Source: an uncultured Spirochaetaceae bacterium
Lineage (GTDB): Bacteria; Spirochaetota; Spirochaetia; Sphaerochaetales; Sphaerochaetaceae
Assembly: GCA_945910645.1 (NCBI GenBank)
Contig: CAMDZB010000013.1
Span: 1-35,332, forward strand
Reading direction: 5' to 3'
Length of the DNA: 35,332 nucleotides
Numbering within the stretch: position 1 is the stretch's first letter; each line of letters begins with the position of its first letter. The notes under the pieces were generated by a model that was given only the letters and a program-made list of their open reading frames with translations, was not told where the DNA came from and ran no database searches. Shown here piece after piece: positions 1 through 35,332 of this stretch. The position numbers and the translations under genes are program-made.

Positions 1-1
1 A

Positions 2-1963
2 TACCCATTCTGCTACAGAACAGGATGCCCAATCATCTACAGAGCTATGAAGTGTTGGTTTGTGGATGTTCCAAAGATCCGTAAGACCCTTCTTGATAGC
101 AATGAAAAGGTAAACTGGATTCCATCACACCTCAAGCATGGACGATTTGGAAAGTGGCTTGAAGGCGCACGTGAATGGGCAATTTCGAGAAACAGATTCT
201 GGGGAAATCCAATCCCTGTATGGAAGTCAGAAAGCGGAAAGTACATCGAAGTTATAGGATCAATCGAGGAGCTTGAAAAGAAGTGTGGCAAGAAGGTTAA
301 AGACATTCATAAGCATTTTGTTGACGACCTTACATGGAAGGCACCAGATGGCACTCTAATGAAGAGGATTCCTGACGTTCTCGACTGCTGGTTTGAATCA
401 GGAAGTATGCCATACGCTCAGGTACACTACCCGTTTGAAAACAAAGAACGCTTTGAGAGAAACTTTCCTGCAAACTTCATCTGTGAAGGGCTTGATCAGA
501 CCAGAGGATGGTTCTACTCACTTGCTGTGATTGCTTCAGCGCTATTTGAAGAGCCTGCTTTCCTCAACTGCGTTACAAATGGAATCGTGCTCAACCAGGA
601 TGGAAAGAAGATGTCTAAGAGCCTTAGAAACTTCACACCACCAATGGAAGTAATCGACAAGTACGGCGCCGATGCACTACGCTTCTCGCTTATGAATAGC
701 GCATGCGTGAGGGCAGAAGACCTTAAGTTCTCTGAAGATTACGTTAAGGAGACAATCAAGTCGTTCCTCATTCCAATTAGAAACGCATATTCATTCTTTG
801 TACTCTATGCAAATATCGACTCATGGGGAGATGATAGGGATGACAACGAGATTCCATCAAAACTCACATCAGAGCTCGATATCTGGCTTGTATCAATCAC
901 AGAAAAGCTTATTAAGGACGTAACTGAAAGCCTTGATGAATATCATCTTGATGATGCTGCATCGCATCTTGCAAGATTTATAGATAAGCTCAATAACTGG
1001 TACATCAGACGTTCAAGACGACGCTTCTGGAAGAGTGAAAACGATAAGGATAAGATCGACGCATATAAGACGCTATACTGGACGCTTATGACATTTGCAA
1101 AGCTTGCCTGTCCGTTTGTTCCATTTATCACAGAGGAGATCTATCAGAATCTTAAACCACAGAATGGTAAGGAGAGTATCCATCTTTGCTCATTCCCAGT
1201 GTATGATGAGTCAAAGCGCTCGTATGACATCGAGAAGGAGATGGAGGCTGCAGAAAAGGTTGTTATTCTTGCTCGTCGTATCCGCTCTGCAAAGAACGTT
1301 AAGAATAGACAGCCACTTGAGGAGGCATTTGTGGTTTCACGTAACAGTGCAACGCTTAGCACCCTCAAAAAGATGGAGGCTATCATCAGAGAGGAGCTTA
1401 ACGTGCACACTGTTCATTTCTCATCTGAGGAGGGCGATCTTGTAACGTACTCTGCAAAGGCTAACTTTAAAACGCTTGGAAAGAGGCTTGGCGCTAATAT
1501 GAAGGCAGTGGCTACGGAGATTGAAAAGCTTTCAACTAAGGATATCAGCTCAATTCTTGATGGAAAGGCTCATAACATTAAGTTCAACGGTGGCGATATC
1601 TATGTCACAAAGGATGACCTTGTTGTACAAAAGCACGAGAAGGAGAACGTGATTCTACTCTCTGATGAGGAAATCTCACTTGCACTTAATGTGACTATCA
1701 CAGAGGCTCTTAAGAAGGAAGGCTGGATTAGAGACCTTGTAAGGGAGATTCAAAACACACGTAAGGAGAGCGGGTTTGATGTTCAGGATCATATCAGACT
1801 CACCCTTTCAGAGTCAGAGATCTCCGATGCAATCAAGGATGATGAGAAGAAGTACATATCCAAAGAGACACTTTCCGACTCAATTGAAGTAAAAGACTTC
1901 GCCGACGGTAAAGAAGTGGATATTGATGACATCAAAGTGCGTATAAAAGTTGAAAAAAACTAA
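2..1963 (+). CDS. ileS: Isoleucyl-tRNA synthetase, C-terminal part (5' end outside window)
   Basis: Charges tRNA-Ile with isoleucine in the cytoplasm. The frame is open from base 2, before the first ATG at 47, so the gene enters from the left and about 653 residues are visible. The class I KMSKS loop is at bases 608-622, preceded by the VLNQDGKKMSKS context, and the CEGLDQTRGWFYSL stretch just before it is typical of the family. An anticodon-binding alpha-helical region follows (YRRSRRRFW near base 1000), then a long C-terminal domain without the CxxC zinc finger of the E. coli type. This fits the eukaryote-like IleS2 class common in spirochaetes, usually somewhat over 1000 residues, so roughly 400 N-terminal residues (HIGH motif, editing domain) would be missing here. 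The 3' end overlaps the next gene by 14 bases. Confidence 0.95.
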   Translation, partial: YPFCYRTGCPIIYRAMKCWFVDVPKIRKTLLDSNEKVNWIPSHLKHGRFGKWLEGAREWAISRNRFWGNPIPVWKSESGKYIEVIGSIEELEKKCGKKVKDIHKHFVDDLTWKAPDGTLMKRIPDVLDCWFESGSMPYAQVHYPFENKERFERNFPANFICEGLDQTRGWFYSLAVIASALFEEPAFLNCVTNGIVLNQDGKKMSKSLRNFTPPMEVIDKYGADALRFSLMNSACVRAEDLKFSEDYVKETIKSFLIPIRNAYSFFVLYANIDSWGDDRDDNEIPSKLTSELDIWLVSITEKLIKDVTESLDEYHLDDAASHLARFIDKLNNWYIRRSRRRFWKSENDKDKIDAYKTLYWTLMTFAKLACPFVPFITEEIYQNLKPQNGKESIHLCSFPVYDESKRSYDIEKEMEAAEKVVILARRIRSAKNVKNRQPLEEAFVVSRNSATLSTLKKMEAIIREELNVHTVHFSSEEGDLVTYSAKANFKTLGKRLGANMKAVATEIEKLSTKDISSILDGKAHNIKFNGGDIYVTKDDLVVQKHEKENVILLSDEEISLALNVTITEALKKEGWIRDLVREIQNTRKESGFDVQDHIRLTLSESEISDAIKDDEKKYISKETLSDSIEVKDFADGKEVDIDDIKVRIKVEKN

Positions 1964-2816
1964 GAGGGCAATACTATTAATTTCTCTCTTACTTATTATT
2001 TCATGTTCATCACTCTCGCCATTTAGGGGTAAGGGTTACTCAACCTTTGCATCCGCATTCGGAGAGAGAGGTGAACTTGTAGTGTTAATTGATACAGAGA
2101 AGTTTGATATTACATCGTATGTTAACAGCCCTGAGCTTCGAGAACGCTCTGAGTACCTTACGCTTGTGCGGGAGCCTAATGGTTCGGTTATCGGTGCACT
2201 TGAGGGGGCATACCCTGCGGATGTAATACGATATGCCACGGGAAAGAACAGAAACGTCTTTGGTCAATATAGCGTGATGCAGCCTGATAGCGGTATATTT
2301 CTGTTCACAGATGCATCCCTTGATGATGCGTATGAGCGTTCATTTAAAAACCGAAAATTAGTCACAACGGAGAGTGAACTTAAAGAGCGCTTCCGCAATG
2401 CTCTCTCAATCTACGGTTATGACGTTAGAGGGCTCATTGGGGATGAACTTAACGATATTGTTTTTAATAAGATTGATATTAATATTAACAAAAACGATAC
2501 GAGTGTTAATAATGATACTGGATTTGTGCTATCAGGCACTGTTACAATCGACGATGAGGGGGCTTTCAAACGCTTTCTAACGTACTTTAAAACCTGGTAT
2601 ATTGGTGATGTCAGGCGTTCGGGCGGGAATGTTGATCTTAATCGTATCAATGAGTCGATTAAGGTTGGGGAGGATCATCAAAATACTCTTATTTTCACTA
2701 ACCTTCCTTGTTACTCGTTTGATCTCGGGCGCCTAACTTTGTCAGACTGCACCCGCCCAACTTGGCCTACCACAAAGGTATGTCCTTCGTTTGGGGCGGG
2801 TTTGCTTTCGCGTTAG
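1950..2816 (+). CDS. Predicted lipoprotein with a repeat-derived C-terminus
   Basis: I do not recognise the family. The TTG start at 1950 lies inside the end of ileS, giving a 14-base overlap that suggests translational coupling. Residues 1-18 form a lipoprotein signal peptide (basic MKKTKR, then a hydrophobic core), with a lipobox ending in Cys19 (LIISC), so the mature protein is probably lipid-anchored. The body is soluble-looking with no obvious catalytic motif. From base 2714 onward the reading frame runs through a repeat found elsewhere in the window (inverted at 3869-3991 and related at 23122-23244). The last 34 or so residues, starting near SFDLGRL, are therefore translated repeat DNA rather than ancestral protein. 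The gene is either truncated by insertion of the repeat or has simply lost its original stop. Natural length is unknown. Confidence 0.7.
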   Translation: MKKTKRAILLISLLLIISCSSLSPFRGKGYSTFASAFGERGELVVLIDTEKFDITSYVNSPELRERSEYLTLVREPNGSVIGALEGAYPADVIRYATGKNRNVFGQYSVMQPDSGIFLFTDASLDDAYERSFKNRKLVTTESELKERFRNALSIYGYDVRGLIGDELNDIVFNKIDININKNDTSVNNDTGFVLSGTVTIDDEGAFKRFLTYFKTWYIGDVRRSGGNVDLNRINESIKVGEDHQNTLIFTNLPCYSFDLGRLTLSDCTRPTWPTTKVCPSFGAGLLSR

Positions 2817-2837
2817 TCATCCCGAATCTCAAACTCG
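2714..2837 (+). repeat. Palindromic repeat element, copy 1 (124 bp)
   Basis: Runs from CTCGTTTGATCT to ATCTCAAACTCG. It is an imperfect palindrome: outer arms TTTGATCTCGGG and CCCGAATCTCAAA pair, middle arms ACCCGCCCAAC and GTTTGGGGCGGGT pair, and an inner GGCCTACC/GGTATGTCC hairpin has ACAAA as its loop. A second copy lies inverted at 3869-3991, near-identical over the first 84 bases with one single-base indel. A diverged copy at 23122-23244 has the same length and the same inner hairpin but a different middle stem. It overlaps the 3' end of the upstream lipoprotein frame. Function unknown: a structured RNA, a recombination site or a non-autonomous mobile element are all possible. Confidence 0.85.
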
Positions 2838-2965
2838 TTACTCATTTAACCTGCGGGCAAATTCGTTGTCTCTCTCCACCTCAATGCTCACTCACATACA
2901 TAAAGTATGCTCGCTTCGCAATTGGGTGGGTTCGCCTTCGACCTTGCGCTCACATCTTAAACTCG
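2834..2965 (+). repeat. Repeat module between two AAACTCG motifs (132 bp)
   Basis: The module begins at the CTCG that closes the palindromic element and ends at the next AAACTCG (2959-2965). Eighteen bases in, it carries TGCGGGCAAATTCGTTGTC (2852-2870), also present at 2986-3004 and, with one change, at 23264-23282. Its end (TTGCGCTCACA, then TTAAACTCG) resembles the end of the corresponding module at 23241-23376. The middle differs between copies. Short open frames across it have no ribosome binding sites, and I do not regard them as genes. Confidence 0.6.
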
Positions 2966-3047
2966 TTAGGATTATTGACTAAATTTGCGGGCAAATTCGT
3001 TGTCTTAGAACCCTAAGCCTTGCTCGTTTACAGCAAGTAAAGTTGCA
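2962..3047 (+). repeat. Repeat module with TGCGGGCAAAT motif and small hairpin
   Basis: Starts at the CTCG of the preceding AAACTCG. Bases 2986-3047 match 23264-23324 closely: both read TGCGGGCAAAT(T/C)CGTTG, then CTTAGAACCCT, then GCCTTGCTC, then a TTTAC/GTAAA hairpin. The five-base hairpin stem is conserved while the loop differs (AGCAA here, AAAAA at 23 kb), which hints that the stem is kept. The module leads directly into the tandem array at 3052. Confidence 0.65.
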
Positions 3048-3124
3048 CCTTCATACGGGTTCCATCTTGCCGTTATGCGAGGCTTGAGGCTCAGGATGAG
3101 GAGTACTTAAAAACAAATTTTTAA

Positions 3125-3269
3125 ATTTGCTTGAAATCACTGTGTCCATATAAGAAATTATTCTATTAGCGACTCTGGGATGTAATAGCCTCTTAGTACC
3201 ATTAAACAAAACATCTTTGATGTACTTGTTCAAGAGAAAATTTCGTGGACACTGATTTCACCAGCAAAT
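3125..3269. repeat. 145 bp core with terminal inverted repeats, copy 1
   Basis: Begins ATTTGCTTGAAATCACTG, then TGTCCA, and ends TGGACACTGATTTCACCAGC, then AAAT; the two ends are imperfect inverted repeats of about 24 bases. Inside are smaller self-complementary pieces: CTATTA with TAATAG, ACATC-TTT-GATGT and CTTGTTCAAG. The layout suits either a small non-autonomous transposable element or a multi-branched RNA. There is no transposase. A minus-strand frame of about 60 codons crosses it, with a TTG start and no clear ribosome binding site; I do not call it a gene. Confidence 0.75.
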
Positions 3270-3341
3270 CCATACGGGTTCTATCTTGCCGTTATACGAG
3301 GCTTGAGGCTCAGGATGAGGAGTAGTAAAAACAAATTTTAA

Positions 3342-3486
3342 ATTTGCTTGAAATCACTGTGTCCATATAAGAAATTATTCTATTAGTGACTCTGGGATGT
3401 AATAGCCTCTTAGTACCATTAAACAAAACATCTTTGATGTGCTTGTTCAAGAGAAAATTTCGTGGACACTGATTTCACCAGCAAAT
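3342..3486. repeat. 145 bp core with terminal inverted repeats, copy 2
   Basis: Same length and ends as the copy at 3125-3269. Visible differences are GTGACTC for GCGACTC and GTGCTTG for GTACTTG. Followed by CATATTGCGCGCGCG, an alternating purine-pyrimidine run not present after copy 1. Confidence 0.75.
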
Positions 3487-3591
3487 CCATATTGCGCGCG
3501 CGAGGTCGAAGTCACAGATTCATACGGGTTCCATCTGGCACTTGTGCGAGGCTTAGATTGGGATGAGGAGTAGTTAAAAATAATTTTTTAA

Positions 3592-3736
3592 ATTTGCTTG
3601 AAATCACTGTGTCCATATAAGAAATTATTCTATTAGCGACTCTGGGATGTAATAGCCTCTTAGTACCATTAAACAAAACATCTTTGATGTGTTTGTTCAA
3701 GAGAAAATTTCGTGGACACTGATTTCACCAGCAAAT
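3592..3736. repeat. 145 bp core with terminal inverted repeats, copy 3
   Basis: Same length and ends as the other two cores. It differs mainly at GTGTTTG, which opens one base pair of the CTTGTTCAAG hairpin. Followed by CATATTGCGTGTGCG and the GAGGTCGAAGT segment shared with unit 2. Confidence 0.75.
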
Positions 3737-3793
3737 CCATATTGCGTGTGCGAGGTCGAAGTTACACCTTTCTACGGGTTTTTGTACTTAATG

Positions 3794-3872
3794 CGAGGCT
3801 TAGATTGGGATGAGATACTAGGAAGCCAGGCGAGGCAAGTGCAGGACATAACGTATTAGATAGCACTGCGAG
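3794..3872 (-). repeat. Inverted repeat module sharing two blocks with the 23 kb repeat region
   Basis: Read on the minus strand it starts CTCGCAGTGC, continues through TATCTAATACGTTATGTCC, and ends CCCAATCTAAGCCTCG. Bases 3841-3872 match 23373-23404 at 31 of 32 positions. Bases 3802-3830 match 23208-23236 at all 29 positions (CCTGGCTTCC, then TAGTATCTCATCCCAATCT). At 23 kb these two blocks lie in different modules, so pieces have been reassorted. GCAGTGC can pair with GCACTTGC to form a hairpin around the ACGTTATGTCC loop. Confidence 0.75.
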
Positions 3873-3991
3873 TTTGATATTCGGGATGCATAACGAGGAA
3901 GCAAACCCGCCCCAAACGAAGGACATACCTTTGTGGTAGGCCAAGTTGGGCGGGTGCAGTTGACAAAGTTAGGCGCCCGAGATCAAACGAG
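3869..3991 (-). repeat. Palindromic repeat element, copy 2 (123 bp, inverted)
   Basis: Inverted partner of 2714-2837, so the two copies form a long inverted repeat enclosing about 1 kb. Read on the minus strand it starts CTCGTTTGATCT two bases beyond the terminator of the minus-strand ABC operon and ends ATATCAAACTCG. The middle stem and inner hairpin are the same as copy 1 apart from a one-base deletion; the 3' arm has CGTTATGCATCCCG where copy 1 has CGTTAGTCATCCCG. The outer arms pair better here (TTTGAT with ATCAAA, TCGGG with CCCGA). Confidence 0.85.
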
Positions 3992-3993
3992 CG

Positions 3994-4030
3994 AAAAAAA
4001 AAGCGGCGAAACAACTCGCCGCTTTTTTTG
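3994..4030 (-). terminator. Intrinsic terminator of the minus-strand ABC operon
   Basis: A strong hairpin, AAGCGGCGA and TCGCCGCTT around AACAAC, is flanked by A and T runs on both sides, so it can work in both directions. It lies directly after the stop codon of the permease gene ending at 4032. Confidence 0.9.
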
Positions 4031-4031
4031 T

Positions 4032-5105
4032 TTATCTATCCTCACGGAAATAATTAACGCCAAGCGATGCCGGCGGCTGCTTATCCTTAATGTTCCTGGT
4101 GCTCGTAATAACAAGCACAATAACAGTAACAACGTAAGGAAGAATCTTATATAGTTCCTGAGGGAAGAATGGAACTATAATTCTCAGGTACATGATCATG
4201 AGTGCACCAAAGAGCACTGAGCTCCATGTGGCCTGAATTGGATGCCATGAGCAGAAGATAACAAGTGCAACTGCAAGCCAACCGGTACCGGCAAGTGATG
4301 CTTCAATCCACACACAGCCTGCTGTAGTCATCGTGTATACCATACCGCCGATTGCTGAAACTCCGCCACCGATGATGGTAGCAAGATACTTGTATAGAGT
4401 GATGTTGATACCAGCCGCATCTGCTGTAACTGGAGACTCACCAACAGCTCTTAAATACAAGCCTTTCTTAGTCTTTGTAAGGAACAAAAAGACTGCTATT
4501 GCAAGTAGAATTGAAAGGTAGAAGAAGATAGACTGATCAAATAGCACTCTACCAATAACTGGAATTCTCTTTAAGAAGTCTGGCATAAACTTGTTGTCAA
4601 ATGCTGCCTTAAGGTCGTTAGAAACAGTAACATAACCACCAACCTTGTGTCTTCTTAGCTCTCCGACGAACTTAGCAACGCCTGTTCCAAACGTTGTCAT
4701 TGCAAGACCTGTAACATTCTGGTTTGCCCTCAGAGTTACAGTGATGAACGAGAAGAGTAGGCCTGCAAATGCTCCAATTGCGAATGCAGAGAGGATAGCA
4801 AACACTATTGCAAGGAATGGGCTTGCATTACCTTCGCCAACAGACATCTCATACATGTTAGGAGCAATAAGACCAAAGATTCCGCCCATGTACATTATAC
4901 CTTCAACACCAAGGTTCATGTTACCAGATTTCTCTGTGATGATCTCACCAAGGGTTCCAAGCATAAGAGCAGTACCATATGCTCCTGCTGCTGCAAATAG
5001 GTATACAAGAGAAGGGAAGATTAGCCCGAGTATAAAGCATACCACGATTATGGCAATTGGAAGAATGATCTTCTTATAGGATACTTTAGAATTTAACTTT
5101 TTCAT
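4032..5105 (-). CDS. Nucleoside-type ABC transporter permease (NupQ/PnrE-like)
   Basis: Inner-membrane permease of the branched-chain amino acid/sugar/nucleoside permease family (BPD_transp_2). Multiple hydrophobic segments cover most of its 357 residues. The SGNMNLGVEGIM stretch after the second segment is characteristic of the second permease in nucleoside importers such as B. subtilis NupQ and spirochaete PnrE. The ATG is preceded by GGAGG, and it overlaps the upstream permease stop by one base (TAATG), so the two are probably translationally coupled. It is the last gene of the operon and is followed at once by a terminator. Substrate is inferred from family: purine or other nucleosides, with riboflavin (RfuD-like) an alternative. 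Confidence 0.85.
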   Translation of the reverse strand: MKKLNSKVSYKKIILPIAIIVVCFILGLIFPSLVYLFAAAGAYGTALMLGTLGEIITEKSGNMNLGVEGIMYMGGIFGLIAPNMYEMSVGEGNASPFLAIVFAILSAFAIGAFAGLLFSFITVTLRANQNVTGLAMTTFGTGVAKFVGELRRHKVGGYVTVSNDLKAAFDNKFMPDFLKRIPVIGRVLFDQSIFFYLSILLAIAVFLFLTKTKKGLYLRAVGESPVTADAAGINITLYKYLATIIGGGVSAIGGMVYTMTTAGCVWIEASLAGTGWLAVALVIFCSWHPIQATWSSVLFGALMIMYLRIIVPFFPQELYKILPYVVTVIVLVITSTRNIKDKQPPASLGVNYFREDR

Positions 5106-6247
5106 TATTTTGCCTCCTTCTTTGCGCTTTTATGGATCCATTGAAACGAGAAGAAGTACTTAATGTTTGTTCCCATTTGCTTAAAGTTGATGCTCATCCT
5201 GTAGTTGATGAAGAACTCACAGCCAAGCATACAGAAGAGGAGTACGCCTGAGATGATCTCAGCAACTGATGATGGAACGTTAAGACGTGTCTGAAGCGTT
5301 CCTGAACCCTTACCGATGATAGCAAGGATTGAAGCGATAAGGATCATAGCAAAGCAGTTAAGCTGTGAAAGCCATGCAACTGTGATTGATGTAAATCCAA
5401 CGCCACCTGCAACGTCGCTGTTAAGAGTGCCGTTTGCACCTGATACCAACATCCAGCCTACGCATCCTGCAATACCACCTGAGATAAGCATTGTACGCAT
5501 CATGATCCAGCCAACGTTCATACCTGCATAGCGTGCGGTATTCAGAGAGTCACCGATAACGGCAACCTCATATCCCTGCTTTGTAAAATTCATGTAGATG
5601 TGAACAAGCACAACCATTATAAGAACGATCACCCAGCCGATGTAGATGCCGAATAGGTTAGGAAGACGTGCATTCTTTGCAAACATTGGAATAATCTGAG
5701 TTCCAGGTCTGCCTTCCCATGGACCACCCTGAAGGTATCTTACAATACCAATTGCAATGTAGTTCATCATGAGGGTAAAGAGTGTTTCGTTTGTGTTAAA
5801 CTTTGCCTTGAAGAAGCCTGGGATGAATCCCCAGATTGCTCCTCCAATCACGCCTGCTATCAACATTAATAATATTAGAATAGGGCGAGGAATAGCAGTT
5901 CCACTCCAAATTGCGATTGCAGATGCAAAGATTGCACCCATCGTGATCTGACCCTCAGCACCGATGTTCCAGAACTTCATCTTAAAACATGGAGCGATAG
6001 CCAGTGCACACCCCAGAAGTGGAATTGCTCTCTTTACAGTCTGCTGAATGTAAAGCTTTTTAGAAAGGGATCCGCTTATGATGATTCCGTATGATGTGAA
6101 TGGATTTGCGCCTGCCATTAGAAGTGGAATCATGCCGATTATGAATGCAAAGATTATCGATCCAACTCTAATTGCCCAAATAAGCTTTGGGTCCATCGAT
6201 TCCCGCTTTGCAAGTTTTATAATAGGAACCTTTACATTATCTGCCAT
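5105..6247 (-). CDS. Nucleoside-type ABC transporter permease (NupP/PnrD-like)
   Basis: First permease of the pair, 380 residues, with about nine or ten hydrophobic segments and a cytoplasmic N-terminus. FWNIGAEGQITMGAI is a hallmark of this permease family and GGAIWGFIPGFFKAKFNTNE is the conserved cytoplasmic loop that contacts the ATPase. The start overlaps the end of the ATPase gene by 11 bases, and its ribosome binding site (GGAGG) lies inside the ATPase codons for VGG. It probably forms a heterodimeric channel with the product of 4032-5105. The operon has no substrate-binding lipoprotein. Confidence 0.85.
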   Translation of the reverse strand: MADNVKVPIIKLAKRESMDPKLIWAIRVGSIIFAFIIGMIPLLMAGANPFTSYGIIISGSLSKKLYIQQTVKRAIPLLGCALAIAPCFKMKFWNIGAEGQITMGAIFASAIAIWSGTAIPRPILILLMLIAGVIGGAIWGFIPGFFKAKFNTNETLFTLMMNYIAIGIVRYLQGGPWEGRPGTQIIPMFAKNARLPNLFGIYIGWVIVLIMVVLVHIYMNFTKQGYEVAVIGDSLNTARYAGMNVGWIMMRTMLISGGIAGCVGWMLVSGANGTLNSDVAGGVGFTSITVAWLSQLNCFAMILIASILAIIGKGSGTLQTRLNVPSSVAEIISGVLLFCMLGCEFFINYRMSINFKQMGTNIKYFFSFQWIHKSAKKEAK

Positions 6248-7763
6248 TTTTGCCTCCTACAGTAGTCATCATAAATCCAATTTCTTCTTTAGTTATTCTT
6301 CTTGCATCAACAACGCCACTGACTTTACCACCGCAGAGTACAAGGATTCTGTCGCATAGTTCAAGAAGGACGTCAAGCTCCTCACCAACGTACATAACGG
6401 CAGCTCCGTTCATCTTCTGTTCTGTAAGCAAATTATAAATAGCATATGATGTGTTGATATCAAGACCTCTAACTGCGTATGCCGTTAAAAGCACTGGAGG
6501 GGAGGCTGCGATTTCACGTCCAACTAGCACTTTCTGAATATTACCGCCAGACATTCGTCTTACAGGAAATGCTGTGGATGGAGTTACAACGTCAAGTTCC
6601 TTCCATACGTTCTTTGCAAGCTCTTCAGGCGACTTTCTATTAACAAATATGCTCTTACCCTTCTTCCATGAGCGGAGCATCATGTTGTTAGTCATACCCA
6701 TCGAGCCGACAAGTCCCATACCAAGACGATCTTCAGGAACAAAGCCCATTCCAACGCCAATTTCTCTAATCTGGCGAGGTGTCTTTCCGACAAGCTCTTT
6801 CTCCGTTCCTGCATCATCTATGAACTTAATGCTGCCTTCTTTAATAGGGTAGAGGCCTGTGATAGCCTCAAGGAGCTCTTTCTGACCCGATCCTGCAACA
6901 CCTGCAACACCGAGAATTTCACCAGTCTTCATATCAAATGATACGCCATCGAGCTTCTTAACGCCCTCGTTGTCAAATACTGTGACGTTCTCAAGTCTGA
7001 GCCTTTCTTTCTTGTTCTCGCAGAGAGGCCTGTCGATGTTGAGCGTAACTGCGTGTCCTACCATCATGTCAGTAAGGGACTGAGCTGTAGACTCCTTTGT
7101 ATTGACAGTGCCGATGTATTTACCCTTTCTGAGGATTGCAACCTTATCGGATACATCAAGCACTTCTGCAAGCTTATGTGTGATGAGAATGATAGCTTTT
7201 CCATCGTCCTTCATGTTTCTAAGAACTGCAAATAGCTTATCAGTCTCTTGAGGAGTTAACACAGCTGTTGGTTCATCAAGAATCAATATCTCTGCTCCTC
7301 TATATAGGGTTTTAACGATTTCAATTGTCTGCTTTTGTGACACCGACATATCATAGATCTTCATCTTAGGATCAACGTCAAAGCCGTACTTGTCGCAAAT
7401 TTCTTTAACCTTGTCGTTAACTTTAGCAAGATCGAGCTTTTCATCAAGACCCAAAACTATGTTCTGAGCCGCTGTAAACACGTCTACAAGATGATAGTGT
7501 TGGTGAATCATTCCGATGCCGTACGCAAAGGAATCCTTTGGTGAACGAATTGAAATAGGCACGCCGTCTTTCAAAATTACACCACTGTCCGGCTGATAGA
7601 TACCCGAAAGCATGTTCATAAGGGTGGTTTTGCCAGATCCGTTCTCTCCAAGCAGACAGAGAATCTCACCTTTATTAATTTGTAGGTTGACTCCGTCGTT
7701 TGCAACAACTGACCCAAATGTCTTTCTTATATCCTTCAGTTCAATAGCACAATTGTTCTGCAC
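6237..7763 (-). CDS. Nucleoside-type ABC transporter ATPase with two nucleotide-binding domains (NupO/PnrC-like)
   Basis: A fused double ATPase of 508 residues that powers the two downstream permeases. Domain 1 is intact: Walker A GENGSGKTT, signature SVSQKQT and Walker B ILILDEP. Domain 2 (from about residue 250) is degenerate: Walker A reads GVAGSGQKE without the GKS/T, and Walker B reads LLTAYAVRGLD where the paralogue at 29281 has LLIFVQPTRGLD. Its signature SGGNIQ is kept. Asymmetric domains are normal in this RbsA/NupO family, although the AYAV change is further from consensus. The start is GTG at 7763 with GGAG eight bases upstream. First gene of the operon. Confidence 0.88.
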   Translation of the reverse strand: MQNNCAIELKDIRKTFGSVVANDGVNLQINKGEILCLLGENGSGKTTLMNMLSGIYQPDSGVILKDGVPISIRSPKDSFAYGIGMIHQHYHLVDVFTAAQNIVLGLDEKLDLAKVNDKVKEICDKYGFDVDPKMKIYDMSVSQKQTIEIVKTLYRGAEILILDEPTAVLTPQETDKLFAVLRNMKDDGKAIILITHKLAEVLDVSDKVAILRKGKYIGTVNTKESTAQSLTDMMVGHAVTLNIDRPLCENKKERLRLENVTVFDNEGVKKLDGVSFDMKTGEILGVAGVAGSGQKELLEAITGLYPIKEGSIKFIDDAGTEKELVGKTPRQIREIGVGMGFVPEDRLGMGLVGSMGMTNNMMLRSWKKGKSIFVNRKSPEELAKNVWKELDVVTPSTAFPVRRMSGGNIQKVLVGREIAASPPVLLTAYAVRGLDINTSYAIYNLLTEQKMNGAAVMYVGEELDVLLELCDRILVLCGGKVSGVVDARRITKEEIGFMMTTVGGKNGR

Positions 7764-7815
7764 TTTAATCTCCTTTCAAAATTTTTTGTGGAACTGTAGT
7801 ATCAAAAAACCTTGT

Positions 7816-7849
7816 GTATTTTAAGAAAAATACTTCTTCTATTATACCA
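7816..7849 (-). promoter_or_regulatory. Extended -10 promoter and leader hairpin for the ABC operon
   Basis: On the minus strand TGGTATAAT (7849-7841) is a full extended -10 element; no good -35 box is visible. Transcription would begin about 70 bases before the GTG start. The leader then contains a seven-pair hairpin, GTATTTT-TCTT-AAAATAC (7833-7816), without a U-run. I see no known riboswitch. Confidence 0.6.
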
Positions 7850-7887
7850 TAAAATGCTTTTTTCATAAAATATTTTTACACTTTTGT

Positions 7888-7916
7888 ATTGCACAAAAAG
7901 GGAATATTGTGTAATG
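7888..7916 (+). promoter_or_regulatory. Candidate sigma-70 promoter of the aminotransferase gene
   Basis: TTGCAC (7888-7893), a 17-base spacer and TAATGT (7911-7916). Transcription would start about 80 bases before the GTG at 8002. A short G/C-rich hairpin (TGCCCCCTTGGAGGCA, with one mismatch) lies in the leader at 7938-7953. Confidence 0.45.
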
Positions 7917-8001
7917 TTTTTTTTGCGTAAAAATAATTGCCCCCTTGGAGGCATGAAGAAATATCGTAAAAAGTATTTTTTTAAAGGATGGGCGGTGAAA
8001 A

Positions 8002-9342
8002 GTGATTGACAATGCCACTTACCTTAAGCGTTCTGAAGAATACGAAAGCTCAGCACGCTCTTATTCACGCAAGTTCCCTATAGCAATTAAGAAGGCTAAG
8101 GGAGTAGTAATTGAAGATGTAGAGGGAAAAACGTATATCGACTTCCTCTGCGGGGCAGGAACTCTTGCTCTTGGACACAACGATGATGAGATCAATTCAC
8201 TATTGATCGACTACATCAAAAGCGATGCTCCACTTCACACTCTAGACATGATTACACCTGCAAAAGATGAATTTGCAAGCACACTATTTTCATGTTTCCC
8301 AGAAGATTTTAGAAAGAACGCAAAGATTCAATTCTGCGCACCTGCTGGTACTGATGCAATAGATGCAGCAATTAAGCTCTGCCGTATCGCAACAGGACGC
8401 CGCATGGTGATCTCATTCTCAGGCGGATACCACGGAATGGGTCAGGGGCCACTCACGCTCATGGGAAACCTCCACGCAAAACAGCACATCAACGGACTCT
8501 CATCAGACGTTCAGTTCTTCCCATATCCTTATGCATACAGACCTGCATTTGGCGTAAAAGGGGATGAGGGCGTTGAGATATGCATAAACTTCTTTGAAAG
8601 GATGCTTAAGGATCCTGAAAGCGGAATCACGCTCCCTGCATGTGTAGTACTTGAGGCAATTCAGGGAGAGGGCGGTGTAATTCCTGCACCAAAGAAGTTC
8701 CTACAAGCTGTAAGAAGAGTGACAGAGGAGCTTGGAATTCCACTCATTCTTGATGAGGTTCAGGCAGGAATCGGAAGAAGCGGTGACTTCTTTGCATTTG
8801 AGGAATCAGGAATCACTCCAGACTGTATTGCTATCTCAAAGGCTGTAGGTGGATCACTTCCAATGGCAATTATGGCATACAACAAGAAGCTTGATAAGTG
8901 GGATGCAGGCACACACGCAGGAACATTCCGTGGAACAACTCTATCCATGGTTGCAGGAGAGCGCCTTATGAAGAGAGTAAACACAAAGCCATTCCTAAAC
9001 GAAGTTAAAGAGAAGGGCGATGCCTTCAAGAAGCACTTTGAGGCCTTAAAGAGTGAATGCCCGATTATCGGCGATGTAAGAGGTCGCGGAATGATGCTTG
9101 GAATAGAAATTGTTGATCCAAAAAGCAAAGAAGATATATGTGGAGCAAAGGCCGCAAGCGGAGAGATTGCCTCAGAGCTTCAGCGCACATGTTTCAACAA
9201 CGGCTTGATTATGGAGAAGGGCGGACGAAATGGAGCTGTGATGCGCTGCCTTACGGCGCTTTCAATCCCACGCGAACACCTTGATAAGGGAATAGACATC
9301 CTTACTGAGAGCATCAAAACAGTAAATAAAAAGTACTGCTAA
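8002..9342 (+). CDS. Class III PLP aminotransferase, likely diaminobutyrate--2-oxoglutarate transaminase
   Basis: Cytoplasmic PLP enzyme of 446 residues, the usual length for the family. Family marks in order: FLCGAGTLALGH near the N-terminus, APAGTDAIDAA (cofactor phosphate site), FSGGYHGMGQG, ILDEVQAGIGRSG (Asp to the pyridine nitrogen), and SKAVGGSLPMA holding the catalytic Lys. HAGTFRGTTLSM is the EctB/Dat type rather than the ornithine or acetylornithine type. The predicted reaction makes L-2,4-diaminobutyrate from aspartate semialdehyde using glutamate. No ectA, ectC or diaminobutyrate decarboxylase gene is adjacent, so the product's use is unknown. The GTG start at 8002 has a G-rich site (GGCGG) six bases upstream. 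The gene has its own promoter and terminator. Confidence 0.8.
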   Translation: MIDNATYLKRSEEYESSARSYSRKFPIAIKKAKGVVIEDVEGKTYIDFLCGAGTLALGHNDDEINSLLIDYIKSDAPLHTLDMITPAKDEFASTLFSCFPEDFRKNAKIQFCAPAGTDAIDAAIKLCRIATGRRMVISFSGGYHGMGQGPLTLMGNLHAKQHINGLSSDVQFFPYPYAYRPAFGVKGDEGVEICINFFERMLKDPESGITLPACVVLEAIQGEGGVIPAPKKFLQAVRRVTEELGIPLILDEVQAGIGRSGDFFAFEESGITPDCIAISKAVGGSLPMAIMAYNKKLDKWDAGTHAGTFRGTTLSMVAGERLMKRVNTKPFLNEVKEKGDAFKKHFEALKSECPIIGDVRGRGMMLGIEIVDPKSKEDICGAKAASGEIASELQRTCFNNGLIMEKGGRNGAVMRCLTALSIPREHLDKGIDILTESIKTVNKKYC

Positions 9343-9380
9343 TTTTCAGAAAATACAAACTGATTTATTAAAATAACAGA

Positions 9381-9409
9381 TGTGAGGTGTAAAAACCTCA
9401 CATTTTTTT
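9381..9409 (+). terminator. Intrinsic terminator after the aminotransferase gene
   Basis: Stem TGTGAGGT/ACCTCACA around GTAAAA, followed by a run of seven T. Confidence 0.9.
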
Positions 9410-9440
9410 ATAAATTTTTTACGATTTCCTAAAATTGCTA

Positions 9441-9476
9441 TTGTAATAATGTATGAACATATGATAATATGCTCAT
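9441..9476 (+). promoter_or_regulatory. Promoter and ArsR-type operator directly before the repressor start
   Basis: TTGTAA (9441-9446), a 16-base spacer and GATAAT (9463-9468) form a plausible promoter whose start point would fall at about 9475-9477. A 24-base imperfect palindrome at 9453-9476 (ATGAACATAT on the left, ATATGCTCAT on the right) covers the -10 box and ends against the ATG at 9477. This resembles SmtB/CzrA operators (TGAAC-rich half sites), so the repressor very likely controls its own operon. There is no ribosome binding site before the ATG, so the message may be leaderless. Confidence 0.65.
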
Positions 9477-9782
9477 ATGAACAATAAAAGAATTGACGAT
9501 GAGGAACTTGTTGCACTTCTTGCTGACTTCTTTAAAAACTTCGGTGATACAAGCCGTTTACGAATACTAAACGAGCTAATCAAGGGAGAAGCTAGCGTCA
9601 ACACAATTGCAGAAGAGCTGAATATGAGCCAATCTGCTGTGTCACACCAGCTTAAGACCCTAAAGTCATCAAAGCTTGTTAAGAGGCGTCAGGATGGCAA
9701 AAACGTATTCTATTCCCTTGATGATGAACACGTAAAGGGAATTATCGACTATGCGCTACTACATATAATGGAGGAGGTATAA
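9477..9782 (+). CDS. ArsR/SmtB-family zinc-type transcriptional repressor
   Basis: Winged-helix metal sensor of 101 residues. DNA-binding helix: NTIAEELNMSQSAVSHQLKT (about residues 42-61), followed by the wing KRRQDGKNVFYSL. The C-terminal helix has D83, H85, H96 and E99, matching the alpha5 zinc ligands of Synechococcus SmtB (D104, H106, H117, E120) in spacing and identity. There are no cysteines, so a CadC-like alpha3N site is absent. Metal binding should release the operator at 9453-9476 and induce the ATPase gene, which starts three bases downstream. The ATG was chosen because no later start would keep the N-terminal helix; it has no visible Shine-Dalgarno. Zn(II) is the best guess, with Co(II) or Cd(II) possible. 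Confidence 0.88.
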   Translation: MNNKRIDDEELVALLADFFKNFGDTSRLRILNELIKGEASVNTIAEELNMSQSAVSHQLKTLKSSKLVKRRQDGKNVFYSLDDEHVKGIIDYALLHIMEEV

Positions 9783-9785
9783 ATT

Positions 9786-11705
9786 ATGAGTGATCACGAA
9801 CATCACGAACACGAACATCACGAACACGAACACGAGCATGAGGATGAGGAGCTATCCTTAAAATCATGGTTGATTTCATTAGGATTGTTTTTAGTTATAT
9901 CTATTGTTGATCATGTATTTGACATTGAGGCACTGTTGAGAGTAGGTCTTCCTGCAACTATAAGCCGTATAATCTATGTAGGCCTCTGGTTCTGCCTATA
10001 CGTATTTATATCATACGATGTATTAAAAGGCTCGATTATGGGCATAATTCACCGTGATCCGTTTGATGAGCTACTCCTTATGAGTATTGCATCCCTTGGT
10101 GCATTCTGTATCGGCGATTTCAGCGAGGCAATATCTGTAATTCTATTCTACAACCTTGGCGAGTACTTCTGTTCACTTGGCGAGGAGAAGAGCAAAAAGA
10201 ACCTTAAGAGCCTACTTGCGCTTCAGCCTGAGAATGCAAACCTTGTAGGCGAGGATGGAAAGCCTTCAGTTGTAAGCGCATCATCCCTTAAAAAAAGCGA
10301 TGTAATATTGATTATGGCCGGAGAAAGAGTGCCTGCAGATGCCACAGTAATAGAGGGTCAGACCTTCCTTGATACATCATCTTTAACAGGCGAAAGTAAG
10401 CCTATGAAGGTTGAAAAGGGGTCAAAACTGCTTTCAGGAAGCATGAACATATCAGGTGCTGTAAAGGCCGTTGTGGAACTGCCATCATCAGAGAGTACAG
10501 CGGCAAGAATTATGAACCTTGTGAGTGATGCGTCAAAGACAGGATCACAAAGGGAGAAGTTCATCACTCGTTTTGGACGTATTTACACGCCAGCTGTAGT
10601 CTGTGCATCTCTAGTGTTATTTATAGGAATGGGTGCAATCACAGGACTTTGGAGCATATGGTTTACACGTGCCCTTAACTTCTTAGTAATATCCTGTCCA
10701 TGTGCGCTTGTGATCTCAGTTCCACTGACATACTTTATGAGTATGGGTTCTGCGTCAAAGAAGGGCGTACTCATCAAGGGTGCTATCCACATTGAGGATC
10801 TTGAGAAGGTTAAGACGATGTGTTTTGACAAAACTGGTACGCTTACAAAGGAGACTCTAAACGTCATCCGCTTTATCCCTGAGGAGAAAGAAACGGAGCT
10901 TCTAACGCTTGCACTAAAAGGCGAGGCTAAATCAAAGCATCCAGTCGCCCTAAGCATCCAGAGAGCCTGTACAGAGCGTGGAATTGAAAACATGGCATCA
11001 TACAACAACATTAAGGAGATTGCAGGTAAGGGCATTGTAGTTCACGATAATGATGATACAATCCTTCTTGGAAATACAAAGCTATTGAAGGACTTTGGCA
11101 TTGATGAGGAAGAAAAAGATGAGGTTAACACCATCGTAAACGTTGTGAAGAACGGCGTATTTCTTGGAAAGATCGTAATCGGCGATGAGGTCAAAGAAGA
11201 GGCGCCTTATGTAGTTAGCACCCTCAAGAGCATGGGAATTAAAACCGTTATGCTCACAGGGGACAGGGAAAAGTCTGCAAAGCATGTAGCAGACGAGCTT
11301 AACATCGACTCGTATAAGGCTGGCCTCCTTCCACTTGATAAGGTAAACGAGGTTGAAAGACTTAAGAAGGATAATCCTAAGGTTGGATTTATAGGAGACG
11401 GCATAAACGATGCTGCTGTGCTTTTAAAGTCGGATGTTGGTATCTCCATGGGTGGAATATCATCAGATGTGGCAATCGAAAGCTCATCAATCGTGCTTGT
11501 AAACCCATCGTTAAAGGGCTTAATTGTAGCCCTAAAGAGTGCAAAGAAGACAATGGCCATAGTTAAGGAGAACATTATATTCTCACTTGGCGTAAAACTA
11601 TTGATTCTAATACTATCTGTATTCGGTATCGGCGGCATGTGGCTTGCAATCTTTGGAGACGTCGGGCTTGCAATCCTTGCGATTTTAAACGCTTTAAGAG
11701 CATAA
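9786..11705 (+). CDS. P1B-type heavy-metal translocating ATPase (Zn/Cd/Pb exporter type)
   Basis: Integral membrane pump of 639 residues that exports divalent metal using ATP. The first 23 residues are a His/Glu-rich tail with ten histidines in short repeats; the CxxC HMA domain common in ZntA/CadA is absent. Then come membrane segments, the actuator motif SSLTGESKP, the transmembrane metal motif CPC at residues 304-306, the phosphorylation motif DKTGT with D348, and the hinge GDGINDAAVL. CPC with a ZntA-like C-terminus indicates Zn/Cd/Pb specificity rather than Cu. GGAGGAGG upstream lies in the end of the ArsR gene, and the two genes form one transcription unit. Induced by metal through the repressor, by inference from context. 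Confidence 0.92.
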   Translation: MSDHEHHEHEHHEHEHEHEDEELSLKSWLISLGLFLVISIVDHVFDIEALLRVGLPATISRIIYVGLWFCLYVFISYDVLKGSIMGIIHRDPFDELLLMSIASLGAFCIGDFSEAISVILFYNLGEYFCSLGEEKSKKNLKSLLALQPENANLVGEDGKPSVVSASSLKKSDVILIMAGERVPADATVIEGQTFLDTSSLTGESKPMKVEKGSKLLSGSMNISGAVKAVVELPSSESTAARIMNLVSDASKTGSQREKFITRFGRIYTPAVVCASLVLFIGMGAITGLWSIWFTRALNFLVISCPCALVISVPLTYFMSMGSASKKGVLIKGAIHIEDLEKVKTMCFDKTGTLTKETLNVIRFIPEEKETELLTLALKGEAKSKHPVALSIQRACTERGIENMASYNNIKEIAGKGIVVHDNDDTILLGNTKLLKDFGIDEEEKDEVNTIVNVVKNGVFLGKIVIGDEVKEEAPYVVSTLKSMGIKTVMLTGDREKSAKHVADELNIDSYKAGLLPLDKVNEVERLKKDNPKVGFIGDGINDAAVLLKSDVGISMGGISSDVAIESSSIVLVNPSLKGLIVALKSAKKTMAIVKENIIFSLGVKLLILILSVFGIGGMWLAIFGDVGLAILAILNALRA

Positions 11706-11767
11706 AAAGGGCAAAATTTATTATAAAGAAGGGTGGGTAAACTACGTTTAGCTGCCCTTTTATTTTT
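11705..11767 (+). terminator. Long-loop terminator after the metal ATPase gene
   Basis: AAAAGGGCA (11705-11713) pairs perfectly with TGCCCTTTT (11753-11761), followed by ATTTTT. A nested small hairpin, TAAAC-TAC-GTTTA, sits just inside the right arm. The T-run ends against the -35 box of the next gene's promoter. Confidence 0.7.
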
Positions 11768-11793
11768 ACATTATAATCTTTTTATGATACAAT
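11765..11793 (+). promoter_or_regulatory. Strong promoter giving a probably leaderless message
   Basis: TTTACA (11765-11770), a 17-base spacer and TACAAT (11788-11793), with an extended TGA before the -10 box. Seven bases separate the -10 from the ATG at 11801, so the transcript would start at or within a base of the start codon. No Shine-Dalgarno is present. Confidence 0.7.
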
Positions 11794-11800
11794 AAAACCT

Positions 11801-12097
11801 ATGGGACAGAGAGGAGAAGTGTTTTCAACACGTTGTAACACAGAGGAGCGTACATACTTTTTCAATGTACACGAGAACATCAGAAACGAGTATTCATTGA
11901 GTATTAACGAGAGTAAGCCATCGGAGAGCTCAGGGCGATTTTTGCGTCAGAGCGTTTTGGTTTACGAGGAGAACTTCGACGAATTTTTACAGCAGCTTCA
12001 AAAAGCAATAGATGTGATGAAGCTAAAAATCAAAGACAGAGATAAGAACAAATCTCAAAAGAAAGTAATTATTAAAAGAAAAAAGGAGGAGGACTAG
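11801..12097 (+). CDS. PUR-alpha-like nucleic acid-binding protein (DUF3276, BpuR-like)
   Basis: Small basic-tailed protein of 98 residues. MGQRGEVFST, ERTYFFNVHEN, LSINESK and VLVYEENFDEFLQQLQKAI follow the PUR-domain pattern of the DUF3276 family, whose Borrelia member BpuR binds DNA and RNA and, from published work, represses its own translation. The last 25 residues are highly charged (KDRDKNKSQKKVIIKRKKEED). The gene has its own promoter and no Shine-Dalgarno before ATG. It stops one base before deoD, so they are probably cotranscribed. Expected role: cytoplasmic nucleic acid-binding regulator; targets cannot be inferred. Confidence 0.82.
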   Translation: MGQRGEVFSTRCNTEERTYFFNVHENIRNEYSLSINESKPSESSGRFLRQSVLVYEENFDEFLQQLQKAIDVMKLKIKDRDKNKSQKKVIIKRKKEED

Positions 12098-12098
12098 T

Positions 12099-12824
12099 AT
12101 GTCAACACCACACAACAATGCAGAAAAGGGTCAGATTGCAAAGACAGTATTAATGCCTGGTGATCCACTTAGGGCAAAGTTTATCGCAGAACATTTCCTA
12201 AAAGATGCAGAGTGCTTTAACACAGTAAGAGGGATGTTAGGCTTTACAGGAACCTACGAGGGCAAGAGAGTCTCTGTGATGGGCTCAGGAATGGGAATGC
12301 CATCAATCGGCATCTACTCATGGGAGCTCTTCTCGTTCTATGATGTTGAGAATATCATCAGAATCGGATCTGCAGGTGCATACACGGAGGATCTTAATCT
12401 ATTTGACGTCTGCGTTGCAAAAAAAGCGTACTCAGAGAGTAGCTATGCAAAGGTTCAGCAGGGATACACAAGCGACACGATGCTCCCAAGTGAGAAGCTT
12501 AACAAGGTGATAGTCGAATCTGCAAATGAACTTGGAATAAAGATCCATGAGTGTATAGTTCACTCAAGCGACGTATTCTACTCAGCGCTTAAGGGCAAGG
12601 AATACGATGATTATCAGAAAAAGATTGAGGATTTACACCTTGATATTACCGAAATGGAAAGCTTTGCACTCTTTGCAAATGCAAAGGCGCTATCCAAAAA
12701 CGCAGCTTGTATCCTCACAGTGTCTGATAATCTTAAAAAGCACACTCTAACAACTGCAGAAGAGAGGCAGAACTCATTTACGAATATGATGAAAGTAGCC
12801 CTCAATGCTGCAATAAAACTATAA
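12099..12824 (+). CDS. deoD: Purine nucleoside phosphorylase, DeoD type
   Basis: Cleaves purine ribo- and deoxyribonucleosides with phosphate to base and (deoxy)ribose-1-phosphate in the cytoplasm. At 241 residues it has the normal hexameric PNP length. Visible motifs: MPGDPLRAKFIAE (phosphate-binding Arg), GSGMGMPSIGIYSWEL, RIGSAGAY, EMESFALF (ribose and base contacts) and TVSDNL with the catalytic Asp of the DeoD type. GGAGGAGG at 12086 provides a strong ribosome binding site. The two nucleoside-type ABC importers in this window would supply its substrate. Confidence 0.95.
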   Translation: MSTPHNNAEKGQIAKTVLMPGDPLRAKFIAEHFLKDAECFNTVRGMLGFTGTYEGKRVSVMGSGMGMPSIGIYSWELFSFYDVENIIRIGSAGAYTEDLNLFDVCVAKKAYSESSYAKVQQGYTSDTMLPSEKLNKVIVESANELGIKIHECIVHSSDVFYSALKGKEYDDYQKKIEDLHLDITEMESFALFANAKALSKNAACILTVSDNLKKHTLTTAEERQNSFTNMMKVALNAAIKL

Positions 12825-12826
12825 GT

Positions 12827-12846
12827 TATATAACACGTGTTATATA
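12827..12846. promoter_or_regulatory. Perfect 20-base palindrome between deoD and the HD gene
   Basis: TATATAACACGTGTTATATA is fully self-complementary around CACGTG and fills the gap between the deoD stop (12824) and the TTG start at 12847. No T-run follows, so it is not an ordinary terminator. It could be an operator for an unknown dimeric regulator or a hairpin that limits translation of the next gene. Confidence 0.55.
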
Positions 12847-13455
12847 TTGGTAATTCAAAAGATTAACGCTGTGTATATAATTAGTGATGAAAACTTAAAG
12901 GTGCTTGAGAATAAGGCTCTTTCTGAGCTTGACATTAGGCGCCTTTTACATTCGCTTTCAACCGGGCAGGTTCTATACCGTCTCTATCCTCAATGCGGAA
13001 AGAAAAATGCTCGTTTTATCGCACTCTTTCACGATATTGCTCATCACTGGACGTCTTTTGAACTCAGAAGCTACATCAAAGATCATAACATTCACCTTGA
13101 GGATGGGGAGGAGGCGCGTGACATCCTACTTCATGCACCGATTGCTGCAGACTTGTTAAGACGAATGGTTCCCGACTGCCCAGATGAGTGGGTTAACGCA
13201 ATCAGACGTCACACAATTCCACATAAGGATATGTCTGAACTATCATACGCGCTCTTTGTTGCAGACATAATTGAACCTACACGCCCGTTCATAAGGGATG
13301 AGGAGAGGGAGAAGGTCTACGCGATGAAGAGCAATGATGCGCGTATGCTTTACAGCATGAGGGAGCAGGGAAAGTACCTTAGAAGCCAGGGGTGTGATCA
13401 CCTCAAATGCACAGAGGAACTTATGGACATTTTGAGTAAAAAGTGTCAAATTTAA
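12847..13455 (+). CDS. YqeK-like HD-domain hydrolase
   Basis: Predicted HD-superfamily metal-dependent phosphohydrolase of 202 residues. The pattern RRLLHSLSTGQ with H35, then FHDIAHH with H62-D63, then LLHAPIAADLL, AIRRHT and ALFVADIIEPTRP follows the YqeK family, which hydrolyses symmetrical dinucleoside tetraphosphates (Ap4A). The start is uncertain: TTG at 12847 directly follows a palindrome with no ribosome binding site. GTG at 12871 would still keep the whole domain and leave a short leader. It is in line with deoD. The C-terminal 45 residues go beyond the core and are unassigned. Confidence 0.75.
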   Translation: MVIQKINAVYIISDENLKVLENKALSELDIRRLLHSLSTGQVLYRLYPQCGKKNARFIALFHDIAHHWTSFELRSYIKDHNIHLEDGEEARDILLHAPIAADLLRRMVPDCPDEWVNAIRRHTIPHKDMSELSYALFVADIIEPTRPFIRDEEREKVYAMKSNDARMLYSMREQGKYLRSQGCDHLKCTEELMDILSKKCQI

Positions 13456-13527
13456 CCAATTTTTAATGATTTTATCCATTTTCACACAAAACTAATTGTT
13501 TAAAATTTCGAAATATCTCGATTTTGC

Positions 13528-13560
13528 TGTATAATGTATTTATATACTAAGTATGGGGGT
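13528..13560 (+). promoter_or_regulatory. Promoter -10 and ribosome binding site of the catabolic operon
   Basis: TGTATAAT at 13528-13535 is a good -10 with no convincing -35. A TCGA-AATATC-TCGA inverted pair lies just upstream (about 13508-13521) and could be an operator. GGGGGTG (13554-13560) is the ribosome binding site for the ATG at 13568. Confidence 0.5.
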
Positions 13561-13567
13561 GTGAATT

Positions 13568-14893
13568 ATGGAAACAGCAATTGGCATAATTCTTCTTATC
13601 ACATTTTTAGCATTCATTTATTATTGTGCTAAAGGTTACAACTTGATGCTTGGCCTCTTTATTATGGCTATCCTCTGGTCTATACTTGGCGCTATTGGTG
13701 GCACAGTCACATGGCAGACAGTTAACCAGACGATCTTCAACGACGGTCCTACCTCGTTTGGTCCTACCGCAATTTACATTATCTTCGGTAGCTGGTTCGG
13801 ACGAATATTGATCGAAACTGGAATTGCAGGAACAATTATTAGAAAAGCAGTTGAGCTTGGTGGTGACAGACCTGCAATAACATGTATACTTCTTTGTATC
13901 GTAACAGCTTTGATCTTCACAACAGCATATGGAGCCGGCGCTGTAGTTGCAATCGGTGTTATTGTGTTCCCAATCATGCTTTCACTCGGTATTTCAAAAC
14001 CTGTTGCATCAGCATCATTCTGTATGTCAGTAGGCTGTGGTTTGTACTTCAACCAGTCACTTCTTACACAGGCTGCAGGCTCAATCCCAATGCCAGGAAC
14101 AGGAGAGATCTTCTTCAAGGGCGAAAACGCAGCAGCAGAGTGGAGCGCATGGTATAAGTTTGCATTCGTTGCATTCGCAATCCATCTTATCTCAATTATT
14201 ATTATGGTACTTTTAAGCTCAATATCTAAGAAAAAGGGCAAGGTACACGCATGGAGCGCAGTAACTCCAGATACTGGTAAGAACGTCAACTTTGTTGCAT
14301 GTATCACACCAATTATTCCGGTAACACTTGCAATCGCATTCAAGATTCAGCAGATTCCTGCAATCCTTCTTTCAGTCCTTTGGGCTCTAATTTGGACAGG
14401 CAACTTCAAGAGCTTTAACAAGATTGCGTCAATCATTCAGAAGACATTCCATGACGGTGTATCAGATGTAGGACTCGTTCTTGCATTCCTAGTGTTCCTA
14501 CAGATGTTCATCAAGGCTGCAGGAAGCGTAAAGGGTCTTCTTACACCAATCGTTGCTCCAATCATCCCACAGAATACATTCCTACTATTCTTAATCTTTG
14601 GTATTCTTGGATTCCTCGCACTTTTCCGCGGTCCTCTTACAATATGGGGCGCAGGAGTTGCAACATTTGTAATCGTTGCAGAAGCAACGCAGCTTCCACT
14701 TACACTCCTATATCCATTGTTCTACATCCTTTGCTGTACAGTTACAACAAACGTATGTCCAACACAGTCATGGAACATGTGGGCAATCGGTTACACAGGA
14801 GTAAGCACAAAAGACTTTATGGTAAAGACATTGCCATATGCTCTTCCATGTGCATTAATACTTGAAATCATCGCTTCCTTCATGTTCAGGTAA
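13568..14893 (+). CDS. Ion-transporter-superfamily permease, probably for an organic acid (GntP/CitMHS-like)
   Basis: Very hydrophobic protein of 441 residues with about 12 membrane segments. TAYGAGAVVAIGVIVFPIM and the repeated Gly/Ala-rich re-entrant-like stretches resemble proton- or sodium-coupled carboxylate and gluconate permeases. The exact family is uncertain, and so is the substrate. First gene of a nine-gene run whose later members include KDPG aldolase and KDG kinase, so uptake of a sugar acid or related carboxylate is the likeliest role. It ends 22 bases before the HyuA-like gene, which has its own GAGGTG ribosome binding site. Confidence 0.7.
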   Translation: METAIGIILLITFLAFIYYCAKGYNLMLGLFIMAILWSILGAIGGTVTWQTVNQTIFNDGPTSFGPTAIYIIFGSWFGRILIETGIAGTIIRKAVELGGDRPAITCILLCIVTALIFTTAYGAGAVVAIGVIVFPIMLSLGISKPVASASFCMSVGCGLYFNQSLLTQAAGSIPMPGTGEIFFKGENAAAEWSAWYKFAFVAFAIHLISIIIMVLLSSISKKKGKVHAWSAVTPDTGKNVNFVACITPIIPVTLAIAFKIQQIPAILLSVLWALIWTGNFKSFNKIASIIQKTFHDGVSDVGLVLAFLVFLQMFIKAAGSVKGLLTPIVAPIIPQNTFLLFLIFGILGFLALFRGPLTIWGAGVATFVIVAEATQLPLTLLYPLFYILCCTVTTNVCPTQSWNMWAIGYTGVSTKDFMVKTLPYALPCALILEIIASFMFR

Positions 14894-14914
14894 TCTGGGA
14901 ATTGAGGTGAACTA

Positions 14915-17038
14915 ATGGGAAGAAAAATCCGTGTAGGTATCGATGTTGGCGGAACGCATACCAAGGCTGTGGCTCTCGATAACGAGACACAGGAGATTGT
15001 CGGAGAGGCAATTGTAATGACATCCCACGATGATCCTGAACTTGGGGTTGCAAAGGGGGTTATCGAATGCTTCGAACAATGTCTTACCAAGAACAATATA
15101 TCACCAGAAGACGTGGTTTTTATCGCACATAGTACAACTCAGGCAACAAACGCCCTTTTAGAGGGCGACGTTGCTAAGGTTGGTATACTTGGAATGTCAA
15201 AGGGTGGTTTTGAAGGCTTACTTGCAAAATCACAGACAAACATCGGCGATATCGACCTTGGAACTGGACGAAAGATTGAGACCTGTCATGCCTTTATCAA
15301 AAATAAGGAGATCAACGAGTCCAATCTTGATGCAAAAATCAATGAATTAACAACAAAAGGTGCAGAAGTAATAGCTGCAAGTCAGGCTTTCGGAGTTGAT
15401 GCGGTTGATGCAGAGCTTCTTGTTAAGAAAGAGGCTGAAAAGAAGGGACTTATGGTCTCTGTTGCATCGGAGATTAGCAAGCTCTACGGCCTTACAAGAC
15501 GTACGCGTACTGCTGCAATCAACGGAAGTATCCTTCCAAAGATGATGAACACAGCAAACTGTACAGAGATGGCAGTAAGGAAGGCAGGCATTGAAGTTCC
15601 ACTCATGATCATGAGAGGAGACGGCGGTGTAATGGACATCAGTGAGATGAAAAAACGCCCTGTGCTTACTATGCTTTCAGGTCCAGCTGCTTCTGTTATG
15701 GGTGCACTTATGTACCTCAGAGCATCAAACGGTATCTACTTTGAGGTTGGTGGAACATCAACAAACATCGGCGTTATCAAGAACGGACGCCCTGCAGTCG
15801 AGTATTCAACAGTCGGTGGACACAAGACTTACGTAAACTCACTTGACGTTATAGTACTCGGTGTTGCAGGCGGATCCATGGTTAGAGCTAAGGATCATAA
15901 GCTTGTTGATGTGGGGCCACGCAGTGCTCATATCGGAGGACTTGGCTACTCTGTATACACAGATGAGAGCAAGATGGTAAATCCTCAGCTTGAGTTCTTC
16001 TCACCAAAGAAGGGCGATCCTGACGACTATGTCAGAGTAAAGCTCGAGAATGGGGAGAGAGTCACCATCACAAACAGCTGTGCGGCAAACATCCTAGGAT
16101 ATGTAAAGCCAGGTGAATACAGCTACGGAAACGTAGAGAGCGCTCGTAAAGCCATGAAGGTGCTTGCAGACTACATCGGCGTTAGCGTTGAGGAGTGTGC
16201 CCGTCAGATCCTTCATAAGGCATACGAGAAGATTCAGCCTGTTATAGATGGCTTTGCAGAGAAGTACAAGATTGAAAAGGATCAGATTTCACTTGTAGGA
16301 TGCGGAGGAGGAGCAGGTGCGCTTCTTCCATATAGCGCAGAGCAGATGAAGATGAACTATTCAATCCCAGAACATGCCGAGGTTATCTCATCAATCGGCG
16401 TTGCCCTTGCAATGATCAGAGACGTAGTTGAGCGTGTTATTCCAAATCCAACAACAGAGGATATCTCTGCAATCAAGAAGGAAGCAAAGACGCTTGCTAT
16501 CAAGAACGGTGCAGTTCCAGACAGCGTTGAGGTTCAGATCGAGATCGACTCTCAAACGTCCAAGGTTACAGCAATCGCAATGGGTTCAAATGAGGTACAG
16601 GCAACTGACCTTAAACTCAGATGCACAGAGGATGATGCAAAGAAGCTCGCAGCAGACTCAATGCGTACGGATGTTCTAAACGTTAACCTTGAGATGAAGA
16701 ACGACATCTTTTACATCTTCAGCTTCAAAGACGGCGAGAAGAACCGTATGCGTCTTGTAGACCACAGAGGCTTTATCAAAGTACAGTGTGGGGATGCAAA
16801 GGCCAAGAGGTGTCTTGCAAAAGACTGGGAGAGTACTGTTGCCGCTCTTTGGGAAGAAACCCTTACATTCAAGGCTGAGATGGCTCGCAATCCTGACATC
16901 TTCCTATGTATCGGAGGTAAGGTTCTCGACTTTTCCAACACATTAGGACTCGAACAGCTTCAGATGATCATGAAGAGTGAGTTCATGGATGCGGATGGGG
17001 ATGAAGAGATCATGCTTATTGGAGCAAAGACAACGTAA
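14915..17038 (+). CDS. Hydantoinase A/5-oxoprolinase-like ATP-dependent enzyme
   Basis: Cytoplasmic protein of 707 residues in the ASKHA-fold HyuA family. IDVGGTHTKAVAL at the N-terminus is the first phosphate loop, HSTTQATNALLEGD follows, and EVGGTSTNIGVI near residue 280 is the second nucleotide-binding loop. The central part matches the hydantoinase A domain. Relatives open lactam or hydantoin rings (5-oxoproline, N-methylhydantoin) or phosphorylate and carboxylate ketones, usually with a HyuB-type partner. No HyuB gene is visible here. The stop overlaps the next start by one base (TAATG). The reaction cannot be assigned from sequence. Confidence 0.8.
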   Translation: MGRKIRVGIDVGGTHTKAVALDNETQEIVGEAIVMTSHDDPELGVAKGVIECFEQCLTKNNISPEDVVFIAHSTTQATNALLEGDVAKVGILGMSKGGFEGLLAKSQTNIGDIDLGTGRKIETCHAFIKNKEINESNLDAKINELTTKGAEVIAASQAFGVDAVDAELLVKKEAEKKGLMVSVASEISKLYGLTRRTRTAAINGSILPKMMNTANCTEMAVRKAGIEVPLMIMRGDGGVMDISEMKKRPVLTMLSGPAASVMGALMYLRASNGIYFEVGGTSTNIGVIKNGRPAVEYSTVGGHKTYVNSLDVIVLGVAGGSMVRAKDHKLVDVGPRSAHIGGLGYSVYTDESKMVNPQLEFFSPKKGDPDDYVRVKLENGERVTITNSCAANILGYVKPGEYSYGNVESARKAMKVLADYIGVSVEECARQILHKAYEKIQPVIDGFAEKYKIEKDQISLVGCGGGAGALLPYSAEQMKMNYSIPEHAEVISSIGVALAMIRDVVERVIPNPTTEDISAIKKEAKTLAIKNGAVPDSVEVQIEIDSQTSKVTAIAMGSNEVQATDLKLRCTEDDAKKLAADSMRTDVLNVNLEMKNDIFYIFSFKDGEKNRMRLVDHRGFIKVQCGDAKAKRCLAKDWESTVAALWEETLTFKAEMARNPDIFLCIGGKVLDFSNTLGLEQLQMIMKSEFMDADGDEEIMLIGAKTT

Positions 17039-17691
17039 TGACTTTTAAGGATTATCAAGAGGGGCTGCTTGAGCTTGATGAATCTGTCTGGGAGAGATAT
17101 GCCTTTGAGAGTGAACCTCTTAAAGGCAAGATCTCCTTTGATAAATACAAGGGATTGTATCAAAAGGCTCTTTTATGTGGAAAAGAGATCTCTGATGAAT
17201 TTAAGTCTAAGGGAATAACCACACCAAAGGAGCTTTCGAGTCATTTGGGCGCAAAGGTTAAGGATCTTCCGCTTGAGGGGAACTACGACAAAAACGCCTT
17301 TGCACTCTTTATTGAACCTGATACAATAGAAATCTTTAAGGACAACGCGGATGAGTGTAGCAATCTTATTCAGAAGTCTGATGAGGATAAGCTTAAGAGC
17401 GTGAGCATCTACAATGTGCTTCTTACCCACGAGCTTTTTCACCTTCGAACAGCGCGTGATAAAGATCTGTTTATCAATCAAAAGCATATTGTGTTATTTA
17501 AGCTCTTCAAGTGGGAGAACAAGGCACGACTTCAAGGCCTTGAGGAGAGCGCTGCTATGGCCTTTACACGCGCCTTCTTGAACCTTGAATATAATCCAAT
17601 GCTCTTAGGCGTACTCATGCTCTATCCACGTGCAGAAAAGCAGGCAAGTAAACTTTATAATTCTATTCAATTAATTAAAAATATGGTTTAA
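17038..17691 (+). CDS. Unrecognised protein with an HExxH zinc-metallopeptidase motif
   Basis: I do not recognise the family. The 217-residue protein has HELFH at residues 131-135 in a hydrophobic helix context (VLLTHELFHL). A second acidic helix, GLEESAAMAF, has E169 and E170 about 35 residues later, the arrangement of a gluzincin active site (two His plus Glu). There is no signal peptide or membrane segment, so it is cytoplasmic. It is translationally coupled to the HyuA-like gene by a TAATG overlap and sits 13 bases before the RraA-like gene, so it is part of the pathway operon. It could be a hydrolase for an amide intermediate, a maturation protease, or a fold that uses the metal differently. 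Confidence 0.6.
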   Translation: MTFKDYQEGLLELDESVWERYAFESEPLKGKISFDKYKGLYQKALLCGKEISDEFKSKGITTPKELSSHLGAKVKDLPLEGNYDKNAFALFIEPDTIEIFKDNADECSNLIQKSDEDKLKSVSIYNVLLTHELFHLRTARDKDLFINQKHIVLFKLFKWENKARLQGLEESAAMAFTRAFLNLEYNPMLLGVLMLYPRAEKQASKLYNSIQLIKNMV

Positions 17692-17704
17692 TGAGGTTAG
17701 ATAA

Positions 17705-18355
17705 ATGAAACACGATATTTCAAAAATTAAAAAAGATTTGTACAGCGCTGTAATTAGCGACGTACTCGACATAATGGGATACCATAACCAGGCGTTTGAT
17801 AGTGGGCTTCATCCGCTATTTGACGACACTGTTATTGCAGGAAAGGCATTTACATCCATTGGAACTGAGGTGTACTCAGCCCCTGAGCATCCACTTATCG
17901 CTCAGTGTAAGGTTGTGGATCAGCTTAAGGAAGGAGAGGTATTCCTTCTTCAAACACGCGGAAATTACAACTGTGCACTCTTTGGTGAACTCTTTGCAAC
18001 AAACGTTACAAGAAGGGGAACAGCTGGGGTTATCCTTGATGGGGATGCTCGCGACATCAAAGAGCTACAGAAGATGCATTTTCCAATATTTTTTAGAGAG
18101 AGAAACCCTCGAACATCAAAGGGACGATGCGAGATCAATGAGTGTCAGATTCCAATCAAGATGAGAGGTGTTACCATAAATCCAGGCGACTTTATCTTTG
18201 CCGATGCTGACGGTGTTGTAGTGATACCAGAGAAGCTCACAGATGAAGTGCTCGATGAAGCATACAAGGTCGTTGAGAAGGAAAACGACAGCAGAGAGAA
18301 AATCAAGAATGGCGCAACCATGGAAGAGATTTACTCAAACGGTGGCGCATTATAA
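17705..18355 (+). CDS. RraA-like protein (4-hydroxy-4-methyl-2-oxoglutarate aldolase/oxaloacetate decarboxylase family)
   Basis: 216-residue cytoplasmic protein of the RraA/HMG aldolase fold. GVILDGDARD (about residues 110-119) has the Asp and Arg used for metal and carboxylate binding, followed by FPIFFRERNPRTSKG, then INPGDFIFADADGVVVIP, a highly conserved stretch. Enzymatic members cleave or decarboxylate 2-oxo acids with a divalent metal; the RNase E inhibitor role of E. coli RraA is a side branch and less likely here. GAGG lies upstream of the ATG. It sits between the HExxH gene and a KDPG aldolase, supporting an enzymatic role in 2-oxo acid metabolism. Confidence 0.82.
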   Translation: MKHDISKIKKDLYSAVISDVLDIMGYHNQAFDSGLHPLFDDTVIAGKAFTSIGTEVYSAPEHPLIAQCKVVDQLKEGEVFLLQTRGNYNCALFGELFATNVTRRGTAGVILDGDARDIKELQKMHFPIFFRERNPRTSKGRCEINECQIPIKMRGVTINPGDFIFADADGVVVIPEKLTDEVLDEAYKVVEKENDSREKIKNGATMEEIYSNGGAL

Positions 18356-18364
18356 GGAGGACAC

Positions 18365-19333
18365 ATGACTCAAAAAGAAAGGATACATAAGGCATTTGTA
18401 AGCTCATGTATAGTGCCTGTAGTGGTGCTTGATGACGCAAAAGATGCTGTTAAGACTGCAGAAGCTCTACTTAAGGGCGGTATCGGTGTTATGGAGATCA
18501 CATTCAGAACAGATGCCGCAGAAGAGTCAATCAAAAAGGTCGCGACAGAATGCAAGGATATGATCGTAGGTGCCGGAACTGTAATCACACTAGACATGTG
18601 TAAGAGAGCTGTGAACGCTGGTGCAAAGTTCATCGTATCACCAGGCTTTGATGATGAGGTTGTAGCATGGTGTGTAGAGAATGACATTCCAGTAACTCCA
18701 GGATGCGTAACACCTACTGAGATTATGAGAGCAATGAAGTACGGCCTTAACGTGGTTAAGTTCTTCCCTGCAAATGTATACGGAGGAGTTAAGGCATTAA
18801 AGAGCCTCTCAGGTCCATTTGGAAAGATGAAGTTCATTCCAACAGGCGGAATCAACGATGATAACTCAGGTGAGGCTGCGCGAAGTCCATTTATTGAGGC
18901 TGTAGGCGGAAGCTGGGTATGTCCAAAAGACGACATTAAAAACGGCAATTTTGAACACATCACAGAGCTCTCAGTGAAGGCAAAGAAGGCTTATCTTGGA
19001 TACGAGCTTGCACATGTTGGAATCAACGCATTGAATCCTTGTGACTCAATGGATGTAACAAAGGCATTTGCAAAGGCATTCTCACTCGAGATTAAAGAGG
19101 GTAACAGCTCCAACTTTGCATCAACATGCGTTGAAATCATGAAGAATCCATACCTAGGCAAGAACGGACACATCGCAATTTCCACAAACAACGTTGAAAG
19201 CGCAATGGCAGATCTTGAAGCTAAGGGCTTTGAGTTCGACATGAACACGGTAAAGACAAAGGGCGATAGGATCACAGTTGTCTACCTCAAGGGCGACATC
19301 GGTGGATTTGCCGTTCACCTTGTACAAAAATAA
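18365..19333 (+). CDS. KDPG/KHG aldolase fused to a VOC (glyoxalase-like) domain
   Basis: Residues 1 to about 205 are a class I 2-keto-3-deoxy-6-phosphogluconate/4-hydroxy-2-oxoglutarate aldolase. E44 and R48 in MEITFRT match the catalytic Glu and substrate Arg of Eda, K132 in VVKFFPA is the Schiff-base lysine, and GAGTV and PTGGI complete the barrel. It splits KDPG to pyruvate and glyceraldehyde-3-phosphate. Residues from about 213 ([10 protein letters not shown]) to 322 look like one VOC/glyoxalase module, with HVGIN and HIAIST beginning its paired beta strands and FAVHLVQ at the end. Usual Eda length is near 210 residues, so the extension is real. Strong AAGGAGG ribosome binding site. KdgK follows 11 bases later. 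Confidence 0.88.
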
Positions 19334-19344
19334 GGAGAAATAAC

Positions 19345-20370
19345 GTGAAATATTTAACATTTGGCGAAATAATGCTACGTCTAAGATCCGTAGGTCACGA
19401 GAGACTCTTCCAGAGCAATTTAATGGAAGCTACATTCGGGGGTGGCGAGGCCAACGTTGCAGTATCGCTTGCAAACTATGGCGAAAACGTGTCTTACTTT
19501 ACAGTTCTTCCTGATAACCCAATTGGAGATGAATGTATTAAGGAGCTGAGAAAATTCGGCGTTGATACATCCTTAATCCAGCGCGGTAAGGGACGAATGG
19601 GAATCTACTTTCTTGAGAATGGTGCAAACCAGCTTCCAAGCAAGGTGACATACGACAGAGAGTACTCATCAATCGCACTATCAAAGCCGGGCGATGTAAA
19701 CTGGGATGAGGTATTCAAGGGCGTTGAGTGGTTCCACATCACAGGAATTACACCAGCAATCTCAGAAAGCGCAATGGAGCTATCACTCGAGAGTGTAAAG
19801 AAAGCAAAAGAAAAGGGCATCACAGTATCATGCGATCTTAACTACAGAAAGAATCTCTGGAAGTATGGAAAGAAGGCATCTGAGGTGATGAGAGAGCTTG
19901 CAAAGTACGTGGATGTTGCTATTGCAAACGAGGAAGACGTACAGAAATCCCTTGATATCACAGTTGATGTCAAGGTTGAAGAGGGTAAGCTTGATAAGTC
20001 TAAGTACAAGGAACTCGGCGATAAGGTGCTCCGAGAATATCCAAACATGAAGATGATTGCAATTACATTAAGGGAGAGCCACAGCGCAGATCACAACGGC
20101 TGGAGCGCATGTCTTAACGACGGCAAGAACTTCTATCTCTCAAGACAGTATGAGATTAAGGACATTATCGATAGAGTCGGCGGCGGCGACAGCTTTGCAG
20201 GCGGACTCATCTACGGTCTTAACAACTACAAGGAGAAAAAGGACGCACTTGAATTTGCAGTTGCAGCATCATGCTTAAAGCACTCGATTATTGGCGACTT
20301 TAACAGAGTAAGCGTAAGCGATGTAAAGAAGCTTCTTGAAGGTGACGGATCTGGAAGAGTTCAGAGGTAA
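19345..20370 (+). CDS. kdgK: 2-dehydro-3-deoxygluconokinase (PfkB family)
   Basis: Phosphorylates 2-keto-3-deoxygluconate to KDPG, the substrate of the aldolase encoded just upstream. At 341 residues it shows TFGEIMLRL at the N-terminus, [13 protein letters not shown] (sugar-binding glycines), and [17 protein letters not shown] near residue 275, holding the catalytic Asp and anion hole of PfkB kinases. The GTG start at 19345 has GGAGAAA upstream. The stop overlaps the pepD start by one base. The pairing with KDPG aldolase is the clearest metabolic clue in this operon. Confidence 0.88.
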
Positions 20371-21794
20371 TGATGGCATCATTTGATAGAGTTTTAGAGA
20401 TTTTTTATGATTTATGCTCTATCCCTCATCCATCAGGTCACACCGAGGGCATTAGGGAGTACCTTCACGCTTTTGCAAAGAAAAATGACCTTTATTGCCA
20501 TGAGGATAAGGGTCATAACATCTTAATAAAAAAGGAGGGTACTCTTAAGTCTAAACCTGTTATCCTTCAGGCTCATATTGACATGGTTGGAGTCAGCGAT
20601 GATCCGTCTATCGACATGGCAAAGCACAAGATTGAAACCTACATTGATGGTGACTATCTTAAGGCTAAGGGGACAACGCTTGGGGGTGATGACGGAATAG
20701 GAGTTGCCTACATACTTGCACTTCTTGAGGATAAGGATTTAATCTCTCCACCAATTGAGGGGCTATTCACAGTCGATGAGGAGACCGGCATGGATGGGGC
20801 TGTGAACCTTGAGATGGACTATCTTGAAGGTGAGAGGCTTATTAACATCGACTCTGAGGATGAAGGGGAGTTACTCTCATCATCAGCAGGAGGGGCTCAC
20901 CTTACAATCTACCCTGAAGTAACGCGAAAAAAGATGAGTGGCACCCTTTGTAAAATCGAGGTATCAGGGCTATACGGCGGTCACTCTGGGCAAGAGATTA
21001 AAAGGCGTGGTCTTAGCGCAATAAAGGTGCTTTTTGATAATCTTCATCGCCTTGAGGAGATGAATCTTGTTGGACTGGTATCCATAAAGGGAGGAGAGGC
21101 GCTCAACATCATTCCAAAGTGCGCTGTGATGGAAGTTGTCACACCAGACTCCAAAAAGCTTATTGATGAGATCAAGAAGGCGGAGAGAGAGCTTAAAAAC
21201 ACTTATGCATCAACAGATCCTAACCTTAAGCTTGAGTGCTCAGTTGTCAAGGAGAATGGTGAATTTGATAGCGCCACGGCGCGTTCGTTAAAGACTGCGC
21301 TTGCATCTGTTCATAAGATCCCATGCGGTGTGATTAAAACATCACCTCAAGATGATACCTTTGTTGTTCTATCTGCAAATTACGGCAAAGTAAGTCTTTC
21401 ATCCCTTGATACTACACTTACACTTCAGGTATCATTTAGAGGAAACGACGATGATGAGAAGGCTGAAATTCTTGAGAATGTTGAGACAGCACTGAAGAAA
21501 TTCAAGACGTTAAAGTATGTAATTGATGCAATCTACCCTGGGTGGAAGTATCAGAAATCAGAGCTTCGCGAAATAATGAAAGGCGTCTATAAGGACATGT
21601 ACGGCAAAGAGATGAAGGAGATGGCAATTCATGCAGGACTCGAATGTGGCTACTTTATCGAAAAACGTCCGAGCATTGATGCAACTTCAATTGGCCCAAA
21701 TGTATATGATGTCCACACGACAGCCGAGCGTCTTTCGCTCTCATCGTCAAAAAGAGTGTTTGAGTACATAATAAAGGTCTTAGAAAAGTTATAA
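20370..21794 (+). CDS. pepD: M20-family aminoacyl-histidine dipeptidase (PepD-like)
   Basis: Cytoplasmic zinc dipeptidase of 474 residues, normal for PepD. Metal-site motifs in order: LQAHIDMVG (His and Asp), GGDDGIGVAY (bridging Asp), TVDEETGMDGA (catalytic and ligand Glu), NIDSEDEGE (ligand Asp), and the late AIHAGLECGYF region. Breaks down Xaa-His and other dipeptides. The start overlaps the kdgK stop (TAATG); a second ATG lies one codon on. No direct link to sugar-acid breakdown is obvious, but the coupling suggests co-expression, perhaps because the imported substrate is an amino-acid conjugate. Confidence 0.92.
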   Translation: MMASFDRVLEIFYDLCSIPHPSGHTEGIREYLHAFAKKNDLYCHEDKGHNILIKKEGTLKSKPVILQAHIDMVGVSDDPSIDMAKHKIETYIDGDYLKAKGTTLGGDDGIGVAYILALLEDKDLISPPIEGLFTVDEETGMDGAVNLEMDYLEGERLINIDSEDEGELLSSSAGGAHLTIYPEVTRKKMSGTLCKIEVSGLYGGHSGQEIKRRGLSAIKVLFDNLHRLEEMNLVGLVSIKGGEALNIIPKCAVMEVVTPDSKKLIDEIKKAERELKNTYASTDPNLKLECSVVKENGEFDSATARSLKTALASVHKIPCGVIKTSPQDDTFVVLSANYGKVSLSSLDTTLTLQVSFRGNDDDEKAEILENVETALKKFKTLKYVIDAIYPGWKYQKSELREIMKGVYKDMYGKEMKEMAIHAGLECGYFIEKRPSIDATSIGPNVYDVHTTAERLSLSSSKRVFEYIIKVLEKL

Positions 21795-21795
21795 G

Positions 21796-23130
21796 ATGGC
21801 GAAAAGAGAAATTGACATGCTTAATGGGTCTATGTGGAGGAGTATATTCCTATTCAGCATTCCGTTGATGTTCTCTAACGTCCTACAGGTGCTGTTTAAC
21901 ATGTCTGATGTGATGGTGGTTGGACGTTTTGCAGGTCCAATAGCCCTAGGATGTGTGGGCAGCACAACAACTATTGTTCAGCTATTTATGGGTGTCATGT
22001 TCGGACTCGCAACCGGTATCAACGCCATTGTTGCCTTCCACATCGGTGCCCGTGAAGGCGACATGGTACGCCGTGCAGTACATTCTGCAATCATCATTTC
22101 ATTGATATTCGGCGTGAGCATCTCCGTAATCGGACTCTCGCTTTCACGCTCATTCCTTAGCGCTCTTAATACAAAAGATGAGCTTATCCACGGCGCTACG
22201 CTCTACCTCTCTGTGTACCTTCTTGGAGCACCGGCACTCTCACTCTACAACTACGGCAATGCAATCCTCAGCGCTGTAGGGGATACAAAACGCCCGCTTG
22301 TTTATCTTTCGATATCAGGAGTGGTGAATATACTATTGAACCTCTTGTTCGTGATTGTATTTGAGCTTTCCGTGCTAGGAGTTGCACTTGCAAGCGTAAT
22401 TTCACAGTACCTATCTGCCTTTATGGTCATCAGGCATTTAACGCGCGTTGATAGTGACTATAAACTTCAATTTAAGAGTATAAAGTACGACAAGGTACTT
22501 GCGCATGAGATACTGCGCATCGCGATTCCTACAAGCTGTCAGTACGTGTTGTTCTCACTTTCGAACCTCTTTGTACAGTATTCCATCAACTACTTTGATC
22601 ATAGGGTGGTTGAGGGAAGTGCCGCTGCAGGAAATGCGGACAACCTTGTATACGACGTGATGGCGGCATTCTACACAGCCTGTACGAGCTTTATTGCACA
22701 GAACCTTGGTGCAAGAAAGATTAAGCGCATCAAAAAGGCGTATCTTATCACGCTTTCTTACTCATTCATTTTGGGATTCGTCTTTGGCGGACTGCTTCTG
22801 ATATTCCGCGTGCCGTTCTTAAGCCTCTTTACAACTGATAGCGATGTTATCTACTTTGGTGAAATGAAGCTGTTTGTAATGGCGTCCTCCTATGCAATTT
22901 CTGCATTTATGGATAACGCAGCCGCCGCATCAAGAGGACTTGGAAAGAGCGTAGGACCAACCGTTATAATTGTTCTTGGCACTATCGTATTCAGGATCCT
23001 CTGGATATACACCATCTTTGCCCATTTCCACACGATTTATTCACTGTACTTGCTATACCCAGCATCATGGATATTTACTGCGGTTGCGGCTAATATCTAT
23101 TTCTTCCTCAATTATAAAAGGCTCGTTTAA
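21796..23130 (+). CDS. MATE-family multidrug/metabolite efflux protein
   Basis: Inner-membrane antiporter of 444 residues with about 12 hydrophobic segments. The N-terminal MLNGSMWRSIFLFSIPLMFSN and VMVVGRFAG pattern and the duplicated PTSCQY repeat in the second half are typical of the DinF/NorM-like MATE proteins of gut bacteria. It starts one base after the pepD stop. Exported substrate unknown. The last two codons and the stop (CTC GTT TAA) lie inside the start of a repeat element (CTCGTTTAATCT at 23122), so the 3' end has been shaped by the repeat. Confidence 0.92.
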   Translation: MAKREIDMLNGSMWRSIFLFSIPLMFSNVLQVLFNMSDVMVVGRFAGPIALGCVGSTTTIVQLFMGVMFGLATGINAIVAFHIGAREGDMVRRAVHSAIIISLIFGVSISVIGLSLSRSFLSALNTKDELIHGATLYLSVYLLGAPALSLYNYGNAILSAVGDTKRPLVYLSISGVVNILLNLLFVIVFELSVLGVALASVISQYLSAFMVIRHLTRVDSDYKLQFKSIKYDKVLAHEILRIAIPTSCQYVLFSLSNLFVQYSINYFDHRVVEGSAAAGNADNLVYDVMAAFYTACTSFIAQNLGARKIKRIKKAYLITLSYSFILGFVFGGLLLIFRVPFLSLFTTDSDVIYFGEMKLFVMASSYAISAFMDNAAAASRGLGKSVGPTVIIVLGTIVFRILWIYTIFAHFHTIYSLYLLYPASWIFTAVAANIYFFLNYKRLV

Positions 23131-23244
23131 TCTTGAGCGATCTACGTCGTCAGGCTGGCGGCCTCGGCGCTTGGCCTACCAGTAAGGTATGTCCTGCGCT
23201 AGCCGAGCCTGGCTTCCTAGTATCTCATCCCAATCTTAAACTCG
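23122..23244 (+). repeat. Palindromic repeat element, copy 3 (123 bp, diverged)
   Basis: Starts CTCGTTTAATCT and ends ATCTTAAACTCG, the same length as the copies at 2714 and 3869. The inner block TTGGCCTACC-AGTAA-GGTATGTCC (23171-23194) lies at the same offset as in those copies. The flanking middle stem is different: CTCGGCGC pairs with GCGCTAGCCGAG here, where the others use ACCCGCCC with GGGCGGGT. Conserved ends and loop with a replaced but still complementary stem suggests that structure is what is kept. It provides the stop codon of the MATE gene. Confidence 0.8.
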
Positions 23245-23376
23245 CCAAAAAGCTTGTTGAATCTGCGGGCAAATCCGTTGTCTTAGAACCCTGAGCCTTG
23301 CTCATTTACAAAAAGTAAAATCGCGTCGGCATCAGGAACCTGCGACTTAGTCTTTGCGCTCGCAATATTCAACTCG
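23241..23376 (+). repeat. Repeat module between CTCG motifs (136 bp)
   Basis: Runs from the AAACTCG closing the palindrome to CAACTCG at 23370-23376. Bases 23264-23324 match 2986-3047 (TGCGGGCAAAT, CTTAGAACCCT, GCCTTGCTC and the TTTAC/GTAAA hairpin). The end, TTTGCGCTCGCA then TTCAACTCG, resembles the end of the module at 2834-2965. No gene is visible in 23131-23520 apart from these modules and the promoter downstream. Confidence 0.65.
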
Positions 23377-23404
23377 CAGTGCCATCTAATACGTTATGTC
23401 CTGC
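23373..23404 (+). repeat. 32-base repeat block matching 3841-3872
   Basis: CTCGCAGTGCCATCTAATAC then GTTATGTCCTGC, identical to the minus strand of 3872-3841 except for one T-to-C change. Here it is truncated after CCTGC and runs into the promoter of the phosphohexomutase gene. Confidence 0.75.
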
Positions 23405-23415
23405 CTAGTGTGGTC

Positions 23416-23444
23416 TTGAAATAAAAGAATTAGTGTGGTAAAAT
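23416..23444 (+). promoter_or_regulatory. Sigma-70 promoter of the phosphohexomutase-fucA-smr-rho operon
   Basis: TTGAAA (23416-23421), exactly 17 bases, then TAAAAT (23439-23444) with an extended TGG before it. It lies just beyond the last repeat block. The leader is about 70 bases and has GAGG before the ATG at 23521. Confidence 0.7.
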
Positions 23445-23520
23445 AAAAATACAATCAGCAACAGAGTAGAGAAAGGGATCTATTCTTCTTTAAAAAAATC
23501 AAACAATAGAGGTTAATAGT

Positions 23521-24867
23521 ATGGGAATTTTTAAAGCATACGATGTCCGTGGAATATACGGAACTGAACTTGATGAAAATATAGCATACAGAATTGGCTA
23601 TTTTCTTCCAGGTCTTGTTGGTGCAAAAGAAATTGTTGTAGGGCACGACACAAGACTCTCATCTCCATCGCTTTTTGAGGCGTTCACAAAGGGCGTCTGT
23701 GACAGCGGCAACGATGTAGTATCGCTTGGTCTTGCAACAACGCCTTTCGTCTACTATGCCACGGTGAAGCTTCATGCAGACTGCTCTGTACAGATTACAG
23801 CAAGCCATAACTCAAAGGAGTACAACGGTTTTAAGATCAGCAAAAAGGATGCAATCCCAATGGGCGGAGAGACTGGCCTTAAGGATCTTGAAAAGCTCGT
23901 TATGAGCGATAAAGAGACACCAGTTGCTGAAAATAGGGGCACAATTAGAAATAAGAAACTCTACTCACAGTATAAGGCCTTCCTCAAGAGATACATGAGC
24001 GATTACACAAACCTTAAGATCTCATTCGACCTATCATCAGGCATGGCTAACCTATTTGCAAAAGACGTATTTGGAAAGGATAAGTTCAAATACATTAACG
24101 ACTCACTTGACGGATCATTCCCATCACACGAGCCAAATCCACTTATTCCTGCAAACTGCGTACAGCTTGCAGAGTCAGTGATGGCTAACTCAAGCGATGT
24201 TGGAGTCATCTACGACGGCGATGCAGACAGAGTTGTATTTGTAGACGACAGAGGTCGCTTTATCCAGCCTGACTACATCACATCACTCATCGGCTTCTAC
24301 TACAAGCACTTCCTTGGCGAAGAGGGTAGAAACGTGGTTGTTGACATCAGAACAAGTAAGTCTACAACAGACTACCTTAAGAAAGAGGGCTTTAACCCAA
24401 TCATCTGGAAGGTAGGACACTCATTTGCAAAGCTAAAGATTCGCGAAACTGATGCACTCTTTGGAGGCGAACTTGCGGGTCACTATTACTTTAAGGACTT
24501 CTTCTGGTGCGATAGCGGTATGTTTGCATCAATCCTCGTATTGAACACAGTTGCTTATCTTAAATCTGAGGGTAAGAAGCTTTCAGACTTCGTCGATGAG
24601 ATTGTCGCATATGTAAACTCAGGCGAGGTGAACTTTAAACTCGAGAACAAGGATGCGGCAATTGAGGCACTCAAGGATGAATACCTTCCAGACGCCAGCA
24701 CTGTGTATGACTTTGACGGCTATAGAATCGAGTATTCATCATGGTGGTTCAGCATCAGAAAGAGCAACACAGAGCCATATCTTCGCTTGATTGTTGAGGC
24801 AAAGGATAAGGCAAAGTTTGATGAGAATTTTGGAAAGATTAAATCCATCATCGAAAAGTTTAAATAA
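23521..24867 (+). CDS. Phosphomannomutase/phosphoglucomutase
   Basis: Cytoplasmic alpha-D-phosphohexomutase of 448 residues, probably interconverting mannose- or glucose-6-phosphate with the 1-phosphate for surface polysaccharide precursors. All four active-site loops are visible: ITASHNSKEYNG with phosphoserine S95, metal-binding DGDADR at 232-237, sugar-recognition GGELAGHYYF near residue 320, and phosphate-binding KSNTEPYLRL near residue 415. The loop 1 Pro of TASHNP is Ser here, a tolerated change. It heads an operon with a FucA-like aldolase ten bases downstream. The ManB/AlgC type is more likely than GlmM because of GELAGH and overall length. Confidence 0.9.
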   Translation: MGIFKAYDVRGIYGTELDENIAYRIGYFLPGLVGAKEIVVGHDTRLSSPSLFEAFTKGVCDSGNDVVSLGLATTPFVYYATVKLHADCSVQITASHNSKEYNGFKISKKDAIPMGGETGLKDLEKLVMSDKETPVAENRGTIRNKKLYSQYKAFLKRYMSDYTNLKISFDLSSGMANLFAKDVFGKDKFKYINDSLDGSFPSHEPNPLIPANCVQLAESVMANSSDVGVIYDGDADRVVFVDDRGRFIQPDYITSLIGFYYKHFLGEEGRNVVVDIRTSKSTTDYLKKEGFNPIIWKVGHSFAKLKIRETDALFGGELAGHYYFKDFFWCDSGMFASILVLNTVAYLKSEGKKLSDFVDEIVAYVNSGEVNFKLENKDAAIEALKDEYLPDASTVYDFDGYRIEYSSWWFSIRKSNTEPYLRLIVEAKDKAKFDENFGKIKSIIEKFK

Positions 24868-24877
24868 GAGGTAAGGT

Positions 24878-25522
24878 GTGCAGAACTTTAAGAGTCAGAT
24901 AGTTGAGAGTGGAAAGAGAATGCTCTCAGAAGGCCTTACTGTGGCCACCTGGGGCAACATAAGCATCGTTGATAGAGAGAATGGTCTTGTGTATCTCACG
25001 CCATCTGGAATGCCATATGCATCGCTTACGACGAGCGATATCCCTGTTTTGACTCTTGATGGCAAGGTGGTCGAAGGGACGCGTAAGCCCACGATCGAGA
25101 AGGATCTGCACCTTGGAATCTATAACAACTATGATTATGCAGGGGCAGTTGTACACACTCATCCAAAGTGGTCTATGATCTTTGCAACTATCGGCAAGGA
25201 CATACCGTTAATCTGTGATGAGGCTGCCCAGATCTTATCAGGAGAGGTGAAGTGTGCACATTATGCCCTTCCTGGAAGTAAAGAGCTTGCAAATGAATGC
25301 ATAAAGGCTCTAAAAAACGCAAATGCATGTCTACTCCAGTCGCATGGAACAGTTTGTGTAGGACGGAACATAGATGATGCATTCTCTGTAGCAACCGTAC
25401 TCGAGTACACCGCAGAGCTCTATTACAAGATACTCAGCATGGGTGAAAAACCGCATGAACTTAAAAAAGAGGACATTGAATATATGTATGAATTCGTTCA
25501 TACAAAATATGGTCAGAAATGA
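24878..25522 (+). CDS. Class II aldolase, L-fuculose-phosphate aldolase-like
   Basis: Zinc aldolase of 214 residues from the FucA/AraD/adducin family. E74 is in the catalytic position, H93 and H95 in VVHTHP are zinc ligands, and H156 in LLQSHGTVCVG is the third. TPSGMPY near residue 41 binds phosphate. It would split fuculose-1-phosphate or a related ketose/deoxysugar phosphate into dihydroxyacetone phosphate and an aldehyde. No fucose kinase or isomerase is adjacent, so the exact substrate is open. The start is GTG with AGAGG upstream; the 3' end overlaps the next start as ATGA. Confidence 0.85.
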   Translation: MQNFKSQIVESGKRMLSEGLTVATWGNISIVDRENGLVYLTPSGMPYASLTTSDIPVLTLDGKVVEGTRKPTIEKDLHLGIYNNYDYAGAVVHTHPKWSMIFATIGKDIPLICDEAAQILSGEVKCAHYALPGSKELANECIKALKNANACLLQSHGTVCVGRNIDDAFSVATVLEYTAELYYKILSMGEKPHELKKEDIEYMYEFVHTKYGQK

Positions 25523-25959
25523 AGAAACAACAACAAGGAATCAAACCGATCAAGAAGGATTCGTTTGAGCGCCTTTTAAATAAGTGGTACGAAAAGAATA
25601 CCGAGCGAGATTTTACGAGCTTAAAAACTCAAAAAAGTGAAGAGAATCAAGACGAAAGAGTTAAGATAAACGAGGTTCGCCTCATGACTCCTGAGGCTCG
25701 TCTTGATCTTCACGGATTCACATCCTCTGAGGCTTACATTGAGGCTGCCTCTTTTCTAAAGGAACAGTATTATTTAGGGAAGAAAAAGGTTGAAATTGTA
25801 ACAGGGAAAGGCCTTCATAGCCCTGATGGCAGAGCAGTTGTGAAAGACAGCGTTATGGATGCAATCCGTGATGCTGATTTTATTAGAGAAAGTTATTCCC
25901 CACGTGAACGATACGGAGGGAGTGGAACAATCCATATTATTTTTAAAACAATGAGGTAG
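25519..25959 (+). CDS. Smr-domain protein (small MutS-related nuclease domain)
   Basis: 146 residues: a charged N-terminal tail of about 55, then an Smr domain. Domain marks are [11 protein letters not shown] (the LDxH motif linked to nuclease activity), [11 protein letters not shown] (the TGxG motif) and the C-terminal [10 protein letters not shown] strand. Free-standing Smr proteins nick branched DNA or cleave RNA, including at stalled ribosomes in some bacteria. The start overlaps the fucA-like stop (ATGA). Rho begins two bases after its stop, so the two are probably cotranslated. Confidence 0.88.
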
Positions 25960-25961
25960 AA

Positions 25962-27785
25962 ATGGAAGCAAAAAGAAGAGGACGTCCAAGGAAAAGTGCT
26001 GATGTTAAAAACGAAACGACCCTAGAGACAGAGCTTTTCCCAGATGACAGCGCCATGCTTTTTACAAACGATGATGCTAAAAATGATCAGAACAACGTAG
26101 AAAGCGTAAATGAAACATCAAACGAACAGGTTAATGAAAATAGCGATAAAAAAGCCTTATCGGAAAACAAAGAAAAAAAGGTGAGGATAGTAAGGCGTAA
26201 AAAGAGCCCTGAGTGCACACCTGAAGTTCTCAAAGCTAACGAGACAACTTCTGATATCATTCAGGCACATGATGAAAGTCAGAGTGTTCAGGAAGAGCCT
26301 GATGTTCAATTTACAACACCAGAGGGTGATGAGAGAAGCTATACGCGCCCTGAGAGTGCTTTTGAGAGTGTAAATCAGAGTGCTGATAGTCAAAGGTACC
26401 CTGAGCGTGAAATGCGCTCACACCGTGAAGTATTCCGTCCTCGTAAAGATGCAAGGGGAATGCAGGTGCAGAGTGATGAGAGCATAGATCCTGATGCTCC
26501 TATACTTCTTGTAAACACGCTTAACGTGTTATCCCTTCAGGAGCTACGCGAAAAGGGCATGAGGGAATACGGCCTTAACCCTGAGATTATCTACGACTTA
26601 AGAAAGCAGGAACTCATCTGTGAAATACTAAAGTCACACGCATTCAAGGGCGGTGTGATACACGCAGAGGGTATACTTGAAGTGCTTAAGAAAGATGGCT
26701 ATGGATTTTTACGTAGTGAACTTAACAGCTACCTTTCAGGCCCTGAGGACATCTTTGTGTCGCCTCAGCTTATAAAGCAATACGGACTTAAGACAGGCGA
26801 TTCTGTCTATGGAATGCTTAGGAACCCCAAGGCTGCAGAGCGCTTCTTTGCCGTTGTAAAGGTGCTAAAAGTTAACGATGAAGACCCTCAGAAGACACGA
26901 ACTCGCATCCCATTTGATTCACTCACGCCGCTCTATCCAAACGAGCTTATTAACCTTGAAACAAAGGATGAGGATCTATCGATGCGTGTAATCAACCTAT
27001 TTGACCCGATAGGTAAGGGGCAGAGAGCTCTAATTACGGCACCTCCTCGTACCGGTAAGACCATACTTCTTCAGAAGATTGCAAACGCAATTACTACAAA
27101 CCATCCTGAGATCGTACTTATAGTGCTTCTTGTGGATGAGCGCCCTGAGGAGGTTACTGACATGAGACGCTCAGTAAAGGGTGAGGTTGTCGCATCAACA
27201 TTCGATGAGCAGGCTACTCGACACGTTCAGGTTGCAGAGATGGTGATTGAGAAAGCAAAGCGTCTTGTTGAATATGGAAAGGACGTGGTGATCTTACTTG
27301 ACTCCATCACGCGTCTTGCAAGGGCATACAACCAGACTGAACCTGCAAGTGGAAAGGTACTTTCAGGCGGTGTTGACTCAAATGCGCTTCATAAGCCAAA
27401 GAGGTTCTTTGGAGCTGCTCGTAACATTGAAAATGGTGGATCGCTTACAATTATCGCATCGGCTCTAATTGAAACGGGAAGCCGCATGGATGAGGTGATC
27501 TTTGAGGAGTTTAAGGGAACTGGTAACTGCGAAATGGTACTCGACCGAAAGATGGCGGATAAGAGATTATTCCCAGCAATTAATCTTAAGAAGTCAGGAA
27601 CGCGCCGTGAGGATCTCATTATGGATGATACTGTACTTAAACGTATCTATGCTCTTCGTAGCGCATCTGGTAACATGGACGATCTTGAGATGACAGAGCT
27701 TGTGCTTGAAAAGATGTCAAAGACGCTTAATAACAAGGCGTTTCTCGACTCAATGAGCATGAGTATGACGTTTGGTACACGCTAA
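25962..27785 (+). CDS. rho: Transcription termination factor Rho with an N-terminal AT-hook extension
   Basis: Hexameric RNA-dependent ATPase that ends transcription at Rho-dependent sites. At 607 residues it is longer than E. coli Rho (419). Residues 1 to about 180 are a charged, low-complexity extension beginning KRRGRPRK (residues 4-11), a canonical AT-hook. The Rho_N helix bundle ([18 protein letters not shown]) starts near residue 185, then a cold-shock-like RNA-binding domain (GYGFLR), then the motor domain. Walker A is PPRTGKT at 361-367, where PPKAGKT is common. The Q-loop ([23 protein letters not shown]) and R-loop (FEEFKGTGN) are intact, so it should be active. It ends the operon without a clear intrinsic terminator of its own. 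Confidence 0.95.
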
Positions 27786-27842
27786 GTGTAACTGTTAGAG
27801 TAAGACTGAAGGATAATCACTAACTATTAAAATTAATCACTA

Positions 27843-27879
27843 AAAATAAGGGTAGGTAAACATTTGTTTAGATACCCTT
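27843..27879 (-). terminator. Terminator of the helicase gene, overlapping its last codons
   Basis: On the minus strand AAGGGTA and TACCCTT enclose a nested TAAAC-AAAT-GTTTA hairpin, followed by ATTTTTA. The stop codon lies inside the hairpin. The plus direction has few T residues after the stem, so it is probably weak for rho. Confidence 0.7.
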
Positions 27880-29205
27880 GTTCTGATCCATCAAATTCAA
27901 GTAGAATTCCTTAACGTTTTTATCAACCTTGATGTCGCTATGCCTAATGGGGCGTGAAAGCCCAAGCCCATCAAGGCTTCGTATTCGTGAAAGGGCAAGG
28001 TAGATCCCGCTTTTTGGAATGTATGATGATGAGATATCAAGATAGACGTTATCAAGTGTCATTCCTTCAGACTTATGAATGGTGATTGCATAGGCGGGTT
28101 TACATCCAATCTGGTGTAAGGAGCCAATCTCGTCAACTGTGACCTCATGAGTTTCCCTGTTGTATGTGATCTTGTAATCAGACCATTTTTCCCTCTGTAC
28201 AGATAGGTGCTCACCGTTTGGAGTTTCAATAAGTACGCTATCATCATCAAGCCCGATTACCATTCCAAGCGTGCCGTTTTGGTATCCCTCGGCACTGTTG
28301 TTATGCGTGCAGATCACCTGCTGATCCTCATAGATTCGTATGGTTTCTTCCTTTACATCAGAAAGGCTCCCAACGCCCTTGGACGTGTACTCCATGTATG
28401 GCTTTCCATCAAATGATCTGTTGTATGCAAAGTTGATTTTTTCAACCCGTCTGTTTAATGATGTAAGGTAAAGATGGCTCTGATGCTCTCTGTTGTATTC
28501 GGTAAGGCTCATTACACGGGTGTTGATAATGTTAAGATCATCATCAGTCTCTTCACCCATTCGGATGCGTGAGAGGATTGATGCAAATGAGCTGTCCTTT
28601 TGCCTGTAGATCTTATCAAGAACGTATGGCTTAAAGTTCAGTGCTTTATACGCTTTACTGTTGTAGAACTGAGGGATATCAGAGTGAGCTTTCACATAGC
28701 CCTGTGAAATGTAGTAGCCTAGCACATCATCATCGTTAAAGTTTACAACCGGTGAGAGCTGCATAATATCTCCAAAGATTATGATATTTCCTTTAAACTT
28801 AAGCTCATTAAGCATCCACATCATATGATCAAATAGGCTTGGTGAGAGCATAGAAACCTCATCGATAAGTAGATAATCAAGCTTTTTAAAAAGCCACCTC
28901 CTCTCCTTGCTCATATCGATTTTCTTTTCAAAAATCTGGTGCGGAGGAAGCAGAAACAAGGAATGGATAGTTTTTGCAGGAACTCCGTTTTCTGAGAGAA
29001 GAGATGAGGATACGCCAGTTGGGGAGACCACAGCTACATTGAAGTTATTCGTTTTTAACCTCTCATAGTATGACTTAAGGAGCAGACTCTTACCAGTGCC
29101 TGCTCCTCCTGTAATAAAGATATTCTCCCTAAAAGGAGATAAGATAGCATCGTATGCATCCTTAAAGGTTTTGTCGCTTAAATCTATTTCTCTCTTATTA
29201 CTCAT
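27868..29205 (-). CDS. Pif1/RecD-like ATP-dependent DNA helicase
   Basis: Superfamily 1B helicase of about 445 residues. Motifs: Walker A ITGGAGTGKSLLL, motif Ia VVSPTGVSS and TIHSLF, motif II LIDEVSM, motif III FGDIMQLSPV, and the C-terminal UvrD_C_2-type AITIHKSEGMTLD and YLALSR with the arginine finger. This pattern is shared by bacterial Pif1-like and short RecD2-like helicases, which act 5' to 3' in replication and repair. I chose the ATG at 29205, which has AAGAGAG just upstream; a TTG at 29220 extends the frame by five codons but has no ribosome binding site. Divergent from the second ABC operon with 75 bases between starts. Confidence 0.88.
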   Translation of the reverse strand: MSNKREIDLSDKTFKDAYDAILSPFRENIFITGGAGTGKSLLLKSYYERLKTNNFNVAVVSPTGVSSSLLSENGVPAKTIHSLFLLPPHQIFEKKIDMSKERRWLFKKLDYLLIDEVSMLSPSLFDHMMWMLNELKFKGNIIIFGDIMQLSPVVNFNDDDVLGYYISQGYVKAHSDIPQFYNSKAYKALNFKPYVLDKIYRQKDSSFASILSRIRMGEETDDDLNIINTRVMSLTEYNREHQSHLYLTSLNRRVEKINFAYNRSFDGKPYMEYTSKGVGSLSDVKEETIRIYEDQQVICTHNNSAEGYQNGTLGMVIGLDDDSVLIETPNGEHLSVQREKWSDYKITYNRETHEVTVDEIGSLHQIGCKPAYAITIHKSEGMTLDNVYLDISSSYIPKSGIYLALSRIRSLDGLGLSRPIRHSDIKVDKNVKEFYLNLMDQNKGI

Positions 29206-29226
29206 AACTCTCTTAATCAAAAATAT

Positions 29227-29269
29227 TTGTATATAATAGCAGAAATTATGTTATAATGAAAGTTATAAT
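29227..29269 (+). promoter_or_regulatory. Promoter region of the second ABC operon
   Basis: TATAAT occurs twice, at 29252-29257 and 29264-29269. TTGTAT at 29227 is a weak -35 with a long 19-base spacer to the first. GGAG at 29269-29272 precedes the ATG at 29281. The divergent helicase promoter must share this 75-base gap. Confidence 0.45.
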
Positions 29270-29280
29270 GGAGTACCTTT

Positions 29281-30813
29281 ATGGAAGAAAAAAAGAACTC
29301 TGAATACATTATTGAGATGAAGCACATCACCAAACGGTTCCCAGGAATTGTTGCAAATGACGACGTTTCAATCAGTGTAAAGAAAGGAGAGATATACGCT
29401 CTTCTTGGAGAGAACGGAGCGGGTAAAAGTACCCTTATGAGTATGCTTTTTGGGCTATACGAGCCTGATGAAGGTGAGATCTACATAAGAGGTGAAAAGG
29501 TTAAGTTTAAATCGCCAAACGATGCAAGTGCACTTGGAATTGGTATGGTACATCAGCACTTTAAGCTTGTTGAGCCATTTACAGTTGCAGAAAACGTGGT
29601 GCTCGGTATGGAAGGCGGTATGTTTGTCGACTTAAAGACAGCATCCCAAAAGATAACTGAACTTTCAAAACAGTACGGTCTTGAGGTTAACCCAAACGAC
29701 AAAATCAAGGATTTGCCTGTATGTATAAGGCAGAGGGTTGAGATCTTCAAAATGCTGTATAGAGATGCAGAAATCCTGATTTTTGACGAGCCTACTGCAG
29801 TTTTAACGCCTCAGGAGATTGAGATGTTGCTAAACATCCTCGAGAACCTAAGGAAGGCAGGCAAAACGATTCTTCTTATCACTCATAAGCTCGAGGAGAT
29901 TAAGAAGGTTGCAGACCGCTGTGCAATCCTGAGGCAGGGAAAGCTCATAGACGTTGTTGAAACAAAGGACGTTAGCACAAGCGACATGGCATCAAAGATG
30001 GTAGGACATACAGTTCTATTCAACATCGATAAGAAGCCAATTCAGATTGGAAAGACTGTACTTTCGCTAAAAAACGTATCCTATAAGAAGAAGGGCGAGA
30101 GCGTATACAGAGTGAAGGATGTATCATTTGACGTTCATGAGGGTGAGGTATTTGCAATTGCAGGCGTCTCAGGAAACGGACAGATGGAGATTGCAGACAT
30201 AATCTCTGGAATCATAAAAGGAGCCACAGGAAACATAATCCTTGATGGTGAGGAGATATCAACCCTTACTATTGATGAGCGTATCAAGAAGGGAATAAGC
30301 TACGTTCCTGAGGATAGACATGCGGTTGCCCTCGTGCTTGATGAGAGTCTTGAGAACAATATTGCGCTTAAGAAGATGGATACAGTTCAGTTCCTCAAAG
30401 GACTGTTCCTCAAGAAATCAGAAATATCCAAATACTCCGATATGATTATCGACAAATACGATGTGCGTTCAGGTCAGGGAAGGTCAACCATTGTACGTTC
30501 AATGAGCGGTGGAAACCAACAGAAAGCCATTATCGGCCGTGAGATCGAACTTGATGCAAAACTGCTCATCTTCGTTCAGCCTACGCGAGGCCTTGACGTT
30601 GGAGCAATCGAGAACATCTGGAAATTAATCCTAAAGGAGAGGGACAGAGGTAAGGCTGTGCTTTTAATCTCGCTTGAACTTGATGAAATTATGAATCTTG
30701 CTGACACTGTAGGCGTCATCTACAACGGACATATCGACAAGATTGCAAAGCGAAGTGACCTTGATGAAATGACAATCGGTGCTTATATGATGGGGGTAAA
30801 AGCGAATGGCTAA
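29281..30813 (+). CDS. Nucleoside-type ABC transporter ATPase (second operon)
   Basis: Double ATPase of 510 residues, a paralogue of the product of 6237-7763. Domain 1 has Walker A GENGAGKST, the VCIRQRVEIFKMLYRDAE signature region and Walker B ILIFDEP. Domain 2 has the family-typical degenerate Walker A (GVSGNGQME), signature MSGGNQQK, and LLIFVQPTRGLDVGA in place of a classical Walker B. VPEDRHAVALVLDES is characteristic of the NupO/PnrC group. It overlaps the next gene by 8 bases. The substrate is probably a nucleoside; a difference from the first operon cannot be read from the ATPase. Confidence 0.9.
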   Translation: MEEKKNSEYIIEMKHITKRFPGIVANDDVSISVKKGEIYALLGENGAGKSTLMSMLFGLYEPDEGEIYIRGEKVKFKSPNDASALGIGMVHQHFKLVEPFTVAENVVLGMEGGMFVDLKTASQKITELSKQYGLEVNPNDKIKDLPVCIRQRVEIFKMLYRDAEILIFDEPTAVLTPQEIEMLLNILENLRKAGKTILLITHKLEEIKKVADRCAILRQGKLIDVVETKDVSTSDMASKMVGHTVLFNIDKKPIQIGKTVLSLKNVSYKKKGESVYRVKDVSFDVHEGEVFAIAGVSGNGQMEIADIISGIIKGATGNIILDGEEISTLTIDERIKKGISYVPEDRHAVALVLDESLENNIALKKMDTVQFLKGLFLKKSEISKYSDMIIDKYDVRSGQGRSTIVRSMSGGNQQKAIIGREIELDAKLLIFVQPTRGLDVGAIENIWKLILKERDRGKAVLLISLELDEIMNLADTVGVIYNGHIDKIAKRSDLDEMTIGAYMMGVKANG

Positions 30814-32005
30814 GAGCGACACAAAAGGCAAAAGATTCCTAAATGCCATTATATATCCATTTACTAGAAATGGTGCCAGAATCAACTTTGTCAAACTTTC
30901 AAAAAACAGAACAGCGTTAGCATTTTTGCTTCCGATATGCGCAATATTGTTATCGTTTGTATTAGGATCTATTATTCTTGCAATAATTGGTGCACAGCCT
31001 GGAAAGGCAATACTCAGCATGTTCCAGGGCGCAGGAATACTTGCAAAGTCACGATACGGAGGAGGTCAGAGTCAGTTCTCAGACTTCATGATGCTTCTTA
31101 ACAACGCAACACCTCTTGTGTTTGCATCCTTGGCAGTATCAGTTGCCTTATCAGCCGGTATGTTCAATATTGGAATCTCAGGGGTTATGATCCTTTCAGG
31201 ATTCATCTCGTCTGTACTCATCGGTTATTCAAGCCTTCCACACTATGTTGCCCGTCCACTTGTGATTATAATCTCAGCCATCCTTGGCCTACTTGCAGGA
31301 AGTCTTGTTGGGTACCTAAAGTTTAAGTTCAACATCAATGAGGTAGTTCAGGCAATTATGTTCAACTACACGTTCATGTACCTTTCGAACTACTTTATCT
31401 ATAGATACTTCATCAATCCAATCACACGAAGCTCAAACATTGTGAGCGATGAGGCACGTCTTACGCTTACAGACATACAGGTTGGGGGTGTAAAGATAGT
31501 AATTCCACTCGGATTTATACTACTAATCGTTGTTGCAGTGTTAGTTTATATCTTCCTTACACGCACAAAAGACGGATTTGAACTTAGAGCCGTTGGACTT
31601 AACGCACGCTGTGCAGAATACGTTGGAATATCTGTAAAGAAGAACATAATACTTGCTATGGCGCTCTCAGGAGCACTTGCAGGGCTTGCAGGAGCCACAT
31701 ACTACCTTGGTGCTACGAATACAATCAAACCGGAGGTTCTGCCATCAACAGGCTTTGATGCAATCGCTGTATGCTTACTTGGCGGCTCACACCCAATTGG
31801 GATATTCCTCTCATCGCTTCTAATCTCTGGTATGACCACAGGAGGCGCTTACATGCAGGCTCGCGTTGGAGTAAGCACTCAGGTGCCATCACTCATCATC
31901 GGCATAATGTTAACATTTGCAGCTTGCACCGCATTCATGAGGTATTACATCCAAAAAGTGTCCCTCAACATCGAGGACAATCTTAAGAAGGAGGGATTAC
32001 TATGA
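30806..32005 (+). CDS. Nucleoside-type ABC transporter permease (NupP-like, second operon)
   Basis: Inner-membrane permease of 399 residues with about ten hydrophobic segments after a basic 30-residue N-terminus. SAGMFNIGISGVMILSGF corresponds to the conserved IGAEGQ region of the first operon's permease (note SG for EG), and LVGYLKFKFNINEVVQAIM is the ATPase-contact loop. It starts within the end of the ATPase gene and ends with an ATGA overlap into the next permease. Divergence from the 5105-6247 protein suggests an old duplication or separate substrates. Confidence 0.88.
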   Translation: MAKSDTKGKRFLNAIIYPFTRNGARINFVKLSKNRTALAFLLPICAILLSFVLGSIILAIIGAQPGKAILSMFQGAGILAKSRYGGGQSQFSDFMMLLNNATPLVFASLAVSVALSAGMFNIGISGVMILSGFISSVLIGYSSLPHYVARPLVIIISAILGLLAGSLVGYLKFKFNINEVVQAIMFNYTFMYLSNYFIYRYFINPITRSSNIVSDEARLTLTDIQVGGVKIVIPLGFILLIVVAVLVYIFLTRTKDGFELRAVGLNARCAEYVGISVKKNIILAMALSGALAGLAGATYYLGATNTIKPEVLPSTGFDAIAVCLLGGSHPIGIFLSSLLISGMTTGGAYMQARVGVSTQVPSLIIGIMLTFAACTAFMRYYIQKVSLNIEDNLKKEGLL

Positions 32006-32976
32006 ACACAGTATTATCAAGCACACTAGCATTCGGACTTCCGCTATTTATAATAGCAATCGGCGGTATCTTCTCAGAGAGAAGCGGCGTTACCAACCTT
32101 GCACTTGAGGGCTTTATGGGAGCAGGTGCGTTCACAGGTGCGCTCTTTGCTGTCATAATCATGAGTAAGACTGGTTGGTCATCTGCAAACGTAATGTGGT
32201 TTGCAATCCTATTTGCAGCCTTAGGAGGCGCAATATTCTCGGCAATTCATGCAGTACTCTGTGTGTACTTAAGAGCTGATATGGTTATTTCAGGCGTCGT
32301 TATGAACATCCTATCAACTGCTTTAACTGCATTCCTTGTTACTACAATCAACGAGAAAGCATTTAAAATAGGGGCAACAGGTAAGTTCCACATCGGAGTT
32401 GCAGGTAAGTTCACAATACCAGGAATATCAAAGATACCGTTCTTAGGCGGACTATTTACTGATATTTATTATTACGAACTATTGATAATCGTGCTTGCAA
32501 TCATCATGTATGTGCTTCTATACAAAACACGCTATGGATTGAGATTAAGAGCATGTGGTGAATTCCCACAGGCTGCGGACTCTGCAGGCGTTAACGTCTA
32601 TCACATTCGCTTCTCTGCAGTGTTGATCTCAGGCGCTCTCTCAGGAATAGGTGGAATGTGTCTTGCATATTACCTCATCACACAGTTTGATGCAAATCTC
32701 TTCTATCTAGGATACGGATACCTATCAATTTCTGCTCTAATCTTTGGAAGCTGGAAGATTCTTCCAACACTCGGTGCATGCTTGCTATTCTCGTTTGTAA
32801 AGTACTTTGCGCTATGGTTTGCATCCCTTCCTGGCATCAACTTATCATCAGTTGTCACAAGTACAGTATTCCAGGCACTGCCATACATAATCACGCTTGT
32901 TGCTCTTATATTCTTCTCAAAGTCTAATGCATCCCCAGGGGCTCTTGGTGAAATTTACGACAAGGGTAAGAGATAA
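32002..32976 (+). CDS. Nucleoside-type ABC transporter permease (NupQ-like, second operon)
   Basis: Permease of 324 residues with about nine hydrophobic segments. SERSGVTNLALEGFMGAGAF is the counterpart of the NMNLGVEGIM motif in the 4032-5105 protein. It pairs with the permease just upstream, with a four-base ATGA overlap. The operon ends here at a clear terminator, again without a substrate-binding lipoprotein gene. Confidence 0.88.
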   Translation: MNTVLSSTLAFGLPLFIIAIGGIFSERSGVTNLALEGFMGAGAFTGALFAVIIMSKTGWSSANVMWFAILFAALGGAIFSAIHAVLCVYLRADMVISGVVMNILSTALTAFLVTTINEKAFKIGATGKFHIGVAGKFTIPGISKIPFLGGLFTDIYYYELLIIVLAIIMYVLLYKTRYGLRLRACGEFPQAADSAGVNVYHIRFSAVLISGALSGIGGMCLAYYLITQFDANLFYLGYGYLSISALIFGSWKILPTLGACLLFSFVKYFALWFASLPGINLSSVVTSTVFQALPYIITLVALIFFSKSNASPGALGEIYDKGKR

Positions 32977-32991
32977 GATTTTATTAAACTT

Positions 32992-33026
32992 AACACCTTG
33001 GATTTAATGAATCTGAGGTGTTTTTT
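32992..33026 (+). terminator. Intrinsic terminator of the second ABC operon
   Basis: AACACCT pairs with AGGTGTT, with an inner GATT/GAATC hairpin, followed by a run of six T. Confidence 0.9.
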
Positions 33027-33050
33027 ATTCCAAACTGTTGGGATTATAAC

Positions 33051-33080
33051 TTGAACAATTCAAATAAAATTATATATAAT
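33051..33080 (+). promoter_or_regulatory. Promoter of rpsU
   Basis: TTGAAC (33051-33056), 18 bases, TATAAT (33075-33080). The -35 overlaps a small inverted repeat, TTGAA-CAA-TTCAA (33051-33063). Confidence 0.6.
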
Positions 33081-33116
33081 TACAAAGGAATTTCAGAAAA
33101 AAGGGGGTGAGAAAAT

Positions 33117-33335
33117 ATGGCATACGTAAAAGTTGAAGAAAACGATAATCTTGAACGTGCAATCAAACGTTTTAAACGCATGGTTGAGCGCGAAGGTATC
33201 ATTCGTGAATTCAGAGATCGTGAGTTCTACGAGAAGCCCTCTACTATTCTTAACAGAAAGAAGAAAGCATTAAAGAGGAAGCAGCTTAAGCGCTCTTTAA
33301 GCAAGGATCATGCAAAAGCAGGATACCAGGGCTAA
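33117..33335 (+). CDS. rpsU: 30S ribosomal protein bS21
   Basis: Small basic ribosomal protein of 72 residues. [20 protein letters not shown] and the [18 protein letters not shown] stretch are diagnostic; the tail is rich in Lys and Arg. bS21 helps bind the anti-Shine-Dalgarno end of 16S rRNA during initiation. AAGGGGGTGAG provides a strong ribosome binding site and the gene has its own promoter. The gene downstream begins four bases after its stop, or overlaps it if the earlier ATG is used. Confidence 0.95.
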
Positions 33336-33339
33336 GAGC

Positions 33340-33954
33340 ATGGATAGTCAATGCGCTATCATATTACTAGGAGCGGGGTTATCATCCCGTCTTAACGGTG
33401 AACAGAAAATCGTAAAGACGTATAAGGGTGAGACCCTGCTTTTTTATTCCCTCAAGGCATGCCTTAACGCCTTTGATACAATCCTTGTTGTAGGGCACCA
33501 AAAAGATCTTGTTATCGCTGATGCAGAAAGGATACTTCAAAACAATACATTTCCCCATAAACTAACTATCGTTCAAAACGAACATTACAAAGACGGCCAG
33601 TACTCGTCGATCAAGACGGGCATTAGGGCACTTAAAGATATGAATCAAACAGAGTCATTTGCAATTATGACAGGTGATGTTCCATTTGTAAAATCATCAG
33701 ACTTCATAACGTTATTCGATAAATTAGGGGACTCTGATGTTCTTCGTCCATTTGTAAATGGTGTCCCGTGTCATCCTGTGATACTAAACACGAACATGAT
33801 GGATTTTATACTCTCTCACAGCGACGTTACTAACGTACGTGATCTACTTCAAAAGTACAAGGGGATACTTAGAATCAACTCCTATCCATATACGCAAAAC
33901 GACAAATTAATAAATGACTTCGACGTTAAAGAAAACTTCGAGACAGAGTTCTAA
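33340..33954 (+). CDS. MobA/MocA-like nucleotidyltransferase
   Basis: Predicted NTP transferase of about 204 residues. The N-terminal IILLGAGLSSRLNGEQKI is the GT-A nucleotide-binding loop (LAGGxSxRxGxxK pattern) and MTGDVPFV carries the metal-binding Asp. VNGVPCHPVIL is typical of the MocA/CoxC-like group that transfers CMP or similar to the molybdopterin cofactor; a simpler sugar-1-phosphate role is also possible. No molybdenum enzyme genes are nearby. I chose the ATG at 33340, six residues before the fold; an in-frame ATG at 33310 would overlap rpsU by 26 bases. Confidence 0.75.
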   Translation: MDSQCAIILLGAGLSSRLNGEQKIVKTYKGETLLFYSLKACLNAFDTILVVGHQKDLVIADAERILQNNTFPHKLTIVQNEHYKDGQYSSIKTGIRALKDMNQTESFAIMTGDVPFVKSSDFITLFDKLGDSDVLRPFVNGVPCHPVILNTNMMDFILSHSDVTNVRDLLQKYKGILRINSYPYTQNDKLINDFDVKENFETEF

Positions 33955-33971
33955 AAACCAATATTTTCTTT

Positions 33972-34001
33972 AAAAAAAATGCTGATAGGACGACCAGCAT
34001 T
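33972..34001 (-). terminator. Terminator of the minus-strand lipoprotein gene
   Basis: Stem AATGCTG/CAGCATT around a ten-base loop, followed on the minus strand by eight T. It lies between convergent genes; on the plus side the tract after the stem is not T-rich. Confidence 0.8.
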
Positions 34002-34040
34002 AATAAATCACCAAATTTAAATTGGACTATTTAAATAGCA

Positions 34041-35294
34041 TTATAGAATTTCACTATCCTCAACAATGAGGTGAGCATAGATTCCGCGCCTTCTGATCCC
34101 TGGCGTTGTGAGTAGGGAGTAATCTGCAATGTCTATCGTAAATACATCCTCAACAGCCACATCCTTAAGCATCATAAAGTCAAGACGCATCTCGTTATTG
34201 TCGCTCTTGTACGTCCAATCCGAGTAGAGAGGGCCTGATGATGAGGAATTCCATCTTGTGTTTTCAATAGCATCGTAGTAGTTATTATCTGTAAGTGTTG
34301 ATATAATTTGCCATCGGCTTTCAGCCTCGTAGCGCGTTGGTGAACTCCATGATGAAAAGTCCTGAGGCGATCTCTCATTAGGGCTTAAGAGAAGCACAAC
34401 AGGCGTGTTCTTATAAAGCTCAATGTTATTATAGAGGCTTTCGTACTCATTAGGGTAGAGTGGATCAATTCTATACTGAAGATTTAAATCTTCCTCATTG
34501 TACTCTTCCTTCGTTGTGAATGTTAGAATCTTTGTGCTTGGTGTAAAGAGAGGCTCTTGAGAGCTCAGGTCTTTAAGTAATATGATTGAATCCTCACCTT
34601 TGAACGCTTTGTAGTCGCCAAAGAACGATGCAAGGTCATTCTGCTGCTTCTCGTTTGCGCCTGTGAATGCGATACAATCAGGCATGTCGTAAGCAAAAAA
34701 TCCGCGTATTCTTGATGAAAGAAGGCTTATTGAAATTCCTGTGTCCTTTAATGGAAGGAATAGAAGGCTCACTTCCTTGTATCCTGTTGCTAAATTGTTG
34801 CTCTCAGTAACATCAGGCGTAACAACTTCTGTTACAGTTTCAACACTTTCCTCATCGCTCTTGTTATTATTAGGTTGAAGAAGAACAACATCAGAAATTT
34901 GATTTTCACTCTCGCTATTTGTATCATCAGATGATGTTTTTATCTCATCACTCTTAATCTCATCAACCTTAATTTCATCACTCTCTACATTGCTCTCTAC
35001 ATCACTGATATCCTTGTTTCTCTCAAGTTCTTTCTTCTCAGCCTCTATTCGTTTTCTCTCAAGTTCTTTCTTTTCAGCCTCTATTCGTTTTCTCTCCGCT
35101 TCTTCTTGTCGGCGCTGTTCCTCTAATCTTTTTTTCTCCTCAAGAGCACGGCGTTCTTCCTCAAGCTTACGCCTCTGTTCAATTTCGTATTTAGACTCAG
35201 GAATCTGAGAGAAATCAACGTATCCTTTCATCTTTGTGGCACAGGATGAGAGCATAACAATAACAAGTGTTAAAACAACAAATAATCTTTTCAC
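34041..35294 (-). CDS. Predicted lipoprotein with a charged coiled-coil region
   Basis: I do not recognise the family. The GTG start at 35294 opens a 417-residue protein with a lipoprotein signal peptide and lipobox LSSC (Cys18). Residues from about 38 to 92 are almost all Glu, Arg, Lys, Ala and Leu, a likely coiled coil that contains a 36-base tandem duplication coding ERKRIEAEKKEL twice. An acidic linker with DEIK repeats follows to about residue 165, then a globular C-terminal domain of about 250 residues with no recognised motif. It may reach from the membrane into the periplasm as a TolA-like spacer, which is inference from composition only. It has its own terminator. Confidence 0.75.
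   Translation of the reverse strand: MKRLFVVLTLVIVMLSSCATKMKGYVDFSQIPESKYEIEQRRKLEEERRALEEKKRLEEQRRQEEAERKRIEAEKKELERKRIEAEKKELERNKDISDVESNVESDEIKVDEIKSDEIKTSSDDTNSESENQISDVVLLQPNNNKSDEESVETVTEVVTPDVTESNNLATGYKEVSLLFLPLKDTGISISLLSSRIRGFFAYDMPDCIAFTGANEKQQNDLASFFGDYKAFKGEDSIILLKDLSSQEPLFTPSTKILTFTTKEEYNEEDLNLQYRIDPLYPNEYESLYNNIELYKNTPVVLLLSPNERSPQDFSSWSSPTRYEAESRWQIISTLTDNNYYDAIENTRWNSSSSGPLYSDWTYKSDNNEMRLDFMMLKDVAVEDVFTIDIADYSLLTTPGIRRRGIYAHLIVEDSEIL
35021..35092. repeat. Two-copy 36-base in-frame tandem repeat
   Basis: Bases 35021-35056 and 35057-35092 differ at one position (TTCTTCTCAG versus TTCTTTTCAG). The unit length keeps the frame and adds twelve residues to the coiled coil of the lipoprotein, so copy number could vary between strains. 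Confidence 0.85.
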
Positions 35295-35332
35295 TAATTT
35301 TACCCTTAAATTAAAGTCAGCTTCTCTCTGTA

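Follow-up and report, generated by a model that had tools for sequence, protein, structure and literature searches.

Hairpin modules with a common stem foot form mosaic arrays at gene ends in a Spirochaetaceae genome and resemble palindromic repeats

Rickettsia palindromic elements (RPE) are stem-loops of 105-146 bp that occur as several families in a single small genome, are inserted in frame into genes, and have no known transposase (PMC2229807, PMC10969869). REPs measure 20-40 bp, with stems of 5-13 bp and a GTAG or CGTC tag at one end, and CGTC-tagged REPs have been reported in Spirochaetes without a transposase (PMC3733652). Here, a set of repeats is described from an uncultured Spirochaetaceae bacterium, beginning with a window of 35,332 nucleotides (the whole stretch of DNA that was analysed), which is contig 13 of a 33-contig, 1,152,629-base genome (G000; assembly 95.7% complete). 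Spirochaetales MAGs are the closest named relatives of a protein encoded in the window, in keeping with a small-genome spirochaete. A preliminary description of the window had divided an intergenic block at 2714-3991, and a second block near 23 kb, into modules meeting at a short AAACTCG or CTCG motif, and had proposed that they were shuffled by a site-specific or junction-directed process. We consider it more probable, at roughly 0.68, that the block is an array of palindromic elements that are mobile but non-autonomous, like RPE, and that are shuffled mainly by recombination between copies.

AAACTCG is found four times in the 35 kb, with one further inverted copy, and four of these five lie inside the two blocks. 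Three of the module boundaries described earlier carry the motif exactly where it had been placed (2831-2837, 2959-2965, and 23238-23244), as does the inverted boundary at 3869-3875, which reads CGAGTTT; the remaining one, at 23370-23376, reads CAACTCG instead. The stretches reported as common to the two blocks were recovered as reverse complements, 3802-3830 matching 23208-23236 at 29 of 29 bases and 3841-3872 matching 23373-23404 at 31 of 32, versus only 4 matching bases in a direct (non-complemented) reading. The edges of the first block, 2714 and 3991, coincide with the outer ends of a hairpin present in two inverted copies, and the arms that bound the block are 95% (2746-2837/3869-3960) and 100% (2714-2744/3961-3991) identical. 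The parts of both blocks are collected in Table 1.

Table 1. Components of the two blocks in the window and tips of the long module types. Energies are in kcal/mol; R1 and R2 are the covariance models described in the text.
Feature	Position	Strand	Evidence	Remarks
P-type hairpin	2713..2838	- (CGAG strand)	fold -49.1, z -5.15; R2 84.3 bits	foot supplies AAACTCG at 2831-2837; inverted copy of 3869-3991; overlaps 3' end of upstream ORF 1950-2816
S-type hairpin	2840..2966	-	fold -41.7, z -5.62; R1 117.7 bits (training-set copy)	foot supplies AAACTCG at 2959-2965
Partial, diverged Q-like hairpin	2974..3093	-	R2 44.5 bits, E 5e-7	
Three tandem copies of a 217-250 bp unit	3052..3814	no strand		
P-hairpin left arm fused to short-unit end (..GATAGCACTG)	3792..3868	+	sequence matches	origin of both stretches common to the two blocks
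P-type hairpin	3868..3992	+ (CGAG strand)	fold -54.6, z -6.58; other strand -42.1; R1 42.3 bits (P absent from R1 training)	3' end 40 bp from stop of convergent gene 4032-5105; adjoins terminator-like hairpin
Terminator-like inverted repeat AAAAAAAGCGGCGA/TCGCCGCTTTTTTT	3996..4029	no strand		between P hairpin and convergent gene
P-type hairpin, subtype arms GGCTCGGC/GCCGAGGCC	23121..23245	-	fold -49.1, z -4.47; R2 67.7 bits	starts at stop codon of gene ending at 23130
Q-type hairpin	23252..23377	-	fold -49.1, z -5.37; other strand -41.5; R1 139.3 bits (training copy)	foot supplies CAACTCG at 23370-23376
Short-unit end fragment (AGGACATAACGTATTAGATGGCACTG)	23373..23408	-	sequence matches	upstream of Q hairpin
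P type, tip GGACATACC..GGTAGGCC				
Q type, tip TTTTACTTTTTGTAAA				
S type, tip CATACTTTGTGTATG				

Other repeats were encountered in the same window. The tandem unit of the first block contains a sequence of ~145 bp with imperfect ends, GAAATCACTGTGTCCA...TGGACACTGATTTC (noted at window 3110-3780, at about 1998-2208 of locus L029, and at 2185-2252 of locus L031), and a promoter-like spacing, TTGCTT-16-TATAAG; besides the three tandem copies one more lies at C1:33497-33707, and this sequence may be a separate MITE. Short tandem repeats also fall inside ORFs: CACGAACATCACGAA where a heavy-metal P-type ATPase begins (window 9795-9832), and repeats of 15-36 bp in ORF 34041-35294 (window 34942-35103).

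Comparison of stretches of the genome with one another established that the repeat is real and occupies ~22 loci in 1.15 Mb, nearly all of them intergenic; the block at 2714-3991 as query gave 64 local matches genome-wide and the 23 kb block gave 40. This genome has 21 occurrences of a terminal pattern, CGAGTTNRA-N90-120-TYNAACGAG, and none of the reversed control pattern; each of 138 other genomes of the family has the terminal pattern at most once. The long modules are complete, imperfect hairpins of 122-127 nt from foot to tip that share one architecture among several sequence types, nearly all folding as one hairpin interrupted by purine-rich internal loops. The remainder of the loci consists of short units (30-38 bp, ending in GATGGCACTG or similar), half-modules, and mini-hairpins. 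The discrete modules, their constant boundary motif, and their different order and orientation between loci were all borne out, and the order, number, and type of modules differ at nearly every locus, with some recurring neighbors such as a short unit ahead of a hairpin. Many copies are truncated, are hybrids, or fold poorly. Some five half P modules start with CGAGCCC, each of which looks like the product of a deletion between the GCCCC of the linker and the GCCCC of the P arm. Arms of different subtypes are combined in two P modules, one in L034 and one in L031, which shows exchange of arms at the hairpin tip; the L034 hybrid folds poorly (-29.8 kcal/mol). At L043 (1-635, on contig 17 of the genome) a 5S rRNA gene at 255-370 is flanked on both sides by hairpin arrays, so these may interrupt an rRNA operon.

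The constant junction finds its explanation in the layout of the stem foot, GCGAG-TTTGA...TCAAA-CGAGC. In an alignment of the feet of 27 full modules, the outermost pair is G-C in 20, A-T in 4, and G-T in 1, and the next pair inward is C-G or T-G. G then stands opposite A in all 27 and A opposite G in 26 of the 27, followed by G-C, T-A, T-A, T-A or G-C, G-C or A-T, and A-T. In this pairing CGAG faces CGAG as a tandem G·A mismatch within the stem, one pair from its end. Such a foot accounts for both the constancy of the motif and its appearance as a direct repeat, and the feet of neighboring modules give rise to the apparent junction motif. CGAG was also considered as a target-site duplication; this was judged unlikely because it lies inside the stem and the pair outside it covaries, from G-C to A-T.

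Alignment columns further show that compensatory changes preserve the fold as the sequence diverges. Double-change cells numbered 29 for P modules against 9.6 in shuffles and 42 for Q/S modules against 14.3, counts drawn from related sequences of one genome in cells that are not independent, and the pairing collapsed for both P and Q/S when partner columns were slid by 1-3 positions. It should be noted that an alignment by MAFFT only across all hairpin types lost the structure. Single window hairpins on the CGAG strand fold with z scores of -4.5 to -6.6, and this strand, the one used in the models, is the more stable in 23 of 27 copies from this genome, in 7 of 7 elsewhere, and in all 18 copies in model orientation from the sister species (G001). 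The gap between strands is large with RNA parameters (-54.6 versus -42.1 for 3868..3992 and -49.1 versus -41.5 for 23252..23377) and small with DNA parameters (-26.1 versus -22.9 and -19.3 versus -18.7). This asymmetry suggests that selection or propagation may act on the transcribed hairpin. No Rfam family matches the hairpins.

With genes called simply as ORFs, in draft assemblies, 16 of 20 model-strand 3' ends of arrays in this genome and 17 of 25 in G001 face the 3' end of a gene, and nine and ten of these, respectively, lie within 10 bp of the stop codon. The loci of this genome are intergenic or at gene ends; some elements supply the stop codon of the gene, others start after the T run of a terminator, and gene ends with several stacked copies occur. 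Outward array ends in G001 are 3' ends in 25 of 28 instances, indicating that the arrays are inverted sets with their 5' ends inward, a plan that matches the window block. Local GC skew was of mixed sign, and replication strand was set aside as an explanation of the orientation. At the 23 kb locus, the one locus compared in this way with the sister species, gene order was not conserved and no empty site was found.

Searched as DNA against 40 relatives, the block matched only its own genome, and the P tip pattern had no match in collections of genome contigs and viral contigs. Two covariance models were used: R1, trained on Q and S only, and R2, broader, with G001 hairpins included in its training. 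R1 recovers P modules of the genome, though P was left out of its training, and gave 14 matches in G001, which was held out (best E 9e-7), 3 (best E 0.0016) in G026, which belongs to a different family of the class, and weak matches in G013 (one) and G014 (two), with none in the remaining genomes at E up to 1. R2 gave 47 matches in G001, a draft genome, 4 in G026, 1 in G337, and, in another family, 7 in G316 and 2 in G161, both genomes of 2.8 Mb; several of the weaker ones in G316 have the better fold on the non-model strand and may have been taken on the wrong strand. Under strict filters, 291 of 297 genomes of the class showed none. The G001 hairpins, of at least three types, measure 116-125 nt and have ends such as ATCCTTGAA...TTCAAGGAT or TTTGACGAA...TTCGTCAAA in place of CGAG. 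The model searches show that the sister species, and a few other spirochaetes, carry a related family of predicted hairpins with different feet; literature searches turned up no account of this family from spirochaetes. That the foot is species-specific, quite different from CGAG in the sister species, while the fold is common is the main ground against a fixed junction site. Short units between GGATT...AATCC feet are likewise part of the G001 arrays. In the arrays at L213, L216, L163, and L222, inverted hairpins are separated by spacers of 46-60 bp with small inverted repeats of their own, of the AAGGTAATTAC...GCCTTACCTTAA type, which form another short module class. Related hairpins of G316 (L196, L197, and L199) are read in frame where Rhs/YD-repeat-like proteins begin, a name given because the sequence resembles YD repeats, and encode a common predicted 40-residue peptide, FENRRGKYKELGKKVPQAYRVYVEETFLPCDAVIARIFSK.

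From these patterns we infer that the hairpins move, arrive at gene ends, and diversify through recombination among copies. The hairpins would be non-autonomous mobile repeats of the RPE, ERIC, or MITE-like kind, of which new copies would land at gene ends, beside stop codons or terminators; arrays would then diversify as copies recombine at their common feet, tips, and short homologies. Recombination of this kind would yield both the mosaic and the constant junction without a junction-specific recombinase. Against mobility stand the missing empty site and broken synteny at the locus compared and the failure to find a mobilising gene, and so strict a placement at gene ends might stem from function rather than mobility.

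A rather unlikely variant is that the hairpins are selected and propagated as RNA: the transcript of the CGAG strand would be the active form, the foot would vary from species to species with the fold retained, and new copies would be set with their 3' ends against stop codons or terminators by some enzyme other than a Y1 transposase or a reverse transcriptase. It is also unlikely, to a slightly greater degree, that the hairpins are a functional RNA and not selfish, for example an antisense or end-of-gene structure held at gene ends by selection. The compensatory changes and RNA-type strand asymmetry agree with such a role, as do a tip conserved across families and the precise placement at stop codons. 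However, many copies are truncated, hybrid, or poorly folding, the hairpins are sparse or absent in most of the 297 genomes, types and feet differ from species to species, and several copies may be stacked at one gene end.

Transposition of single-stranded DNA as in REP/RAYT or IS200/IS605 systems, in which a transposase since lost or left unassembled would have acted on hairpins bearing a foot tetranucleotide, is improbable. The conserved tetranucleotide, the polarity of insertion, and the strand asymmetry would suit it, but the Y1 (HUH) transposase (PF01797) is absent from the 95.7% complete assembly of this genome, from its sister, and from G161, G316, and G337. Further, the tetranucleotide stands at both ends and is neither GTAG nor CGTC, the hairpins measure 122-127 nt compared with 20-40 bp for REPs, and the asymmetry is weak with DNA energies.

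The process originally proposed, in which a site-specific recombinase (integron-like, Xer-like, or other) swaps modules at CTCG, was not supported and is very improbable, the motif being accounted for as the base of each hairpin stem and the sister-species hairpins lacking it. Its appeal lies in modules with a common constant boundary, most arrays of this genome holding one orientation, and in the tyrosine recombinases present, which comprise only an XerC/XerD-like pair and one phage-type integrase. The clustering of breakpoints predicted for it was seen in part: breakpoints are enriched at CGAG, with 33% of them within 3 bp of it versus 20% of random positions, yet two thirds lie elsewhere, and recombination between repeats thus fits better than a site-specific enzyme. 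Moreover, attC-type cores were found at the ends of 0 of 27 modules, and the best integron integrase score (TIGR02249) was 141.9 against a cut-off of 265. An XerD-like gene (L040 1305-2180) lies ~260 bp from one hairpin array (2438-2672), at 1 of 22 loci, which is probably a coincidence. A single long repeat decayed into pieces can practically be dismissed, since despite some recurring neighbors the genome's own list of loci contradicts it, with module order, number, and type varying from locus to locus and each module a complete fold.

Preferring recombination among mobile palindromic elements, we see the hairpins as bearing on how transposase-less palindromic repeats such as RPE spread. Their many copies, several types, covariation, placement at gene ends, and diverged sister set make movement, target choice, and a role as RNA testable, and covariance models can tie these repeats together across species even when searching DNA with the repeat itself gives no match.

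Among described systems, integron attC sites, known from Treponema integrons (PMC3607928), are likewise hairpins of similar length that follow genes in fixed orientation; the present hairpins differ in being spread over many chromosomal loci without an integron integrase over the cut-off, and an attC or CALIN assignment was rejected, with RYYYAAC and GTTRRRY end cores in none of the 27 modules and low integrase scores. A retroelement-borne repeat was also rejected, as no reverse transcriptase (PF00078) was matched in G000, G001, G161, or G316. REP/RAYT systems share the hairpin, the conserved foot tetranucleotide, and a location mostly downstream of genes (PMC3733652), whereas the spirochaete hairpins are longer and carry CGAG within the stem at both ends; membership was rejected for want of a 20-40 bp GTAG hairpin and a Y1 transposase. 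ERIC, RUP, Correia, and BOX repeats, which are MITE-like, are also short intergenic palindromes, sometimes clustered and nested (PMC2229807, PMC10969869); unlike them, the present hairpins have no identified TA or other target duplication and no parent insertion sequence, and between species their structure is conserved rather than their sequence. The earlier judgment that no known family fits was too strong, as RPE offer a close parallel, compared here by description only. The hairpins fall within the RPE size range as one long stem-loop, occur in P, Q, and S types and many copies (~22 loci) in one small genome, are intergenic, with copies in spirochaete relatives that are predicted to read in frame into protein genes, and have no dedicated transposase that could be found. 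They probably differ in sequence, and they do differ in host phylum, in their tandem mosaic arrays, G·A foot, and placement against gene 3' ends, and in that a predicted coding peptide was seen only in the G316 copies. By analogy, then, RPE are the nearest parallel, and the hairpins are best described as of the palindromic-repeat kind rather than filed as RPE.
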